Below are positions 1 through 64,000 of a DNA stretch of 64,000 nt, one piece after another. The stretch comes from Allobosea vaviloviae. Lineage in GTDB: Bacteria > Pseudomonadota > Alphaproteobacteria > Rhizobiales > Beijerinckiaceae. The notes beneath the pieces are model-generated. The model had not been told where the DNA came from. It did not search any database and saw nothing but the letters and a program-made list of their open reading frames with translations. The position numbers were made by a program, and so were the translations under genes. Location: NCBI RefSeq assembly GCF_001298265.1, contig NZ_LGSZ01000053.1, positions 62,001-126,000 on the forward strand, in the 5' to 3' direction. Every line of letters begins with the position of its first letter. Position 1 is the first letter of the stretch.

Positions 1-1501
1 TCAGGCCGAGGAAGACATCGCCGAAGGCCATGATCAGCGCCTGCTTGTGGGCGCGCTGGTTGATCAGGGCCAGTGCCATCTGTTCGGCTGCGTCGCCATA
101 GTCGAGGAAACGCTGCATCGTCTGGGCGATAGCCTCCTCCGCCACCTGCCGGCCGGCCGCGACGCTCTCATGCAGCCGCGTGATGTGTAGGTCGGTGCGG
201 GTGTTGAGCATCGTGTTGATCAGCGCCAGCCCCACCGCACCGCCGAGATTGCGCGTCAGATTATAGAGCCCCGAGGCATTCTTGAGCTGGGCCGGCGGCA
301 GCGTCCCCAGCGCCAGATTGTTGATCGGCACCATGCACAGCATCAGCGAGACGCCGCGCAGGATCTGCGGAACCAGCAGTTCGTGGAAGTCCCAGTCGGC
401 CGTGATGCCGCTGGCGATGTAGGTCCCCAGCGCAAAGCCGGAGAAGCCGATCATCATCTGCACGCGCGGATCGATCTTCTGCGACAGCTTGCCCGCGATC
501 GGGGCCGTCAGAAACATGCACAGGCCGGTGACGAACATGGTCTCGCCGATCTGGAGCGCATCATGACCACGGATCCGTCCGAGATAGACCGGATAGAGAT
601 AGGTCAGTCCGTAGAGGCCGATGCCCATGCAGAATGAGAACAGCGAACCGAAGGCGAAGTTGCGGTCCTTGAAGGCATAGAGATCCACCAGCGGGTCGTG
701 GCGCGTCAGCGCACGCCAGAAGAACAGCACGGCGCCCGCCAGCATCACGCCGGTGAAGAACACGATCTCATGGCTCTCGAACCAGTCGAGCCGCGTCCCC
801 TCCTCCAGCACATACTCCAGGCTGCCGAGGAAACCGGCCATGCCGATCAGGCCGAGCCAGTCGAACCGCTTCAGCAGGCCCTTCTGCGGCTGGTCGAAAT
901 CGATCAGCATCCAGGCCGCGATGGTGACGCAGATGCCGGGCACGACGTTGACGAGGAAGAGCCAGTGCCAGGAGAAGGCACTGCTGAGATAGCCGCCGAC
1001 CGTCGGCCCGATCGTTGGCGCGAGCGTCGCGACGAGGCCGATCAGCGGCGAGACGACCGGGCGCTTCGAGGCGGGAAAGATCGTGAAGGCTGCGGCGAAG
1101 ACCCCGGGGATCATACCGCCGCCGATGAAACCCTGTACGGCGCGCCACAGGATCATCTCGTTGATCGAGGATGACGTCGCGCAGAGCACGCTCGAAATGG
1201 TGAACCCGGCGGCGGCGATGGTGAAGAAGACGCGCGTCGACAGCGCCCGGCTGAGATAGCCAGACAGGGGGATCATGATCACTTCCGCGATCAGATAGGC
1301 CGTCTGCACCCAGGCGATCTCGTCCGACGACGCCGAAAGCCCGGCCTGGATCTCGGCGAGCGAGGCCGACACGATCTGAATGTCCAGGATCGCCATGAAC
1401 ATGCCGAAGATCATCGCCACGAAAGCGAAGATCCGCCGCGTCGGGATGGCGTCCTCGGCTGGCGGAACGCCGGCGGCGCTGGTCAGGGTCGCGGTGGCCA
1501 T
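1..1501 (-). CDS. emrB: EmrB-type multidrug efflux MFS transporter (DHA2 family), 3' end cut by the window
   Basis: Drug:proton antiporter of the inner membrane, expected to work with the EmrA-like adaptor encoded just upstream. Reading the minus strand from the ATG at 1501 gives 500 codons with no stop before the window edge, so only the last few residues are missing compared with usual DHA2 proteins (about 510-530 aa). The N-terminal hydrophobic stretch carries the family-typical MAILDIQIVSASL, followed by WVQTAYLIAEVIMIPLSGYL and many further hydrophobic segments. A Shine-Dalgarno-like GAGAAGGAA lies about 10 nt before the ATG. A palindromic repeat separates it from emrA, but both are on the same strand and probably form one transcript controlled by the divergent TetR gene. 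Confidence 0.88.
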   Translation of the reverse strand, partial: MATATLTSAAGVPPAEDAIPTRRIFAFVAMIFGMFMAILDIQIVSASLAEIQAGLSASSDEIAWVQTAYLIAEVIMIPLSGYLSRALSTRVFFTIAAAGFTISSVLCATSSSINEMILWRAVQGFIGGGMIPGVFAAAFTIFPASKRPVVSPLIGLVATLAPTIGPTVGGYLSSAFSWHWLFLVNVVPGICVTIAAWMLIDFDQPQKGLLKRFDWLGLIGMAGFLGSLEYVLEEGTRLDWFESHEIVFFTGVMLAGAVLFFWRALTRHDPLVDLYAFKDRNFAFGSLFSFCMGIGLYGLTYLYPVYLGRIRGHDALQIGETMFVTGLCMFLTAPIAGKLSQKIDPRVQMMIGFSGFALGTYIASGITADWDFHELLVPQILRGVSLMLCMVPINNLALGTLPPAQLKNASGLYNLTRNLGGAVGLALINTMLNTRTDLHITRLHESVAAGRQVAEEAIAQTMQRFLDYGDAAEQMALALINQRAHKQALIMAFGDVFLGL

Positions 1502-1530
1502 GGTGGCCGTTCCTTCTCGTGAACCTCCTC

Positions 1531-1640
1531 GTCATCCCGGACAAGCCGCGTCAGCGGCGCCGATCGGGGATCCATGCCGGAGCGTTTCCGGCGAGGTTCA
1601 GGAATGGGTCCCGGGTCACCCTTCGGTCGCCCGGGACGAC
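1531..1640. repeat. GTCAT...ATGAC-type palindromic intergenic element (copy 1)
   Basis: Starts GTCATCCCGGACAAGC and ends CGCCCGGGACGAC. It is nearly the same sequence as the copy at 46241-46352 and has the same internal order (GGATCCATGCCGGAGCG, then AGGTTCAGG, then TCCCGGGT). It lies inside the emrA-emrB operon, in the gap after the emrA stop. Each half can fold on itself in RNA. Confidence 0.85.
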
Positions 1641-1659
1641 GTTGCGGTTGAAGTTGAGT

Positions 1660-2847
1660 TCAGCGCCCGTTCGCAGGCCGCGGATCGATCTTGACCACCA
1701 CCGACATGCCCGGCCGCAGGAGGTGTCTGGCCGCCGCCTCCGGCGAGAGCGAGATGCGCACCGGCACGCGCTGGACGATCTTGGTGAAGTTGCCAGTCGC
1801 GTTGTCGGGCGGCAGCAGCGTGAAGACCGAGCCCGTTCCACCCGCGATGCCGCTGACCTTGCCCTCGAAGACCTGGTCCGGCAGCGCATCGACGGTGATC
1901 GTCGCGCGATCGCCGATCTTCAGCGGACCCAGCTGCGTCTCCTTGAAGTTGGCATCGACATAAACCTGGTCGAGCGGAACGATCGACATCAGCCGCTTGC
2001 CGGCGCTGACGAGATCGCCGAGCTGGACATTCGTGTTGGCGACGAGCCCGTCGATCGGCGAAGCGACCTTGGTGAAGGTCAGGTCGCGCTCGGCCTTCTG
2101 CTCCGCGACCTTGAGCTCGTCGCCCTGCCGGGCCGCCTCGACGCGCTGCGCCTTCAGAACCTCGATATTGGCCTTCGCCGCCGAAACGCCGGCTTCGGCA
2201 CTGCCCAGTGCCGCCTTGGCTTGATCGCGGGCCGCTGTCGCTGCATCGAGCGTCGCCTGCGAGCCATAGGACTTCGCGGCGAGGCTGTTGGCCCGCTCGA
2301 AATCGGCGAGCGTTCGGGTGACGCCGGCCTGGGCCGAGACCTGCTGCGCCTGTGCCTGCTCCAGGCTGGCACCCCCGGCCTCGATCTGGCTGTCGATGCG
2401 CGAGAGCGTCGCGGCAGCCGTCGCGCTCTTGGCGCGTGCGCTCTCCAGCGCGATCCGCCAGTCGCCATCGTCGAGCGCGACCAGTGGCTGGCCGGCCTTG
2501 ACCTGCTGGTTCTGGACCACGGCGACGGAGGCGATGTTGGCGGAGAGCTTGGCCGAGATCGTCGCCATCTCGGCGCCGACATAGGCATCGTCCGTCGAGA
2601 CGATGAAACGCCCGTTGAACCACCAGTCGGAGCCGAACCAGAGACCGGCCCCGATCGCGGCGGTACCCAGCAGCATCAGCCCGGCGCGGCGGAGCCCCTT
2701 TCTCTTGGGCTCCGCGGCAGCAGGAGCGCCGGCAGCCTCAGCCGGCATCGACTCCGTGCGCCGCGCTTGCGCAGGCACCTTGTCCAACGCGGGATCGACA
2801 AGCTGCAGCCGATCGTGGCGCGGGCGTGGAATGGTCTCGACAGCCAT
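1660..2847 (-). CDS. emrA: EmrA/HlyD-family efflux periplasmic adaptor subunit
   Basis: Membrane fusion protein of 395 aa that links an inner-membrane EmrB pump to an outer-membrane channel. It has a cytoplasmic N-terminus, one membrane segment at about residues 54-70 (RAGLMLLGTAAIGAGLWFG), then the HlyD signature STDDAYVGAEMATISAKLS. A long alanine-rich coiled-coil hairpin of about residues 120-240 follows, then the lipoyl/beta-barrel region (SPIDGLVANTNVQLGDLVSAG). Length and order fit EmrA. The ATG at 2847 has a weak AGGACG upstream. The gene starts 39 bp from one of two TetR-type operators in the divergent promoter region, so repression by the neighbouring TetR protein is likely. Confidence 0.9.
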   Translation of the reverse strand: MAVETIPRPRHDRLQLVDPALDKVPAQARRTESMPAEAAGAPAAAEPKRKGLRRAGLMLLGTAAIGAGLWFGSDWWFNGRFIVSTDDAYVGAEMATISAKLSANIASVAVVQNQQVKAGQPLVALDDGDWRIALESARAKSATAAATLSRIDSQIEAGGASLEQAQAQQVSAQAGVTRTLADFERANSLAAKSYGSQATLDAATAARDQAKAALGSAEAGVSAAKANIEVLKAQRVEAARQGDELKVAEQKAERDLTFTKVASPIDGLVANTNVQLGDLVSAGKRLMSIVPLDQVYVDANFKETQLGPLKIGDRATITVDALPDQVFEGKVSGIAGGTGSVFTLLPPDNATGNFTKIVQRVPVRISLSPEAAARHLLRPGMSVVVKIDPRPANGR

Positions 2848-2885
2848 GGCTTCGTCCTGAGAAAGGCTGGCCTTGCCGAAACAAT

Positions 2886-2903
2886 TCGAACCAGCCAGTT
2901 CGA
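2886..2903. promoter_or_regulatory. TetR-type operator, copy 1 (emrA side)
   Basis: Inverted repeat TCGAAC-N6-GTTCGA, 39 bp upstream of the emrA start. The identical half-sites recur 61 bp away at 2947-2964, so the pair is the likely binding site of the divergent TetR-family regulator. Confidence 0.8.
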
Positions 2904-2946
2904 TTTAACTTGAAATAACGCGTGTCCTCGCGCATATCAAGTCACA

Positions 2947-2964
2947 TCGAACCGTTTGGTTCGA
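2947..2964. promoter_or_regulatory. TetR-type operator, copy 2 (tetR side)
   Basis: Second TCGAAC-N6-GTTCGA. Here the arms extend to a perfect ATCGAACC-GTTT-GGTTCGAT (2946-2965). It lies 40 bp upstream of the chosen regulator start, positioned for autoregulation. Confidence 0.82.
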
Positions 2965-3004
2965 TTCTTTTTTGAAGCGGGCTGACGGACCACTGGGCGC
3001 GACG

Positions 3005-3670
3005 ATGACACAGACGAGCCAGCCAATCGTTAAGCCAGCCGCGCGCAATCGCCGCGTCGCCGGCATGGACCCCGACAAGCGCCGCCAGATCCTTGACGGC
3101 GCGCATGCGGTGTTCACAGCCCAAGGCTTCGACGCGGCCAGCATGAGCGAGATCGCGGCAGCCGCCAGCGTCTCCAAAGGCACGCTCTATGTCTATTTCG
3201 AGGATAAGGAGCATCTTTTCGTCGCCCTGATCGAGCGCGAGCGCGAGGTCCAGAAGCAGGGCGTCTACGCCGCGTTGACGGACGGCCCCGATCTCCGCGA
3301 TGCCCTCGCCCGCTTTGGCGAAGGGCTCGTGCGTCTCCTCTGCGGCGGCTTCGCGGTCAGCGCGCACCGCATTGTGATCGGGGTCGCCGAGCGGATGCCC
3401 GATCTCGGGCGCGAGTTTTACGAGCGCGGCCCCAAGCAGGGCGCCTATCGCCTGTCGCAGTTTCTGGCCGACAAGGTCGGGCAGGGCCTGCTCGATATCG
3501 ACGACACCTATCTCGCCGCCGTGCAGTTCCTGGATCTCTGCCAGTCGACGATCCTGCGGCCGCGCCTGTTCAACGCCTTGCGCGAACCGCCAGCGGAGGC
3601 GGAAATCCGCCGGGTCGTCGATTCCGCTGTCGACATGTTCCTGGCGCGCTATGGCTGCCGCAAGACGTGA
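3005..3670 (+). CDS. TetR/AcrR-family transcriptional regulator of the efflux operon
   Basis: DNA-binding repressor of about 221 aa. The helix-turn-helix is recognisable around RRQILDGAHAVFTAQGFDAA, then MSEIAAAASVSKGTLYVYF and EDKEHLFVALIERE, the classic TetR pattern. The rest is a helical ligand-binding domain with no motif that identifies the ligand. An in-frame TTG exists at 2972, but the ATG at 3005 keeps operator copy 2 outside the coding region. Another ATG at 3065 would still leave the HTH intact. Divergent from emrAB with two matching operators between, which supports a local repressor role. Confidence 0.88.
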   Translation: MTQTSQPIVKPAARNRRVAGMDPDKRRQILDGAHAVFTAQGFDAASMSEIAAAASVSKGTLYVYFEDKEHLFVALIEREREVQKQGVYAALTDGPDLRDALARFGEGLVRLLCGGFAVSAHRIVIGVAERMPDLGREFYERGPKQGAYRLSQFLADKVGQGLLDIDDTYLAAVQFLDLCQSTILRPRLFNALREPPAEAEIRRVVDSAVDMFLARYGCRKT

Positions 3671-3676
3671 TCGCCA

Positions 3677-4552
3677 CTAGCCGAGGGCGAAGCGGACAAT
3701 GTCGTCGAGAACCGGCGCATTGCCCCGGAAGCTGCGCCCGAGAGCCAGCACGATGCCCGGATGGCCGACGCCCGGATAGACCTTGACCGAGACGGTGGCG
3801 CCCACCGTGCGCAGCTTGCGGGCAAGCGCTTCGGTATTGCGCGGATAGACCGTCGTGTCGGCATCGCCGGTGGCGAGCAGGATGCGCGGCGCAGTCCGCC
3901 GCGCGAAGGTCACCGGCTGCGTCTCGGCAGGCCGGGGATAGCTTTCGAAGGCCGCTCGCGTGCGCCGGTCATCGAACGGCAGGAAGTCATAGGGCCCGGC
4001 GAGGCCCGCCACGCTGCGTAGCGAGCCGGCCCGCACGCCGGCACGGCGCAGGAAGCGGCCGTCGAGCCCGAGCATCATGACGTTATAGGCCCCGGCCGAG
4101 TGCCCGCTAAGATGCAGGCGGCGCGGATCGCCACCCAGGCTTCCAGCATGGTCCTGGGCCCATCGCAGGGCCTGCGCGCAATCATCGACGAAATCCGGAA
4201 AGCGCACCTGCGGCACGAGCCGATAGTCCGGGACCACCGTCACGAAGCCGCGTGACGCCAGGGCCAGTCCGGCGAAAGCGTAATCGGCCTTGCTGCCGTT
4301 GTCCCAGCCGCCGCCATACACAAACATCATCACCGGCGCGTTGCCTGCCCCACTCTCGGGCACATAGACATCGAGCCGCTGACGAGGATCGTCGCCATAG
4401 GCGACATCACGGGCAGCAAGCCGGGAGCCCGCATCCGCAGGCATGAGTGTGTTCAAGGCGGTCAGCGGCGAACAGGCAGACAGTGTCAGCACCGCGCCCG
4501 AGCCGAGCAGAGCGCGACGGCTCGGCTGCGTTGGAGCCTTCGAAAATTCCAT
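3677..4552 (-). CDS. alpha/beta hydrolase, carboxylesterase-like, predicted lipoprotein
   Basis: Predicted esterase/lipase of 291 aa with a lipoprotein-type signal: RRALLGSGAVLTLSACSP, where LSAC is a lipobox, so the mature protein would be anchored at Cys. Visible catalytic elements are the oxyanion-hole motif YGGGW, the nucleophile elbow GHSAG, the acid in GDADTTVYP and the histidine in GVGHPG. This matches the hormone-sensitive-lipase/BD-FAE-like group. An upstream TTG at 4561 is possible, but ATG at 4552 is preferred. It follows the EamA transporter gene on the same strand by 52 bp. The substrate is unknown. Confidence 0.82.
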   Translation of the reverse strand: MEFSKAPTQPSRRALLGSGAVLTLSACSPLTALNTLMPADAGSRLAARDVAYGDDPRQRLDVYVPESGAGNAPVMMFVYGGGWDNGSKADYAFAGLALASRGFVTVVPDYRLVPQVRFPDFVDDCAQALRWAQDHAGSLGGDPRRLHLSGHSAGAYNVMMLGLDGRFLRRAGVRAGSLRSVAGLAGPYDFLPFDDRRTRAAFESYPRPAETQPVTFARRTAPRILLATGDADTTVYPRNTEALARKLRTVGATVSVKVYPGVGHPGIVLALGRSFRGNAPVLDDIVRFALG

Positions 4553-4604
4553 GGGATTCAACCGTTTTTAGCAGCGTCGCCCGCTCTAGATAGGAAGGCG
4601 CTCG

Positions 4605-5606
4605 TCATCCGCCAACGATGCGTTTCCCGCGAATCCGCTCGCGATGCGCGGTATAGAGGCCGGATGCCGCGATGATGACGGCACCGACGAGCGTCCAGAT
4701 GTCCGGCAGCACGGTGAACAGCAGGTAGCCGAACGCCGAGGCCCAGAGCAGCTGCAGATAGGAGAACGGCGCCAGCAGCGAGGCGTCGGCGTACCGGAAC
4801 GCCGTCACCAGGAGCCAGTGCCCGACCGTCGAGGACACGCCGATGAACAGCCCCATCAGCAGGAACTCGGAGGTCAGCGGCCGCCAGACGAAGGGCACGG
4901 CCAGGCTGACCAGCGCAAAGCCGATCATGGCGGAATAGGTCAACGTGGTCAGCGGGGTCTCGGTCCGGCTCATCGACCGGGTGATGATCATCGCGAAGGC
5001 CCAGGACAGCGCCGACGCCACCGGCAGGAGCGAGGCGAGCTGGAAGCCGCTGCCGCCGGGCCGCACCACGATCAGGACACCGACGAGGCCGATCAGGGTC
5101 GCGGTCCAGCGCCGCCAGCCGATGGTCTCGCCCAGCATCGGGATCGACAGGGCGGTCACGAAGAGCGGTGCCACGAAGCTCGATGCCGCTGCATCCGCGA
5201 TCGCCAGGTATTGCAGCCCGCCGACGAACAGGATCGACGAGACGGTCACGCCCAGTCCGCGCAGGAATTGCAGGGCGGGCCGCTTCGTCCGCAAACGACT
5301 GCGCCCGCCGGAGCGCCAGACCAGCGCCAGCATGATCAGCGTGAAGGTGCCGTAGCGCAGCCAGATCACCTGCAGCGTCGACATCTCCGCCGCCAGCAGC
5401 TTGGAGACGGCGTCCGCCGAGGTAAAGAACACGCCCGTCACCAGCACCAGGCCGATACCGCGCAGCGGCGCGTCCCGACGCAGCGGCAGCGCGTCGGCCG
5501 CCTTCGGCATGGGCGTCGGTTCGGGATGCGGCACGTTTGGCAAGGAGGCGGCGTTTCCGGAAGGCGTGCGCGTCGAGTCTTTGAGCATCGACTTGAGCCG
5601 CCACAC
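4605..5606 (-). CDS. EamA/DMT-superfamily transporter
   Basis: Ten-helix drug/metabolite transporter-type permease of 333 aa. Two EamA repeats are visible, the first starting near GIGLVLVTGVFFTSADAVSK and the second near LPVASALSWAFAMIITRSM. Typical features are the repeat-end motif LGETIGWRRW and a C-terminal segment rich in small residues. The start is uncertain: GTG at 5606 gives the full frame, ATG at 5588 or 5510 would shorten a polar N-terminal tail, and none has a good Shine-Dalgarno. The substrate cannot be inferred. Likely co-transcribed with the downstream esterase gene. Confidence 0.8.
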   Translation of the reverse strand: MWRLKSMLKDSTRTPSGNAASLPNVPHPEPTPMPKAADALPLRRDAPLRGIGLVLVTGVFFTSADAVSKLLAAEMSTLQVIWLRYGTFTLIMLALVWRSGGRSRLRTKRPALQFLRGLGVTVSSILFVGGLQYLAIADAAASSFVAPLFVTALSIPMLGETIGWRRWTATLIGLVGVLIVVRPGGSGFQLASLLPVASALSWAFAMIITRSMSRTETPLTTLTYSAMIGFALVSLAVPFVWRPLTSEFLLMGLFIGVSSTVGHWLLVTAFRYADASLLAPFSYLQLLWASAFGYLLFTVLPDIWTLVGAVIIAASGLYTAHRERIRGKRIVGG

Positions 5607-5710
5607 TAATCAGTTTCACTGGCTTTCGTCGCGCAAAGAACGAACGCCCTTCATGCACGCGCGCCCCGGAACCTTTGCGCGGAAACCACCGGACAAGAGC
5701 CCTCCCCGCA

Positions 5711-5740
5711 AACGAAAAAGGCGGGCCGCAAGGCCCGCCT
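5711..5740 (-). terminator. intrinsic terminator of asd
   Basis: Perfect 8-bp stem AGGCGGGC / GCCCGCCT with a 6-nt loop (5719-5740), followed on the minus strand by TTTTTCG. It lies just after the asd stop codon and reads in the right direction. Confidence 0.82.
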
Positions 5741-5767
5741 CGTTCACATCACTCTGCGGCAGGCTCT

Positions 5768-6802
5768 TCAGGCCGCCTTCTGCCGCGGCTGGATCAGCTT
5801 GCGGTTGATCAACACCTCGGCGATCTGCACCGCGTTCAGCGCCGCGCCCTTGCGCAGATTGTCGGAGACGCACCAGAAGGCCAGCCCGTTCTCGACGGTG
5901 GCATCCTCGCGGATACGGGAGATATAGGTCGCGTCCTCGCCGGCCGCCTCGTGGGGGGTGGCGTAGCCGCCGGGCTCGTGCTTGTCGATGACGAGGATGC
6001 CGGGCGCCGCGCGCAGAACCTCGCGCGCCTCGTCGGCGGTGACGGGCTTCTCGCACTCGATGTTGACGCTCTCGGAATGGCCGATGAAGACCGGCACGCG
6101 CACGCAGGTCGCGGTCAGCTTGATCTTCGGATCGAGGATCTTCTTGGTCTCCGCCATCATCTTCCACTCTTCCTTGGTGAAGCCGTCCTCCATGAAGACG
6201 TCGATCTGCGGGATGAGGTTGAAGGAGATGCGGGCGGGGAACTTCTTGGTCACGACCTCGCCGGCCGAGAACACGGCGCGCGTCTGGTTGAAGAGCTCGT
6301 CCATGCCCTCCTTGCCGGCGCCGGAGACCGACTGATAGGTCGATACGACGACGCGCTTGACGACGTACTTGTCATGCAGCGGCTTCAGCGCGACGACGAG
6401 CTGCGCGGTCGAGCAGTTCGGGTTGGCGATGATGTTCATCTTGCTGAAGCCGGCGACGGCCGCCGCGTTCACCTCCGGCACGACCAGCGGAACGTCCGGG
6501 TGCATGCGCCAGGCCGAGGAGTTGTCGATCACGACGCAGCCCTGCTGGCCGATCTTGGGCGACCATGCCTTCGAGATCTCGCCGCCGGCCGACATCAGGC
6601 AGATGTCGGTATCCGAGAAATCGTAATGCTCGAGCGACTTGCACTTCAGCGTCTTGTCGCCGAACGAGACCTCGGTCCCGATCGAGCGCGAGGAGGCCAG
6701 CGCCACGACCTCGCTGACCGGGAAGGCCCGCTCGGCCAGGATGTCCAGCATCTCGCGGCCCACATTGCCAGTGGCGCCGACGATCGCGACCTTGAAGCTC
6801 AT
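5768..6802 (-). CDS. asd: aspartate-semialdehyde dehydrogenase
   Basis: NADPH-dependent enzyme converting L-aspartyl-4-phosphate to aspartate semialdehyde, the branch point to lysine/diaminopimelate, threonine and methionine. 344 aa, the normal length. N-terminal Rossmann motif VAIVGATGNVGREML; active-site region IIANPNCSTAQLVVALKPL with the catalytic Cys in NPNCST; QSVSGAGKEGMDEL; substrate-binding RVPVFIGHSESVNIE with the histidine. Monocistronic, ending in the terminator at 5711-5740. Confidence 0.96.
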   Translation of the reverse strand: MSFKVAIVGATGNVGREMLDILAERAFPVSEVVALASSRSIGTEVSFGDKTLKCKSLEHYDFSDTDICLMSAGGEISKAWSPKIGQQGCVVIDNSSAWRMHPDVPLVVPEVNAAAVAGFSKMNIIANPNCSTAQLVVALKPLHDKYVVKRVVVSTYQSVSGAGKEGMDELFNQTRAVFSAGEVVTKKFPARISFNLIPQIDVFMEDGFTKEEWKMMAETKKILDPKIKLTATCVRVPVFIGHSESVNIECEKPVTADEAREVLRAAPGILVIDKHEPGGYATPHEAAGEDATYISRIREDATVENGLAFWCVSDNLRKGAALNAVQIAEVLINRKLIQPRQKAA

Positions 6803-7203
6803 GATGATGTTCCTTTTGGTGAAACCGGTTTTGGTCTCCCCCTGGGCGCCGTCCGTCCCTCTCGTCGAGGCGGGTTCGGCGTAATGCCCCCGCCGGGGGG
6901 GAGGGGCCCGGAACCGAGGCGAATTTCAGCGCGGCGTGCCGGTGGTCCCGGTCGCCGGTTTGGTCGTGCGTTTCGTCGTGAGACGGACAGTCACAGGGCC
7001 AATCCCGAAAAGGCTGAAGCTTCGCGGCGCCACCCGAGGCGCTAAGGCCTTGAATGACACCTCGCTGTGAGAACACCGTGGACGGCGAAAAGTCAATCGC
7101 CTCGCACATTAACCCTGCTTCTTGACCGCCCGTTCACGCTGCGCCGCGATTCCCCCGCCCCGGTAACCCGCCGCTGACTCAAGCCCCCTCACCCTGCACG
7201 CGG
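6803..7203. other. intergenic region between asd and the paralogue pair
   Basis: About 400 bp without a supportable gene, separating divergent genes. It contains a G/C homopolymer-rich stretch near 6885-6910 and ends in a perfect hairpin CCTCACCC-N7-GGGTGAGG (7187-7209) that overlaps the first possible start of the next gene. A TTGACT on the minus strand (7091-7096) could be a -35 box for asd, but I see no convincing -10. Confidence 0.5.
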
Positions 7204-8358
7204 GTGAGGACGAACGCGCCGCAGGATGCAGCGCGGCAACACGGGTTCGGGGTCGTGTCAGGTCATATCGCGTCGCTTCTGCTTGACCGGATCAGGCTGT
7301 CCTGGCCTGCTCTGCAGCATGTCCGGCCAGGGCTGAGCCAGGCATGGGCGCGGCAGACATGGGCGCGGCAGGCATGGGCGCGGCTCGCCAGGGTCGATCT
7401 CGCCGCCGCCCTGATCCGCTTCGCCGACGCCATCGAGACCGGCTTCCGCTATCTCTGGCGCGCACTTTCCGGCCCGCGCCGCCTGCCCGTTCTGCTGCGG
7501 TTGCCCGGTTTGCGCCTGACCGGCGGTCTGGTCTGGCGCAGCGTCGCGGCAGCGAGCGGCATCGGCCTGACGACGGCGCTCGTCACCGCCCTGTCGCCCG
7601 GCAGCGAGGTGACGCTCGCAAGCCTGACCGTGCAGGAGGCGCAGCCCGTTCGAGACGTCCGCCATGAGCCGCGCGCCAGTCAGCGCAGCCGCGAAAACTG
7701 GATTCCCATCATCAGGCCAATCCCGATGTTCGGGCTGGAATCGCCTGAACTCGACCGCGCCTCCGCGTCCCTCGAGGCACGCCGCAGCCCGGACGGCTCC
7801 CAGCGCGAGGACGTGCTGGCCTTCTCGGCCTTCGCCGAGCAGAAACCGCATCTGCTGCTCCGCTTCAGCGTCGAGCATGGTCGATCCGACCTGTCGCAGC
7901 CCTTCATCATCGCTTTGGTGCGCGAGGCCGCGTCGCGGGCGATGTCGGTCCAGCGCAGCGGCACGCCGACCGCGATGCAGACACGTTTCGGCCCGGTCGA
8001 GACCGCCGATGCGACGCTCAGCGACGGCGAGGTCAGCCGCGCCTGCATCGCCTTCCGCATGGATGCAGGCGCCCTGCCGCTGTCGATGAGCGGCTGGTGG
8101 TGCGGCGCCGGCAAGCCCGCGGACCGGCAGCAACTCGTCTGCCTGATCGACCGGATCGACCTGCTCAATGCGGGCGACGACCGCGCCCTGCGCGCCGCCT
8201 TCGCCCGCACGGAACTGAACCGGCAGCCGGCCTGCGCTCCGCCGCGGCTGTCGGCCTCCGGCCGAAAGCTGTCCTGGCTCGACGCCGACGCGGCGACGCC
8301 CGCCTTGCGCACCAAGAGCATCGCTGCCGAACACGGCAAGCCGAAACCCAGGCGCTGA
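7204..8358 (+). CDS. unrecognised membrane-anchored protein, tandem paralogue A
   Basis: 384 aa if translated from the GTG at 7204; GTG at 7255 is an alternative, because the 7204 codon sits inside a hairpin. No family recognised. The N-terminal third is basic, with a 3x5-residue repeat (Q-A/T-WAR) encoded by a 15-bp tandem repeat. A probable membrane segment follows (SGIGLTTALVTALSP, about residues 118-135), then a presumably periplasmic domain. The C-terminal part shares a pattern with the next gene: TRFG, then R-x-CI-x-FR, G-x-x-C-x-AG, L-x-C-x-ID and a final Cys, so four cysteines line up. The two genes are 15 bp apart and surely co-transcribed. Confidence 0.7.
   Translation: MRTNAPQDAARQHGFGVVSGHIASLLLDRIRLSWPALQHVRPGLSQAWARQTWARQAWARLARVDLAAALIRFADAIETGFRYLWRALSGPRRLPVLLRLPGLRLTGGLVWRSVAAASGIGLTTALVTALSPGSEVTLASLTVQEAQPVRDVRHEPRASQRSRENWIPIIRPIPMFGLESPELDRASASLEARRSPDGSQREDVLAFSAFAEQKPHLLLRFSVEHGRSDLSQPFIIALVREAASRAMSVQRSGTPTAMQTRFGPVETADATLSDGEVSRACIAFRMDAGALPLSMSGWWCGAGKPADRQQLVCLIDRIDLLNAGDDRALRAAFARTELNRQPACAPPRLSASGRKLSWLDADAATPALRTKSIAAEHGKPKPRR
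7339..7383 (+). repeat. three 15-bp tandem repeats inside paralogue A
   Basis: CAG(G/A)CATGGGCGCGG repeated three times with one variable base, encoding Q(A/T)WAR three times. The reading frame is kept, so this may be a length-variable segment. Confidence 0.85.
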
Positions 8359-8376
8359 CGGCAGGCAGGGCTTGTG

Positions 8377-9171
8377 ATGTCCGACTCACGCACCCAGACG
8401 ATCACCGCATTGGGCGCCACCGGCCGCGTCGCGATGGGAACCGCGCGCTTCCTCTTCCTGGCGCTGGGCGCAGGCGTGTTCCTCGCCATCCTGCTTGTCG
8501 GCTGGTGGCTTTCGGGCTTCGTTCCGACGATCAGCCATGGCACGCCCGCCTTCACCTGGGCGCCCGAGCAGCTCGCCATGACCAGGTCGACATCGGTCAC
8601 CGCGACGAGTCCTTTCCGGGGGCGCGAGCAGGGCCTGCAATTTGGCGGCCCCGGCACGGAGGGGCCCTTCGCGGCGATGATCCTGGCCGAGCGCAGCGAC
8701 AGCGCCGTGCCCTTCACCCTGACCACGCCGGTGTTCTGGCAGTTCGCGCCGCTGCGCGTGCTCGCCCCCCGCGTCGGCGGCCCGCACTACACCATGACCA
8801 CGCGCTTCGGGCGCTTCACCGGCCGCGACGTCTACTATCGCGAGAGCGACGGTCGGACGCGCACCTGCATCATCTTCCGCAATGGCTTCGAGACCTCCGA
8901 ATTCGCGCTGGGCGGCTACTATTGCGCAGCGGGCGTGCAGAGCGCCGATGCCGCCCCCCTGGCCTGCATGATCGACAAGTTGCAGATCGTGCCCGGCAAG
9001 AACCCCTCGCCTGCGGTCGCCTATCTCGCGGAACGCGCCGGCAACGCGCCGCAATGCGCCAATACGACCTTCTACCAACCGGGCACACGACAGGTCGTCC
9101 GCGACCGCAATGGCGGCGTGGTGCGCATGAGAGGCGACACCAATGATGCCTTTCCGCTCTGGGCCCGCTGA
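8377..9171 (+). CDS. unrecognised membrane-anchored protein, tandem paralogue B
   Basis: 264 aa from the ATG at 8377 (GTG at 8374 is also possible). One strong membrane segment at about residues 25-48 (LFLALGAGVFLAILLVGWWL), then an exported domain. This domain is homologous to the C-terminal part of paralogue A: MTTRFG, TCIIFR, GGYYCAAG, LACMIDKLQIV and a last Cys in PQC. I do not recognise a named family. The four conserved cysteines in a periplasmic domain suggest structural disulfides; that is inference. The shorter cytoplasmic tail lacks the repeats of A. Confidence 0.72.
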   Translation: MSDSRTQTITALGATGRVAMGTARFLFLALGAGVFLAILLVGWWLSGFVPTISHGTPAFTWAPEQLAMTRSTSVTATSPFRGREQGLQFGGPGTEGPFAAMILAERSDSAVPFTLTTPVFWQFAPLRVLAPRVGGPHYTMTTRFGRFTGRDVYYRESDGRTRTCIIFRNGFETSEFALGGYYCAAGVQSADAAPLACMIDKLQIVPGKNPSPAVAYLAERAGNAPQCANTTFYQPGTRQVVRDRNGGVVRMRGDTNDAFPLWAR

Positions 9172-9272
9172 CACGACACTGATAAGTTCGTTAACTACGC
9201 TGGGCTATCTTCCCGTCGGACCGTTTCAGCCCCACATTCATGATCAGACCATCATCGTCCCCGGAGCCCATC

Positions 9273-9578
9273 ATGTCCCCGTTCAAGCGTCTTGCAGCCG
9301 TTCTCGCCCTGTCGGTCGCTGCGTCGACCGTGATGGTCGCGATGGCGGAGGCGCAGAGCCGCCGTGGCCCGCTGCGCGTCACCGTCCAGAAGCGCAGCTA
9401 TTTCGACCTCGGCAATGTCGTGCCGGTCGGCTCGCTGAACCGCTATGCCAGCCAGCATTTCGCCGCGGCCCCCGCCTATGCCAGCTTCGGCGGCTTCTAT
9501 GGCGAGGACACCCTGCCCAGCCGCATCGGTTCCGGCGCGAACCCTTTCGCCAACACCTTCGAGACGCCGCGCTTCTGA
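9273..9578 (+). CDS. small exported protein of unknown function
   Basis: 101 aa from the ATG at 9273, which has GGAG 7 nt upstream; an in-frame ATG at 9240 adds 11 residues before the signal peptide. Sec signal MSPFKRLAAVLALSVAAS... with a likely cleavage after AEA. The mature part starts RRGPLRVTVQKRSYFDLGNVV and contains VPVGSLNRY, Y-F-G-rich segments and no cysteine. I cannot name its family. It is followed at once by a palindromic element and a convergent gene. Confidence 0.7.
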   Translation: MSPFKRLAAVLALSVAASTVMVAMAEAQSRRGPLRVTVQKRSYFDLGNVVPVGSLNRYASQHFAAAPAYASFGGFYGEDTLPSRIGSGANPFANTFETPRF

Positions 9579-9582
9579 GGCT

Positions 9583-9713
9583 GTCATTCCGGGGCGGCGC
9601 GTAGCGCCGAACCCGGAACCCATGACCGGGTGAGACTGCCATAGAAGCCCGGTCGACTGGGCTCACCCAGTCGTGGGTTCCGGGTTCAGGCCTTCGGCCT
9701 GCCCCGGAATGAC
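9583..9713. repeat. GTCAT...ATGAC palindromic element (copy 2)
   Basis: Begins GTCATTCCGGGGC and ends GCCCCGGAATGAC, with internal GGAACCCATGACCGG and GTGGGTTCCGGGTTC halves. Fills the whole gap between two convergent genes, where it could terminate transcription in both directions. Confidence 0.87.
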
Positions 9714-9714
9714 A

Positions 9715-12126
9715 TCAAGGCAAAGCCTTCAGATAGCGCACCGGCCGCCCGGGCGCCGCCGCCTGCGCGGCATGGACGATCGCGTTCGCGTCGATGCCGA
9801 AATGGCGGTAGAGGTCGGCGACCGTGCCAGTCTGGCCGAAATGCTCGACGCCCAGCGCCTTCTGCCTGTGGCCATGCACGCTGCCGAGCCAGGCCAGCGT
9901 CGCCGGATGCCCGTCCAGCACCGAGACGATGCCGCAATCGCGCGAGAGATCGCCGAGCAGCCGCTCGACATGGCTGGTTGCGCGGTGGTTGCCGCGCTGG
10001 CGCGCCCGCTCGGCGGCCTGCCAGCCGGCGTTCAGCCGGTCGGCCGAGGTGATGGCGAGCAGGCCGACATCTCGCCTGTCCTCGCCGAGCAGGCCGACGG
10101 CCTCGATCGCTTCGGCCGCCACCGCGCCGGTATAGGCGATCACCACCGAGGCGTTCGGGCCCGGCTTCCTAAGCCAATAGGCGCCGTCGATGATCTCGCT
10201 TTCGAGTTCGGGCGTCATCACCCGCTGCGGCTGTTCGAGTTGCAGCGTCGAGAGGCGCAGATAGACCGAACCGCCGGTCTCGTCGCGCAGCCATGTCCGC
10301 TCGTCGGGATCGCCCTCCCCGTCCTTCTGAAGGTATTCGAAGGACCAGCGCATCATCACCGCGAGTTCGTCGACGAAAGCCGGCTCGAAGGCGCATAAGC
10401 CGTCCTGGCTCATGCCGATCAGCGGCGTCGCTATCGACTGATGCGCCCCGCCCTCCGGCGCCAGCGTCACGCCCGAAGGCGTCGCCACCACCATGAAGCG
10501 GGCATCCTGGTAGCAGGCATAGTTCAGCGCATCGAGACCGCGCGAGATGAAGGGGTCGTAGAGCGTGCCGATCGGGATCAGCCGCTCGCCGAAGATCGAA
10601 TGGGACAGGCCCAGCGCCGCGAGGTTGATGAACAGGTTCATCTCCGCGATGCCGAGCTCGACATGCTGGCCCTTGGGCGAGAACTCCCATTTCTGCATCG
10701 AGGGAATGCGCTCGTCCTTGAAGGTGTCGGCCATCGACGCCTTGGCGAAGAGCCCGCGCCGGTTCACCCACGGCCCGAGATTGGTTGAGACGGTGACGTC
10801 GGGCGCCGTCGTGACGATGCGGTCGGCCAGCGGCCCGCCGAGCTTCGCCAGTTCGTCGAGAACCTTGCCGAAGCCCATCTGCGTCGACATCACCGGCTGG
10901 ATGCCGGCTTCGAGTTTGGCCGGCACAGGCAGCACCGGCGCGCTCAGCCGCCGGCGCCCCTGCGCGAAGAACGGGACGGTGTCGAGGAAGGCACGGACCT
11001 CACTTTCGGGCAGCGACAGCCCCTCGAACAGATCCCATTCATGGCCGGGGCGGACACCGTTGGCGCTCTGGAAGCCCGCCATCTGCTCCTTGGTCATCAG
11101 CCCGGCATGGTTGTCCTTGTGCCCGGCCAGCGGCAGGCCGAAGCCCTTGACGGTATAGGCCAGGAAGCAGACCGGCCGGTCATGGTCGATGGCCTCGAAA
11201 GCCTCGAGGATCGAGGGCAGGTCGTGCCCGCCGAGATTGCACATCAGCTTCGAGAGCTCCGCGTCGCTGCGGCTCTCGATCAGCTTCGTCACCGGCCCCT
11301 GGTCGCCGAGATCGTCCATCAGCCGCTTGCGCCAGGCAGCCCCACCCTGGAAGGTCAGCGCCGAATAGAGCTGGTTGGGGCAGGAATCGATCCAGGCCTT
11401 CAGCCGCTCGCCGCCCTTCTCCTTGAAGGCCGCCTGCTGCAACGAGCCGTATTTCAGCGTGACGACGGCCCAGCCGAAATTGCGGAACATCGTCTCGAAG
11501 CGGTCGTAGAGCCCCTCGCGGATAACGGCGTCGAGCGACTGGCGGTTGTAGTCGATCACCCACCAGGTGTTGCGCAGGCCGTGCTTCCAGCCCTCCATCA
11601 GGGCCTCGAAGATGTTGCCTTCATCGAGTTCGGCATCGCCGATCAGCGAGACCATGCGGCCCTCCGGCCGATCCGTGCCCCAGCCATGGCCGCGCAGATA
11701 ATCCTGGGTCAGCGACGAAAACAGGGTCTGCGCGACGCCCAAGCCCACCGAGCCGGTCGAGAAATCGACGTCGTCGATGTCCTTGGTGCGCGAGGGATAG
11801 CTCTGCGCGCCCTTGTAGCCGCGGAAATTCTCGAGCTTCTCCTTTGTCTGGAGGCCCATCAGGTAGTTGATCGCATGGAAGATCGGCGAGGCGTGTGGCT
11901 TGACCGCGACGCGATCCTGCGGCCGGAGCGCCGCCATGTAGAGCGCCGTCATGATCGTGCAGAGCGAGGCCGAGGATGCCTGGTGCCCGCCGACCTTCAT
12001 GCCGTCCGTGCTCTCGCGCAGGTGATTGGCGTTGTGGATCGTCCAGGAGGCGAGCCAGAGGATCTTCTTTTCGAGCTCAGCCAGAATCGGCAGGCGCGGA
12101 TCGATCGGCAGGCGCGGATCGGACAT
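9715..12126 (-). CDS. large thiamine-diphosphate enzyme, homodimeric pyruvate dehydrogenase E1 (AceE)/transketolase-like
   Basis: 803 aa ThDP-dependent enzyme. The cofactor motif is GDAELDEGN, extended by IFEALMEGWKHGL, close to the AceE version and unlike two-subunit E1. Also visible: HASPIFHAINYLMG, the pyrimidine-domain GQHVELGIAEMN, and TPSGVTLAPEGGAHQS. The C-terminal domain is transketolase-like (SADRLNAGWQAA). The ATG at 12126 has AGGGAG 8 nt upstream; the frame extends to 12183 without a ribosome site. The N-terminus repeats DPRLPI. Public annotations of such proteins often read transketolase. No E2 or E3 gene is near, so whether it feeds a PDH complex or acts alone cannot be told. 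Confidence 0.85.
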   Translation of the reverse strand: MSDPRLPIDPRLPILAELEKKILWLASWTIHNANHLRESTDGMKVGGHQASSASLCTIMTALYMAALRPQDRVAVKPHASPIFHAINYLMGLQTKEKLENFRGYKGAQSYPSRTKDIDDVDFSTGSVGLGVAQTLFSSLTQDYLRGHGWGTDRPEGRMVSLIGDAELDEGNIFEALMEGWKHGLRNTWWVIDYNRQSLDAVIREGLYDRFETMFRNFGWAVVTLKYGSLQQAAFKEKGGERLKAWIDSCPNQLYSALTFQGGAAWRKRLMDDLGDQGPVTKLIESRSDAELSKLMCNLGGHDLPSILEAFEAIDHDRPVCFLAYTVKGFGLPLAGHKDNHAGLMTKEQMAGFQSANGVRPGHEWDLFEGLSLPESEVRAFLDTVPFFAQGRRRLSAPVLPVPAKLEAGIQPVMSTQMGFGKVLDELAKLGGPLADRIVTTAPDVTVSTNLGPWVNRRGLFAKASMADTFKDERIPSMQKWEFSPKGQHVELGIAEMNLFINLAALGLSHSIFGERLIPIGTLYDPFISRGLDALNYACYQDARFMVVATPSGVTLAPEGGAHQSIATPLIGMSQDGLCAFEPAFVDELAVMMRWSFEYLQKDGEGDPDERTWLRDETGGSVYLRLSTLQLEQPQRVMTPELESEIIDGAYWLRKPGPNASVVIAYTGAVAAEAIEAVGLLGEDRRDVGLLAITSADRLNAGWQAAERARQRGNHRATSHVERLLGDLSRDCGIVSVLDGHPATLAWLGSVHGHRQKALGVEHFGQTGTVADLYRHFGIDANAIVHAAQAAAPGRPVRYLKALP

Positions 12127-12183
12127 CGGTAACACTCCCTGGGCAGGCGCCGGGGTTGCGCTCCCCGGTAGCGCAGCGATCAT

Positions 12184-12423
12184 GCACGAAACGCGCGAGC
12201 CATGTGAACCGCAATCGCGCGGGAAACGACAGATGCAATGGCCGTTTCTGCTAAGGACGTCCCCGTCCTGGCGGAAACTGCTAGATTACGCGGCGATGCC
12301 ATCTCGTCGGCTCCGGCCGATCCTGCGCCGATCGCGTGACCTTGCATTGGCCTGTCGCAATCGTCAGGTTGCATCGGCTTCGCGGCCTGCTGCGCCGGTC
12401 GGACGAAAAGGGAAAAGCAACGC
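12184..12423. other. intergenic region, divergent genes
   Basis: About 240 bp between the AceE-like gene (minus) and the SPFH gene (plus). It presumably holds both promoters, but I see no clear box, repeat or small ORF with a ribosome site. Confidence 0.4.
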
Positions 12424-13404
12424 ATGAACACGCTGTCGGGCTTCAGCATCTTCGTCATCGTGCTCGTCGTGCTCGTCGTGATGACCATCGCCTTCCTGGT
12501 GAAGACGGTGCCGCAGGGCTACAACTACACGGTCGAGCGCTTCGGCCGCTATTCGCGCACGCTCAGCGCCGGCCTCAACCTGATCGTGCCTTATGTCGAC
12601 CGTATCGGGCACAAGGTGAATGTCATGGAGCAGGTGCTCGACATTCCCTCGCAGGAGGCGATCACCAAGGACAATGCCGGCGTCCGCATCGATGCCGCCG
12701 CCTTCTACCAGATCCTCGATGCCGCCAAGGCGCGCTACGAGGTCTCGGCGCTCGACGAGGCGCTGATGACGCTGACCATGACCAATATCCGCACCGTCGT
12801 CGGCTCGATGGACCTCGACCAGTTGCTCTCGCATCGCGACGAGATCAACGAGCGGCTGCTGCGCGTGATGGACGCCGCCGCCTCGCCCTGGGGCGTCAAG
12901 GTCACCCGCATCGAGATCAGGGACATTCTGCCCCCCGCCGACATCGTCGGCGCGATGAACCGCCAGATGAAGGCCGAGCGCGAGAAGCGCGCCGCCGTGC
13001 TGGAGGCTGACGGCATGCGCCAGGCCGAAATCCTCAAGGCCGAGGGCATGAAGCAGTCGCAGATTCTCGCCGCCGAGGGCCGCAAGGAAGCTGCCTTCCG
13101 CGATGCCGAGGCGCGCGAGCGCTCCGCCCAGGCAGAAGCCTCGGCGACCGCGATGGTCTCCGAGGCGATCAGCAAGGGCGACATCCAGGCCGCGAACTTC
13201 CTGCTCGCCGAGCGCTATACCGACGCGCTCAAGGCGCTCGCCAGCGCGCCCAACAGCAAGCTGGTGATCGTGCCGATCGAGGCCGCGGCGCTCGCCGGCA
13301 CCGTCGGCGGCATCGCGCAGCTTACCCGCGCCGTCTTCGGCGACGAGGCGGTCGAGGCCAGGCGGACGGGCTCCGTACCCTCGGCCGGCCGCAGCGGCGC
13401 TTGA
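12424..13404 (+). CDS. qmcA: SPFH/band 7 membrane protein, QmcA/stomatin-like
   Basis: 326 aa. One N-terminal membrane helix (FSIFVIVLVVLVVMTIAFL), then the prohibitin-homology domain starting VPQGYNYTVERFGRYSRTL, with LDIPSQEAITKDN and the conserved SPWGVKVTRIEIRDI. A charged coiled coil rich in A/E/K/R follows (about residues 180-245). This is the usual QmcA plan; such proteins form membrane-bound cage-like oligomers. The NfeD gene starts 11 bp after the stop, the classic stomatin-NfeD pairing, which strongly supports the call. Confidence 0.92.
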   Translation: MNTLSGFSIFVIVLVVLVVMTIAFLVKTVPQGYNYTVERFGRYSRTLSAGLNLIVPYVDRIGHKVNVMEQVLDIPSQEAITKDNAGVRIDAAAFYQILDAAKARYEVSALDEALMTLTMTNIRTVVGSMDLDQLLSHRDEINERLLRVMDAAASPWGVKVTRIEIRDILPPADIVGAMNRQMKAEREKRAAVLEADGMRQAEILKAEGMKQSQILAAEGRKEAAFRDAEARERSAQAEASATAMVSEAISKGDIQAANFLLAERYTDALKALASAPNSKLVIVPIEAAALAGTVGGIAQLTRAVFGDEAVEARRTGSVPSAGRSGA

Positions 13405-13414
13405 GGGTCGAACG

Positions 13415-13858
13415 ATGCCGTTCCTCGACACGCTGGGCGCCTGGAGCTGGGTCATCCTCGGCCTGATCCTGATCGGCGGCGAGCTGCTGGCGCCAGGCGT
13501 CTTCCTGATCTGGCTGGGGCTCGCCGCACTCCTGACCGGCGCGGTCGTCGGGCTTTCCGATATCGGCTGGCAGACGGCGGCGCTTGTCTTCGCGGGCTTC
13601 AGCCTGGTCTGCGTCCTGCTCGGACACCTGCTGACCCGCCGCAAAGGCGAGCAACCGGATGTCACCACGGGCCTCAACGACCGTGGCCGGCAGTTGATCG
13701 GCAAGGTCTACAAGCTCGACGCGACCATGACCGGCGGCGAGGGCCGCATCCGCGTCGGCGATTCCTCATGGCGCATCACGGGGCCGGAGCTACTGGCCGG
13801 CAGCGAGGTCCGCGTCGTGCGTGTCGATGGCGCGACGCTGATCGTCGAGAAAGTCTGA
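13415..13858 (+). CDS. NfeD family protein (SPFH partner)
   Basis: 147 aa short-form NfeD without the ClpP-like protease domain. Three membrane segments in the first half (WSWVILGLILIGGELLAPGVF, LIWLGLAALLTGAVVGL, TAALVFAGFSLVCVLLG), then the C-terminal OB-fold: LNDRGRQLIGKVYKLD, RIRVGDSSWRI, VRVVRVDGATLIVEKV. Same operon as the QmcA-like gene, with which it is expected to act at the inner membrane. Confidence 0.92.
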   Translation: MPFLDTLGAWSWVILGLILIGGELLAPGVFLIWLGLAALLTGAVVGLSDIGWQTAALVFAGFSLVCVLLGHLLTRRKGEQPDVTTGLNDRGRQLIGKVYKLDATMTGGEGRIRVGDSSWRITGPELLAGSEVRVVRVDGATLIVEKV

Positions 13859-13862
13859 GACC

Positions 13863-13890
13863 GCGCCGCCTGCGCGCGGCGCCCGATTTT
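13863..13890 (+). terminator. possible intrinsic terminator after the SPFH-NfeD operon
   Basis: Stem GCGCCGC / GCGGCGC with a 6-nt loop, then CCGATTTT. Sits 5 bp after the nfeD stop. The T-tract is short, so it may be weak. Confidence 0.45.
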
Positions 13891-13995
13891 ATCTCGCGCC
13901 CATCGGCGAAGAATCGGTTTATCCGGCGCGGCCCGAGGTCTATAGCGGGCGCTCCTCGCCCCAAGACCGTCCCTCGCCAAAGCCCGATCGTCATC

Positions 13996-15252
13996 ATGAC
14001 ACTGCCCAGCGAACGCCTGTCCCTGTCGAAGGACCGCATCAAGGTCCTGCTGCTGGAGGGCATCAACGATTCCGCCGCCGACCTGCTCCTGAACGCCGGC
14101 TACACCAACATGACGCGCCTGCCCAAGGCACTCGACCGCGACGCGCTGCTGAAGGCCGTCGAGGGCGTGCATGTGCTCGGCATCCGCTCGCGCACGCAGC
14201 TCACCAACGAGGTCTTCGCCCGGGCCGACCGCCTCTTCGCGGTCGGCTGCTTCTCGGTCGGCACCAACCAGGTCGATCTGCAGGCGGCGCGCAGCCGCGG
14301 CGTGCCGGTCTTCAACGCGCCCTTCTCGAACACCCGCAGCGTCGCCGAGCTGACGATCGGCGAGATCGTGATGCTGCTGCGCAAGATCACCGACCGCTCG
14401 GTCTCCGCCCATGGCGGCGGCTGGGACAAATCGGCCGAGGGCTCCTTCGAGGTTCGCGGCAAGGTGCTGGGCATCGTCGGCTACGGCAACATCGGCAGCC
14501 AGCTCTCGACGCTGGCCGAGGCGATGGGCATGCGGGTGATCTATTACGATCAGACCGACCGCCTGCGTCACGGCAACACCGAGCCGGTCGACAGCCTGAA
14601 CGAGCTCTTGGGCTCCGCCGACATCGTCTCCCTGCATGTGCCGGAGACGCCGCAGACGCATGGCATGATCGGTGCCGAGCAGATCGCCGCGATGAACCCC
14701 GGCAGCTACCTGATCAACAATTCGCGCGGCACGGTGGTCGATCTCGATGCGCTGGCCTCGGCCCTGAAGAGCGGCCATCTCGCGGGCGCTGCGGTCGACG
14801 TCTTCCCGGTCGAGCCGGCGTCGAACAACGACCGCTTCGTTTCGCCGCTTCAGGGGTTGTCGAACGTGATCCTGACGCCGCATGTCGGCGGCTCCACGGA
14901 AGAGGCGCAGGAGCGCATCGGCGCCGAGGTCGCGCGCAAGCTGATCGACTATTCCGATGTCGGGTCGACCGTGGGCGCCGTCAACTTCCCACAGGTCCAG
15001 CTCACGCCACGCCCAAGCGGCACGCGCTTCATCCACGTCCAGCGCAACGTGCCGGGCATGCTCAGGCGCCTCAACGACGTGTTCGCCAGCCGCAACGTCA
15101 ACATCGCCGCGCAAAACTACCAGACCGATGGCGAAGTCGGCTACGTCGTCATGGAAGCCGACAGCATCGGCGCCGATGCCCGCGACATCCTGCGTGAAAT
15201 CCGCGCTCTGGACGGGACGATCAGGGCGCGGCTGCTCTATCAGCGCGCCTGA
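13996..15252 (+). CDS. serA: D-3-phosphoglycerate dehydrogenase
   Basis: First enzyme of phosphorylated serine biosynthesis (3-phosphoglycerate to 3-phosphohydroxypyruvate, NAD). 418 aa, E. coli SerA-type length. Rossmann motif VLGIVGYGNIGSQLS; catalytic Arg in NNSRGTVVD, Glu in VFPVEP and His in LTPHVGGST. A C-terminal ACT domain (about residues 340-418; FIHVQRNVPGMLRRLNDVF and NIAAQNYQTDG) suggests serine feedback. The open frame continues upstream to 13768, but that would overlap nfeD; the ATG at 13996 starts MTLPSERLSLSKDRI, as expected for the family. Confidence 0.95.
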   Translation: MTLPSERLSLSKDRIKVLLLEGINDSAADLLLNAGYTNMTRLPKALDRDALLKAVEGVHVLGIRSRTQLTNEVFARADRLFAVGCFSVGTNQVDLQAARSRGVPVFNAPFSNTRSVAELTIGEIVMLLRKITDRSVSAHGGGWDKSAEGSFEVRGKVLGIVGYGNIGSQLSTLAEAMGMRVIYYDQTDRLRHGNTEPVDSLNELLGSADIVSLHVPETPQTHGMIGAEQIAAMNPGSYLINNSRGTVVDLDALASALKSGHLAGAAVDVFPVEPASNNDRFVSPLQGLSNVILTPHVGGSTEEAQERIGAEVARKLIDYSDVGSTVGAVNFPQVQLTPRPSGTRFIHVQRNVPGMLRRLNDVFASRNVNIAAQNYQTDGEVGYVVMEADSIGADARDILREIRALDGTIRARLLYQRA

Positions 15253-15280
15253 CGCGGGCCGAGCGCCTGATAAGCGGCGC

Positions 15281-15481
15281 TCAATGGCTCTGTTTGGTGG
15301 CTCCCGGCTTGGTCGGCGCCTGCGCTGCGACCGGATCGCTGGCTGGAAAGGTGTCTTCGAGCGCCTTGGTGAGTTCGGCGTCCGCGCCGTGCTCTTCGAC
15401 GGCCTTGCGCTGCTCGTGCTGTTCCTTGCGAAGGCTTTCCTTGGCAGGGTTGGTGCTCGTCGGATTCGCGTGCGTCGTCAT
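15281..15481 (-). CDS. small acidic-hydrophilic protein with DTFPASDP motif
   Basis: 66 aa from the ATG at 15481, which has AAAGGGG upstream. Very hydrophilic, low complexity, with no signal peptide or membrane segment. The C-terminal half contains ELTKALEDTFPASDPVA. This motif recurs in short uncharacterised Hyphomicrobiales proteins; I know no function. A 7-bp hairpin (GAGCGCC / GGCGCTC, 15261-15282) overlaps its stop codon and could end transcription of this gene and serA. Confidence 0.68.
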   Translation of the reverse strand: MTTHANPTSTNPAKESLRKEQHEQRKAVEEHGADAELTKALEDTFPASDPVAAQAPTKPGATKQSH

Positions 15482-15582
15482 GGAAGCCCCTTTGTCGCCG
15501 GCGCCCGCATCCCTGCAGGCCTGCATCAGGGGCAACGTGCCAGGCTGCGCCGCGTTCCATTGCTCTCCGAGAGGCCGCTCCC

Positions 15583-16926
15583 CTACCAGCGCCGTGGCCA
15601 CGTCACCGTCGCGCACAGCCCACCCCCCGGACGCTCAGCCAGGGTGAGTTCGCCGCGATGCGCCTCGGCGATGGCGCGCACGATCGAAAGACCGAGCCCG
15701 AAGCCGCTGCCCTGCTTCAGGGTCCGCGCCAGATCGCTGCGATAGAACGGCTCGAACACCTTCGCGCGTTCGTCAGGAGCGATGCCTGGCCCGTCATCCT
15801 CGACATGAACGGCGATGAGCGCGGGATCGGCATCGTCGAGCCTGACCACGACCTTGCCGCCGAACTTGATGGCGTTGTCGACGAGATTGGTGACCGCGCG
15901 CGTCATCTGGTCGGAATCGCATAGCGCCGAAGCCCGCATCGGCCCCTCGAAGACGACGATATGGCCGAGATCGGCGAAATTGTCGCAGATCGTCTGGAGC
16001 AGCGCCGGCATATCCGTCGCCGCCATGCTGCCCGAGGCACGCCCGTCGCGCAGATAGGACAGGGCTCCGCCGACCATCCGCTCCATCAGCGCGAGATCGG
16101 CCAGGATGGCCTGGCGCTGCGTGCCGTCGCCGATCTCCTCTGCCCTCAAACGCAACCGCGTGATCGGCGTGCGCAGGTCATGGCTGACGGCCGCCAGCAT
16201 CCGGGTGCGGTCTTCGACGAGCCGCCGGATCCGTGCCGCCATGCCGCCGAAGGCCACGGCCAGCCGCTTGACCTCGATCGGCCCCTGTTCTGGCGCCCCG
16301 ATATCGTCGCGATCGGGGTCGAAGCGGTCGACGGCCTCGGCGAGGCGCGAGAGCGGCGAGGCCACGGCGCGCGCCGCCCAGAGCGAGAGCAGCCCGACCA
16401 GCGTCGCCAACGAGGCCAGCATCACGATCAGATAGACGATGAAGGCCGTGCCGCGCGGCGGCGGCGTCATCGGCGCCGGCGCCATCGCGAGGCCGGAGCC
16501 ATCGGCGAAGCGCAAGGCCACCGGCGGCGGCCCGCGCTGCCCCTCCCGTGCGTCAAGCACGAGCGCCTCCGCGATCCCCGCGAACTCGAGCTTCAGGTCG
16601 TCCAGCATCTGCTGGTCCGGCCGGGGCAGGCTGCGGTCCGTCGATCGGGCGTCCTGCGGCAGGCGCGACAGGCGTGGATTGGCGGCGATCGCGGTCTCGA
16701 TGATGATCTGCCTCGCCTCGGGCGTCGGCGCCGCCTGGGCCTGCCGCGCCAGCGCGACCAGCTCCGTCACATAGGGCAGGTTTGGCAGGCGTTTGAGCTC
16801 GGGCGGAAGCAGCACGATCAGCGCCATGACCGTGACCAGATTCGCCAGAACCAGAGAGCCGATCACGATGACGGTGATCTGCGCCGCGGCCCGGGCCGGC
16901 AGAAGGCGCAGCAGCAGCCGTTTCAT
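15583..16926 (-). CDS. two-component sensor histidine kinase
   Basis: 447 aa inner-membrane kinase. Membrane segments at about residues 16-40 and 163-190 enclose a periplasmic sensor of about 120 aa. HAMP domain (ARAVASPLSRLAEAVDRFD), then H-box AAVSHDLRTPITRLR with the phospho-accepting His, N-box NLVDNAIKFGG, G1 VEDDGPGIAP and G2 GSGFGLGLSIV. It is EnvZ-like in layout. The start codon overlaps the stop of the response-regulator gene by 4 nt (ATGA), so they are translationally coupled. The signal is unknown. Confidence 0.93.
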   Translation of the reverse strand: MKRLLLRLLPARAAAQITVIVIGSLVLANLVTVMALIVLLPPELKRLPNLPYVTELVALARQAQAAPTPEARQIIIETAIAANPRLSRLPQDARSTDRSLPRPDQQMLDDLKLEFAGIAEALVLDAREGQRGPPPVALRFADGSGLAMAPAPMTPPPRGTAFIVYLIVMLASLATLVGLLSLWAARAVASPLSRLAEAVDRFDPDRDDIGAPEQGPIEVKRLAVAFGGMAARIRRLVEDRTRMLAAVSHDLRTPITRLRLRAEEIGDGTQRQAILADLALMERMVGGALSYLRDGRASGSMAATDMPALLQTICDNFADLGHIVVFEGPMRASALCDSDQMTRAVTNLVDNAIKFGGKVVVRLDDADPALIAVHVEDDGPGIAPDERAKVFEPFYRSDLARTLKQGSGFGLGLSIVRAIAEAHRGELTLAERPGGGLCATVTWPRRW

Positions 16927-17693
16927 TCGCGCGCGCTTTCCGGTCGGGACTTGCTGTCCGGCAGAGTCTCGCCTTCCGGCGATGACTGGATTTCGGGCGA
17001 GAACATGTAGCCACCCGAGCGAATGGTCTGGATCAGCTCGGGCTCGCGCGGATTGGCTTCCATCTTCTGGCGCAGGCGGCTGACCAGCACATCGATCGAG
17101 CGCTCGAACGGCGCCGCCGCGCGCCCTTGCGTCAAATCGAGAAGCTGGTCGCGCGAGAGCACCCTGCGCGGCCGCTCGCAGAAGGCGAGCAGCAGGTCGA
17201 GTTCCGCCCCGGTCAGCATGACGCGCTCGCCCTGCGGGTTGAACAGTCGGCGCACCGCCTTGTCGAGCCGCCAGCCGGAAAAGGCGAGGACGGTGCTCTC
17301 GCCGGCCTCGGGTTCCGGTGCGCTGCCGGCTCGACGCAGCACGGCGCGGATCCGGGCGAGCAGCTCGCGCGGATTGAACGGCTTCACCAGATAATCGTCG
17401 GCGCCCATTTCGAGGCCGAGGATGCGGTCGATCTCCTCCCCCTTGGCGGTGAGCATGATGATCGGCATCGCGCCGTCATTGCGCAGTCGGCGGCACAGGC
17501 TCAACCCATCCTCGCCCGGCAGCATCAGGTCGAGCACGATCAGGTCGAAGCGGCCGTCGCGAAGCGCGACGTCCATCTCGCGTCCGTTCGGGACGGCCCT
17601 GACGCGGAAATCATTGTTGCGCAGGAAGCGCGACACCAAGGTCGCGATCTCGCGGTCGTCCTCGACGATGAGGATATGGGGGGTTCGTGTCAT
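16923..17693 (-). CDS. OmpR/PhoB-family response regulator
   Basis: 256 aa. Receiver domain with acidic pocket EDD (residues 11-13), phospho-acceptor Asp near residue 55 in LIVLDLMLPGEDG, Thr in MLTAKG and Lys in YLVKPFNP. A winged-helix DNA-binding domain follows (MLTGAELDLLLAF, RVLSRDQLLDL, DVLVSRLRQKMEANPREPELIQTIRSGGYMF). OmpR-like, acting with the downstream histidine kinase. The C-terminal tail of about 20 polar residues is longer than usual. Confidence 0.94.
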   Translation of the reverse strand: MTRTPHILIVEDDREIATLVSRFLRNNDFRVRAVPNGREMDVALRDGRFDLIVLDLMLPGEDGLSLCRRLRNDGAMPIIMLTAKGEEIDRILGLEMGADDYLVKPFNPRELLARIRAVLRRAGSAPEPEAGESTVLAFSGWRLDKAVRRLFNPQGERVMLTGAELDLLLAFCERPRRVLSRDQLLDLTQGRAAAPFERSIDVLVSRLRQKMEANPREPELIQTIRSGGYMFSPEIQSSPEGETLPDSKSRPESARE

Positions 17694-17858
17694 CGGCCGG
17701 CTCTAGCCGCGGCTCGCGGCAAGGTCGTGGCCGGATTTGTTTCCGATCATGTCTGCCTCCGGAGCTGGAAAAACAACGATACCAGAAGCCTGCCGCCAGA
17801 CGTCATCGAGAAAACTTACCGCCACAGAACCGGGCCGGCCGCGGCGCTCCATGCCGTC

Positions 17859-18134
17859 ATGTTCGCACCAAGCTCCACTGCCTTCCACACCATCCCGGCG
17901 CGTCGTCTGGCGCTCAGGCGTGCCGTCGCTGGCATCGCCCTCCTCGGAGCCGCCGCACTGTGGCTCTGGGCCCTGCCCGCTTTGGTGACGCGCGATGGCT
18001 TCCTCCTCCGCAGCGCCGCTTGCGCGCAGGCCAGCTATCGCGATCCGGTCACGGGACGTCACCAGCCCGCAGCGCCGGCCCGAATGGCTTTGCAGGAGCC
18101 GTGCCGGCCGGTCGTTTCGGGAGCACGGCCATGA
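17859..18134 (+). CDS. small membrane protein, unknown, coupled to the SGNH gene
   Basis: 91 aa from the ATG at 17859. A basic N-terminus, one membrane segment (AVAGIALLGAAALWLWALP, about residues 21-40), then a short exported tail with two cysteines. The stop codon overlaps the start of the SGNH hydrolase gene as ATGA (18131-18134), which is the main evidence that it is real. No recognisable family. Could be a structural partner of the hydrolase (inference). Confidence 0.5.
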   Translation: MFAPSSTAFHTIPARRLALRRAVAGIALLGAAALWLWALPALVTRDGFLLRSAACAQASYRDPVTGRHQPAAPARMALQEPCRPVVSGARP

Positions 18135-18910
18135 CCGTCCTGCCGCTCGGCCGCCTCCCCCGGCCTCCAGCCCCGAGAGCAGCTTCGCATCGCCTCATCA
18201 TTGCGATCGTCCTGATCCTGCCCCTCGCCCTGATCTTCGGTTCGCTGGCAGGCTTCGCGATCGGCCGCATCGCCGCGCCGCCCACCTCCTACCGCGACCA
18301 GCGGCTCGCCGAGATCACGGCCGAGCTCGGCCGCATCGACGGAGACTATTTGCTCGCCTCGGGCGATTCCCATGTCGCTCGCTGGCACGCCCGCGAGTTC
18401 TGCGGCCTGCCGGTGGTCAATGCCGGCGTGGACGGAGCAACCGCTGGCGATACCGACGCCCTGCTCGCGCAGATCGCGCTGCCGCGCCCGCCCCGCGCGA
18501 TCATCCTGGCCGGCGGCACCAACGCCGCCATCCGCAGGCGCTGCCGCGGCCCGCCGCAGGCCGTGATCCGATTTGGCGAGGCCTTCCGGCCGCTGCTCAG
18601 GCGGCTGTCCCATACGGCCGATCTTGTCGTGGTCACCGGCGTGCCTGCCATCGACGTCAGCCAGGTCGACGGGTTTTCGGCGGAGGCAGCGACCGCGATT
18701 GGCGCATCGGCCGAGACCACCTGCCGCGCGAGCACCTCCTGCCGTGTCGCCAAGAGCTTCGATGCCGACGATCCGCTGACGGACGGGCTGCATCTCGCCG
18801 ATTACGGGCATGCCTATGAGCGTATCGCGCCAGCGCTCTGCCCAGCGCTCGCCAACAGGAGACCGCCCTCACCGGCGGCAAGCCAGAACGCCGACGCAAG
18901 GAGGCCATGA
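18131..18910 (+). CDS. SGNH/GDSL-type hydrolase, membrane-anchored
   Basis: 259 aa. N-terminal membrane anchor (LIIAIVLILPLALIFGSLAGFAIG). The extracytoplasmic domain has block I LLASGDSHVARW (catalytic Ser in GDSH), a GGTNAA segment in the block III position and C-terminal DGLHLADYGHAYERIAPAL carrying the Asp-x-x-His pair. Likely acts on an esterified envelope glycan or lipid; the substrate is unknown. Four cysteines in the exported part. Translationally coupled to the small upstream protein. Confidence 0.75.
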   Translation: MTVLPLGRLPRPPAPRAASHRLIIAIVLILPLALIFGSLAGFAIGRIAAPPTSYRDQRLAEITAELGRIDGDYLLASGDSHVARWHAREFCGLPVVNAGVDGATAGDTDALLAQIALPRPPRAIILAGGTNAAIRRRCRGPPQAVIRFGEAFRPLLRRLSHTADLVVVTGVPAIDVSQVDGFSAEAATAIGASAETTCRASTSCRVAKSFDADDPLTDGLHLADYGHAYERIAPALCPALANRRPPSPAASQNADARRP

Positions 18911-19006
18911 CGGATCGGCGCTGCCTCTGGATCGGCAGCGCCCGGCTCCCCATCTGAGAGCCGACGCCGCCGCTCCCCGGTGCGCAAGCATCAGCAGAGG
19001 CCTCCC

Positions 19007-20011
19007 ATGGTCGCCATTTCCGTCCTCGACCTCGTTCCCGTCCGCGAAGGCCAGGAGGCGGGCGACGCGCTCCGGGCCTCGATGGATCTCGCCCGCCATG
19101 CCGAGGCGCTCGGTTACACCCGCTATTGGGTGGCCGAACACCACAACATGACCGGCATCGCCAGCGCCGCCACCGCCGTCGTGATCGGCCAGCTCGCCGC
19201 CGCGACCAAGACGATCCGCGTCGGTGCCGGCGGCATCATGCTGCCCAACCACGCGCCGCTGATCATCGCCGAGCAGTTCGGCACGCTGGAGGCGCTGTTT
19301 CCAGGCCGCATCGACCTCGGCCTCGGCCGCGCGCCGGGCACCGACCAGATGACCATGCGGGCGATGCGGCGCAGCCCGATGGCCTCCGACCAGTTTCCGC
19401 AGGACGTTCTGGAGGTGCAGGCCTTCTTTGCGCCCGCCGGCCCCAACCAGGCGATCCAGGCCGTGCCGGGCGCAGGGCTGAACGTGCCGCTCTGGATTCT
19501 CGGCTCCAGCCTGTTCGGCGCGCAGCTCGCGGCCGAACTCGGCCTGCCCTATGCCTTCGCCTCGCATTTCGCGCCCGATGCTCTGATGCAGGCCCTTGCC
19601 GTCTATCGCGAGCGCTTCAAGCCCTCAGAGCAGCTCCAGACCTCCTATGCCATGCCCGGCATCAACGTCATCGCCGCCGAGACCGATGCCGAGGCGCGCT
19701 ATCTCGCTACCTCGCTGCAGCAGCGCTTCGTCGGCATGGTCCGCGGCGTGCGCGGCAAGCTGCAACCGCCGATCGACGACATCGAGACCTATTGGTCGCC
19801 GGCCGAAAAGGCCCATGTTTCCGGAATGCTGCGCTACGCCTTCATCGGCTCGCCCGAGACGCTGAAGCGCAGCCTCGGCGCCTTCATCGCAGCGACACAG
19901 GCCGATGAGATCATGGCGACAGCGCCGATCTTCGACCATGCGGCGCGAAAACGATCCTTTGAAATCCTCGCCAGCATCGCGCCGGAGATCGGGGTGGCGA
20001 AAGCCGCCTGA
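19007..20011 (+). CDS. LLM class flavin-dependent oxidoreductase (luciferase-like monooxygenase)
   Basis: 334 aa. Starts [21 protein letters not shown] and contains the family-typical [47 protein letters not shown] and [27 protein letters not shown], the E. coli YhbW-like subgroup. The ATG at 19007 is preceded by AGAGG; an in-frame GTG at 18980 adds nine residues. TIM-barrel enzyme using reduced flavin from a separate reductase; the substrate is unknown. No operon partner is obvious. Confidence 0.92.
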
Positions 20012-20082
20012 GACCGGCGGAACTTCCGCCCTCTCGTGGCGTTGGCCGGGTTTCCATTGTTGCAATGCACCCGGGGACGACC

Positions 20083-20904
20083 ATGAAACTCAACGTGTCG
20101 GCGACGCTGACCTATGGCTTCGACAGCGACACGCAGGTGATCGCGGCGATCGAGGCTGCGCGTTCGCCCGATCAGACGATCATCTCCGAGAGCTTGGTGA
20201 TCTCGCCCGACGCGGTCCTGGTCCGCGATCAAGATCCGATGACGGGCGAGCGCCGCTTTCGCACTGCCCTCTCCGGCCAGGTCCAGATCAGCTACCAGGC
20301 GCTGGTCGACAATGGCAAGCGCATCCCCCTCGTGCCCTATGCTCGCCAGCACGACTGGTCGGAGCTGCCGCAGGACGTGCTGCCCTATCTGCTGCCGAGC
20401 CGGTTTTCGCCCTCCGACGAGTTCATGCGCTTCGCCCAGCGTGAGTTCTGCGCGATCGAGGCCGGCGGCGCCCGCATCCTCGCCGTGCTCGACTGGCTGC
20501 ACGAGCATCTCGACTATGTCCACGGCGTCAGCCACGCCCAGACCACCGCCGAGCAGACCTTCATCGACCGCGCCGGCGTCTGCCGCGACTTCAGCCATCT
20601 CGGCATCGCGCTGACCCGCGCCTTGAACATCCCCGCACGCGCCGTGAGCGCCTATGCGCTCGACCTCGACCCGCCGGATTTCCATGCGATCTTCGAGGTC
20701 TATCTCAACGGTGGCTGGTGGCTCGTCGATCCGACGCAGCTCGCGCCGGTCGAGGGCATCGTCCGCATCGCCAGCGGCCGCGACGCCGCCGACATCGCCT
20801 TCCTGACCAGCCAGTTCAACTGCCAGTGCCTGAACCAGTCGATTACCGTCTCTCGGGCCCAGGATGACGTCGGCAGCGATGATGCCGGGCAGCAGGCCGC
20901 CTGA
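20083..20904 (+). CDS. transglutaminase-like domain protein
   Basis: 273 aa, no signal peptide or membrane segment. An N-terminal beta-rich domain (about residues 1-130) is followed by the transglutaminase core with the catalytic triad visible as Cys in RAGVCRDFSHL, His in DFHAIFEVYL and Asp in WLVDPTQLAP. These bacterial proteins are presumed cysteine peptidases or amidases. Its stop codon directly abuts that of sitD on the other strand. Confidence 0.88.
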   Translation: MKLNVSATLTYGFDSDTQVIAAIEAARSPDQTIISESLVISPDAVLVRDQDPMTGERRFRTALSGQVQISYQALVDNGKRIPLVPYARQHDWSELPQDVLPYLLPSRFSPSDEFMRFAQREFCAIEAGGARILAVLDWLHEHLDYVHGVSHAQTTAEQTFIDRAGVCRDFSHLGIALTRALNIPARAVSAYALDLDPPDFHAIFEVYLNGGWWLVDPTQLAPVEGIVRIASGRDAADIAFLTSQFNCQCLNQSITVSRAQDDVGSDDAGQQAA

Positions 20905-21747
20905 TCAGGCGAGCGCTGCGCGCCTGGCCTGGCGGCGCAGGTTGAGTCCGAGCGCGATCAGGAAGAACACCGCCTGAACCACGACGATGCAGGGGCCGGT
21001 CGCCCCGTCCAGGTGAAAGCTCAGGATCGTTCCGATCACGCTCGACACGGTCGCTGCCGTGATGGCGACCGCAAGCATGGCATCGAAGCGACGCGTGGTC
21101 AGGAAGCCGATGGCGCCGGGTGCGATCAGCATGGCGACGACGAGGATAATGCCGACGGCCTTCAACGCCGCGACGATGGTCAAGGCCAACAGCATCAGCA
21201 GACCAAAGTTCAGCAAACGAACCGGAAGGCCGATCGCCCGGGCGTGAGCCGGATCGAAGGCGAGCAGCAGGAAGTCGCGGCGCTTGGCCAGCATCACCGC
21301 GATCGTCGGCACGGCGATCGCCGCCGTCTCGGCGATGTCGGCCCATCGCACGCCGAGCATGTTGCCGAACAGGACGTGCAGCAGGTGCTGGTCGCTGTCG
21401 ACCTTGACGAACATCACGAGGCCGAGCGCGAACATGCCGGAGAAGACGATGCCCATCACGGTGTCCTCCTTCACCCGGCTGTTCTCCTTGAGATAGCCGA
21501 TGGACACAGCGCATCCGAGGCCGGCGACGAACGCGCCCGCCGCCAGCGGCAGGCCGGCGACCTGCGCCAGCACGATTCCCGGCAGCACAGCATGCGAGAC
21601 CGCATCGCCCATCAGCGACCAGCCCTTGAGAATGAGGAAGCAGGACAGGACGGCGCAGACGACGCCGACCAGCACCGCGACGACAAGGCCGCGCTGCATG
21701 AATTCATGTGAAAGCGGCGCGATCAGCCAGGCTTCGATCAGGCTCAT
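20905..21747 (-). CDS. sitD: manganese/iron ABC transporter permease, SitD-like
   Basis: 280 aa ABC-3 family permease with about eight hydrophobic segments. Typical motifs are [20 protein letters not shown] near the N-terminus and VVAMLIAPGAIGFLTTRRF. Last gene of sitABCD. A 205-bp gap holding a long inverted repeat separates it from sitC. The frame reaches 21909, but the ATG at 21747 gives the family-typical start. Expected to be repressed by Mur under manganese sufficiency. Confidence 0.88.
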   Translation of the reverse strand: MSLIEAWLIAPLSHEFMQRGLVVAVLVGVVCAVLSCFLILKGWSLMGDAVSHAVLPGIVLAQVAGLPLAAGAFVAGLGCAVSIGYLKENSRVKEDTVMGIVFSGMFALGLVMFVKVDSDQHLLHVLFGNMLGVRWADIAETAAIAVPTIAVMLAKRRDFLLLAFDPAHARAIGLPVRLLNFGLLMLLALTIVAALKAVGIILVVAMLIAPGAIGFLTTRRFDAMLAVAITAATVSSVIGTILSFHLDGATGPCIVVVQAVFFLIALGLNLRRQARRAALA

Positions 21748-21790
21748 GGCGTAAGCCCTCTCCGAACGGGGCGAAGGCGGCGCGAACATG

Positions 21791-21923
21791 CCCCCTCCCC
21801 CCGCTTGCGGTGGGGAGGGTTGGGGTGGGGGGCAGTGCCGCTCGGCGAAACGGCAAAGGGTGGCTCTCCGGCTTTGCGGCCCCCCATCCCTAACCCTTCC
21901 CCACCGCAAGCGGGGGGAAGGGG
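21791..21923. repeat. long imperfect inverted repeat between sitC and sitD
   Basis: Left arm 21791-21833 and right arm 21878-21923 are near-complementary over about 43 bp; each contains CCCCGCTTGCGGTGGGGA or its complement. The loop is about 44 bp. Distinct in sequence from the GTCAT elements. Interrupts the sit operon. Confidence 0.85.
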
Positions 21924-21952
21924 ATTGGGCCGAGGCTCATTCGCGCACCTCA

Positions 21953-22810
21953 TCACGGCATCTCCGACACGGCTCTGGCCGCCCGTGCGGCCGCCAGCCG
22001 GCCATGCTTGGGCGCGAAGACGAAGGCGAGCAGAAACAGGATGGTCTGGAACACCACGATCAGCCCGCCGGTCGAACCATCGAGGAAATAGCTCGCATAG
22101 GCGCCGGCTGCGCTGGTGACGACGCCGAGTGTGATCGCGATGCAGATCAGCCGGCCGAAACGGTCGCTGAGCAGATAGGCCGTCGCCCCGGGCGTGATCA
22201 CCATCGCGATCACCAGCACGGCCCCGACCGTCTGCAGCGCCGCGACGGTGCAGGCGCTGAGCAGCACGAAGAACAGGATCTTCAGCCGCATCGGCGACAG
22301 CCCCACCGCGCGCGCCTGATTCTCGTCGAAGAAGACCAGCATCAGGTCGCGCCAGCGCGCCAGCAGCACCACGAGCGACACCGCCGCGATGATCGCGACC
22401 TGGACGACATCCTCGTCGGAAATGCCGAGAATGTTGCCGAGCACGATCGACTGCACGTTGACCGAGGTCGGATTGATCGAGACGATCAAAAGCCCCGCCG
22501 CAAAGAAGGTGGTGAAGACGATGCCGATGACGGCATCCTCGCGCAGTTGGGTGCGCACCCGGACCAGCGCCATCGCCAGCGCCGCCAGCAACCCCGAGAA
22601 GAAGGCACCGGCCGCATAGGGCACCTTCAACAGATAGGCGAGCGCAACGCCGGGCACGATCGCATGGGCCAGCGCGTCGCCCATCAGCGACCAGCCCTTC
22701 AGCATCAGGAAGCAGGACAGGAAGGCGCAGACCCCGCCGACCAGGGCAGAGACCCAGATCGCCTTGACCATGTATTGATAGCCGAAGGGCTCGAGCAGCA
22801 GGTCGATCAT
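21953..22810 (-). CDS. sitC: manganese/iron ABC transporter permease, SitC-like
   Basis: 285 aa ABC-3 permease. [40 protein letters not shown] and [19 protein letters not shown] are typical; the same motif order as sitD shows an old duplication. The start overlaps the stop of sitB by 4 nt. Forms the membrane channel with SitD. Confidence 0.9.
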
Positions 22811-23757
22811 GGCGCCGCATCCTTGACGGGTTCCGCCTTGCCGGCATCCGCCGTCTCGCCATTCGTCGTGCCGGGAGCCTGCGTCTCACTGTCCTGCCTG
22901 CCGTAAAGCACGAGCGGGCGTTCATCGTCGGTGATGACGGTGACGTGGCGTTCGTCGGCATCTTCATGCAGATCGGCGCCGCCGAGCCGGAAATGCCGGA
23001 GCGCGCCCCCAAAAGCGCGCTGGAGGTTGTCATGGATGAAGGTGGTCTGCGTCGGCCCCGCCGCCAGCACGGTCTTGTTGATGATCACGACCTGGTCGCA
23101 GAAGTCCGGAATCGAGCCCAGATTATGCGTCGAGACCAGCATCAGCCGGCCCTCCGCCCGCAATTCCCGCATCAGCGCGACGATGGCGTCCTCGGTCTTG
23201 ACGTCGACGCCCGTGAAGGGCTCGTCGAGCAGGATGACCTGCCCGCCCTGCGCCAGGGCGCGGGCCAGGAAGACGCGCTTGCGCTGCCCGCCCGACAATT
23301 CGCCGATCTGGCGCTCGCGGAATTCGAGCATGTTGACGCGGGCCAGCGCCTGCTCGACCGCCTCGCGATCGGCGCGGCCTGCGATGCGCAGAAAGCCCAT
23401 ATGCCCGTAGCGGCCCATCATCACCACGTCCTCGACCAGGACGGGAAAGCTCCAGTCGACCTCCTCGGCCTGCGGCACATAGGCGACGAGGCCGCGCTTC
23501 AGCGCCTGGCGCACCGGCAGCCCGGCGATCGAGACCGAGCCGCGCGCCGGCTTGAGGAAGCCCATCAGCGTCTTGAACAGCGTCGATTTGCCGGACCCGT
23601 TGATGCCGACGAGCGCGCAGATCGTCCCGGCGCCAAGCGAGAAGGAGGCATCGTTCACCGCCGTGACGCCATTGCCGTAACGGACCGTGACCCGCTCGAC
23701 GACAATAGAAGGCTTCACATCGTCAGAGCCGGACAGGCCGGTCGCGGAAACGCTCAC
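22807..23757 (-). CDS. sitB: manganese/iron ABC transporter ATP-binding protein, SitB-like
   Basis: 316 aa. Walker [11 protein letters not shown]-loop VPQAEEVDW (the EEVDW is typical of Mn/Zn ATPases), signature LSGGQRKR, Walker [10 protein letters not shown]-switch STHN. About 60 extra residues after the ATPase core form a polar, acidic tail rich in D/E/T that is longer than usual. Overlaps sitA and sitC by 4 nt each. Confidence 0.92.
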
Positions 23758-24665
23758 TGGCCGAAACCCCTGGCGATCGTATCGACCGTGACCTCGAGCA
23801 GCTTGAGATAGGTCGGCACCGGCCCGTCCGCGCCCGAGAGCGAATCGACATAGAGCACGCCGCCATAGGTCGCGCCGGTCTCCTTGGCGACCTGCCTGGC
23901 CGCCTTGTCGGAGATCGTGCTTTCGCTGAACAGGGCCGGGATCTTGTTCTTGCGCACGAGATCGATCAGCCGGCGCACCTGCTGCGGCGTGCCCTGCTGG
24001 TCAGCATTGATCGGCCAGAGATAGGCTTCGCGCCAGCCATAGTCGCGGGTCAGATAGCTGAAGGCGCCTTCGCTGGAGACGAGCCAGCGCTTGTCGGCCG
24101 GCACTTTGTCCAGTCGCGCGCGCAGCGGCGCATCGACGGCCTTGATCCTGTCGGAATAGGCCTTGGCATTGGCGGCATAGATCGCGGCCTGTGCGGGATC
24201 GGCGTCGGACATCGCCTTGCGGATGTTCTCGACATAGATCAGCGCGCTCTGCGTCGACATCCAGGCATGCGGGTTCGGCTTGCCCTCATAGGGCCCCTCC
24301 TTGATGCCCATCGGGACGATGCCCTCGGTCACCACCGCGCTCTTCACGTTCTTGACGTTCTCGAAGAAGCGCTCGAACCAGCGTTCCAGGTTCATCCCGT
24401 TCCAGAGCACGAGATCGGCCGACTGCGCCTTCACCACGTCCAGCGGCGTCGGCTGGTAGTCATGGATCTCGGCGCCGGGCTTGGTGATCGATTCGACGAT
24501 CGCGGCATCGCCGGCGACGTTCTGGGCGATGTCCTGGATCACCGTGAAGGTGGTGACGACGCGCAGCTTCTTCGCCTGCGCCAGCGCAACGTCGGGCGCC
24601 ATCGCCGATGCGCCGGCCAACAGCGCGGCGGCACTCAAGCCCATGAAAGATCGACGCGAACGCAT
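23754..24665 (-). CDS. sitA: manganese/iron ABC transporter substrate-binding protein, SitA-like
   Basis: 303 aa cluster A-I (ZnuA/SitA) protein. Twin-arginine-like signal [18 protein letters not shown], cleavage near ALA-QA. Metal ligands are visible as His in [11 protein letters not shown], His in [10 protein letters not shown], Glu in LFSEST and Asp in LYVDSLSG, the His-His-Glu-Asp set of Mn/Fe binders. No His-rich loop, which argues against zinc. The ATG at 24665 has AGGAG upstream; an in-frame start at 24692 would fall inside the regulatory region. Confidence 0.92.
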
Positions 24666-24703
24666 GCGGTCTCCTGTCGGATGTGCATTCATACCTCACG
24701 CTA

Positions 24704-24767
24704 TTGCAACGCACTTGCATCTGTCAATGCAGTTGCGAGTTATTTGCAATAAGGAGTTTTTGCAAAT
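24704..24767. promoter_or_regulatory. Mur/Fur-type operator region between sitA and mur
   Basis: AT-rich island with repeated TTGCAA-like hexamers: TTGCAA at 24704, 24744 and 24760, TTGCAT at 24715, TTGCGA at 24733. The first two form a perfect TGCAA-CGCAC-TTGCA inverted repeat (24705-24719). Known Mur sites are AT-rich TGCAA-containing dyads, and the divergent gene is a Mur-type regulator. Confidence 0.72.
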
Positions 24768-24794
24768 GCGTCGCAGAATTGCTATGCCGGCGAC

Positions 24795-25244
24795 ATGACG
24801 GAAATTGCGCAGCGCGTGGCCGGCTTCGAGGGCCAGCTCAGGGATGCCGGGCTGCGGATGACGCAGCAGCGCCGGCTGATCCTGCGCGTGCTGGCAGAGG
24901 CCGACGACCATCCCGACGCCAAGGGCATCTTCACACGCGCCTTCGCGCATGATCCGACGCTCTCGCTCTCAACGGTCTATCGCACCATGAAGCTCCTGGA
25001 GACGCAGGGCGCGATCGAGCGTCACGCCTTCGAGGACGGGGTCTCTCGCTACGAGCACGCCGACCAGGAACATCACGACCACCTGATCGACATCGACAGC
25101 GGCGAGGTGATCGAGTTCTCCTCGGACGCAATCGAGGAACTGCAGCGCCGCATCGCCGCCGAACTCGGCTACGAACTCGTCCGCCACCGGCTGGAGCTCT
25201 ACGGCCGTAAGAAGCGCCCGGGCGTTCGGGGCAAGAAGAGTTAG
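24795..25244 (+). CDS. mur: Fur-family manganese-responsive regulator Mur
   Basis: 149 aa. Winged helix with [30 protein letters not shown] and [18 protein letters not shown]. The dimerisation domain has [19 protein letters not shown]: the usual Fur-family HHDH site is there, but neither CxxC motif of Zur/PerR nor the C-x-x-C typical of E. coli Fur. In alphaproteobacteria this form divergent from sitABCD is Mur, a manganese sensor. It would repress sitA, and possibly itself, through the repeats at 24704-24767. Confidence 0.88.
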
Positions 25245-25249
25245 AACGC

Positions 25250-25341
25250 GTCATGGTCGGGCTTGACCCGACCATCTCGGAAACCAGCGCCTTCTGGTCC
25301 GGAGATTCTCGGGTCTGCGCTGCGCTCCGCCCGAGAATGAC
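25250..25341. repeat. GTCAT...ATGAC palindromic element (copy 3, GTCATGGTCGG type)
   Basis: GTCATGGTCGGG-CTTGA-CCCGACCAT hairpin followed by a second half ending CCCGAGAATGAC. Fills the gap between the convergent mur and GST genes. Confidence 0.85.
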
Positions 25342-25350
25342 GCGCTGGCC

Positions 25351-26312
25351 TCAGCCGCCGAGCAGTTTGGACAGATCAGGCCCCACCGGCACGATACCCG
25401 TGGGATTGATGGTCCGGTGGCTCTCGTAATAGTGCCGCTTGATGTGGCCGAGATCGACGGTGCCGGAGACGCCATCGACCTGGAACAGCGCCCGCAAATA
25501 GGCGCTCAGCCGCGGATAGTCGGCGATCCGCCGAATGTTGCACTTGAAATGGCCGACATAGACGGCGTCGAAGCGGATCAGCGTCGTGAACAGCCGCCAG
25601 TCCGCCTCGGTGATGTCGTCGCCGGTGAGGAAGCGCCGCGCAGCCAGCCGCTCCTCCAGCCAATCCAGCGTGTCGAACAGAGGCGCCACGGCCTCCTCAT
25701 AGGCAGCTTGCGTCGTCGCGAAGCCGGCCTTGTAGACGCCGTTGTTGACGGTGGCGTAGATGCGCTCGTTCAGCGCGTCGATCTCCGTCCGCAGCGCCGG
25801 CGGATAAAAGTCGCCCGGCTTCGCGCCGATGCCATCAAAAGCCGAATTGAACATCCGGATGATCTCGGACGACTCGTTGTTGACGATCGTCGCGGTCGCC
25901 TTGTCCCATAGGACCGGGACGGTGACGCGGCCGGTATAATGCGGATCGGCCCGCGTATAGACCTCGTGCAAATACTGCGCGCCCCCGATCGGATCGGGCA
26001 CGACGCCCTCGCCTTGCGCGAAGGTCCAGCCCTTGTCGAGCATCAGCCAATTCACGACGGAGACGTCGATCATCGCCTCCAGCCCCTTCAGCGCCCGGAA
26101 GATCAGGGCGCGATGGGCCCAGGGGCAGGCCAGCGAGACGTAGAGATGATAGCGCCCGGCCTCGGCCTTGAAGCCACCCTCGCCCTCGGCCCGGGCGCGC
26201 CGTCGGCGGTCACCCAGTTGCGGAAGGCGCTGTCCTGACGCTGGAACCGCCCGCCGCTCTTGGCGGTGTCGTACCACTGATCCTGCCAGCGCCCGTCGAC
26301 CAGAAGGCCCAT
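25351..26312 (-). pseudogene. glutathionyl-hydroquinone reductase (GST family), interrupted by a one-base frameshift
   Basis: The first 43 codons from the ATG at 26312 (MGLLVDGRWQDQWYDTAKSGG... to TADGAPGP) and the remaining 280 codons (EGEGGFKAEAGRYHLYVSLACPWAHR... to LSKLLGG) are in different frames. A single missing base near 26185 explains it: CCG-AG-GGC-GAG, where CCG-AGN-GGC-GAG would be in frame. Apart from that the protein is complete: catalytic Cys in LACPWAHR and family motifs GRVTVPVLWD, NNESSEIIRMFN, TEADWRLFTTLIRFD, VYVGHFKCN. Such enzymes reduce glutathionyl-hydroquinones with glutathione. Either a recent inactivation or a base-calling error; a real start inside the second frame would lose conserved N-terminal residues. 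Confidence 0.85.
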
Positions 26313-26330
26313 GATGCGTCCTTTCCGGCC

Positions 26331-26606
26331 TCAGCCGTCGATGATGTCGTCGTAATCCGGATGCTTGACGATCCAGCCGCGCAGGAACTCGCAGCGTAGG
26401 ATCGCTTTACGCCCGCTCGTCCGGATCAGCTCGAAGGCGCCCTTGGCGAGCCGCGATCCGACGCCCTGCCCCGATAGAGCCTGGGGCACCTCGGTATGGA
26501 TCAGGACGATCCGTTCGCCCTCGATCCGATAGGCGATGAGCGCCGTGCCGCCTTCCAGCGCGAGCTCGAAACGGCTCTCCGCCGCATTGTCGATGACCTG
26601 ATCCAT
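26331..26606 (-). CDS. small GNAT-like N-acetyltransferase (YjdJ/NATD1 type)
   Basis: 91 aa from the ATG at 26606. The pattern is that of the minimal acetyltransferase group: VIDNAAESRFELALEGGTALIAYRIEG, then LIHTEVPQALSGQGVGSRLAKGAFE with the CoA-binding Q/GxGxG/S, and C-terminal LRCEFLRGWIVKHPDY. Members are putative acetyltransferases of unknown substrate. The frame continues upstream to 26678 without conserved residues. Lies 18 bp before the GST gene on the same strand. Confidence 0.88.
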   Translation of the reverse strand: MDQVIDNAAESRFELALEGGTALIAYRIEGERIVLIHTEVPQALSGQGVGSRLAKGAFELIRTSGRKAILRCEFLRGWIVKHPDYDDIIDG

Positions 26607-26701
26607 CCAATTCCCCGCTGGCATGGGAGTAGAACAATGCGGCCGCTGCATCGGTTCCGGAGCCTTGGCAGGGGGCACGCGCCGGCCTTACGACGCGACG
26701 C

Positions 26702-28291
26702 TCAGATTTCGGCGCGCCACGGATAGCTCCAGGTCTCGGTCAACGTCTTGTCGCCGCTCTTGAGGAAAGCGCGGATCTCGGCAAGCTGCCCGGGCTCGAC
26801 GACGATGTCGATGAAGGCGCGGAACCCTTGCGTCTTCGGATTGGGCACGATGAAGGCGCGGTCGATCCGGCCATAAGCGATCGAAGGCACGATCTCGACC
26901 TTCTCGGGCTGGCGCAGGTGATAGTCGAGATCGCCGCCGGCGAAATCGACGATGAAGCGTCGGGCCCCGGCATTGACCGGCTCGCCCGAGCCCAGCGCCT
27001 TCGGCTTGGCCTGATAGGTGTTGATGATGCGCCCGCCGGGATGCAGGTCGCTCGAATCCATCATCGCCGTCAGCTTGTAGCCGAAGGAGAATTCCCGGCC
27101 GGGCTCCAGCGGCGTCTTCGGCGCCCAGAGCGCGACGATGTTGTCGTTGGTCTCGTCGGTCGTGGGAATCTCGATCAGTTCGACGGCGCCCTCGCCCCAG
27201 TCGCCCTGCGGCTCGATCCAGTAGGATGGCCGCAGCTCATAAGTCAGGTCGAGATCCTGATAGTGCTCGAAGACGCGGTCGCGCTGCATCAGCCCGAAGC
27301 CGCGGACATTGCGCTCGACGAAGGAGGACACCGCCTGCTGCCTGGGGTTGCGCAGCGGCCGCCAGATCCACTCGCCGGTCCCGGAATGGATCATCAGCCC
27401 ATCGGAATCATGCAACTCGGTGCGGAAATCGTCATGGAAGCGGCGGTCGTTCTCGCCGGTGAAGAACATCGAGGTCAGCGGCGCGAGGCCTAGCTTCTCG
27501 ATCGGCTTGCGCGGAAACAGGGTCGCCCCGACATCGACCACGGACTCGACGTCCGGATAGATATGGAAGCGGTAGGCTCCCGTCACCGAGGCCGAGTCGA
27601 GCAGGGCATAGACCGTGATGCGTTCGGCGCTTTGTGCCGGAGCCTCGACCCAGAACTCCCGGAACATCGGAAATTCCTCGCCGCCCGGCACGCCAGCTCC
27701 GATCGCGAGGCCCCGCGCCGACAGGCCGTAGCGCTGCTCGCGGCCGAGCACCCGGAAATAGCTCGCTCCGATGAAGGAGATCAGCTCGTCATAGATGCGC
27801 GGATCGTTGAGCGGATAATGCAGCCGGAAGCCCGCGAAGCCGAGATTGACCGGCAGCGGCTTGTCAAACTTGACGCGGCCCTGGTCGAACAGCGCCGCGG
27901 AATACGGCACCGGCGTCGGCACGCCGTCCCGCACGACATTGACGACGACGGGGCGCGTGAACAGGAAGCCTGGATGGAACATCTGCATCCGGAACGGCGA
28001 GCCGTTCTGGGAAAGCAGCGCCCGCTCCGGCCGGAAGCGGATGTCGCGCCAGGAATCGAAATCGAGCCGCGACAAAGGCTCGGGCAAGCTCGGGCCGGCC
28101 TCATAGGGAACCGCCGCGATCTCGCGGGCGCGCCTCACCACCTCCTCGAAGCCGAAGCGCGGCTGCGGCGGCTCGGCGGAGGGCTCGGCCGGCGGCGTAG
28201 GCTGCTGCGCCAGCAGGACGGACGGAGCCGTCGAGAGCATCAGCGCGGCTGAAAGCCCCGCCAGGACACGGCGGCGGTCTGTGAAGATCAT
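26702..28291 (-). CDS. periplasmic glucan biosynthesis protein, OpgG/OpgD (MdoG/MdoD) family
   Basis: 529 aa. A twin-arginine-like signal (TDRRRVLAGLSAALMLSTAPS) precedes the MdoG domain: FGFEEVVRRAREIAAVPY, FDSWRDIRFRPERALL, FRMQMFHPGFLF, then GFRLHYPLN, IGASYFRVLGREQRYGLSARGLAI, FPMFREFWVE, and the C-terminal Ig-like part with WSYPWRAEI. Acts on osmoregulated periplasmic glucan backbones. The Tat-like signal resembles OpgD more than Sec-exported OpgG. No glucosyltransferase gene is nearby. Start at the ATG of MIFTDRRR; the frame extends eight codons further. Confidence 0.9.
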   Translation of the reverse strand: MIFTDRRRVLAGLSAALMLSTAPSVLLAQQPTPPAEPSAEPPQPRFGFEEVVRRAREIAAVPYEAGPSLPEPLSRLDFDSWRDIRFRPERALLSQNGSPFRMQMFHPGFLFTRPVVVNVVRDGVPTPVPYSAALFDQGRVKFDKPLPVNLGFAGFRLHYPLNDPRIYDELISFIGASYFRVLGREQRYGLSARGLAIGAGVPGGEEFPMFREFWVEAPAQSAERITVYALLDSASVTGAYRFHIYPDVESVVDVGATLFPRKPIEKLGLAPLTSMFFTGENDRRFHDDFRTELHDSDGLMIHSGTGEWIWRPLRNPRQQAVSSFVERNVRGFGLMQRDRVFEHYQDLDLTYELRPSYWIEPQGDWGEGAVELIEIPTTDETNDNIVALWAPKTPLEPGREFSFGYKLTAMMDSSDLHPGGRIINTYQAKPKALGSGEPVNAGARRFIVDFAGGDLDYHLRQPEKVEIVPSIAYGRIDRAFIVPNPKTQGFRAFIDIVVEPGQLAEIRAFLKSGDKTLTETWSYPWRAEI

Positions 28292-28420
28292 GGTGGGTCC
28301 GTCGTCTCGTCGCAACCGTCTTCGAGGGCGGTCGTCAAAGGCCTGCTTCCAGTGACTTAGGCGAGGAATTGGGGCCGGTCTAGGGCGGCAACGCGCGAGC
28401 GGCAGGGCGTTGGACGACGT

Positions 28421-28810
28421 TCACGCCATCAGCAGGCCAAGATGCTCGGCGAACGCGCTGAAATCCCGATCGGCGTGCAACAGTGCGTGACCGTGCTCGA
28501 TGCAGAACGTCGCGATGATCAGATCCGTCGTTTTGCGCACGGTCACGCCCTGGCCTCTCAGCCTGCGGCAGTTTCGGGCCCCGGCGCGAGCGATCGCCGG
28601 ATTGAGCATGCTAGCAAGCGAAAAATGGCGCAGCCTCGTCTCTATGGCGAAGGCATGCCGCTCATCCCGCGCTCCCTGCAGCAGTTCGAGAAGAATGAGA
28701 TCACCGAGCAGCAGATCAGGCGTTTCGATCAGCGCATCGAGCTTGGCGACAGACAAGGTCGCTTCGCCCCTGAAATGGGAGATCCAGACCGAACTGTCCG
28801 CAACGATCAC
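28421..28810 (-). CDS. vapC: VapC-type PIN-domain ribonuclease toxin
   Basis: 129 aa. PIN-domain acidic residues are visible: Asp in MIVADSSVWI, Glu in LILLELLQG, Asp in RKTTDLIIATFC and Asp in LLHADRDF, the four expected metal ligands. VapC toxins cut specific RNAs (often initiator tRNA or rRNA) when not bound by VapB. Overlaps the vapB stop by 4 nt (ATGA), the standard operon form. Confidence 0.93.
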   Translation of the reverse strand: MIVADSSVWISHFRGEATLSVAKLDALIETPDLLLGDLILLELLQGARDERHAFAIETRLRHFSLASMLNPAIARAGARNCRRLRGQGVTVRKTTDLIIATFCIEHGHALLHADRDFSAFAEHLGLLMA

Positions 28811-29019
28811 GGCAGAGGCTCGACATCGCGGCCCATGCGCATTGCGTCGAGATCCCCCTCCCAGCCGATGCCCTTCAATTCGTCGAAAGCCTTCCGGCGA
28901 CGATGATTATCGACGAGCCGGCGCAAGGCCTCCTCGACGACGGCCTTTTTGGTGGGAAGTTCCGTCGCTTCCATCGCATCCTTGAGGAGCACGTCGTCGA
29001 TGTCGATATTGGTGCGCAT
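28807..29019 (-). CDS. vapB: VapB-type ribbon-helix-helix antitoxin
   Basis: 70 aa. N-terminal MRTNIDIDDVLLKDAM followed by TKKAVVEEALRRLVD is the VapB ribbon-helix-helix; the charged C-terminus would wrap the toxin. The ATG at 29019 has GGAGGCGGAG upstream. An operator and promoter lie just before it (29031-29060), consistent with autoregulation. Confidence 0.92.
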   Translation of the reverse strand: MRTNIDIDDVLLKDAMEATELPTKKAVVEEALRRLVDNHRRRKAFDELKGIGWEGDLDAMRMGRDVEPLP

Positions 29020-29030
29020 CTCCGCCTCCA

Positions 29031-29060
29031 ATGTGTATGAATAGATCAGATTATACACAT
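29031..29060 (-). promoter_or_regulatory. vapBC promoter/operator
   Basis: Perfect inverted repeat ATGTGTAT-N14-ATACACAT. On the minus strand the inner part of the upstream arm contains TATAAT (29050-29055), an exact -10 box, so VapB binding to the dyad would block transcription. Confidence 0.75.
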
Positions 29061-29102
29061 AACCGGTCCCGATCGCATTTCGACCTGTGATCCAAAAAAC
29101 AC

Positions 29103-29131
29103 TTGTATCCCCGGACCACCATCCGTATATG
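29103..29131 (+). promoter_or_regulatory. putative sigma-70 promoter of the odc leader
   Basis: TTGTAT (29103-29108), exactly 17 bp, then TATATG (29126-29131). Transcription would start near 29138, giving a leader of about 450 nt before the decarboxylase gene. Confidence 0.6.
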
Positions 29132-29137
29132 CCGCTT

Positions 29138-29586
29138 ACCCAATTCGCACGTGCCTGTGGCCGCGTGTCAGTCGGTGGGCATCCGGACAAGAGGCCGGAC
29201 AGCCGCCAGGAGTTGGAGGACGGATGGAGGGGGATGGATATCCCCTCAAATCACGCCTCCCGGTTCCTCCCAAGGGAACTGTTCTCCGAACAGCGACTGG
29301 CAGCCGGAGGCGAAACCGGCGAACCCCGAATCTCCACGGGGGACGCAGCTTAAAGCAACGACGGAACGGGCTTTTTTTGGTCTCGCTGGTCCTCCAAAGA
29401 CCAGCACCGAAGAGGCTTGTCCTTCATTGCCGGGCGTGCGGGGTTTTCCCCAAGCGACGGTTATCAGAGTCCGGACTTATTCGTTCGGTGACTCGCGGCG
29501 TTTCCAACGCGCCGTGAATCGCTCGATCGACTCAAGCCGGCTTCATGTCGCATCGGCGCCGCCAGCGCCGGAGGGAGACGCGTCTC
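29138..29586 (+). ncRNA. long structured leader of the ornithine decarboxylase gene, candidate speF RNA motif
   Basis: About 450 nt without a credible ORF upstream of an alphaproteobacterial ornithine decarboxylase, the position where the conserved speF RNA motif is known. Visible structure includes GGGGGAT-GGA-TATCCCC near 29229-29247 and a perfect GCTGGTC-N7-GACCAGC hairpin (29385-29405), which comes right after a seven-T run (29372-29378). I identified it by context and structure, not by a covariance search. It may regulate odc in response to polyamines. Confidence 0.6.
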
Positions 29587-30732
29587 ATGACCGAGCGCAT
29601 CCGTGAGTTCCTTCGTACCCGTCGCGATGACGGTCCCTGCGTCGTCATCGATCTCGATGTCGTCGGCGAGAACTACCATGCCTTCTCGCGGGCTCTTCCC
29701 GACACGCGCGTCTTCTACGCCGTGAAGGCCAATCCTGCGCCGGAAGTGCTGGGCCTGCTCGCCAAGCTTGGTTCCTGCTTCGATTGCGCCTCGGTCGTCG
29801 AGATCGAGCTCGCCCTCGCGGCCGGCGCCACGGCTGATCGCATCTCCTTCGGCAACACCATCAAGAAGGAGCGCGACGTCGTCCGCGCCCTCGAGCTTGG
29901 CGTGCGCCTCTTCGCCGTCGATTGCACGGCGGAAGTCGAGAAGGTCGCCCGTTCGGCCGACGCCACCGGCGCGAAGGAAGTACGGATCTTCTGCCGCATC
30001 CTCTGCGACGGCGCCGGCGCCGACTGGCCGCTCTCGCGCAAGTTCGGCTGCGAGCCCGATATGGCCGCCGACGTGCTCGAGCACGGCCATCGCCTTGGCC
30101 TCTCGGCCCATGGCATCTCGTTCCATGTCGGCTCGCAGCAGGCGAATGTGAACGCCTGGGATTCCGCTTTGGCCTCGGCCTCGGCGGTGTTCAAGGAATG
30201 CGCCACCCGTGGGCTCTCGCTGTCGATGGTCAACCTCGGCGGCGGCTTCCCGGCGCGCTACCTGAAGCCGATCCCGGGCGTGCCGTCCTATGGCGATGCG
30301 ATCTTCCAGGCGCTGTCGAAGCATTTCGGCAACCGCCTGCCGGAGACCATCATCGAGCCGGGTCGCGGCATGGTCGGCAATGCCGGCCTGATCGAGACCG
30401 AGGTCGTGCTGATCTCGAAGAAGGCCAAGGACGATCAGGTCGCCTGGGTCTATCTCGACATCGGCAAGTTCAACGGTCTCGCCGAGACCATGGACGAGGC
30501 GATCCGCTACCCGATCCGCAGCGCCCGCGACGGCGATGCGACGGTGCCCTGCATCCTGGCCGGCCCGACCTGCGATTCGGTCGACGTCATGTACGAGAAG
30601 ACCCCGTACATGCTGCCGTTCAGCCTCGAGATCGGCGACAAGCTGCTGATCGAGGGCACGGGCGCCTATACGACGACCTATTCGGCCGTCGCCTTCAACG
30701 GCTTCCCGCCGCTGAAGCAGTACGTCATCTGA
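29587..30732 (+). CDS. odc: ornithine decarboxylase (fold III, PLP-dependent)
   Basis: 381 aa, the eukaryotic-type (alanine-racemase fold) decarboxylase making putrescine, possibly also acting on lysine. PLP lysine in FYAVKANPAPEVL; SFGNTIK; FHVGSQQ; glycine-rich NLGGGFPARYL; EPGRGMVGNAG; active-site Cys in GPTCDSVDV of the second subunit; C-terminal GTGAYTTTYSAVAFNGF. GGAGGGAG precedes the ATG at 29587. Its product is the substrate of the homospermidine synthase encoded 5 kb downstream. The long leader suggests RNA-level control. Confidence 0.95.
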   Translation: MTERIREFLRTRRDDGPCVVIDLDVVGENYHAFSRALPDTRVFYAVKANPAPEVLGLLAKLGSCFDCASVVEIELALAAGATADRISFGNTIKKERDVVRALELGVRLFAVDCTAEVEKVARSADATGAKEVRIFCRILCDGAGADWPLSRKFGCEPDMAADVLEHGHRLGLSAHGISFHVGSQQANVNAWDSALASASAVFKECATRGLSLSMVNLGGGFPARYLKPIPGVPSYGDAIFQALSKHFGNRLPETIIEPGRGMVGNAGLIETEVVLISKKAKDDQVAWVYLDIGKFNGLAETMDEAIRYPIRSARDGDATVPCILAGPTCDSVDVMYEKTPYMLPFSLEIGDKLLIEGTGAYTTTYSAVAFNGFPPLKQYVI

Positions 30733-30850
30733 CGTTTCGGGCGCGGCCTACGCCGCGCCCATCCACCCACATCCCTGTTGCTTGTGGCCGCGCTTGCGCG
30801 CGGCGCCGGGAAGGTCTGCGGCTCGCAGGCGCTCCGGCCGGAGGTGCGTC

Positions 30851-31387
30851 ATGATCACGATTCGCGACGAAATCGCTGCCGATGTCCCAGCCCGCGAGGC
30901 GCTTCTCGACCGTTGCCTGGGCGAGCGCCGCACCGCCAAGTCGAGCGAGCGGCTCCGCGAAGGTCGTTTGCCGGCTGAGGGCCTGGCTTTGACGGCTGAG
31001 CGTGACGGCGTCGTCGTGGCGACGGTTCGGCTCTGGCACGTCGATGCCGGTGGCCGTTCCGCACTGCTGCTCGGCCCGCTCGCCGTCTCGCCCGACCTCC
31101 AGGGCGAGGGCATCGGCCGCGCGATGATGCGCGAGGCGATCTGGCGTGCCGCCTGCCGCGGTCATGGCGCGGTGCTGCTCGTCGGCGACGCCGCCTATTA
31201 CGAGCGCTTCGGCTTCTCGGGTGATCTGACCCGCGATCTCGCCATGCCCGGCCCGGTCGAGCGCGAACGCTTCCTCGGCCTCGAACTGCGCGATGGCGCG
31301 CTCTCAGGGGTGGCTGGCGTGCTCGTCGCGACGGGCCGTCCCGACCACGCCGCCCCCCTGGCGGAACCGGCGCGCCGCGCCGCCTGA
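30851..31387 (+). CDS. GNAT-family N-acetyltransferase
   Basis: 178 aa. GNAT core with motif A LLLGPLAVSPDLQGEGIGRAMMREAI (Q-G-E-G-I-G CoA loop), VLLVGDAAYYERFGF and the C-terminal GLELRDGALSG, as in YhbS-like acetyltransferases. The ATG at 30851 is preceded by GGAGG; the longer frame from 30782 has no ribosome site. Sits 118 bp after odc on the same strand, and that pairing is common in this order, hinting at a polyamine-related role (inference). Confidence 0.9.
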   Translation: MITIRDEIAADVPAREALLDRCLGERRTAKSSERLREGRLPAEGLALTAERDGVVVATVRLWHVDAGGRSALLLGPLAVSPDLQGEGIGRAMMREAIWRAACRGHGAVLLVGDAAYYERFGFSGDLTRDLAMPGPVERERFLGLELRDGALSGVAGVLVATGRPDHAAPLAEPARRAA

Positions 31388-31394
31388 GGATAAC

Positions 31395-31429
31395 CGTGAC
31401 GGTCTCGGCGTTTCGCCGGGACCGTCACG
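31395..31429. other. strong hairpin after the odc-GNAT unit
   Basis: CGTGACGGTC pairs with GACCGTCACG, and inside it CGGCG pairs with CGCCG around a TTT loop: 16 pairs including one T-G. Seven bp past the GNAT stop. No T-tract follows in either direction, so it may be a processing or stabilising structure rather than an intrinsic terminator. Confidence 0.75.
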
Positions 31430-31497
31430 CATCCGTCATCGATCCGTAACCGCTCCGTCGTCCCGCCCCGCCATGACCCCCGCCAAGGATGGGGTGA

Positions 31498-32433
31498 ATG
31501 GCACAAGCGGTTTTGACGGTGGGCAAGGCGAAGACATGGAGCGTGCCGGACTGGCGCCCGCGCCGGACCACCGTGCTGGCCTTCGCCCTGCTCGCACCCT
31601 CGCTGCTGTTCCTGGCCCTATTCACCTATTGGCCGGTCGTCCAGGTTCTCTGGCAGTCGCTGCACGGGCAGGTCCGCGTCGGTGGCCCGCAGGCCTATGT
31701 CGGCGCGCAGAACTTCCTCAAGCTCTTCGCCGATCCCGCCTTCCGCAAGGCGCTGGCGAACAACCTCGTCTACGCACTCGGCACGGTGATCCCGAGCCTC
31801 GTGCTGGCGCTGGGCTTCGCCATGGCGCTGGCGAGGTCGAGCCGGGTCAATGCGCTGTTCCGGGCGCTGTTCTTCTTGCCGGTGCTGATCCCGCTGGTCG
31901 CGGCCGCCTCGATCTTCCTGTTCCTGTTCCTGCCCAATATCGGGCTGATCGACTACCACCTCGCCAAGCTCGCCATCTCCGGCCCGAACTGGCTCGGCGA
32001 CCCCGATGTCGCGCTCTGGTCGATCATGGCGCTGACGGTCTGGAAGAACGCCGGCTACTACATGCTGTTCTTCCTCGCCGGCCTGCAGGCCGTGCCGGCC
32101 GACGCCTATGAGGCGGCGATCCTCGATGGTGCAGGCCCCTGGCAGCGCCTGCGCTATGTGACCCTGCCCTATCTCAAGCCGACCATCGGCTTCGTGCTGG
32201 TCATCGGCCTGCTCAACGTCGTCACCCAGGTCGACCATGTCTTCGTGCTGACCAAGGGCGGCCCGTCGGATTCGACCAACCTGCTGCTGTTTTATGTCTA
32301 CCAGCAGGCGGTCGAGAATTACGACGCCGGCCGCGCGGCCGCCGGCACGCTGGTGATGCTGGCCCTGCTGCTGGTCGTCACCGCCTCATCGCTGCGCACG
32401 CTCGAACGCTCCTTCGGGGAGAAGGACGCATGA
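31498..32433 (+). CDS. carbohydrate-type ABC transporter permease 1 (UgpA-like)
   Basis: 311 aa MalF/UgpA-type permease with six membrane segments, the first at FALLAPSLLFLALFTYWPV. The ATPase-docking EAA loop is EAAILDGAGPWQRLRYVTLPYL. Overlaps the second permease by 4 nt. The UgpB-like binding protein downstream suggests glycerol-3-phosphate or glycerophosphodiester import. No ATP-binding gene is in the operon. Confidence 0.92.
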   Translation: MAQAVLTVGKAKTWSVPDWRPRRTTVLAFALLAPSLLFLALFTYWPVVQVLWQSLHGQVRVGGPQAYVGAQNFLKLFADPAFRKALANNLVYALGTVIPSLVLALGFAMALARSSRVNALFRALFFLPVLIPLVAAASIFLFLFLPNIGLIDYHLAKLAISGPNWLGDPDVALWSIMALTVWKNAGYYMLFFLAGLQAVPADAYEAAILDGAGPWQRLRYVTLPYLKPTIGFVLVIGLLNVVTQVDHVFVLTKGGPSDSTNLLLFYVYQQAVENYDAGRAAAGTLVMLALLLVVTASSLRTLERSFGEKDA

Positions 32434-33293
32434 GCGCCGCCAGCATAAGCCAGGCCAGCACCGGCGTCTCGACCGGAGAGATTTCGCCGAAGCTCGGCTA
32501 TGCCGCGACGCTGCTCGTCGCCGCACTCTGGATGGTGCCCTTCCTGTGGATGCTGGTCGCCGCCTTCAATCCCGAGAACACCGGCGCCGGCATGGCCTCG
32601 CTGGTGCCCTCCTACATCCCGACGCTGGCCAACTTCCGCGAGGCCTGGGCGTCGGCCGATTTCCCGCGCTACGGCCTGAACACGACGATCATCAGCCTCG
32701 GCATCCTCGCCGTGCAGATCGTCACCATCACGCTCGCCGGCTACGCCTTCGCCCGGCTAGAGTTCCCCGGCCGGACGCTGTGCTTCTACCTCTTCCTGCT
32801 CCAGCTCATGCTGGCGCCGGTCGTGCTGATCGTCCCCAATCTGACGACGATCGCCAAGCTCGGCCTCTATGACAGCCTGCTCGGCGTCATGGCGCCCTAT
32901 TTCGCCTCCGCCTTCGGCACCTTCCTGATGCGCCAGGCCTTCATGGCGATCCCGCGCGAACTGGAAGACGCCGCCCTCATCGACGGCGCCAGCGTCTTCC
33001 AGCGTATCGGCTTCATCTATCTGCCGCTGGCCAAACCCTCGCTCGTCGCCTTCTCGATCGTCTCCGTCACCGCTCATTGGAACGAGTTCCTCTGGCCGCT
33101 GATGGTGATCAACTCGCCCGATCTGCGCCCACTCACCGTCGGCCTCGCCTCGTTCACGCGTGGCGCCGAGGGCGCGCAGGCCTGGGGCGTCATCGCGGCG
33201 GGCACGCTTCTCGTCAGTGCTCCGCTCTTGATCGCGTTCGCGCTGTTCCAGCGCGCCTTCGTCAACTCCTTCGTCTCCTCCGGCATCAAGTAA
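32430..33293 (+). CDS. carbohydrate-type ABC transporter permease 2 (UgpE-like)
   Basis: 287 aa MalG/UgpE-type permease. EAA loop ELEDAALIDGASVFQRIGFIYLPL; six membrane segments; the C-terminal NSFVSSGIK ending is typical of UgpE. ATGA start coupling to the UgpA-like gene and 11 bp before the binding-protein gene. Confidence 0.92.
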   Translation: MSAASISQASTGVSTGEISPKLGYAATLLVAALWMVPFLWMLVAAFNPENTGAGMASLVPSYIPTLANFREAWASADFPRYGLNTTIISLGILAVQIVTITLAGYAFARLEFPGRTLCFYLFLLQLMLAPVVLIVPNLTTIAKLGLYDSLLGVMAPYFASAFGTFLMRQAFMAIPRELEDAALIDGASVFQRIGFIYLPLAKPSLVAFSIVSVTAHWNEFLWPLMVINSPDLRPLTVGLASFTRGAEGAQAWGVIAAGTLLVSAPLLIAFALFQRAFVNSFVSSGIK

Positions 33294-33304
33294 GGGAAAC
33301 CATC

Positions 33305-34636
33305 ATGACGACCACCCGCCGCTCCGTGCTCGCTGGCGCCGCGCTCGCCGCCAGCTTCGCGCTCCAGCCCGCCTTCGCGCAGGCTCCAACCGAGATCGAG
33401 CTGTTCTTCCCGGTCCCCGTCGACGGCCAGCTTGCCCGCGACATGGCCACCCTGATCAAGGAGTTCAACGAGAAGAATCCGACGATCAAGGCGACGCCGG
33501 TCTATACCGGCTCCTATGACGAGACGCTGATCAAGACCCGCGCCGCGATGAAGGCCGGCAAGCCCCCGGCCGCCGTCATCATGTCCGCCAACTTCCTGCT
33601 CGACCTCAAGATCGAGGGCGAGATCCAGTCGATGGACGCCCTGATCAAGGCCGACGGCAAGACCAACGACCAGTTCATGGGCCAGTTCTTCGACGCGCTG
33701 CACGGCAATGCCGTGCTCGACCGTCAGGTCTATGGCGTGCCCTTCCACAATTCGACGCCGCTGCTTTACGTCAACACCGACCATCTCAAGGAAGCCGGCC
33801 TCGACCCCGACAAGCTGCCCGCCAACTGGGAAGAGCTGGTCACCACCGCCAAGAAGCTGACCAAGCGCGATGGCGACCGCGTCACCCGCTGGGGCATGAT
33901 GATGCCGTCCAACTATGACTACGGCGGCTGGATCCTGCAGGCGCTGACCCAGTCGAACGGCGGCGAGTGGTTCAATGTCAATTACGGCGGCGAGGTCTAT
34001 TACGACACGCCGTCCATGCTGGGCGCACTGACCTTCTGGTCGGACCTCGTCACCAAGCACAAGGTCCACCCGGCCGGCGTGCAGGCCGGCGGCGCGGTGT
34101 CGGGCGCCTTCCTCGCGGGCCAGACCTCGATGATGCTGCTCTCGACGGGCTCGCTCACCCATATCCGCAACAATGCCAAGTTCCCCTACAAGGTCGCTTT
34201 TGTGCCGAAGAACGTCCGCAACGCGGTTCCGATCGGTGGCGCCTCGCTGGTCATTCCGACCGGCGTCGAGGGCGAGCGCCGCAAGGCCGCCTGGACGCTG
34301 ATCAACTGGATGACGGCACCGGAGAAATCCGCCTGGTGGAGCCGCGCGACCGGCTATTTCGCGCCCAACAAGGCCGCCTACGACACACCCGAGATGAAGG
34401 AGTTCATCGCAAAGAACCCCGACGCCGGTATCGCGGTCAAGCAGCTGGACGTCGCCAAGCCCTGGTTCGCGACCTACAAGACGGTGCCCGTCCGCAAGGC
34501 AATCGAGGACGAGCTCGCCGCCGTGCTCTCGGCCAAGAAGACCCCGAAGGAGGCCCTCGTCGCCGCCCAGAAGCAGGCCGACGAGATCATGCGTCCCTTC
34601 GTCGAGCAGACTGCGCTGAAGCTGCCGACGAACTGA
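33305..34636 (+). CDS. ABC transporter substrate-binding protein, UgpB-like
   Basis: 443 aa. Twin-arginine-like signal TTTRRSVLAGAALAASFALQPAFA-QA. Follows E. coli UgpB closely in pattern: VYTGSYDETLIKTRAAMKAG, VPFHNSTPLLYVNTDHLKEAGLDP, STGSLTHIRNNAKF, IGGASLVIPTG, ATGYFAPNKAAYD and the C-terminal VRKAIEDELAAVLSAKKTPKEAL. Family 1 binding protein, so glycerol-3-phosphate or its diesters are the likely ligand; a sugar is not excluded. The upstream frame to 33077 is overlap with the permease and not used. Confidence 0.9.
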   Translation: MTTTRRSVLAGAALAASFALQPAFAQAPTEIELFFPVPVDGQLARDMATLIKEFNEKNPTIKATPVYTGSYDETLIKTRAAMKAGKPPAAVIMSANFLLDLKIEGEIQSMDALIKADGKTNDQFMGQFFDALHGNAVLDRQVYGVPFHNSTPLLYVNTDHLKEAGLDPDKLPANWEELVTTAKKLTKRDGDRVTRWGMMMPSNYDYGGWILQALTQSNGGEWFNVNYGGEVYYDTPSMLGALTFWSDLVTKHKVHPAGVQAGGAVSGAFLAGQTSMMLLSTGSLTHIRNNAKFPYKVAFVPKNVRNAVPIGGASLVIPTGVEGERRKAAWTLINWMTAPEKSAWWSRATGYFAPNKAAYDTPEMKEFIAKNPDAGIAVKQLDVAKPWFATYKTVPVRKAIEDELAAVLSAKKTPKEALVAAQKQADEIMRPFVEQTALKLPTN

Positions 34637-34653
34637 CGATTGCGATCGACGTC

Positions 34654-34681
34654 ATGCCCGGCCTCGCGCCGGGCATTTCTT
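34654..34681 (+). terminator. intrinsic terminator after the UgpB-like gene
   Basis: ATGCCCGG-CCTCGCG-CCGGGCAT followed by TTCTTC, 17 bp after the stop. The hairpin itself begins with GTCAT and looks like a half copy of the dispersed palindromic element. Confidence 0.65.
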
Positions 34682-34698
34682 CATCACCGCCTTCTCCC

Positions 34699-34784
34699 GT
34701 CATGGTCGGGCGTATCCCGACCATCGACCTCTTTCCTCCTCGACGTCGCAAGACGTGGATGCTCGCCACGAGGGCGAGCATGAC
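34699..34784. repeat. GTCAT...ATGAC palindromic element (copy 4, GTCATGGTCGG type)
   Basis: Two perfect hairpins: ATGGTCGGG-CGTAT-CCCGACCAT (34702-34724) and ATGCTCGCC-ACGAG-GGCGAGCAT (34759-34781), bounded by GTCAT and ATGAC. Confidence 0.85.
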
Positions 34785-34809
34785 GGGGAGATCGCATTCG
34801 GACACCACC

Positions 34810-35637
34810 ATGCTCATCGCCCAGATCACCGACCTGCACATCCGCCCGCGCGGCAAGCCCGCCTATCGCGTTTCCGAGACCAATGCGCTGACCGAGCGCG
34901 CGCTCGATGTCGTCGCCCGGCTCCAGCCCCGCCCCGACCTGCTCGTCATCACGGGCGATCTCACTGATTGCGGACTCGCCGAGGAATACGCCCTGCTGAA
35001 AGGCATGCTGAGCCGGCTCGGCATGCCGGTTCTGGTGGTCCCCGGCAATCACGACCGCCGAGAGACCCTGACTGCCGGCCTGGCTTTCGACCCGCGCCAG
35101 GTTCTCGATGGCGGTTTCGTCCAGTTCGTCGCCGATCTTCCGGCCATGCGGCTGATCGGCCTCGACACCCTGCTGCCGGGCAAGAGTGCCGGTGCGCTCT
35201 GCGCGACGCGGCTTTCCTTCCTCGACAAGGCCCTTACGGAAGCGGACGGCAAGCCCGTCGCGATCTTCATGCACCACCCGCCCTTCGATTGCGGCATCGC
35301 CCATATGGATGCGATCCGCCTGCTCGACGGCGCGCAGGAGTTCGCGGCGATCGTCGCACGCCATCCCAATATCGAGCGCATCCTCTGCGGCCATCATCAC
35401 CGTCCGATCGTGACGCGTTTCGCCGGCACCATCGCGCAGATCGCGCCGAGCGTGACGCATCAGGTCACGCTCGACCTGTCGGAAACCAGCGACTCGACCT
35501 TCCACCTGGAACCGCCGGCCTATCTGCTCCATTCCTTCCGCGAAGGAGCCGGGTTCGTCACCCATACCGCCTATGTCGAGCGCTTTCCGGGGCCTTATCC
35601 CTTCGTGCTCGACGCCGACTATCCCGGCAGCCATTAG
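34810..35637 (+). CDS. GpdQ/CpdA-like metallophosphoesterase
   Basis: 275 aa cytoplasmic calcineurin-like phosphodiesterase. Metal motifs in order: ITDLHI (D-x-H), VITGDLTD (GDxxD), VVPGNHDRRE (GNHD), FMHHPPF and ILCGHHHRPI (GHxH). It has the GpdQ/cyclic-nucleotide-phosphodiesterase layout, including the long insert after the His. Downstream of a UgpB-like import system on the same strand, so hydrolysis of imported glycerophosphodiesters is the natural hypothesis; cAMP is an alternative. ATG at 34810; no strong ribosome site. Confidence 0.85.
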   Translation: MLIAQITDLHIRPRGKPAYRVSETNALTERALDVVARLQPRPDLLVITGDLTDCGLAEEYALLKGMLSRLGMPVLVVPGNHDRRETLTAGLAFDPRQVLDGGFVQFVADLPAMRLIGLDTLLPGKSAGALCATRLSFLDKALTEADGKPVAIFMHHPPFDCGIAHMDAIRLLDGAQEFAAIVARHPNIERILCGHHHRPIVTRFAGTIAQIAPSVTHQVTLDLSETSDSTFHLEPPAYLLHSFREGAGFVTHTAYVERFPGPYPFVLDADYPGSH

Positions 35638-35771
35638 ATCTTCGCGCGGGTGCGCGGCGACCGCCTGTGCGGTTGATGTTTGACTTGAGGGACGGTTCCC
35701 CCCTAGGAGCCGGGGTGGCTCCGCGCGGCCACCCTTGAAACAGCGCTTATCCCAAAGGAGACAACCCGAGA
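35638..35771 (+). promoter_or_regulatory. leader of hss with two mutually exclusive hairpins
   Basis: Within this 134-bp gap GGAGCC-GGGGT-GGCTCC (35706-35722) and GGGTGGC-TCCGCGCG-GCCACCC (35713-35734) are both perfect but share 35713-35719, so only one can form. A TTGACT at 35680-35685 could be a -35 box but has a poor -10 (CTAGGA). The start codon is preceded by AAAGGAG. Confidence 0.5.
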
Positions 35772-37208
35772 ATGAGCACCTGGCCCGTCTATGGAGAGAT
35801 CACCGGCCCGATCGTGATGATCGGCTTCGGTTCGATCGGCCGCGGGACGCTGCCGCTGATCGAACGCCACCTGAAGTTCGACAAGAGCCGCTTCGTCGTC
35901 ATCGCTCCCGATGACCAGAACCGCCATCTCCTCGACGAACGCGGCATCAGGTTCATCCAGGAAGCCGTGACGCTCGAAAATTACAAGGCGATGCTCGAGC
36001 CGTTGCTGACCGCCGGCGGCGGGCAGGGCTTCTGCGTGAACCTCTCCTGCGACACCGGCTCACGCGACATCATGGAGCTCTGCTCCAGCCTCGGCGCGCT
36101 CTATATCGACACAGTCAACGAGCCGTGGCTCGGCTTCTATTTCGACGAGACCAAGGGCCCGGGCGAGCGCTCGAACTACGCGCTGCGCGAGATGACGCTC
36201 GCCGCCAAGCGCGCCCGCCAGCCCGGCTCGACCACGGCCGTCTCCTGCTGCGGCGCCAATCCCGGCATGGCCTCCTGGCTGGCCAAGAAGGCTTTGCTGA
36301 ACGTCGCCGCCGATATGCGCCTCAACGTGCCGCAGCCGACCACCCGCGAGGAATGGGCCGGGCTGATGAAGCAGGTCGGCGTCAAGGGAATCCACATCGC
36401 CGAGCGCGACACACAGCGCTCGAAGAACCCCAAGCCGCCGGGCGTCTTCGTCAACACCTGGTCGGTCGAGGGCTTCATCTCCGAGGGCGTCCAGCCCGCC
36501 GAACTCGGCTGGGGCACCCACGAGAAATGGATGCCGGAGAACGCCCGCACCCACGAGACAGGCTCGCAGGCCGCGATCTACCTGATGCAGCCCGGCGCCG
36601 CGACCAAGGTGCGCAGCTGGTGCCCGACGCCGGGTCCCCAGCACGGCTTCCTGGTGACGCATAACGAGTCGATCTCGATCGCCGACTATTTCACGGTCCG
36701 CGACGACAGCGGCAAGGCGATCTACCGCCCGACCTGCCACTACGCCTATCACCCCGCCAACGACGCGGTGCTCTCGCTGCATGAGATGTTCGGCAATGCC
36801 GGCCGCCCGCAGGAGGAGCATCACATCCTCGACGAGGGAGAGGTCATCGACGGCATCGACGAGCTCGGCGTGCTGCTCTACGGCCACGAGAAGGGCGCCT
36901 ACTGGTTCGGCTCGCAGCTCTCCACCGAGGAGACTCGCAAGCTCGCCCCCTACCAGACAGCGACCGGCCTGCAGGTCACCTCGGCCATCCTCGCCGGCAT
37001 GGTCTGGGCGCTGGAGAACCCGAAGGCCGGCATCGTCGAGGTCGAGGAGATGGATCTCGACCGCTGCCTGGAAATCCAGATGCCCTATCTCGGGCCGGTG
37101 AAGGGCTACTACACCGACTGGACCCCGCTCGACGGTCGCCCCGGCCTCTTCCCCGAGGACATCGACGAGAGCGATCCCTGGCAGTTCCGGAATATCCTGG
37201 TTCGGTGA
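35772..37208 (+). CDS. hss: homospermidine synthase
   Basis: 478 aa, NAD-dependent. Converts two putrescines (or putrescine plus spermidine) to sym-homospermidine, the main long polyamine of many alphaproteobacteria. Rossmann motif VMIGFGSIGRGTLPLIERH; conserved YIDTVNEPWLGFYF, SCCGANPGMASWLAKKAL, GFISEGVQPAELGWGTHE, HNESISIADYFTV and AYWFGSQLS. Length normal. AAAGGAG lies 12-18 nt before the ATG. Works downstream of the ornithine decarboxylase at 29.6 kb. Confidence 0.96.
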   Translation: MSTWPVYGEITGPIVMIGFGSIGRGTLPLIERHLKFDKSRFVVIAPDDQNRHLLDERGIRFIQEAVTLENYKAMLEPLLTAGGGQGFCVNLSCDTGSRDIMELCSSLGALYIDTVNEPWLGFYFDETKGPGERSNYALREMTLAAKRARQPGSTTAVSCCGANPGMASWLAKKALLNVAADMRLNVPQPTTREEWAGLMKQVGVKGIHIAERDTQRSKNPKPPGVFVNTWSVEGFISEGVQPAELGWGTHEKWMPENARTHETGSQAAIYLMQPGAATKVRSWCPTPGPQHGFLVTHNESISIADYFTVRDDSGKAIYRPTCHYAYHPANDAVLSLHEMFGNAGRPQEEHHILDEGEVIDGIDELGVLLYGHEKGAYWFGSQLSTEETRKLAPYQTATGLQVTSAILAGMVWALENPKAGIVEVEEMDLDRCLEIQMPYLGPVKGYYTDWTPLDGRPGLFPEDIDESDPWQFRNILVR

Positions 37209-37213
37209 GACCT

Positions 37214-37348
37214 GTCATTCCGGGGGCAGGCGCACAGCGCCTGAACCCGGAACCCACGACCGGGCACCCGGGTGTGGCTCCGCTCCGGCTGGCGTTGCAC
37301 CCCGTCATGGGTTCCGGGTTCGGCCCTTCGGGCCGAACCCGGAATGAC
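37214..37348. repeat. GTCAT...ATGAC palindromic element (copy 5)
   Basis: GTCATTCCGGGGGCAGGCG at one end, CCGAACCCGGAATGAC at the other, with internal GGAACCCACGACCGG and ATGGGTTCCGGGTTCGG. Fills the gap between convergent hss and the MFS gene. Closest to copy 2. Confidence 0.87.
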
Positions 37349-37354
37349 AACGGT

Positions 37355-38752
37355 TTACGGCGCCCGTTTGACCTTCACCCCCGCCAGCAGCGCCCCACCG
37401 GTGAGGAAAAACAGGATCAGCACCGCCAGCCCCGCCCGCTGGCTGGCGAACACCGTCGTCGCCAGCGCCACCAGCGTCGGCCCGAGAAACGACGTGACCT
37501 TCCCCGACAGCGCAAACAGCCCGAAGAACTCGCCCACGCGCTCCGGCGGCGCCAGCCGCGCCATCAGGCTGCGCGAGGACGCCTGTAGCGGTCCCGCCAC
37601 CAACCCGATCAGCAGCCCCAGGCCGAGATAGACCTTCTCGGGCAGCGAGCCGAACAAGCCGTCGCCGGGCGTCGCAGGCGCCGCCTCGACCACGAACAGG
37701 ATGCGGTCTGGCGCCAGCGAGAGGATGCCGAGACAGGCGACCAGCAGGCAGGCGATCGCTCCCAGCACCACCGCCTTGCCCCCGATCGCGTCATCGACCC
37801 GCCCGCCGAGCCAGGCGCCGAGCGTGCCGGTGATCGTCAGCATGATGCCGAAGATGCCGATCTCGATCGTCTGCCAGCCGAAGACGCCAGCGGCATAAAT
37901 GCCCCCGAAGGCGAACAGCGCCACCAGCGCGTCCTGGTAGATCATGTTGGCGAGCAGGAAGCGTCCGAGCGACGGCAGCCGCGGCAGTTCCCGCAGCGTG
38001 TCCATGAGGCGGCCGACGCCGCCTTTCGCGGCCTCGGTCAGGCCCATGCCGGTCCGAGCGGAATCCGGCGTGAACAGAAACATCGGCGCGACGAAGACCA
38101 CGAACCACAACGCCGTCAGCGGCCCGGAGAAGCGGTCACCCTCGCGCGCGGCGGCGTCGAGCCCCAGCATCGGCGTCAGACCGACCAGCGTCCTGCCCGT
38201 CAGCGGATCGGCCGCCAGCAGCGCCAGCACGATCGCAAGCGAGATCAGCCCGCCGAGATAGCCGATGGCCCAGCCCGTCCCCGAGAGCCAGCCGAGCCGC
38301 TCGGGCGGCACCAGCCGCGTCATCATCGCATTGTTGAAGGTGGTCGCGAATTCCGCGCCGATCGTCGCGACGACGAATCCGCAAAGCGCGATCGGCACCG
38401 CGAGGGCTGAGCCCGGCACGGCGAACCAGAGCGCGCCCGAGCCCAGAACCAGCATTGCCCCAAACACCGCGATCCAGGGCTTGCGCGGCCCGGTGCGGTC
38501 GGCGATGCCGCCCAGAAGCGGCGAGAGCAGCGCGATGCACAGTCCAGCAAAGCCGGTCGCATAACCCCACAGCGCCTGGCCCTCCGCCGGATCGGAGGCG
38601 AGCGCTGCGGCGAAGAACGGCGCGAAGACGAAGGTCGTGATCAGCGTGAAGAAGGGCTGTGCCGCCCAGTCGAAGAACAACCAGGCTGTGACGGCGCGCC
38701 TCGGGGGGTAGTGGACAGGCGCAATGGCAGCCGGCTCCATGACGGCGTTCAT
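37355..38752 (-). CDS. MFS transporter of the UMF1 family
   Basis: 465 aa, about 12 membrane segments. UMF1 hallmarks: start AVTAWLFFDWAAQPFFTLITTFVFAPFFA, LLGGIADRTGPRKPW, NNAMMTRLVPPERLGWLSGTGWAIGYLGG, NMIYQDALVALFAFGGIYAAG and GPLQASSRSLMARLAPPERVGEFFGLFALSGK. Related to yeast vacuolar amino-acid exporters; the bacterial substrate is unknown. GTG at 38761 or ATG at 38740 are alternative starts. Confidence 0.9.
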   Translation of the reverse strand: MNAVMEPAAIAPVHYPPRRAVTAWLFFDWAAQPFFTLITTFVFAPFFAAALASDPAEGQALWGYATGFAGLCIALLSPLLGGIADRTGPRKPWIAVFGAMLVLGSGALWFAVPGSALAVPIALCGFVVATIGAEFATTFNNAMMTRLVPPERLGWLSGTGWAIGYLGGLISLAIVLALLAADPLTGRTLVGLTPMLGLDAAAREGDRFSGPLTALWFVVFVAPMFLFTPDSARTGMGLTEAAKGGVGRLMDTLRELPRLPSLGRFLLANMIYQDALVALFAFGGIYAAGVFGWQTIEIGIFGIMLTITGTLGAWLGGRVDDAIGGKAVVLGAIACLLVACLGILSLAPDRILFVVEAAPATPGDGLFGSLPEKVYLGLGLLIGLVAGPLQASSRSLMARLAPPERVGEFFGLFALSGKVTSFLGPTLVALATTVFASQRAGLAVLILFFLTGGALLAGVKVKRAP

Positions 38753-38800
38753 CGGTACCACCAGCCGTTGGACGTTTCAGCACCTGAACCCAAACGCGCC

Positions 38801-38906
38801 GTCATCCCGGACGCAGCGCAGCGGAGATCCGGGATCCATTCCGGAACGCTGGTCCTGAAAGGTTCGGGAATGGATCCCGGGTCTCCCTTCGGTCGCCCGG
38901 GATGAC
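38801..38906. repeat. GTCAT...ATGAC palindromic element (copy 6)
   Basis: GTCATCCCGGACGCAGCG ... GGATCCATTCCGG ... GGAATGGATCCCGGGTC ... CGCCCGGGATGAC. Lies after the stop of the Lon-N-domain gene and before the MFS gene, both on the minus strand. Confidence 0.87.
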
Positions 38907-38933
38907 GGCGCGGAGAGGGGAATCGGAAGAGGT

Positions 38934-39599
38934 TCACTGCAGCGTCGTCTCGGGATCGCCGCCATTGCGTGCGAGCTCGATCTCGGTGATCGCAACCAGC
39001 ACCTCGGCCCGCTCCTTGAGGCTAGCCGCCTCGAGCAGCGCCTGCTTTTCGCGCGGTCCGAACGGACACATCATCGACAGCGCATTGACCAGCGCCTCGT
39101 TGGGCGCTTCGTTGACGCCCTTCCAGTCGATCTTGAGGTCGCTCGCCTTGGCGAAGGCCCGCAAGGCCTTCAACAGCGCCGCGCGATCGACCTCGTCCTC
39201 GCCAGCGCGGGCGGTGAAGTCGAGGAGGAACTCGTCATAGGCGATGCGGCACTGGCGATAGGGCGTCGTGACCGGCAGTTCCTCGGCGACGCGGAAGCGG
39301 CTGATCCCCGTCAGGGTCACGATGTAGCGGTCGTCCCCGGTCTCGGCGAATTGCGTGATCCGGCCGAGGCAGCCGACCTGCAGCAGAGGCGGCGTCGCCG
39401 ACTGGCGCCCGCTCTCGGGTTCGGGCTGGATCACCCCGACGACGCGGTGGGTCCTGATCGCGTCGTCGATCATCGCGATATAGCGCGGCTCGAAGATGTT
39501 GAGTGGCATCTGCCCGCGCGGCAGCAACAGGGCACCGCCCAGCGGGAAGATCGGGACCACCAACGGGCAATCCTCGGGTCCCTTGTAGACGGCGTTCAT
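38934..39599 (-). CDS. LON peptidase N-terminal substrate-binding domain protein
   Basis: 221 aa consisting only of the Lon-N domain: PIFPLGGALLLPRGQMPLNIFEPRYIAMIDDAI, GCLGRITQFAETGDDRYIVTLTGISRFR, then a helical C-terminal part. No AAA or protease domain, as in the widespread stand-alone family. 25 bp after the thioredoxin gene on the same strand, suggesting a proteostasis operon. An in-frame start at 39605 is possible. Confidence 0.92.
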   Translation of the reverse strand: MNAVYKGPEDCPLVVPIFPLGGALLLPRGQMPLNIFEPRYIAMIDDAIRTHRVVGVIQPEPESGRQSATPPLLQVGCLGRITQFAETGDDRYIVTLTGISRFRVAEELPVTTPYRQCRIAYDEFLLDFTARAGEDEVDRAALLKALRAFAKASDLKIDWKGVNEAPNEALVNALSMMCPFGPREKQALLEAASLKERAEVLVAITEIELARNGGDPETTLQ

Positions 39600-39624
39600 A
39601 CCCATCTGCGGCAGTTCCTCGGGG

Positions 39625-40524
39625 TCAGGAGAACAACAGGGTGGACAGCTTGCGGCGACCGGCCATGCTGTGCTCGTCCATGGGGCCCCAGGCCTCGAAG
39701 AATTGCAGCAGCTGCTTGCGGGCGCCGTCGTCGTTCCATGTTCGATCGGCCTTGATGATGGCGATCAGATGATCGACCGCCTCCTCGCGCCTCTCGCGGG
39801 CGTTCAGCGCCAAGGCGAGGTCGAAGCGGGCCTGATGGTCTTTCGGGTCGGCCGCGACCTTCGCCTCGAGCTCGCCGGTGTCGCCGAGCGCGGCCGCCTG
39901 TTCGGCGAGTTCGAGCGCGGCGCGCACGGCCGCGACCGTCGGGTCCGCCGCCTTCGCCTCGGGGACCATGGCGAGAATGCCGGTGGCACCTTCGAGGTCG
40001 CCCATGTCGAGATGCAGCCGCGCCAGGCCGGCGATGGCCGCGACATTCTCGGGCTCGAGTTCGAGCACGCCCGCATAGAGTTCGCTGGCACCGGCAGCGT
40101 CGCCAGCCTCAGTGGCTGCCTTCGCCGCAGCAATCAGCTCTTCCGTCGCGCCCGGCCCCAGCTTGCCGACCAGCTTCTCGATGAAGGCCTTGATCTGGCT
40201 TTCGGGCTGCGCGCCCATGAAGCCGTCGATCGGCTGGCCCTGCTTGAAGGCGATCACGGCGGGAATCGACTGGATGCCGAGCTGGCCCGGAATCTCCGGG
40301 AAGTCGTCGATGTTCATCTTGACGAGCCGGACCTTGCCGCGCGCCTCCTTGACCACCTTCTCGATGACCGGGGTCAGCTGCTTGCAGGGCCCGCACCAGG
40401 GCGCCCAGAAATCCACCAGCACAGGCTGGTTCATCGACTCGGCGATGACATCCTGCCGAAACCCTTGGGTCGTCGTGTCCTTGATCAGGCCGGGCTTTTC
40501 GGCCGCTTCGGTATTGACCAGCAT
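39625..40524 (-). CDS. thioredoxin-TPR co-chaperone, CnoX/YbbN-like
   Basis: 299 aa. The N-terminal thioredoxin domain (about residues 15-120) has an intact active site, FWAPWCGPCKQLTP, and cis-Pro in IQSIPAVIAF. The C-terminal about 150 residues form TPR-like helices (ASELYAGVLELEPENVAAIAGLARLHLDMGD, DHQARFDLALALNARERREEAVDHLIAIIK), the CnoX design. E. coli CnoX has a variant active site, while many alphaproteobacterial members keep CGPC. Acts as a redox holdase in the cytoplasm. Confidence 0.93.
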   Translation of the reverse strand: MLVNTEAAEKPGLIKDTTTQGFRQDVIAESMNQPVLVDFWAPWCGPCKQLTPVIEKVVKEARGKVRLVKMNIDDFPEIPGQLGIQSIPAVIAFKQGQPIDGFMGAQPESQIKAFIEKLVGKLGPGATEELIAAAKAATEAGDAAGASELYAGVLELEPENVAAIAGLARLHLDMGDLEGATGILAMVPEAKAADPTVAAVRAALELAEQAAALGDTGELEAKVAADPKDHQARFDLALALNARERREEAVDHLIAIIKADRTWNDDGARKQLLQFFEAWGPMDEHSMAGRRKLSTLLFS

Positions 40525-40617
40525 CGGTCGTCCTTCGTCGCGCTTGAATCAGACAAGAATTGGATCAGACAAGAGGTCGGTTGGCCGCCGTTGCGACCGA
40601 ACCATAGATGGGGAGGA

Positions 40618-41160
40618 TCAGCCGTTCTGTCCATCATCGGGAACCGGCAAATCGACGATCAGAGGCTCATGGCCGGTCCCGCGCAGGAAGGCGAGCATGT
40701 CGTCGCGGCCGATCCGCAGCGTCGCCGTATTGATCAGCGGATGGAAGTTCATATCCTCGCCGCCGGTGAGGTTGCGGTCCAGCACCATCGTCACCGCCCC
40801 CGCCCGGTCGTTGATCACCGCGAAGGCCGTGACCGAGCCGGGCGTGACGCCGAGCTTGTCCATCAACGCCTCGGCCGAGCAGAAGGACAGCCGCCCGCTG
40901 GCGCCCAGCGTCTCATGCAGCCGTTTCAGGTCGATACGGGCGTTCTCGCGCGCCGAGACCAGGAAGAGCCGGCCCTTCTTGTCCTTCACGAACAGGTTCT
41001 TCGAATGCAGCCCCGGCAGCGTGCCGCGCAGGCTCTGCGATTCGGCCACGGTGAAGACCGCCTCGTGATCGATGCGCTCGAAGGCGATTCCCTGCTGCGA
41101 GAGGTAGGCACACAGTTCGTCGGGGGTCAGCGGAGTTGCGGTCGCGAGCATCTGGGACAT
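40618..41160 (-). CDS. YbaK/ProX-type aminoacyl-tRNA deacylase
   Basis: 180 aa from the ATG of MSQMLATATPL at 41160. YbaK/EbsC fold with HSKNLFVKDKKGRLFLV, VTPGSVTAFAVINDRAGAVTMVLD and C-terminal NFHPLINTATLRIGRDDMLAFL, the free-standing ProX (prolyl-tRNA editing, Ala-tRNA-Pro) pattern. The frame continues upstream to 41352 in sequence without conservation. Confidence 0.9.
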   Translation of the reverse strand: MSQMLATATPLTPDELCAYLSQQGIAFERIDHEAVFTVAESQSLRGTLPGLHSKNLFVKDKKGRLFLVSARENARIDLKRLHETLGASGRLSFCSAEALMDKLGVTPGSVTAFAVINDRAGAVTMVLDRNLTGGEDMNFHPLINTATLRIGRDDMLAFLRGTGHEPLIVDLPVPDDGQNG

Positions 41161-41395
41161 CGGGTTTGTGTGGGTTCGGCGGTGGCGGATCGGTTCCCGC
41201 CGGCGCGCTGCGATGCGTACCGCTCCGGAAGCGCCGCCACAAGCGCGGTTTTCCGCACGATCGGGCCTCAAAAAGCGGGGCCTGGAACGGCATTCAGCAA
41301 AAGATGCAAGATGCGCAACAAGGCGCTTGCGCTGCGCGCCGCTTTGGGGCAATAAGCCGGCCTCCGCAGCGGAAACGCCGCGAACATGTCCTGAT

Positions 41396-41470
41396 GCGGG
41401 AGTAGCTCAGGGGTAGAGCACAACCTTGCCAAGGTTGGGGTCGAGGGTTCGAATCCCTTCTCCCGCTCCA
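41396..41470 (+). tRNA. tRNA-Gly, anticodon GCC
   Basis: Complete cloverleaf with acceptor GCGGGAG/CTCCCGC, D-arm AGCTCAGGGGTAGAGC, anticodon arm CAACC-TTGCCAA-GGTTG (GCC at 41428-41430), T-arm GAGGG-TTCGAATC-CCTTC and an encoded CCA. Confidence 0.97.
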
Positions 41471-41496
41471 GGACATACAGCCTTCGAGATTGTCGC

Positions 41497-41522
41497 AAGC
41501 GTCGGGTCTCCCGGCGCTTTTT
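41497..41522 (+). terminator. intrinsic terminator of tRNA-Gly
   Basis: AAGCG-T-CGGG-TCT-CCCG-G-CGCTT followed by TTT: a 10-pair stem with one T-G pair, 27 bp after the tRNA. Confidence 0.85.
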
Positions 41523-41726
41523 GCGTTTGGCGACCGATCGCGGGCCGCCTTCGCCTGGCCGCCGCGCTCCTTGCGATCCTGACGGCGCGGTCTGGCCACC
41601 CACGGCTTGAGTGGCACGCCCGAACGATAAGCGTCACGAGCCGCTATCGGCCGCATCCGCGACGACGCAGAGCCCTGTCCGAGCCAGCCAGGAATTGCTG
41701 GCGCGGCCTTTACGCGACAGAAATTC

Positions 41727-41740
41727 TCTTGCATGCAAGA
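41727..41740. promoter_or_regulatory. GntR-type operator, copy 1
   Basis: Perfect palindrome TCTTGCATGCAAGA, 183 bp upstream of the amidohydrolase start. Matches the sites at 42930 and 44598. Confidence 0.75.
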
Positions 41741-41923
41741 AATGGATGATGCACCCCTCGGCAGATGAGAGGATGGCCGTGGGCGTCGGGAGAGTGATGA
41801 GACGGCCCTCCGGCTCGCGGATGAACGGCACGGGTCGGATCGATCAAGTGCGGCGCCGCCTTGGGCACAGCCATCGCTGGGCTTCCACAGGCTGCAGCGC
41901 TTCCATGCGGAGTTGTTGTTGAA

Positions 41924-42874
41924 ATGAAGACCATCCACGGCAAATGGAACGCCGATGAAAGCGCGATCACGCTGATCGACGCGCATCACCACCTGTGGGA
42001 TCTGAAAAACAACTATTATCCCTGGCTGTCCGACACACCAGAAGACCGGTTCTTCCTCGGGAACTACGATCTCATCAAGCGCGACTATATGCCTGACGAC
42101 TATCGCCGCGACACGTCCCGACACAACGTCTTGATGACCGTCCATTGCGAGGCCGAATGGGATCGCACCGACCAGGTCGGCGAAACCCGCTGGCTCAGCG
42201 CCATCAGCGAGCGCTTCGGCTTTCCCAATGCCATCGTCGCTCACGCCTGGTTTCATACGCCCGACGCGGCTGAGGTCCTGGCGCGGCAGGCGGCGTTCCC
42301 GATAGTGCGCGGCATTCGCTCCAAGCCGGTGACCTCGCATTCGCCCGACACGATGACGCCGGGCGCTCCCGGCACGATGCAGGATGAGGCCTGGCTACGG
42401 GGCTTCGCGCGATTGCAGGATTACGGCCTGAGCTGGGATTTGCGCGTTCCCGCCTGGCATCTGGCGGAAGCCGCCGAGGTTGCGCGCCTGTTTCCGGACA
42501 TCAGGATCATCCTGAACCACACCGGCTTTCCGTGGGACCGCTCGGAGGAAGGCCTCGCAGCCTGGCGCTCGCAGATGCAGACGATCGCGAGACAGCCCAA
42601 CGTCCACCTGAAGGTCTCGGAGTTCGGCCTCAAGGACCAGCCCTGGGATTTCGACTCCAACAAGCGGATCGTCCGGGACGCGGTGTCGATCTTCGGCATC
42701 GAGCGGTGCGTCTTCGCGAGCAATTTCCCCGTCGCGGGTCTGCGGGTCGATTTCGACACGCTGGTCAGCTCCGTTTCGCGCATGCTGGAGGATTACTCGC
42801 CCGGTGACCGGGAGAGGTTCTTCTGGCGGAATGCTGTTGCGTTTTATCGCCTGCCCGAACCGGAAGCGGCCTGA
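41924..42874 (+). CDS. amidohydrolase-2 family hydrolase (lactonase-like)
   Basis: 316 aa TIM-barrel metal-dependent hydrolase. HxH metal site in LIDAHHHLWDL, then HVNV-like barrel strands ending IILNHTGFPWDR, VHLKVSEFG and CVFASNFPVAGL with the Asn-Phe-Pro typical of this family. Relatives include sugar-acid lactonases and pyrone/aromatic ring-opening hydrolases. The position beside a sugar-acid type SDR and dehydratase favours a lactonase (inference). ATG at 41924. Preceded by operator copy 1. Confidence 0.87.
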   Translation: MKTIHGKWNADESAITLIDAHHHLWDLKNNYYPWLSDTPEDRFFLGNYDLIKRDYMPDDYRRDTSRHNVLMTVHCEAEWDRTDQVGETRWLSAISERFGFPNAIVAHAWFHTPDAAEVLARQAAFPIVRGIRSKPVTSHSPDTMTPGAPGTMQDEAWLRGFARLQDYGLSWDLRVPAWHLAEAAEVARLFPDIRIILNHTGFPWDRSEEGLAAWRSQMQTIARQPNVHLKVSEFGLKDQPWDFDSNKRIVRDAVSIFGIERCVFASNFPVAGLRVDFDTLVSSVSRMLEDYSPGDRERFFWRNAVAFYRLPEPEAA

Positions 42875-42929
42875 CATCCCTGACCGCGAGGTCCGGCGCA
42901 GGCTCCGGCCGGCAGGCGGGCGATAAAAT

Positions 42930-42943
42930 TCTTGCATGCAACA
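42930..42943. promoter_or_regulatory. GntR-type operator, copy 2
   Basis: TCTTGCATGCAACA, one base from the perfect palindrome, 97 bp upstream of the SAF-domain oxidoreductase gene. Confidence 0.7.
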
Positions 42944-43040
42944 TTGGGCTGTGCCTTCTTTCGATCGCGCCGGGGAACCCGGCCCCCGGGCGGCGACGAT
43001 CGCCCGGCCACAGTGACTGGCGGAAACGCGCGCGGGTGAA

Positions 43041-44435
43041 ATGAACTATCATCGCTATTTCGGTTCCGCGGCCAGGCCGGTCGAGACCTGTATCGTGGGC
43101 ACCGGCGATTTCGGCCGCAGCTTCCTTGGGCAGGCGCGTCGTGTCCCGCTGATCTCGGCCCGCATCGCCGTCGACATCACGCCGGAACGTGCGGGCGAGG
43201 CCTGGCGCGCGGCGGGGGCCGATCCCCGCGAGATCGCGCTGTGCAGCACAGCGGCCGACGCCAGAGCGGCCTGGGCGAACGGAAAGACGATCGCGGCGGG
43301 CGATCTCGCCTGCGTCGTCGATCTGCCGATCGACGTGGTGATCGAGGCCACCGGCCATCCCGAGGCCGGAGCGCGGCATTCGGCGATCGCGGTCGAAGCC
43401 GGACGTCACCTCGCGCTCGTCTCCAAGGAGGTTGACATCGTCGTTGGCGCCGGCCTTTCGGAGATGGCGCGCGCTCAGGGGCGTGTGGTGACGCCGATCG
43501 ACGGCGACCAGCCGAGCCTGCTGATGGGACAGGTCACCTGGGCCGAGACGCTCGGCTTCACCGTCGTCGCCGCCGGAAAATCGAGCGAATACGACTTCGT
43601 TTTCGATGAATTAGCCGGGACATTGCTGAGCAATGGTCGCGTCGCGCCGGTGACCGGGCTTTCGGAGTGCTGGTCGCTCGACGCGCGGCCCGTGGACGAG
43701 GTCATCGCGCAACGGTCGCGGATGGCCGCGATGCTGCCGCAGCGGACGGTGCCCGACCTCTGCGAATTGCTGATCGCCGCCAATGCGCTGGATCTGCAGC
43801 CTGATCGTCCCGATCTTCATGCGCCGATCCTGCGGATCAGCGAGGTTCCCGACGCCTTCGCGACCCTCGCGGATGGCGGCGTGCTGGCGGGCGAGCGGCG
43901 CATCGACGTGTTCAACTGCCTGAGGCGCCCCGACGAGATCAGCTTTGCCGGCGGCGTCTTCGTCGTCGTGCGCTGCGAGGATGCCGCCTCCTGGGCGATC
44001 TTGCGCGAGAAGGGCCACGTCCTCTCCCGCAGCGGCGCCACCGCCATGCTGTATCTGCCGCGTCATGTGCTGGGGCTGGAGGCTGCGACCAGCGTTCTGG
44101 AAGCCGGCATCCTCGGCGTGTCCAGCGGCGCCGAGAGGCCCAAGCCCCGCTTCGATCTGGCGGCAAAGGCCGACGCCGATCTGCCCGCCGGCACGATCCT
44201 GACCGCGAGCGGCCATCATCACAGCATCGCCGATGTCTCGGGCTATGCCGTGCCCGGCGCCGCGCTGGGCCGCGGGGTGCCGGCGCCCTATTATCTCGCG
44301 GCCAACAGGCGCCTGGTCAGGCCGGTTGCGAAAGGCGCCCTCATCGCCTGCGACGACGTCGAGATCGCCGAGGATTCGATGCTGGCGACGCTGCGGCGGC
44401 GTCAGGACCAGATGTTCTTCGGCGCGGGCGCATAG
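43041..44435 (+). CDS. NAD(P)-dependent oxidoreductase with C-terminal SAF domain (homoserine-dehydrogenase-like)
   Basis: 464 aa. N-terminal Rossmann domain with CIVGTGDFGRSFLGQA and VVDLPIDVVIEATGHPEAGARHS, then LALVSKEVDIVVG and the substrate domain starting VTPIDGDQPSLLMGQVTWAETLG, as in homoserine-dehydrogenase-like catabolic proteins. The C-terminal SAF domain (about residues 375-450) has DLPAGTILTASGHHHSIAD and KGALIACDDVEIAEDS. Relatives are often annotated as oxidoreductases or misnamed FlgA; the reaction is unknown. Preceded by operator copy 2. Confidence 0.82.
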   Translation: MNYHRYFGSAARPVETCIVGTGDFGRSFLGQARRVPLISARIAVDITPERAGEAWRAAGADPREIALCSTAADARAAWANGKTIAAGDLACVVDLPIDVVIEATGHPEAGARHSAIAVEAGRHLALVSKEVDIVVGAGLSEMARAQGRVVTPIDGDQPSLLMGQVTWAETLGFTVVAAGKSSEYDFVFDELAGTLLSNGRVAPVTGLSECWSLDARPVDEVIAQRSRMAAMLPQRTVPDLCELLIAANALDLQPDRPDLHAPILRISEVPDAFATLADGGVLAGERRIDVFNCLRRPDEISFAGGVFVVVRCEDAASWAILREKGHVLSRSGATAMLYLPRHVLGLEAATSVLEAGILGVSSGAERPKPRFDLAAKADADLPAGTILTASGHHHSIADVSGYAVPGAALGRGVPAPYYLAANRRLVRPVAKGALIACDDVEIAEDSMLATLRRRQDQMFFGAGA

Positions 44436-44597
44436 CCATGGCCCAGGCGCCGTCATCCCGCGAAAAACGTCATCTGTGGAGAAAATGGCATTGGAGATTT
44501 GCCGTCTCGCGCAGCGAATGGCGTGCGGCGGAATGCGGATTGGCCTAGACTGGGATCCTCCCGGGTGGGCTAGAAGCCTTTCTGTCTTGAGCCGGAG

Positions 44598-44611
44598 TCT
44601 TGCGTCCAAGA
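44598..44611. promoter_or_regulatory. GntR-type operator, copy 3
   Basis: TCTTG-CGTC-CAAGA (arms extend to GTCTTG/CAAGAC), 43 bp before the GntR gene. Same half-sites and spacing as copies 1 and 2 with a different centre, consistent with autoregulation. Confidence 0.75.
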
Positions 44612-44653
44612 CTTGAACGCCTCGGATGGGTACGAAAGGCGGCGTGACCGTTC

Positions 44654-45400
44654 ATGACAGACCTCCAGGATCGAACGCCCCTGCAAGCCCTGCTGGCCAA
44701 GACGCCGCTGTCCGACGATGCCCGTCGCAAGGGTCAGCTCCACGGCAACACCGTCAAGCATCTGCGCAACCTGATCGTCACCGGCGTGCTGGCGCCCGGC
44801 GCCCGCCTGAATGAGAGAGAGTTGTGCGAGGAGATCGGCGTGTCGCGCACACCGATCCGCGAGGCGATCAAGACGCTCGTCCAGGAAGGCCTCCTGCGCG
44901 CGCTGCCCAACCAGTCTCCCGTCGTATCCGATCTCGATATCGAGGAAATCCAGGCGCTGATCGACGTCGTCAGCACCATCGAGGGCCTGGCCGGCGAACT
45001 CGCTGCAGCCCAGGTCGGCGAAGAGGCCATCGCCGAGGTCGGGCTGCTGCATTACCAGATGATGCTGCACCACACGCGCGACGAGCTTCCCGCCTATTTC
45101 GAAGCCAACAAGGCCTTCCATCGGCGCATCATCGAGCTCTCGCGCAATTCCGTTCTGATCTGGGTCTGGGAGCTGCTGGCGCTACGCGTCGACCGGGCGC
45201 GCTACACATCCAATCTCTGGCCGGCCCGCTGGGAGAAGGCGATCGAGGAACACCAGTTGATCCTCGATGCGCTCACCGCCCGCGACCCCGCGCGGACCGG
45301 GCAGGCGCTGCGCGCGCATGTGCGCAACGGTCTCTCCACGCTGGTCGCCGCGCTGCAGGCGAAACAGGGTGGGCCGCGATCCCCAGCGGATACCCCCTGA
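44654..45400 (+). CDS. GntR-family (FadR/FCD type) transcriptional regulator
   Basis: 248 aa. Winged helix NTVKHLRNLIVTGVLAPGARLNERELCEEIGVSRTPIREAIKTLVQEGLL (in parts), then an FCD domain with His-rich LLHYQMMLHH and ANKAFHRRIIELSRN, where FCD proteins bind a metal and a small acid. Three TCTTG-N4-CAAGA sites upstream of this gene and two neighbours suggest a local catabolic repressor. Confidence 0.92.
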   Translation: MTDLQDRTPLQALLAKTPLSDDARRKGQLHGNTVKHLRNLIVTGVLAPGARLNERELCEEIGVSRTPIREAIKTLVQEGLLRALPNQSPVVSDLDIEEIQALIDVVSTIEGLAGELAAAQVGEEAIAEVGLLHYQMMLHHTRDELPAYFEANKAFHRRIIELSRNSVLIWVWELLALRVDRARYTSNLWPARWEKAIEEHQLILDALTARDPARTGQALRAHVRNGLSTLVAALQAKQGGPRSPADTP

Positions 45401-45427
45401 TTCCGATCCGGGATCGGCTAGCGTCCG

Positions 45428-46195
45428 TCAGAGCACCGACGACATCCCGCCGTCGACATAGATGATCTGGCCGTTGACGTAATCGGATGCAGCCGAGGCC
45501 AGGAACACCGCCGCGCCGACGAGTTCTCCTGGCTTGCCCCAGCGCCGCGCCGGCGTGCGGCCCTTCACCCAGGCGTCGAAGGTTGGGTTGTCGATCAGCG
45601 CCTGGTTCATGTCGGTGATCATGTAGCCCGGCCCGATCGCATTGGCCTGGATGCCGGCCTCGGCCCATTCGGCAGCCATCGCCCGCGTCAGCATCTTGAT
45701 GCCGCCCTTGGCGACCGTGTAGGGCGCCACCGTCGCGCGCGCGAGTTCGCTGGTCAGCGAGCCGATATTGATGACCTTGCCAGCTCCACGCGCGATCATC
45801 CGCTTGGCCGCCTCGCGCCCGATCATGAAGGCCGAGGTCAGATTGGTGTCGATCACGCGCTGCCAGTCGGCCGTGGCGAGCTCGACCATCGGCTTGCGGA
45901 ACTGGATGCCGGCATTGTTGACGAGAATGTCGACCGCGATGCCAGACGCGTCGAAACCCTCGAAAGCGCGGATGATCGCGGCCTCGTCGGTGACGTTGAA
46001 CGCTGCCGGTTCGGCCTGGTGACCGGCCGCCCTGAATTCGGAGACGGCCTCGTCCACCCGCGCGGGATCGGTGCCGTTCACGAGGATGCGGGCACCCGCG
46101 ACGGCGAGCCCTTCAGCCATGGCACGGCCGAGGCCACGGGACGAGCCTGTGACGAGCGCGGTCTTGCCCGAGAGATCGAAGAGGGGATTGGTCAT
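45428..46195 (-). CDS. SDR-family oxidoreductase, gluconate 5-dehydrogenase-like
   Basis: 255 aa classical SDR. Cofactor motif TALVTGSSRGLGRAMAEGL (TGxxxGxG with an Arg, favouring NADP), NNAGIQFRKPM, active-site YTVAKGG (Tyr-x-x-x-Lys), Ser in INIGSLTSELAR. FDLSGKTALVTG and the ITDMNQALIDNP segment are typical of Ga5DH/IdnO, which interconverts gluconate and 5-ketogluconate. ATG at 46195. Convergent with the GntR gene. Confidence 0.86.
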   Translation of the reverse strand: MTNPLFDLSGKTALVTGSSRGLGRAMAEGLAVAGARILVNGTDPARVDEAVSEFRAAGHQAEPAAFNVTDEAAIIRAFEGFDASGIAVDILVNNAGIQFRKPMVELATADWQRVIDTNLTSAFMIGREAAKRMIARGAGKVINIGSLTSELARATVAPYTVAKGGIKMLTRAMAAEWAEAGIQANAIGPGYMITDMNQALIDNPTFDAWVKGRTPARRWGKPGELVGAAVFLASAASDYVNGQIIYVDGGMSSVL

Positions 46196-46240
46196 GGACG
46201 CCGTTCTCCAGCAATGATTGTGATGCGAAGCAACCTCGCC

Positions 46241-46352
46241 GTCATCCCGGACAAGCCGCGTCAGCGGCACCGATCCGGGATCCATGCCGGAGCGTTCCCG
46301 GCAAGGTTCAGGCATGGATCCCGGGTCTGCGCTTCGCTTCGCCCGGGATGAC
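46241..46352. repeat. GTCAT...ATGAC palindromic element (copy 7)
   Basis: GTCATCCCGGACAAGCCGCG ... GGATCCATGCCGGAGCG ... CATGGATCCCGGGTC ... GCCCGGGATGAC. Closest to copy 1 at 1531, 45 kb away. Lies after the stop of the dehydratase gene and before the SDR gene. Confidence 0.88.
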
Positions 46353-46383
46353 GGCGCGAATCTGAACAGGCCGAGAGCAGAGA

Positions 46384-47583
46384 CTACAGGCTGGAGCGGC
46401 GGACGGTGAGGTCGGACCGTTCGAACACGGCCGGCAACAGCTCGACGCCGAGGCCGGGGCCTTCCATTGGCAGGACATGGCCGTCCTTGATCGTCGGCAT
46501 CGTCGTGACCAGCTCGTTGTACCAGCCGGTGTAGAAGGCGCGCACGGATTCCTGGATCAGCGTGTTGGGCTGGCTGAAGGAGGCGTGGATCGCCGCGATG
46601 AAGCCGACCGGGCCGATGCAGTCATGCGGCGCGAAGGGGCGGTGATAGGTCTCCGCCATCGCCGCGATCTTGCGCCCCTCGGTCAGGCCGCCGGTCCAGC
46701 AGAGATCCGCCATGACGATGTGCATCGCGTCGCGGTCGAGCATCTCCTTGTAGGGGAAGCGAGAACCCAGCGTCTCGCTGGCGCAGACCGACACGGTGGT
46801 CGAGCGGGCGAATTCCGCCAGCGCCTGCGGCGAGTTCATCCGGATCGGGTCCTCGTACCAGCTCGGCTCGTACTGCTCGAGCACGCGGGCGATCTTGATC
46901 GCGGTCGGCAGGTTCCAGAGCGAATGCAGCTCGACCATGATCTCGATCTTGTCGCCCACCGCCTTGCGGATCTTCTCGAAGGGCTCGCACGCCTTGCGCA
47001 TCTGCTCGGGCGTGATGAACAGGCCTTGGTTCTCGATGGCGGCAGGATCGAACGGCCAGATCTTCATCGCCGTGATGCCGCTCTCCAGCAGGCTCTCGGC
47101 GACCGCATCGGCCCGGTTCATGAAGCCGCCGAGATCCTCATAGGGGCCTTCGGTCGCGCCGAGGTTCCAGGTCGAGACCGGCTTGATGTTCTGCGAGCGG
47201 ACATAATTATAGCCGGCACAGGTGTTGTAGATCCGCTGCTTGTCGCGGCACAGGCCGCCGAGCATCTGGTGTACCGGCTGGCCGCAGACCTTGCCGAACA
47301 CGTCCCACAGCGCGATGTCGACCGCCGAGGTCGCCCGCGACTCGACGCCGGTCGAGGCCTGCGCCATCGGCAGGTTGGTCATCTCCTTGTGCAGCGCCTC
47401 GATATGCAGCGGGTTCTTGCCGAGCAGCCGCATCGCCAGCGTGTCGTGCAGATGGGCCTCGACCGCGCCTGCGCCATAGAAGGTCTCGCCCAGCCCGATG
47501 ATGCCCGCGTCGGTGTGGACGCGCACCCACAGCACATTGGCGAACTCATCCGTCCGCAGCGTCTCGATGGCGGTGATCTTCAT
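46384..47583 (-). CDS. enolase-superfamily enzyme (mandelate racemase/muconate lactonising type), probable sugar-acid dehydratase
   Basis: 399 aa. N-terminal capping domain KITAIETLRTDEFANVLWVRVHTDAG and GLGETFYG; barrel with MKIWPF (Lys), VELHSLWN and WYEDPIRM (metal-ligand Glu positions), CASETLGSRF, VMADLCWTGGL and APHDCIGPVGF with the His. This Lys/His arrangement fits acid-sugar dehydratases, but the substrate cannot be read. AGGGAGG precedes the ATG at 47583; the frame extends to 47721 without support. Divergent from a second GntR gene. Confidence 0.87.
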   Translation of the reverse strand: MKITAIETLRTDEFANVLWVRVHTDAGIIGLGETFYGAGAVEAHLHDTLAMRLLGKNPLHIEALHKEMTNLPMAQASTGVESRATSAVDIALWDVFGKVCGQPVHQMLGGLCRDKQRIYNTCAGYNYVRSQNIKPVSTWNLGATEGPYEDLGGFMNRADAVAESLLESGITAMKIWPFDPAAIENQGLFITPEQMRKACEPFEKIRKAVGDKIEIMVELHSLWNLPTAIKIARVLEQYEPSWYEDPIRMNSPQALAEFARSTTVSVCASETLGSRFPYKEMLDRDAMHIVMADLCWTGGLTEGRKIAAMAETYHRPFAPHDCIGPVGFIAAIHASFSQPNTLIQESVRAFYTGWYNELVTTMPTIKDGHVLPMEGPGLGVELLPAVFERSDLTVRRSSL

Positions 47584-47707
47584 GCCTGCCTCCCTGGCGG
47601 CGCGCTCTTCGACGGCCGTCGAGGGCCATGGAACGCTGTGATTGACGCCCGATCGTGGCAGGGCCTTTCGGCGCCGACGGACCGAGCGGAGGCAAGCATA
47701 ACGACGC

Positions 47708-47723
47708 TTGTAAAATATCACAA
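47708..47723. promoter_or_regulatory. possible GntR operator (TTGT-N8-ACAA)
   Basis: TTGTAAAATATCACAA in an AT-rich patch of the 220-bp divergent region between the dehydratase gene and the GntR gene. The only dyad-like site there, with short arms, so a weak call. Confidence 0.4.
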
Positions 47724-47803
47724 TATGTTTAGTCTCGATCGCGGATGGCGCCGCTCAACGAGCTCCACCGTGGAGAAAACGACATGGCAGGGCTGCAAAC
47801 CAC

Positions 47804-48562
47804 ATGGCCAAGCGCGTGAACCGGCCGAAACTGGTCGAGGCGGATGAAGGCGCGACGCCGCGCCGCAACCGCGTCAACCTGTTCGAACTGGCCTATGAGC
47901 GCATCGAGGAACTGCTCATCCGCGGCGAACTCGCGCCCGGCCGCTTCCTCGCCATGCAGGATCTTCAGGACATCACCGGCTTCGGCCGCACCCCGGTCCA
48001 CCACGCCGTCAACCGCCTCGCAGCCGACACGCTGATCGTCATCCGCCCGCGCCACGGCCTGCAGATCGCGCCGATCGATCTCGCCCGCGAGCGCGTGCTC
48101 CTGCATCTGCGCCGCGATATCGAGCGCTTCGTCATCAGGCTCGCAGCCGAGCGCGCCGGCCCCTCGCATCGCAACCAGATGCTGCATATGGAGCGCTTGC
48201 TGCGCGAGAAGCGCGACGGGCTGACGCTCGCGGAATTCAACGGACTCGACCGCCGGATCGACAAGATGGTGCTGGCCGCGGCTGGAGAGCCCTTCCTCGA
48301 ACATACGCTGCGGCCGCTGCACACGATCTTCCGGCGCATCGGCTTCATCTATCACGCCCATATGACGGACAGGCCCAGCCTCGAAGGCACGATCGACCAC
48401 CATATCGCCGTGTTGAACGCGATCGCGACGCGCAATGTCGAACGCGCGGTCTCGGCCTCCGACGCGCTGATCGCCTTCGTCGACGGCATGTTCGACGAGA
48501 TGGAGACCCGCATCGACCCCTCCCTGCTCGACTGCAGCGTCGAGCCGCTGCTGAACACCTGA
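47804..48562 (+). CDS. GntR-family transcriptional regulator (second of the block)
   Basis: 252 aa. Winged helix: LFELAYERIEELLIRGELAPGRFL, then MQDLQDITGFGRTPVHHAVNRLAADTLIVIRPRHGL. An FCD-like C-terminal domain follows with HRNQMLHMERLL and IDHHIAVLNAI. Divergent from the dehydratase gene and first of a plus-strand run continuing with the hydroxyacid dehydrogenase and ABC importer, all plausible targets. Confidence 0.9.
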   Translation: MAKRVNRPKLVEADEGATPRRNRVNLFELAYERIEELLIRGELAPGRFLAMQDLQDITGFGRTPVHHAVNRLAADTLIVIRPRHGLQIAPIDLARERVLLHLRRDIERFVIRLAAERAGPSHRNQMLHMERLLREKRDGLTLAEFNGLDRRIDKMVLAAAGEPFLEHTLRPLHTIFRRIGFIYHAHMTDRPSLEGTIDHHIAVLNAIATRNVERAVSASDALIAFVDGMFDEMETRIDPSLLDCSVEPLLNT

Positions 48563-48594
48563 CCGACCCGTCCAGAGACACGAGACACCGCCCC

Positions 48595-49581
48595 ATGCGC
48601 ATCATCTTTCACGGCGACAACGCCGCCTCCTTCAGCAAGGGCTTCGCCGAGCTCGTCGGCAGCGAGGCACAGGTCCGGATCCTGCCCGATGTACTCGCGA
48701 CGCCCGCAGATCAGGAGGCCTATGCGCAGGCCGATGCCATCATCGGCGTGAAGTTCGATGCCGGCCTGCCCAAGCCGGCTGGCCTCAAGCTCTTCCATGT
48801 GCCGGGCGCCGGTTACGACGCCGTCGATCTCGCGCGGCTGCCGGCTCAGACGAGCGTCTGCAACTGCTTCGGCCACGAGCAGGCCATCGCCGAATACGTC
48901 ATGAGCGCGCTGCTTGCGCGCGCCATCCCACTGAGCGATGCCGACCAGAAGCTGCGCCGCGGCGACTGGGCCTATTGGGCCGGCTCGCCCGACCGCGTCC
49001 ATGGCGAGATCGCCGGCCAAACCATCGGCCTGCTCGGCTTCGGCCATATCGGCAAGGCGATCGCGCGCCGCGCCAAGGCCTTCGAGATGCAGGTCCATGT
49101 CGCCAACCGCAGCCCGGTCGCGGTCTCCGACCTCGTCGACCGCGCCTTCACGCTCGACCAACTCGCCGAATTCTGCGGCTCGGTCGACGCCGTCATCGTC
49201 TCAGTTCCGCTGACGGCGGACACCACCGGCATCGTGGGTGCCGCAGAGTTCGCGGCGATGAAACCCGATGCGGTCATCGTCAATGTCGGGCGCGGCCCGA
49301 CCATTGACGAAACCGCCCTGTTCGAGGCGCTTCAGGCCGGCCGGATCGGCGGCGCGATCATCGATACATGGTATCGCTACCCAAGCGCGGCCGAGCCTCA
49401 CATTTTACCATCCAAACTGGCTTTCCATGAGCTTTCAAACGTTTTAATGACACCGCACATGTCGGGCTGGACGGATGGCACCATTCGCCGCCGCCAGCAG
49501 ACCATGGCGGACAACATCAAGCGGTGCCTCGAAGGCTCCGCTCTCACCAATGTCGTGCGAGAGGGCCGCTCCGACGCCTGA
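48595..49581 (+). CDS. D-2-hydroxyacid dehydrogenase family protein, altered active site
   Basis: 328 aa NAD(P)-binding protein. Rossmann GQTIGLLGFGHIGKAIARRA; substrate Arg in VNVGRGPTIDE; His in MTPHMSGWTDG. Where the catalytic Glu normally sits (D-V-F-E-x-E-P) this protein has IIDTWYRYPSAAEPH, so the Glu of the Glu-His pair is missing or moved. Lies 32 bp after the GntR gene and 70 bp before the binding-protein gene. Bases 49380-49450 are unusually AT-rich for the window. Confidence 0.88.
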   Translation: MRIIFHGDNAASFSKGFAELVGSEAQVRILPDVLATPADQEAYAQADAIIGVKFDAGLPKPAGLKLFHVPGAGYDAVDLARLPAQTSVCNCFGHEQAIAEYVMSALLARAIPLSDADQKLRRGDWAYWAGSPDRVHGEIAGQTIGLLGFGHIGKAIARRAKAFEMQVHVANRSPVAVSDLVDRAFTLDQLAEFCGSVDAVIVSVPLTADTTGIVGAAEFAAMKPDAVIVNVGRGPTIDETALFEALQAGRIGGAIIDTWYRYPSAAEPHILPSKLAFHELSNVLMTPHMSGWTDGTIRRRQQTMADNIKRCLEGSALTNVVREGRSDA

Positions 49582-49651
49582 TCGCGACCGAAACCGGCCA
49601 AACGAAGCCGGAACAACACAAAACATCCAGTCAAACCGAGGAAACGGCACC

Positions 49652-50455
49652 ATGAACCTGATGAAACATCTCAAGATCGCCGGCACGTTGCTGGCGCTCA
49701 GTGCCGGCGTATTCGCCGCCGGCCAGGCCTCCGCCCAGTCGATCACCGACATCATCAAGCGCGGCTCCGTGAAGGTCGGCGTGCTGATCGGCGCCCCGCC
49801 CTATGGCTCGGTGGACTCGCAGGGCAACGCCATCGGCTACGATGCCGACGTCATCGCGCTGGTCGGCAAATATCTCGGCGTCAAGGTCGAGATGGTGCAG
49901 CTGACCCCGCCGGCCCGCATCCCCGCGCTCGAAGCCAACAAGGTCGACTTCCTTGTTGCGACGCTGGCCCCGACGCCCGAGCGCGCCAAGGCCGTGATGT
50001 TCTCGATTCCCTACAGCGCCTTCCAGACCGGCATTTACGCCAAGAAGAACCTCGCGGTGAAAACCTGGGCCGATCTCAAGGGCAAGAAGGTCGGCGTCAA
50101 CCGCGGCTCCAGCGTCGAGCGCGAGTTCACCAGCCGCGAGAAGGAACTGAACCTCACCATCCTGCGCTTCGAGGACGACGCCACCGTGATGCAGGCGCTG
50201 TTCTCCGGGCAGGTCGAGGCCATCGCCGGCCCCGATGCCCAGGCCAACGCGGCCATGAAGGCCCGCGGCGAAACCGAGACCGAGCTGAAGTTCGTCTTCG
50301 GCATCCAGCCCAACTCGATGACCATGCGTAAGGACGCCTACGAACTGCGCCAGTGGCTCAACAACTTGATCTACTACATCAAGCAGAACGGCGAGCTCGA
50401 CGCGATCTCGCAGAAGTGGGTCGGCAGCCCGCTGCCCCCGCTCCCGACCTTCTAA
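49652..50455 (+). CDS. polar-amino-acid-type ABC transporter substrate-binding protein
   Basis: 267 aa family 3 solute-binding protein. Sec signal MNLMKHLKIAGTLLALSAGVFAAGQASA-QS; ligand-binding fold starting GSVKVGVLIGAPPYGSVDSQGNAIGYDADVIALVGKYLG, then RIPALEANKVDFLVATLAPTPERAKAVMFS and KKVGVNRGSSVERE. GAGGAAAC precedes the ATG. Members bind amino acids, opines or related acids. A strong hairpin separates it from the permease genes. Confidence 0.93.
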   Translation: MNLMKHLKIAGTLLALSAGVFAAGQASAQSITDIIKRGSVKVGVLIGAPPYGSVDSQGNAIGYDADVIALVGKYLGVKVEMVQLTPPARIPALEANKVDFLVATLAPTPERAKAVMFSIPYSAFQTGIYAKKNLAVKTWADLKGKKVGVNRGSSVEREFTSREKELNLTILRFEDDATVMQALFSGQVEAIAGPDAQANAAMKARGETETELKFVFGIQPNSMTMRKDAYELRQWLNNLIYYIKQNGELDAISQKWVGSPLPPLPTF

Positions 50456-50470
50456 TTCGGCACATCACCA

Positions 50471-50500
50471 CGCCGGTGCGCCTCGCGCACCGGCGATTTT
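50471..50500 (+). terminator. intra-operon hairpin after the binding-protein gene
   Basis: Perfect 11-bp stem CGCCGGTGCGC-CTC-GCGCACCGGCG then ATTTTCG, 15 bp after the stop. Probably a partial terminator or 3' stabiliser, so that more binding protein than permease is made. Confidence 0.8.
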
Positions 50501-50528
50501 CGCCTCAGAAGGCTGAAGGAGCGCACCT

Positions 50529-51218
50529 TTGCTCTTCCAAGACGTGGTTTCCAGATGGCCGATGATCCTCAACGGGGTCATGCTGACGATCGGCCTGTCG
50601 TTTGTCGCGATCGGGCTCGGCATCGTGCTGGCGACGCTGATGAGCGCATGGCGCAGCCTGGCCGGCGCCTGGGCCGGCTACATCGTCGACGCCTATGTCG
50701 AACTGATGCGCAACACGCCCTTCCTTGTGCAGCTCTTCATGATCTTCTTCGGACTGCCGCAGATCGGCATCCGCATGAACGGCCTCGAAGCCTCGCTTCT
50801 GGCGATGACGCTCAACCTCGCCGCCTATGCGACCGAGATTATCCGGGCCGGCGTCGATTCGATTCATAAGTCGCAGGTCGAGGCTGGGCTGGCCCTGGCG
50901 CTGAGCCGGCGGCAGGTTTTCCAGTACGTCATCCTGCAGCCGGCTTTCGCCCGGGTTTGGCCGGCGCTGTCGAGCCAGTTCGTCTTGATGATGCTTGCTT
51001 CCAGCATCTGTTCCTTCGTCTCGGTTCAGGAGCTTTCCGGCACGGCCGCGATCATCGAGGCGGACACGTTCCGCAGCTTCGAGACCTACATCGTCGTCAC
51101 CGTGGTCTACCTCCTTCTCGCGCTCACGCTGAAGCTGTTCCTGAACTGGCTCGGGCACAAGATTTTCCCGCAGGTCTCCGGGCTGGCCCGGCTGGACGCC
51201 AAGGCGGAGGCAGCCTGA
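50529..51218 (+). CDS. amino-acid-type ABC transporter permease 1
   Basis: 229 aa HisM/HisQ-type permease starting at a TTG, which is supported by AAGGAG 8 nt upstream. MILNGVMLTIGLSFVAIGLGIVLATLMSAW; MRNTPFLVQLFMIFFGLPQIG; the EAA region GVDSIHKSQVEAGLALALSRRQVFQYVILQPAF. The next permease gene starts within its stop (TGATG). Confidence 0.93.
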   Translation: MLFQDVVSRWPMILNGVMLTIGLSFVAIGLGIVLATLMSAWRSLAGAWAGYIVDAYVELMRNTPFLVQLFMIFFGLPQIGIRMNGLEASLLAMTLNLAAYATEIIRAGVDSIHKSQVEAGLALALSRRQVFQYVILQPAFARVWPALSSQFVLMMLASSICSFVSVQELSGTAAIIEADTFRSFETYIVVTVVYLLLALTLKLFLNWLGHKIFPQVSGLARLDAKAEAA

Positions 51219-51871
51219 TGACCACCTTCGGTTGGCCCGAGGCCTATTTCATCCTGCGTGCGGCAAGCTGGACGCTGGCGCTCACCGCCATCGCCTTCGT
51301 CATCGGCAGCCTCATCGGTGGCGTCTTCGCGATCATGCGCCTGTCGCGCATCAAGCTGCTGCGCCGTTTCGCTGCAGGCTACATCCTGGTGGTGCAGTCC
51401 ATCCCGGTGCTCATGGTCTTGTTCATGAGCTATTACGGGCTGTCTGCCGCCGGCGTCGAACTGCCGCCATTTCTCGCAGCCTCGGCCTCGCTGGCGGTCT
51501 ACGCCTCGGCCTATCTGGCGGAGATCTGGCGCGGCTCGATCGAATCCGTGCCGCGCCAGCAATGGGAGGCCTCGGCATCCCTGGCGCTGACGACCAGCCA
51601 GCAATACCGCTACATCATCCTGCCGCAGGCCCTGCGGATCTCGCTGCCGCCGACCGTCGGCTTCCTCGTGCAGCTCGTGAAGAACACCTCCATCGTCCAG
51701 GTCGTCGGCTTCGTCGACCTGATGCGCGCCGGTATGCTGGTCAACAACGCGACCTATCAGGCCTTCCAGATCTTCACCCTGGTGGCCGCGATCTATTTCG
51801 CGATCTGTTTTCCGCTGTCCCGGCTCAGCCGCCATCTTGAAAAGGTGATGAATGCCAGCCGTTCTCATTGA
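51218..51871 (+). CDS. amino-acid-type ABC transporter permease 2
   Basis: 217 aa. LRAASWTLALTAIAFVIGSLIGGVFAIMR; VVQSIPVLMVLFMSYYGL; EAA loop ESVPRQQWEASASLALTTSQQYRYIILPQAL; KNTSIVQVVGFVDLMRAG. Overlaps the ATPase gene by 20 bp. Confidence 0.93.
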   Translation: MTTFGWPEAYFILRAASWTLALTAIAFVIGSLIGGVFAIMRLSRIKLLRRFAAGYILVVQSIPVLMVLFMSYYGLSAAGVELPPFLAASASLAVYASAYLAEIWRGSIESVPRQQWEASASLALTTSQQYRYIILPQALRISLPPTVGFLVQLVKNTSIVQVVGFVDLMRAGMLVNNATYQAFQIFTLVAAIYFAICFPLSRLSRHLEKVMNASRSH

Positions 51872-52583
51872 CGACGTCTACAAGCGCTTCGGCGAGCTGG
51901 AAGTCCTGAAGGGCGTCTCGCTCAGCGTCGAGCCCGGCCAGGTGGTTGCGCTGATCGGGCGCTCGGGCTCCGGCAAGAGCACGCTCCTGCGCTGCATCAA
52001 CGGCCTCGAGGCGATCAATGCCGGCCGCATCGAGGTCGCCGGCCATGTCGTCGACCAGGATCCCAAGAAGCTGCGCGAACTGCGCAAGGATGTCGGCATC
52101 GTCTTCCAGAGCTACAATCTGTTCCCGCACCTGACGGTTGGCCAGAACATCATGCTCTCGCCGCGCATCACGCAGAACGTGCCGACAGCGCAGGCCGAAA
52201 GCCTTGCCCGCGAGGTGCTGGCGCAGGTGGGTCTGTCGGAGAAGTTCGACAGCTACCCCGACAATCTCTCCGGCGGCCAACAGCAGCGCGTCGCGATCGC
52301 CCGCTCGCTGGCGATGCGGCCCAAGGTCATGCTGTTCGACGAGGTCACTTCGGCGCTCGATCCCGAGCTGACCGGCGAGGTGCTGCTGGTCATGGAGAAG
52401 CTCGCCGAGGCCGGCATGACCATGCTCCTGGTGACCCATGAGATGGCCTTCGCCCGCAATGTCGCGAGCACGACCGTCTTCATGCACCAGGGCAAGATCT
52501 GGGAAAGCGGCACCTCGAAGGAGGTCTTCGCCAATCCGCAGACGCCGGAGCTGCGCAACTTCGTCAGCGCCGGCGCGAAATAG
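51852..52583 (+). CDS. amino-acid-type ABC transporter ATP-binding protein (GlnQ family)
   Basis: 243 aa. Walker A GRSGSGKST, Q-loop IVFQSYNLFPHLTV, signature LSGGQQQR, Walker B VMLFDEVTSALD (Glu replaced in the usual DEP by DEV, still with the catalytic Glu), H-loop THEM. AAAGGTGA precedes the ATG. Its stop is 4 bp from the stop of the convergent SDR gene. Confidence 0.94.
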   Translation: MPAVLIDDVYKRFGELEVLKGVSLSVEPGQVVALIGRSGSGKSTLLRCINGLEAINAGRIEVAGHVVDQDPKKLRELRKDVGIVFQSYNLFPHLTVGQNIMLSPRITQNVPTAQAESLAREVLAQVGLSEKFDSYPDNLSGGQQQRVAIARSLAMRPKVMLFDEVTSALDPELTGEVLLVMEKLAEAGMTMLLVTHEMAFARNVASTTVFMHQGKIWESGTSKEVFANPQTPELRNFVSAGAK

Positions 52584-52587
52584 GGCA

Positions 52588-53358
52588 TCAGTCGTTCCAG
52601 ATGCCACCGGTGACGCTGATCGTCTCGCCGGTGATGTAGTCGGCCTGGTCGGACGCCAGGAAGGCGACCGCCTTGGCGATGTCCGAGGGCAGACCCGCAC
52701 GACGCAGCGGGATCGCCTTGGCCCTGTCCTTGGCGGTCGGCAGGCCCGCGGCCGCGCGCTGGATCTCGGATTCGTCGCGCATCTTGGTGTCGACGATCAG
52801 GCCGGGCGCGACCGCGTTGACGCGGATGCCGTATTCGCCGATCTCCAGCGCCAGCGACTGGGTCAGCGAGACCACCGCGAATTTCGAGGCGCAATAGGCG
52901 CCATAGGCCGCGACGCCCGACTTGCCCATCCACGAGGCGATGTTGACGATCGTGCCGCTGCGGCGCTCGACCATGCTCGGTGCGACCTGCCGTGTGACGT
53001 GGAACATGCCGTCGACATTGATGCCGAAGGTCGCCTTCCACTCGGCCTCGGTCGTCTCGAGCAGCTTGCCGACCTTGCAGATGCCGGCATTGTTGACGAG
53101 GATGTCGATCGGTCCGAGCGCAGCGGTCAGCGCGCCGATGCCTTCAGCCACATCGGTGCTGGAGGAGACATCTCCGGACGCGACCACGACCTTGCCGCCA
53201 TCCTTGCCCAGCGCCTGCGCCGTGCCCTGCGCTGCCGCGAGGTCGAGATCGAAGATGCCGACATCGCAGCCCTCCGCCAGAAGCCTGGCCGCGATAGACC
53301 GGCCGATGCCATGCGCCGCGCCGGTGACGATCGCGCGGCGTCCCTGTAGTCCGTACAT
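52588..53358 (-). CDS. SDR-family NAD(P)-dependent oxidoreductase
   Basis: 256 aa classical SDR. AIVTGAAHGIGRSIAARLL, an acidic FDLD after the second strand (favouring NAD), NNAGICKVGKLLETTEAEW, VNIASWMGKSGVAAYGAYCASKFAV (Ser, Tyr-x-x-x-Lys), NAVAPGLIVDTKM. Last gene of the five-gene minus-strand run NIPSNAP-hydrolase-AspDH-SDR-SDR; only 3 bp separate it from the previous SDR gene. Confidence 0.92.
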   Translation of the reverse strand: MYGLQGRRAIVTGAAHGIGRSIAARLLAEGCDVGIFDLDLAAAQGTAQALGKDGGKVVVASGDVSSSTDVAEGIGALTAALGPIDILVNNAGICKVGKLLETTEAEWKATFGINVDGMFHVTRQVAPSMVERRSGTIVNIASWMGKSGVAAYGAYCASKFAVVSLTQSLALEIGEYGIRVNAVAPGLIVDTKMRDESEIQRAAAGLPTAKDRAKAIPLRRAGLPSDIAKAVAFLASDQADYITGETISVTGGIWND

Positions 53359-53361
53359 GCC

Positions 53362-54147
<786 letters not shown>

Positions 54148-54198
54148 CTCAATGCCTTTCCTTCGACCTGTTCGCCATCCGATTCGCCACGATGACGC

Positions 54199-55005
54199 TC
54201 ACAGCATCACCACGGGCGAGAAATGCTGCTCGACGGCCGCCAGCAGAGCTTGCGCCACGATCCAGGAGGATTTCGGATTGGCCGGCGAGGGCCTGTTCGC
54301 GATCGTCAGCGCCATCGTGCCGAACTCGCTCGACGCCGTGACCACATGCATGTTGCCGGTCGCCGCCGGGTCGCAAACCACATCGACGCCCGTCGCCTCG
54401 AAACCCGGCCCCGCCAGGGCCAGCGCCGCCGCGACATTGAGGTTCTGCGGATAAAGCGCCGCGGCCTCGCGCGCGGTTCCCGAGAACAGCGTCACAGGCT
54501 GCGACAGCGTCGCAGGATCATGCCCCAGCCGCTGCAATTCCGCGCTCCAGGCTGCGGGCGGCTTGCGCGATTCGTATCGCAGATCGAGCTGCGTCGCATG
54601 GCGCACCGCCCGGACATAATCGAGCCCGCCGAGCGCGCCCGACGCCAGCAGGAGCCGCCCTCCCCCCTTGCGGGCCGTGGCGACGAGATCGGCGAGCAAG
54701 GCCTCGCCGTGCAGTGCGCCGATCGACGAGATCAGCACCGGCAGACCAAGCGCAAGGCAGCCCGGCACGCTGTCGCGCACCGCCGCATGGCCGGCAGCCT
54801 CGATCACCAGATCGGGCGCGTAGGCTTCCACCTCGTCCAGGCTGGCGAGCGCCGTGCAGCTGTCCGGCACCCGCGGCCGCGACGGCGAGTCCGGACGTAG
54901 CAAGACGCCGAGCGCATAGCCCGGCTCCGACGCCGCCAGCAGCGCGGCGGCGATATCGCTTGCGATCGCGCCGAAACCGATCAGCACGACACGACGGCTC
55001 TTCAC
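54199..55005 (-). CDS. L-aspartate dehydrogenase-like protein (NadX family)
   Basis: 268 aa. Rossmann start VVLIGFGAIASDIAAALL; DLVIEAAGHAAVRDSVPGCL; LPVLISSIGALHGEALL; GRLLLASGALGGLDYVRAV; C-terminal NLNVAAALALAGPGF and DPAATGNMHVVTASSEFG. This is the aspartate-dehydrogenase pattern, but here it stands in a catabolic operon, not beside nadA/nadC, so the substrate may be another amino acid or imine. GTG at 55005 overlaps the hydrolase stop as GTGA; ATG at 55023 is the alternative. Confidence 0.85.
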   Translation of the reverse strand: MKSRRVVLIGFGAIASDIAAALLAASEPGYALGVLLRPDSPSRPRVPDSCTALASLDEVEAYAPDLVIEAAGHAAVRDSVPGCLALGLPVLISSIGALHGEALLADLVATARKGGGRLLLASGALGGLDYVRAVRHATQLDLRYESRKPPAAWSAELQRLGHDPATLSQPVTLFSGTAREAAALYPQNLNVAAALALAGPGFEATGVDVVCDPAATGNMHVVTASSEFGTMALTIANRPSPANPKSSWIVAQALLAAVEQHFSPVVML

Positions 55006-55829
55006 GCCAGCTCTCCGACCCATTCGGCGATCTTGGCCGAGAAGGCATCCGGCCGCGAGACCGGGAAGAAATGCCCGCCATTGTCGAGCAGGATCTTGCG
55101 GCTGCCGGGCAGCGCCGCGGCCAGATCCTCCTGCAGGAAGGACGGCACAATCATGTCGTCGCGGGCGCCCAGAACCAGCGTCGGCATCGGCAACGACGCG
55201 ATCGTCTCCGAGCCGTCGAAGGAGAGCAGCGCGTCGATGCGCTCGCGGACCACCTGCCGTGCCGCGACCGAGGTGGGCGCGGCGGCGATCGCCGCCTCAT
55301 AGACGCCCCAGTTCGCTTCGAGCCAGACCGGCGGATAGGAGATCAGTACCGCGGTCGCGGCATAGGCCTGCGGGTTCTCGTCGAGGATCGAGCGGCGGGC
55401 GCCGAACAGCCCGGTCATGTAGCGGCTCGGCTTGAGCCAGCTCGCGCTCAGGATCAGCCCGGCGAGCCGCTCCGGCGCGATCGCGCCCAGCGCCTGGCCG
55501 ATGCAGCCGCCGGTCGAATGGCCCAGCAGCACGGCCCGATCCACTCCCGCCGCATCGAGCACGCTCAGGCAGTCCCGCGCGAGCTGGTCGATGGTGCAGG
55601 GCGCGCTTCCGCGCGTGCTCGCCGCGATGCCGCGCTGGTCGAAGCGGATGACGCGGCAGGAGCGCGCCAGCGTCGCCGCATTGCTTTTCCAGAAGCCGGC
55701 CGTACCTCCGAGCCCGCTGACGAGCAGCAGCACCGGCCCCTGCCCCTCGGAATAGGCCTGGAGCAGGGCGCCATCCGGCGTCTCGACGGTGAAGGCGCCG
55801 GAAGGTCCCGAAATGGACGCGGCACTCAT
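55002..55829 (-). CDS. alpha/beta hydrolase
   Basis: 275 aa. Oxyanion HG-equivalent LLLVSGLGGTAGFW, nucleophile elbow LLGHSTGGCIGQ, acid in LVLGARDDMIVP, His in LDNGGHFFPVSRPDAF. Fold family of ester, lactone and C-C bond hydrolases, for example enol-lactone hydrolases. ATG at 55829 overlaps the NIPSNAP stop (ATGA). Confidence 0.9.
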   Translation of the reverse strand: MSAASISGPSGAFTVETPDGALLQAYSEGQGPVLLLVSGLGGTAGFWKSNAATLARSCRVIRFDQRGIAASTRGSAPCTIDQLARDCLSVLDAAGVDRAVLLGHSTGGCIGQALGAIAPERLAGLILSASWLKPSRYMTGLFGARRSILDENPQAYAATAVLISYPPVWLEANWGVYEAAIAAAPTSVAARQVVRERIDALLSFDGSETIASLPMPTLVLGARDDMIVPSFLQEDLAAALPGSRKILLDNGGHFFPVSRPDAFSAKIAEWVGELA

Positions 55830-56140
55830 TGCAGAGGCGAATAGGAGACGGGGGTCAGGATGCGCGTATCCTGGATGTCGATCAGCCCATCGACGCGCTT
55901 GAGGTAATCCTGCCAGCGCGGGTCGGCCAGCATCGTCTTTCGCTTGGCGGCGCGCTCGTCGAGGCTGTTGTAGCTCCACAGCGCAACGACATGGTTCAGC
56001 TCGCCGATCTCGGTGGTGAAATAGGCGATGAAGGTGCCCAGATGCTCCTTCTGCAGCGGCAGGCCATACTCGCCATAAACCTTCACGAATTCAGCCAGTT
56101 TGCCGGCCTTGATGCGGTAGTCGCGCTCTTCATAGATCAT
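55826..56140 (-). CDS. NIPSNAP family protein
   Basis: 104 aa dimeric ferredoxin-like domain: MIYEERDYRIKAGKLAEFVKVYGEYGLPLQKEHLG, GTFIAYFTTEIGELNHVVALWSYNSLDERAAKR and ARDPRW-like DPRWQDYLK. Small NIPSNAP proteins accompany many catabolic operons, but their chemistry is not established. First gene of the operon. Confidence 0.93.
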   Translation of the reverse strand: MIYEERDYRIKAGKLAEFVKVYGEYGLPLQKEHLGTFIAYFTTEIGELNHVVALWSYNSLDERAAKRKTMLADPRWQDYLKRVDGLIDIQDTRILTPVSYSPLQ

Positions 56141-56670
56141 CGTTCGCCTGCCTTCGATCCGTCGTTTCGAGGGATGACCCCTCATATATCTCAGTTCGCG
56201 ATGCCCGGACGCCGAACGATCCCATCGGATGCGAAGCGATCAGACGGCTCGGCATCGTCCTGCATCCTGCCGGGAACAAGGCTGACCGCTGAGCCAGCGT
56301 CGCCTGCATGCCGAATCCGCAGACAGGATACATATATCAGGCCATCGCATTTGGATTGCCGTCCCGGCACCGATCTTGACCAGGAAGACGCCAGTAGGAC
56401 GGTTCGTTCAAGGCCTGTCAATTGCGTCGGCGCGATCGGATCAGCCCGCCATTCACACGCCAGACTCGGCTTGTGACGTGCCCGTCAGGAGAATGCCGTC
56501 ATCTCCATCATGCGACCCCACATCTGTCTCTCATAGGATCCGCTTGCCAGTTGCCGACCCCGGATCGGGCGCCGGTCCTCGTGAAGACGGCCGGCCATGC
56601 GATCCCCGACTGTTGCCAATCGCAGCGCGCACCGCCAAAGACGGTGCGACAGGCAGCCAACGGCCGGACC
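56141..56670. other. divergent intergenic region before the NIPSNAP operon and cfa
   Basis: About 530 bp. CATATATC occurs twice (56183-56190 and 56331-56338) in otherwise GC-rich DNA; these may belong to the NIPSNAP-operon promoter/operator. The cfa frame stays open upstream from 56422, but nothing in it resembles a CFA synthase N-terminus. No RNA or small gene seen. Confidence 0.45.
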
Positions 56671-57972
56671 ATGGACAGCGACCAAAAACGCCTCGCCGCG
56701 CTGCGGCACCTCCTGACGCAGGCGCATGAGAAGCTCGGGCTCAAGCTCGGCTTCCGGCTCTGGGACGGCAGCTGCGCCCCCGCCGGCTGGCCGGTCGATG
56801 GGCTGGCCATCGCGATCCGCGATTCAGGCGCTGTCGCGGCGCTGGTGCGCAAGCCCAGGCTCGACACACTTCTCAACCTGCATGTCAGCGATCGCATCGC
56901 CCTGCTCAACGGCTCGATCTTCGATCTCGCCGCCGCGCGGCCCGAGGGCAAGGTCGGGCGGCTGGCTCGCACCATCTCGAAGCGCGCCGTCTTCGACGTG
57001 CTGCGCCGCTTCGTCTTCGCGCCCGGCACGGCGCCGGCCAGCGTCGCTCATCTCAAGGGCGACGAGATCGCCCGCGACGGTGCTCCCGCCACGAACAAGG
57101 CCAATATCGCCTATCACTACGACGTCTCGAACGCCTTCTACCGGCTCTTCCTCGACGAGGAGATGGTCTACACCTGCGCCTATTTCACCGAGGACCATGG
57201 CGATCTGGAGCGAGCCCAGCGCGACAAGCTCGACATGATCTGCCGCAAGCTGCGGCTGAAGCCAGGCGACCGCCTGCTCGACATCGGCTGTGGCTGGGGC
57301 GCGCTGATCTGCCATGCCGCCCAGCATTACGGCGTCGAGGCCCATGGCGTGACGCTGGCGCAAGAGCAACTGGCGCTGGCGCGCGAAAAGGTCGAGCGGC
57401 TGGGTCTGCAGGACAAGGTGACGCTTCACCTCAAGGACTTCACCCAGATGGAGGGCGAGTTCGACAAGATCTCGTCGATCGGCATGTTCGAGCATGTCGG
57501 CATCGCCAACCACCCGGCCTATTTCAAGGCAGTGAACCGGCTCTTGCGGCCGCGTGGCCTGTACCTGCACCACACCATCTCGCGCCGCGCCAAGAAGACC
57601 GACAAGGCCTTCAACAAGATGCCGCCCGAATATCGCGCCCTGGTGCGCTATATCTTCCCCGGCGGCGAACTCGACCATCTGGGCATGTCGATCGCCAACC
57701 TCGAACGCCATGGCTTCGAGGTCCACGACGTCGAGGGTTGGCGCGAGCACTACCAGCGCACGACACGGCTCTGGTGGGAGCGGCTCAACGCGCGCAGGAG
57801 CGAGGCCGAGGCCGAGATCGGCCCCGAACGCACACGGATGTGGCTGCTGTATCTCGCCGGCTGCTCGCTCGCCTTCGAGCGCGGCGGCGCGCTGGTCAAC
57901 CAGACGCTGGTCTCGAAGCGCCGCAAGGGCGCCTCTGGCCTGCCGCTGACGCGGGAAGATCTCTATCGCTGA
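56671..57972 (+). CDS. cfa: cyclopropane-fatty-acyl-phospholipid synthase
   Basis: 433 aa SAM-dependent methyltransferase adding a methylene bridge to unsaturated membrane lipid acyl chains. An N-terminal lipid-binding region (FRLWDGSCAP, GSIFDLAAARPEG) precedes the core: NIAYHYDVSNAFYRLFLDEEMVYTCAYF, SAM motif LLDIGCGWGALICHAAQHYGVEAHGVTLA (about residue 202 on), SIGMFEHVG, YLHHTISRR, FPGGELDHLG and EGWREHYQRT. ATG at 56671 gives the normal length. Confidence 0.95.
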   Translation: MDSDQKRLAALRHLLTQAHEKLGLKLGFRLWDGSCAPAGWPVDGLAIAIRDSGAVAALVRKPRLDTLLNLHVSDRIALLNGSIFDLAAARPEGKVGRLARTISKRAVFDVLRRFVFAPGTAPASVAHLKGDEIARDGAPATNKANIAYHYDVSNAFYRLFLDEEMVYTCAYFTEDHGDLERAQRDKLDMICRKLRLKPGDRLLDIGCGWGALICHAAQHYGVEAHGVTLAQEQLALAREKVERLGLQDKVTLHLKDFTQMEGEFDKISSIGMFEHVGIANHPAYFKAVNRLLRPRGLYLHHTISRRAKKTDKAFNKMPPEYRALVRYIFPGGELDHLGMSIANLERHGFEVHDVEGWREHYQRTTRLWWERLNARRSEAEAEIGPERTRMWLLYLAGCSLAFERGGALVNQTLVSKRRKGASGLPLTREDLYR

Positions 57973-57986
57973 TCGGCGCCGCGCGC

Positions 57987-58067
57987 GTCATGGTCGGCCT
58001 TGAGCCGACCATCTCGGGAGGAGAACGCTCTCGTCGAAGAGATCCTCGGGTCAAGCCCGAGGATGAC
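57987..58067. repeat. GTCAT...ATGAC palindromic element (copy 8, GTCATGGTCGG type)
   Basis: GTCATGGTCGGC-CTTGA-GCCGACCAT then GATCCTCGGG-TCAAG-CCCGAGGATGAC, two hairpins. Fills the gap between convergent cfa and the DUF2853-like gene. Confidence 0.86.
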
Positions 58068-58082
58068 GCTGCGAAGGCAGCC

Positions 58083-58400
58083 CTACTTCTTCACGAAGAG
58101 GTCGAGCTTCCCGTAGTGCTCGGCGAGGAGATAGTAGAAGGTCAGGCGCGACTTGGTCTTGTCCGCCTTCATATGCTCGCAGATCGCCTTGACCGAGGCG
58201 TCGAGGTCGGCGGTCTTCAGGCCGAGCTTCTTCTTCAGGAAATTCTCGCGGACCCGCTCCAATTCGGCCGCATCCGAGCAGGCGACATAGCGGGTGTCCG
58301 GCTTGCCCATGACGAGCGCATAGGATTTGGACATGCCCGCGAAGGCCGCTTCATTGAGCGGCTTCTTGGCGAATTTCTTGACGTCGGCGAGATGATCCAT
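58083..58400 (-). CDS. DUF2853-like small protein
   Basis: 105 aa from the ATG of MDHLADVKKFAKK at 58400. All-helical, lysine-rich, no signal peptide. The C-terminal half AELERVRENFLKKKLGLKTADLDASVKAICEHM, then KTKSRLTFYYLLAEHYGKL, matches my memory of DUF2853; the function is unknown. The single cysteines in CSDAAE and ICEHM are not arranged as a metal site. Confidence 0.75.
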   Translation of the reverse strand: MDHLADVKKFAKKPLNEAAFAGMSKSYALVMGKPDTRYVACSDAAELERVRENFLKKKLGLKTADLDASVKAICEHMKADKTKSRLTFYYLLAEHYGKLDLFVKK

Positions 58401-58638
58401 CGGTAGCCCCTCTTGGGCTGGAAGGCGGCGCCCCCCAGCGTGCCAGTTGTCGCGCCACAAACGTTAACGCGCTTTTTTGCCGCAGGCGAGGGGCGCAAGG
58501 CGGCCGCCACACTTTTTCCGCGCATGCCGGGTGCCGCCCGCGATGCGCCGGGAGGATGCCGCCCCTGCGGGTGCGCGGGTTGAGCCCGCCGCCGCAAGAT
58601 GCTGCGATGCAGCATTGGAGACGAAAGCGATCCTACCG

Positions 58639-59586
58639 ATGAAGCCGACCATTCTGATGGCGCCCAAGATGCCCGCCTCGCTCGTCGCCCGGCTGCAGCA
58701 GAGCTATGAGCTGCTGGGCCCCATCGAACGCCCGACAGCCGATGCCTTGCCTACTGGTGCGGCGGAGGCACGCGTGCTGCTGACGGTCGGAGGCTGGCGC
58801 ACGGATGCGGCCCTGATGCAGGCCTTGCCGAAGCTCGGCCTCGTCGCCTGTTACGGCACCGGCATCGAGGGCGTCGACCAGGCCCATGCCAAGGCGAGCG
58901 GCATCCTGCTCAGCAATGGCGGCGACGCCAATGCGGATGCGGTGGCGGAATTCGCTGTCGGGCTGATGCTCGCCAGCGTCCGCCAGATCGGCAAGGGCGA
59001 CCGCTTCATTCGCTCGGGCCGCTGGACCGGCACCGCGATCGAACGCATGCCGATCCTGCCGGGCCTCGCCGGCCGCAGGCTCGGCATCTACGGGCTGGGC
59101 TCCATCGGCACCCGGATCGCGACGCTGGCAAAGGTCTTCGGCATGGAGATCGGCTACCACAACCGCTCGCGGCGCCCGGATTTGCCCTATCACTATGAGG
59201 ACAGCCTGGTCGGCCTCGCCGCATGGTCGGAGGTGTTGATGGTCGCTGTTCGCGCCAGTGCGGAAACCCGCCATGCCGTGAACGCCCCGGTGCTCCAGGC
59301 GCTGGGCCCCAAGGGCCATCTCGTCAACATCTCCCGCGGCCTCGCCGTCGACGAGGCGGCGCTGTGCGAGGCGCTGGAGACCGGCACGATCGCAGGCGCG
59401 GGCCTCGACGTCTTCGAGCACGAGCCGAACGTGCCCGACCGCCTCAAGGCGATCGACAACGTGGTGCTCACCCCGCACATCGCCGCGATGGCCGACAGCG
59501 CCCAACTCGCCCAGCAGGAGCTGCTGATGCGCAACCTCGACGCCTTCTTCGCCGGACAGCCCCTGCCCTCGGGCGTTCCCCTTTAA
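58639..59586 (+). CDS. D-2-hydroxyacid dehydrogenase (NAD(P)-dependent)
   Basis: 315 aa, hydroxypyruvate/glyoxylate-reductase type. GRRLGIYGLGSIGTRIATLA; NRSRRPD after the second strand (Arg pair favours NADP); intact catalytic set Arg in NISRGLAVDE, Glu in DVFEHEP, His in LTPHIAAMAD. ATG at 58639; the frame is open upstream to 58477 but without homology features. Confidence 0.92.
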   Translation: MKPTILMAPKMPASLVARLQQSYELLGPIERPTADALPTGAAEARVLLTVGGWRTDAALMQALPKLGLVACYGTGIEGVDQAHAKASGILLSNGGDANADAVAEFAVGLMLASVRQIGKGDRFIRSGRWTGTAIERMPILPGLAGRRLGIYGLGSIGTRIATLAKVFGMEIGYHNRSRRPDLPYHYEDSLVGLAAWSEVLMVAVRASAETRHAVNAPVLQALGPKGHLVNISRGLAVDEAALCEALETGTIAGAGLDVFEHEPNVPDRLKAIDNVVLTPHIAAMADSAQLAQQELLMRNLDAFFAGQPLPSGVPL

Positions 59587-59596
59587 GGACGCCTCG

Positions 59597-60127
59597 TCAG
59601 GGCAGGACCACCACCGGCGTCCCCATGCGGACGCGGGCATAGAGGTCCGAGACGTCGTGGTTGTGCATGCGGAAGCAGCCATAGGATGCGGCCGTGCCGA
59701 TCGTGCCGGGCATGTTGGTGCCGTGGATGGCGTATTCGCCGCCGGGTCCGAGCCCGATCACGCGCGCCCCCATCGGGTTGCGCGGCGAGCCGCCGGGAAT
59801 GACGTCGGGCAGGCGCGGATTGTCGCGCTTCACCGAGGCCGGTGGGCTCCAGGCCGGATCGACCTGCATTTCCTCGACATATTTGACGCCGCGCCACTGC
59901 TTCCCGGCCTTGCCGACCGCGATGGTGTAGGCGATCGCCTGGCCGCCCTGGGTCACGAGATAGAGCCGGCGCTCGCCGGTCCGGATCACGATCGTGCCGG
60001 GCTGATAGCGCGCATCCGGCACCTGGACGACCTCGCGCGCCATCGCAGCCTGGCCGGCCAGAAGCGACAACAGCAGCGCGATCGCCGCCGCCAGCAGGAT
60101 ATCGATCGAAGCTCGCTGTTTGGCCAT
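59597..60127 (-). CDS. L,D-transpeptidase (YkuD/ErfK family)
   Basis: 176 aa exported enzyme making 3-3 peptidoglycan crosslinks or attaching envelope proteins. Signal segment ILLAAAIALLLSLLAGQAAMA, then the YkuD domain: GTIVIRTGERRLYLV, IPGGSPRNPMGARVIGL and active site AIHGTNMPGTIGTAASYGCFRM (in parts) with His and Cys of HGT...SYGCFRMHN. ATG at 60127 with GGAG upstream. Confidence 0.94.
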   Translation of the reverse strand: MAKQRASIDILLAAAIALLLSLLAGQAAMAREVVQVPDARYQPGTIVIRTGERRLYLVTQGGQAIAYTIAVGKAGKQWRGVKYVEEMQVDPAWSPPASVKRDNPRLPDVIPGGSPRNPMGARVIGLGPGGEYAIHGTNMPGTIGTAASYGCFRMHNHDVSDLYARVRMGTPVVVLP

Positions 60128-60247
60128 GGCCACATCTCCGCGCGGACGACAGGCGAGAGATGTGGCGCCAATCCCCTGAATCGGGGGTTGAGCGACATGG
60201 TGAAGGGGTGATTCAGGATGAATCGGCCGTGAATCCGCCCATTCGGC

Positions 60248-61102
60248 TCAGGCGGCGGGATTCAGGCGGTGCTGTTGCGGCAGCAGGAAGGGCAGCCCCG
60301 GCGCCGGCGCGCGGCTGAGCGAGAGATCGACCTTGAAGACCTGCCGCAGCAGCGCATCATTCAGCGTTTTGGCTGGCGCGCCTTGGGCGATGATGCGGCC
60401 CTGATCCATCACCACGAGATGATCGGCATAGGTCACCGCGAGGTTGAGGTCGTGCAGCACGACCAGCACCGCGACCCCGCGCCCCGCGATGCTGCGCGCC
60501 ATGTCGAGCAGCGCGAGTTGGTGGCACAGATCGAGGCTGGCGATCGGCTCGTCCAGGAACAGCACCTGCCGCTCGCAGACGCTGCGGCCGGCTTCCATCT
60601 GGCAGAGCACGCGGGCGAACTGGACGCGCTGCTGCTCGCCGCCCGACAGGGTCTGGTAGCGCCGGCTGGCCAGCTCGAGCACGCCCGCAGCCGCCAGGCA
60701 TTCGCCGATCAGGGCTTCGCGGCGCTGGCGCGACAGCGCCCGGCCGACGCCGTCGACACCGAGGCGCGCGACCTCGTAGACGCTGAACGGGAAAACCAGC
60801 CGTGCATGCTGCGCCATCACGACGCGCTGGCAGGCCAGCCGCCAGCCAGGAATCGACGCCAGCGCCTCGCCATCGACGAGAATCGAACCGGCTGAGGGCT
60901 TGAGCTCCCCGGTCAGGAGCTTCAGCAGGGTCGATTTGCCCGCGCCATTGGGGCCGATCAGGATCGTGGTCTTGCCCGGGGCCAGCGTCAGCGAGGCCTC
61001 GCGGACCAGATGCCGGCCGCCGGCCGCAAAGCTGATGCCCTGCCCGGCAACGATCGCCCGCGAGGCGGGCGCGGAGGCCTCGGATATGACGGTCTCAGAC
61101 AT
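60248..61102 (-). CDS. hmuV: haem ABC transporter ATP-binding protein
   Basis: 284 aa. Walker A GPNGAGKST, signature LSGGEQQR with VQFARVL, Walker B VLFLDEPIASLD, H-loop LHDLN. The insert GRSVCERQV between signature and Walker B is typical of HmuV. Start ATG at 61102, inside the hmuU 3' end. Last gene of hmuTUV. Confidence 0.93.
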   Translation of the reverse strand: MSETVISEASAPASRAIVAGQGISFAAGGRHLVREASLTLAPGKTTILIGPNGAGKSTLLKLLTGELKPSAGSILVDGEALASIPGWRLACQRVVMAQHARLVFPFSVYEVARLGVDGVGRALSRQRREALIGECLAAAGVLELASRRYQTLSGGEQQRVQFARVLCQMEAGRSVCERQVLFLDEPIASLDLCHQLALLDMARSIAGRGVAVLVVLHDLNLAVTYADHLVVMDQGRIIAQGAPAKTLNDALLRQVFKVDLSLSRAPAPGLPFLLPQQHRLNPAA

Positions 61103-62204
61103 CGAGCGCACTCGAGCGGCGCAGCAGCAGCCACAGGAAGAAGGGAGCCCCGATCGCGGCGGTGACGATGCCGATCGGCAGTTCGGCCGGCGCCACGATC
61201 AGCCGGGCCGCGATATCGGCGCCGACCAGCAGCATCGCGCCGCCGAGCGCCGAGAGCGGCAGCAGCAGGCGATGGTCGGGCCCGATCGCGAGCCGCACGA
61301 GATGCGGCACCACGATGCCGACGAAGCCGATCATGCCGGCGGTGGCGACGCTGGCACCCACCGCCAGCGCCACCAGGATGATCGCCATCGCCTTCACGCG
61401 CTGGACGGGTATGCCGAGATGATAGGCCTCGGCCTCCCCCAGCATCAGCCCGTTGAGCCCCCGCGCCAGCAGCGGCATCGCCAGCAGAAGCGGCAGCACG
61501 ATCGGCGCGACGGCCGAGAGCTTGGTCCAGCTCGCGCCGCCGAGGCTGCCGAGCGACCAGAAGGTCAGATCGCGCAATTGCCGGTCGTCCGACAGATAGG
61601 CCAGCAGCCCCGTCAGCGCGCCGGCGAGCGCGCCGAGCGCCACGCCGGCGAGCAGCATGGTCGCGACCGAGGTGCGCCCGTCCCGCGTGGCGATGATATA
61701 AAGCGCCAGCGTCGAGATCAGCCCGCCGCAGAAAGCCCCGAAGGGCAGGACCGCGAAAGGCAGCTTCATCGTCATCCCGCTGAGCAAGCGATCGCCGAGC
61801 ACGATCGTGGCGGCGGCGGCAAGACCCGCACCCGCCGAAACGCCAACAAGCCCGGGATCGGCCAGCGGGTTGCGGAACAGCCCCTGCATCAGCGCGCCGG
61901 AGACCGCCAGCGCCGCCCCGATCAACAGGCCGATCAGCACGCGCGGCAGCCGGATGTTGAGCACGACGAGGACGTCGCGGCCCTGCAGCAGCGCGTCATC
62001 GCCCGAGAGCCGCGCCATCAGGATCTCCGCGACGCGGCCGGGCGGAATCGCGATCGCACCCTGGCCGATCGCCACGATCGTCAGCGCCAGGCAGGCGAGC
62101 GTGAGCCCGACGACCGTGATGAGCGCCATGCGCCGCCGCCCATCGACAAAGGCTGCGAGCGAGGGTGCTGCCATGGCTCGGGGCGCAGACGAGGCGAGGG
62201 TCAC
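61095..62204 (-). CDS. hmuU: haem ABC transporter permease
   Basis: 369 aa FecCD family, about ten membrane segments. NIRLPRVLIGLLIGAALAVSGALMQGLFRNPLADPGLVGVSAGAG (in parts) is diagnostic, as is GMIGFVGIVVPHLVRLAIGPDHR. GTG start at 62204 overlaps the hmuT stop as GTGA, which fixes the start. Confidence 0.94.
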   Translation of the reverse strand: MTLASSAPRAMAAPSLAAFVDGRRRMALITVVGLTLACLALTIVAIGQGAIAIPPGRVAEILMARLSGDDALLQGRDVLVVLNIRLPRVLIGLLIGAALAVSGALMQGLFRNPLADPGLVGVSAGAGLAAAATIVLGDRLLSGMTMKLPFAVLPFGAFCGGLISTLALYIIATRDGRTSVATMLLAGVALGALAGALTGLLAYLSDDRQLRDLTFWSLGSLGGASWTKLSAVAPIVLPLLLAMPLLARGLNGLMLGEAEAYHLGIPVQRVKAMAIILVALAVGASVATAGMIGFVGIVVPHLVRLAIGPDHRLLLPLSALGGAMLLVGADIAARLIVAPAELPIGIVTAAIGAPFFLWLLLRRSSALDV

Positions 62205-63157
62205 GGCGCCGTCGCGGTCTTCAGCGGCGGGATCGCTGATTCGGGATAAATCGCGGCCATCAGGTCGCGCGCCGCCAGCGGCGTGCGCGGCCCGAAGCCG
62301 AGCAGATAGAGCCCGTCCATCTGGACCAGTCGCTTGTTCGTCGAAGCCGGGGTCTGCGCGAAGGATGGCATCGCGAAGAGGTCGTCGGGCGTGACGGTCG
62401 GGGCGCCGCCGTTGCGCATCATCAGGATCACGTCGGGCGCTGCGGCAAGGATCGCCTCGTCCGTCATCGGCTTGTAGCCCTCGATCCCGCTGGCGACGTT
62501 GATGCCGCCGGCATGGCCGATGATCGCGTCGGCCGTGCTGTTGCGTCCGCCGACCATGACACGGCCGTTCTGCAGCGACAGCACGAAGAGCACCCGGCGT
62601 TTTGCCGGAATGCGGCCGCGCAGGGTGGCGAGTTCGTCGAAGCGCTGCCTGACCTGGGCTGCCAGCCGGCGCGCCGGCTCGGCCGCGGCGACGGCGGAAC
62701 CGATCGCCTCGATCTTGCTGGCCACGCCCTCGGCCGAGGTCTCGTCCGCGATCCGGACCAGCTTGACGCCCGACTCGCTCAGCAGCGACATCGCGTCCGG
62801 CGGCCCGGCGCCCTCGATGGCGAGGATCAGCGAGGGCTTGAGCGACAGCACGCCCTCGGCCGAGACCGCGCGCACATAGCCGATATTGGGCCTGTCGCGC
62901 AGCGCGTCCGCAGGGAACAGGCTGGTCGAATCGACGCCCGCGATCCTGTCCTGGAGGCCGAGCGCATAGATGACCTCGGTGATGACGCCGCCGACCGCGA
63001 CGATGCGCTCCTGTGCCTGGCCGAGCGCCGGGCTATTGAACCCGGCCGGAAGCAGCAGGCTGGCGGCTGCGAGCAGCGTCAGCCCGATCGCGGCCGAGAC
63101 TTCGCGCCGGTCGGGCTGGCGCTGCCGGTCTGCCGGAAGGTCGGTGCGGCGGAACAT
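62201..63157 (-). CDS. hmuT: haem ABC transporter substrate-binding protein
   Basis: 318 aa class III binding protein. N-terminal export segment AAIGLTLLAAASLLLPAG, then RIVAVGGVITEVIYALGLQDRIAGVDSTSLFPADAL, PNIGYVRAVSAEGVLSLKPSLILA, and C-terminal MDGLYLLGFGPRTPLAARDL with the HmuT-type Tyr. ATG at 63157 with GGAGAT upstream. First gene of hmuTUV; divergent from the haem monooxygenase gene. Confidence 0.92.
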   Translation of the reverse strand: MFRRTDLPADRQRQPDRREVSAAIGLTLLAAASLLLPAGFNSPALGQAQERIVAVGGVITEVIYALGLQDRIAGVDSTSLFPADALRDRPNIGYVRAVSAEGVLSLKPSLILAIEGAGPPDAMSLLSESGVKLVRIADETSAEGVASKIEAIGSAVAAAEPARRLAAQVRQRFDELATLRGRIPAKRRVLFVLSLQNGRVMVGGRNSTADAIIGHAGGINVASGIEGYKPMTDEAILAAAPDVILMMRNGGAPTVTPDDLFAMPSFAQTPASTNKRLVQMDGLYLLGFGPRTPLAARDLMAAIYPESAIPPLKTATAP

Positions 63158-63247
63158 GGGCCGATCTCCTGAACGCCGGCGTCGCGGCTCGCCCGCAAGG
63201 CCGAGAACTCGCACAACCAGCTGAGTTGCTGCATTTTGCCAAGTAGA

Positions 63248-63293
63248 TCTCAGTTTTTAATTATTAAAAACTGAGAATAACATCAGCGTTATT
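63248..63293. promoter_or_regulatory. haem-cluster operator region: perfect 29-bp palindrome plus a second dyad
   Basis: TCTCAGTTTTTAAT-T-ATTAAAAACTGAGA (63248-63276) is a perfect dyad with 14-bp arms in an AT-rich island of the divergent hmuT/monooxygenase region. Next to it AATAAC-N6-GTTATT (63276-63293). Probably the target of an iron regulator such as Irr or RirA; the sequence does not let me choose. Confidence 0.7.
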
Positions 63294-63320
63294 GACGTTG
63301 ATATTCAGCTTTACTAGAAG
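63292..63320 (+). promoter_or_regulatory. putative promoter of the haem monooxygenase-hutX operon
   Basis: TTGACG (63292-63297), 17-bp spacer, TAGAAG (63315-63320). The -35 box overlaps the second dyad, fitting repression. Confidence 0.45.
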
Positions 63321-63409
63321 CGGTCAAGGGCAGGGCGTCGACGCGGGAAGACAGCAGGCGCTGACCGCTTCATGCCGGCCCAGCAGAACCCAAGGACAGG
63401 AAAACCCCC

Positions 63410-63757
63410 ATGTTCATCGCCATGAACCGCTTCAAGGTCGCCAAGGGTGAGGAGACCGCGTTCGAGACCGTCTGGTCCACGCGCAAGACCCGGCTCGACG
63501 AGATGCAGGGTTTCCTCGCCTTCCACCTGCTCAAAGGCCCCGAGAAGGAGGACCATACCCTGTACTCCTCCCACACGACCTGGGCCTCGAAGGCCGACTT
63601 CACCGCCTGGACGAAATCGGAACAGTTCCGGGATTCGCATCGCAACGCCGGCGAGAAGCGCGAAAAGCCTCTGTTTCTCGGCCATCCCGAGTTCGAGGGC
63701 TTCGAGACGGTGCTGAGCGAGACCAATCCGCACCGCCCGCTCCAGGCGGCCGAGTAA
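63410..63757 (+). CDS. haem-degrading monooxygenase, IsdG/HmuQ-like (ABM domain)
   Basis: 115 aa. Dimeric ferredoxin-like fold with the IsdG-type catalytic trio visible: Asn in MFIAMNRFKV, Trp in TTWASKADFTAW and His in FRDSHRNAG. Opens haem to release iron in the cytoplasm. AGGA-rich sequence (AAGGACAGGAAAA) precedes the ATG. 11 bp before hutX. Confidence 0.9.
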   Translation: MFIAMNRFKVAKGEETAFETVWSTRKTRLDEMQGFLAFHLLKGPEKEDHTLYSSHTTWASKADFTAWTKSEQFRDSHRNAGEKREKPLFLGHPEFEGFETVLSETNPHRPLQAAE

Positions 63758-63768
63758 GGGCCGCCCCG

Positions 63769-64000
63769 ATGTCGGATGTGCTGACGATCGACCAGGCGCC
63801 CGTCGCATTGGCCGGAATCGAGAAGGCCAGGCAGATGCTGGCCGAGAAGCCCGATGCCATGGTCGAGTCGGTGGCGAAGGAAGCAGGCGTCTCGACGCGC
63901 GCCGTTCTCGAGCTGACCCCGGCGGAAGGCCGCACCCTGATCTCAGCGGAGCGCTTCGAGGCGCTCTGGCAGGAGCTCGCGACCTGGGGAACCGTGCTGT
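63769..64000 (+). CDS. hutX: haem utilisation protein HutX, 5' part
   Basis: First 77 codons, cut by the window end. MLAEKPDAMVESVAKEAGVSTRAVLELTPAEGRT and ERFEALWQELATWGTVL are the HutX N-terminal pattern. HutX is a cytosolic haem carrier that passes haem to a degrading enzyme, fitting the upstream monooxygenase. Confidence 0.85.
   Translation, partial: MSDVLTIDQAPVALAGIEKARQMLAEKPDAMVESVAKEAGVSTRAVLELTPAEGRTLISAERFEALWQELATWGTVL

Follow-up and report, generated by a model that had tools for sequence, protein, structure and literature searches.

As two neighbouring genes of Allobosea vaviloviae had been described as a tandem pair of membrane-anchored paralogues belonging to no recognised family, we were interested whether the two are indeed related, how the pair arose and what kind of domain it encodes. 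The window analysed here comprises 64,000 nucleotides of contig NZ_LGSZ01000053.1. Gene A (7255..8358, forward strand) encodes a four-cysteine protein of 367 aa that is predicted to be membrane-anchored and represents the core form of the family, and gene B (8377..9171, forward strand) encodes a Bosea-only paralogue of 264 aa, read from an ATG that is common to nine B genes. The A frame is open from a GTG at 7204 (384 aa, used for residue numbers below) to the stop codon at 8356-8358. The GTG at 7255 is the more likely start, as genomes G015, G035 and G019 each offer a start codon for A at this position and, in G015, the open frame contains none further upstream. Only 18 bp separate the A stop from the B ATG at 8377 on the same strand, confirming the reported adjacency, and from this gap A and B are probably co-transcribed. 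In G026, the A gene is spread over two reading frames, reflecting a frameshift or an assembly error.

The paralogy claimed in the initial annotation was clearly recovered. BLASTP of the exported halves led to an E value of 3e-11 (28% over 151 aa), profile-profile comparison to a probability of 97.3 (E 1.7e-11) and Smith-Waterman alignment to a z of 17.8, a score that none of 2000 shuffles reached; with the cysteines masked, z was still 12.0. Between the N-terminal parts, relatedness was undetectable (z 0.7; 458 of 2000 shuffles reached the score), and the homology of A and B is confined to their exported halves. Both proteins contain exactly four cysteines, as had been noted, at positions 281, 300, 313 and 344 in A and 164, 183, 197 and 227 in B, with near-identical spacings of 19-13-31 and 19-14-30 respectively. 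The shared order of motifs held for TRFG, RxCIxFR, G(W/Y)(W/Y)C, LxCxID and the last cysteine. The PEL/PEQ region proposed to precede them was rejected as a shared motif: it lies outside the BLAST-aligned stretch and is not conserved in the B proteins of G006, G013, G009 and G032. In an alignment of 51 A-type sequences (54 loci read, minus four Bosea loci, plus the A of the window, i.e. 50 non-Bosea rows and one), each of the four cysteines was present in 51/51, as were the glycine of the FG motif and the glycine three residues before the second cysteine, and the FG phenylalanine in 49/51. All nine B genes retain the four cysteines and G-x-x-C, with FG found only as (F/W/Y)G, and the four cysteines are kept in 73/73 rows of the set used for the tree described below, B included. 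The family is defined here by four invariant cysteines, the first preceded by (T/S)(R/K)FG and the second lying in G-x-x-C. From seven genome pairs each, dN/dS was 0.15-0.27 for B and, calculated over the last 270 residues, 0.22-0.45 for A, indicating purifying selection on both and thus two working genes.

One membrane segment per protein had been annotated. By hydropathy alone, this segment is clear in B (residues 25-43; 8449..8505, forward strand; mean 2.49) and marginal in A (residues 113-131; 7540..7596, forward strand; mean 1.47, with all 19-residue windows at or below 1.6). As the A segment is preceded by 17 Lys/Arg against 5 Asp/Glu in the 384-aa frame, we infer an N-in orientation, and both proteins would be anchored in the inner membrane with a periplasmic, exported domain. 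The stretches modelled for these predicted domains are 7690..8325 in A (cysteine codons from 8044, 8101, 8140 and 8233) and 8515..9168 in B (8866, 8923, 8965 and 9055), both on the forward strand. A longer cytoplasmic region with WAR repeats was said to have been gained by A, which did not hold: A is the form found throughout the family, and its long N-terminus is common to the Bosea A genes listed, although G034 and G031 have shorter ones (G017 was left out of this comparison). A tandem repeat at 7339..7384 (forward strand), with a 15-bp unit present in 3.1 copies, encodes the WAR units. They were rejected as a gained domain, given that the nearest relatives (G015, G035, G019) carry one unit or none. 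Judged from these relatives, the repeat is a strain-level tandem expansion, and it stands outside the mechanism proposed below.

The two genes differ in their distribution. A-type genes were found in 37/37 Bosea genomes and strong B matches (E 3.9e-108 or better) in 9/37, each directly 3' of A. When 149 genomes of the window's bacterial family were searched with a B profile, with up to 17 candidates scored per genome, only the two Bosea carriers scored strongly among the matches listed (3e-161), and the next listed match was at 2.1e-13; weak matches in the five other Bosea genomes of this sample lie inside the A gene. The broad profile A5 detected the protein family in at least 118/149 genomes and at least 37/43 genera of the window's bacterial family, in at least 36/297 genomes and 11/123 genera of an order-wide sample, and in at least 4/289 genomes of a class-wide sample, all four from the window's own family; none was among the matches listed for the remaining 285. 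These genome counts are lower bounds, as part of the candidates was scored per genome. Most genomes with a match in the order and family samples carry a single family gene (among the matches listed), so adjacency of a pair does not hold throughout the order, a point that the initial annotation had raised for checking. From these profiles, A is the widespread, family-wide form of an unnamed Hyphomicrobiales protein family, and the A/B pair is a genus-level elaboration of it. A plasmid search with A led to one 31% match on a 2.8-Mb Methylobacterium bullatum replicon, in a stretch without annotation, and viral contigs searched with B contained no relative. One genome of bacterial family f20 (G263; loci L067 and L096) has two members, one of the usual f20 type and a second that is closer to those of Bosea and lies next to an asd-type gene; the latter may reflect a transfer between bacterial families.

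For the origin of B, a tree of 73 domains was calculated, leaving out G017 and G026 (the split A gene mentioned above) and built on longer rows, as a shorter trimming had cost two B rows their last cysteine. The B rows grouped as a single clade (100/100) with a branch length of 3.2 changes per column, and the grouping of Bosea A was weakly supported (61/68); as the bootstrap is unsettled and long branches meet in this tree, the attachment point of B is unreliable. All nine B carriers fall into a single A clade of 23 rows (94/96), in which the other 14 rows are without B, and the presence of B on an A-only tree takes at least five changes. In 26 non-carrier loci, the next gene follows A after 79-314 bp (G016 was not measurable), a distance too short to contain a remnant of B. 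A duplication behind A, followed by fast change and repeated loss, is likely the simplest account, since B always lies directly 3' of A and was seen only in Bosea. The 'local duplication' of the initial annotation is supported to this extent, and the long branch and its unreliable attachment keep it at likely. Alternatively, B could be a paralogue of older date, or a gene acquired from elsewhere, that was kept beside A in some Bosea strains, as might be expected from its long branch (outside all other rows at the midpoint root, a root used for drawing only), from its patchy occurrence with at least five changes, and from the missing remnants. We regard this as the less probable origin, because B never occurs away from the 3' side of A, its carriers all belong to a single A clade, and the only B-scoring genomes among the 149 of the bacterial family, within the candidates scored, are the two Bosea carriers.

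Searches of Pfam and NCBIfam with A, B and further members gave no credible match; weak, scattered ones included DUF7434 in 3/20 members of A (best E 0.0078) and, in 1/29 members, a TonB model (E 0.0026), and none was to a Mog1p/PsbP-like family. Likewise, no credible match was obtained from PDB sequences with B and two profiles (best E 0.04), and a literature search, which was not exhaustive, found no paper on this family. The known-domain match named by the initial annotation as evidence against novelty was therefore absent from these three sequence libraries. The Pfam and NCBIfam versions used here hence contain no model for a predicted envelope family that occurs in at least 118 of 149 sampled genomes of its bacterial family.

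AlphaFold models of both exported domains were calculated from eight alignment rows each; since either alignment contained A and B, the two models are not independent. Mean pLDDT was 48.3 for A and 47.8 for B with pTM of 0.50-0.51, and a better-scoring core at residues 91-160 reached block means of 53-75 and 60-71 respectively. The structure prediction of the C-terminal halves, which had been suggested as a check on their relatedness, was in part concordant: at a mean pLDDT of 48, both models show strands and, from the third quarter onwards, share a four-strand meander with two helices behind it; they differ ahead of the meander, with a short strand in A and a helix in B. For the A model, the two best Foldseek matches were DcrB (E 0.013, prob 0.89), with PsbP, LpqN, Mog1 and SciW at ranks 7, 13, 14 and 20-23; no match was below E 0.001, and the first 12 include unrelated entries (for example a Staphylococcus protein, TplEi, PaIch and Tsi3). 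For B, the first five were EagT6 and SciW (best EagT6, E 9.3e-4, prob 1.00), followed by PsbP at ranks 12, 15 and 17, Mog1 and LpqN at ranks 19-22 and, lower down, helix-grip proteins of the PYR type. TM-scores to the listed structural matches did not exceed 0.44, and a viral structure library searched with the B model gave no coherent match. We take SciW and EagT6 to be Eag proteins, and LpqN, MTC28 and Apa presumably share the Mog1p/PsbP-like superfold, which is characterised by a roughly six-stranded antiparallel sheet flanked by helices.

Between them, the available parts of PMC7716261, PMC4524185 and PMC12881460 assign DcrB to DUF1795 and to the Mog1p/PsbP-like proteins. In the portions available, the Eag chaperones are also DUF1795 (PMC12881460), and PA0094, another DUF1795 protein, adopts a Mog1p/PsbP-like fold (PMC4524185). 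The models thus suggest that a Mog1p/PsbP-like (DcrB-like) alpha-beta fold is the rather probable one for the exported domain, and the family would be a new branch of what is probably a known kind of domain, unmatched in sequence libraries. The term 'undescribed' of the initial annotation accordingly fits the sequence libraries searched and less so the predicted fold, which points to a known superfold. It is also conceivable, if clearly less probable, that the domain has a fold of its own or another superfold such as the helix-grip, and that the Mog1p/PsbP-like matches are a product of low-confidence models, in keeping with the mean pLDDT of 48, the low TM-scores and the helix-grip proteins in the B list. 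Sequence profiles, too, gave no similarity to DcrB-family proteins: the curated Pfam model PF08786 matched neither A, B nor 29 members of profile A5 and had no match in the window genome (G000), hhalign of the family against three PF08786 proteins did not score above 45 decoy families, and for B the reversed DcrB alignment outscored the true one. Against a mere artefact speaks that both models, built for different query sequences, rank the same uncommon superfold first, and we keep the Mog1p/PsbP-like fold as the working assignment.

If so, the closest known relatives in structure are DcrB and DUF1795 (PF08786) including the Eag chaperones, the best structural matches of both models, from which A and B differ by the lack of any sequence or profile match. 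DcrB is a membrane-anchored periplasmic protein according to the available text of PMC7716261, resembling the anchoring predicted for A and B. However, DcrB is a lipoprotein, whereas an N-terminal membrane segment is predicted for A and B (marginal in A), and the three PF08786 proteins fetched contain at most one cysteine each in contrast to the four of A and B. PsbP, Mog1 and LpqN were also among the structural matches of both models, but no sequence similarity was found to them in the PDB, and organisms, location and partners differ. A further comparison is PA1624 of Pseudomonas aeruginosa, a periplasmic, distant Mog1p/PsbP-like domain that was missed by prediction and has a disulfide, features that A and B would share; unlike the single domain with two disulfides predicted for each of A and B, it consists of two domains with one disulfide, and no membrane anchor is reported in the available part of its description (PMC7716261).

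By the secondary structure of the models, two consecutive strands contain the first cysteine and, close to the end, the second; the helix that comes next contains the third, and the fourth lies beyond the final helix. Cysteines of exported domains are usually found as disulfides, and the four invariant cysteines would probably form two of them that brace the domain. Binding of a metal or cofactor by the four cysteines would equally explain their retention in 51/51 sequences. We consider this quite improbable, as the cysteines are 13 to 31 residues apart without a CxxC pair, the broad alignment shows no invariant His or Asp, and disulfides are to be expected in this compartment. With disulfide bracing thus preferred, and on the basis of the homology, invariant cysteines, distribution, gene linkage and purifying selection established here, A and B can be pictured as periplasmic Mog1p/PsbP-like modules at the inner membrane with a role in interaction or assembly, a reading to which we would give an even chance. 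Each protein would be anchored by its N-terminus (N-in) and carry a single exported domain of some 150 residues. The most likely function would be to mediate protein interactions or assembly in an envelope complex of the inner membrane, as has been proposed for further envelope proteins of the Mog1p/PsbP-like type. Mog1p/PsbP-like proteins likely act via protein-protein contacts (PMC4524185, in the part available), and DcrB functions together with YciB in membrane fluidity, as stated in the accessible text of PMC9487459. A would perform the ancestral job of the family, and B would be a Bosea side copy that has diverged towards a second partner or towards pairing with A.

The gene neighbourhood offers a first candidate for such a partner. 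Downstream of B, a small exported-looking protein with the motif RSYFD (9273..9578, forward strand, 101 aa) is encoded, which is the single match in the window genome, gave nothing over the cut-off in Pfam and may represent a separate family without a name. A gene with this motif, RS(W/Y/F)(L/F)D, is next on the 3' side in 35/36 Bosea loci (G017 was left out of the Bosea neighbour counts). In a first set of non-Bosea loci, it neighbours the family gene in 16/29 compared to 1/84 control tiles of the window, with 16/16 in bacterial families f1 and f36 and 0/13 in f20 and f50; the association is weaker in a wider set (24/50 loci), where 8/21 of the added loci, mostly from further f1 genera, have it. 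In several other genera, relatives with RSWLD or RSFLD are encoded at the corresponding position. In G016, A is present and the RSYFD neighbour is absent, also by whole-genome search. As a speculative extension, for which we see well under an even chance, the disulfide-braced Mog1p/PsbP-like module and the small RS(W/Y/F)(L/F)D protein may constitute an undescribed Hyphomicrobiales envelope system that exists in an A-plus-B version in Bosea. The invariant cysteines, the small exported neighbour and the fold lead make the family directly testable.

On the other side, a divergent asd-type gene with semialdehyde dehydrogenase domains in Pfam (5768..6802, reverse strand) lies upstream of A and is found there in 32/36 Bosea loci; of the other four, one is at a contig edge and the rest are G034, G031 and G026. 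In 19 non-Bosea regions, an asd-type gene adjoins the family gene in 10 and a leuB-type gene lies within 15, with Pfam identity confirmed for the asd of the window and one leuB-type protein. This linkage looks like old gene order and not like a functional clue. The f20 loci have other neighbours, namely a different unnamed small protein of 84-96 aa (L104 5291-5545) and a divergent L,D-transpeptidase-like gene (L105 6529-7209), which flank the family gene.
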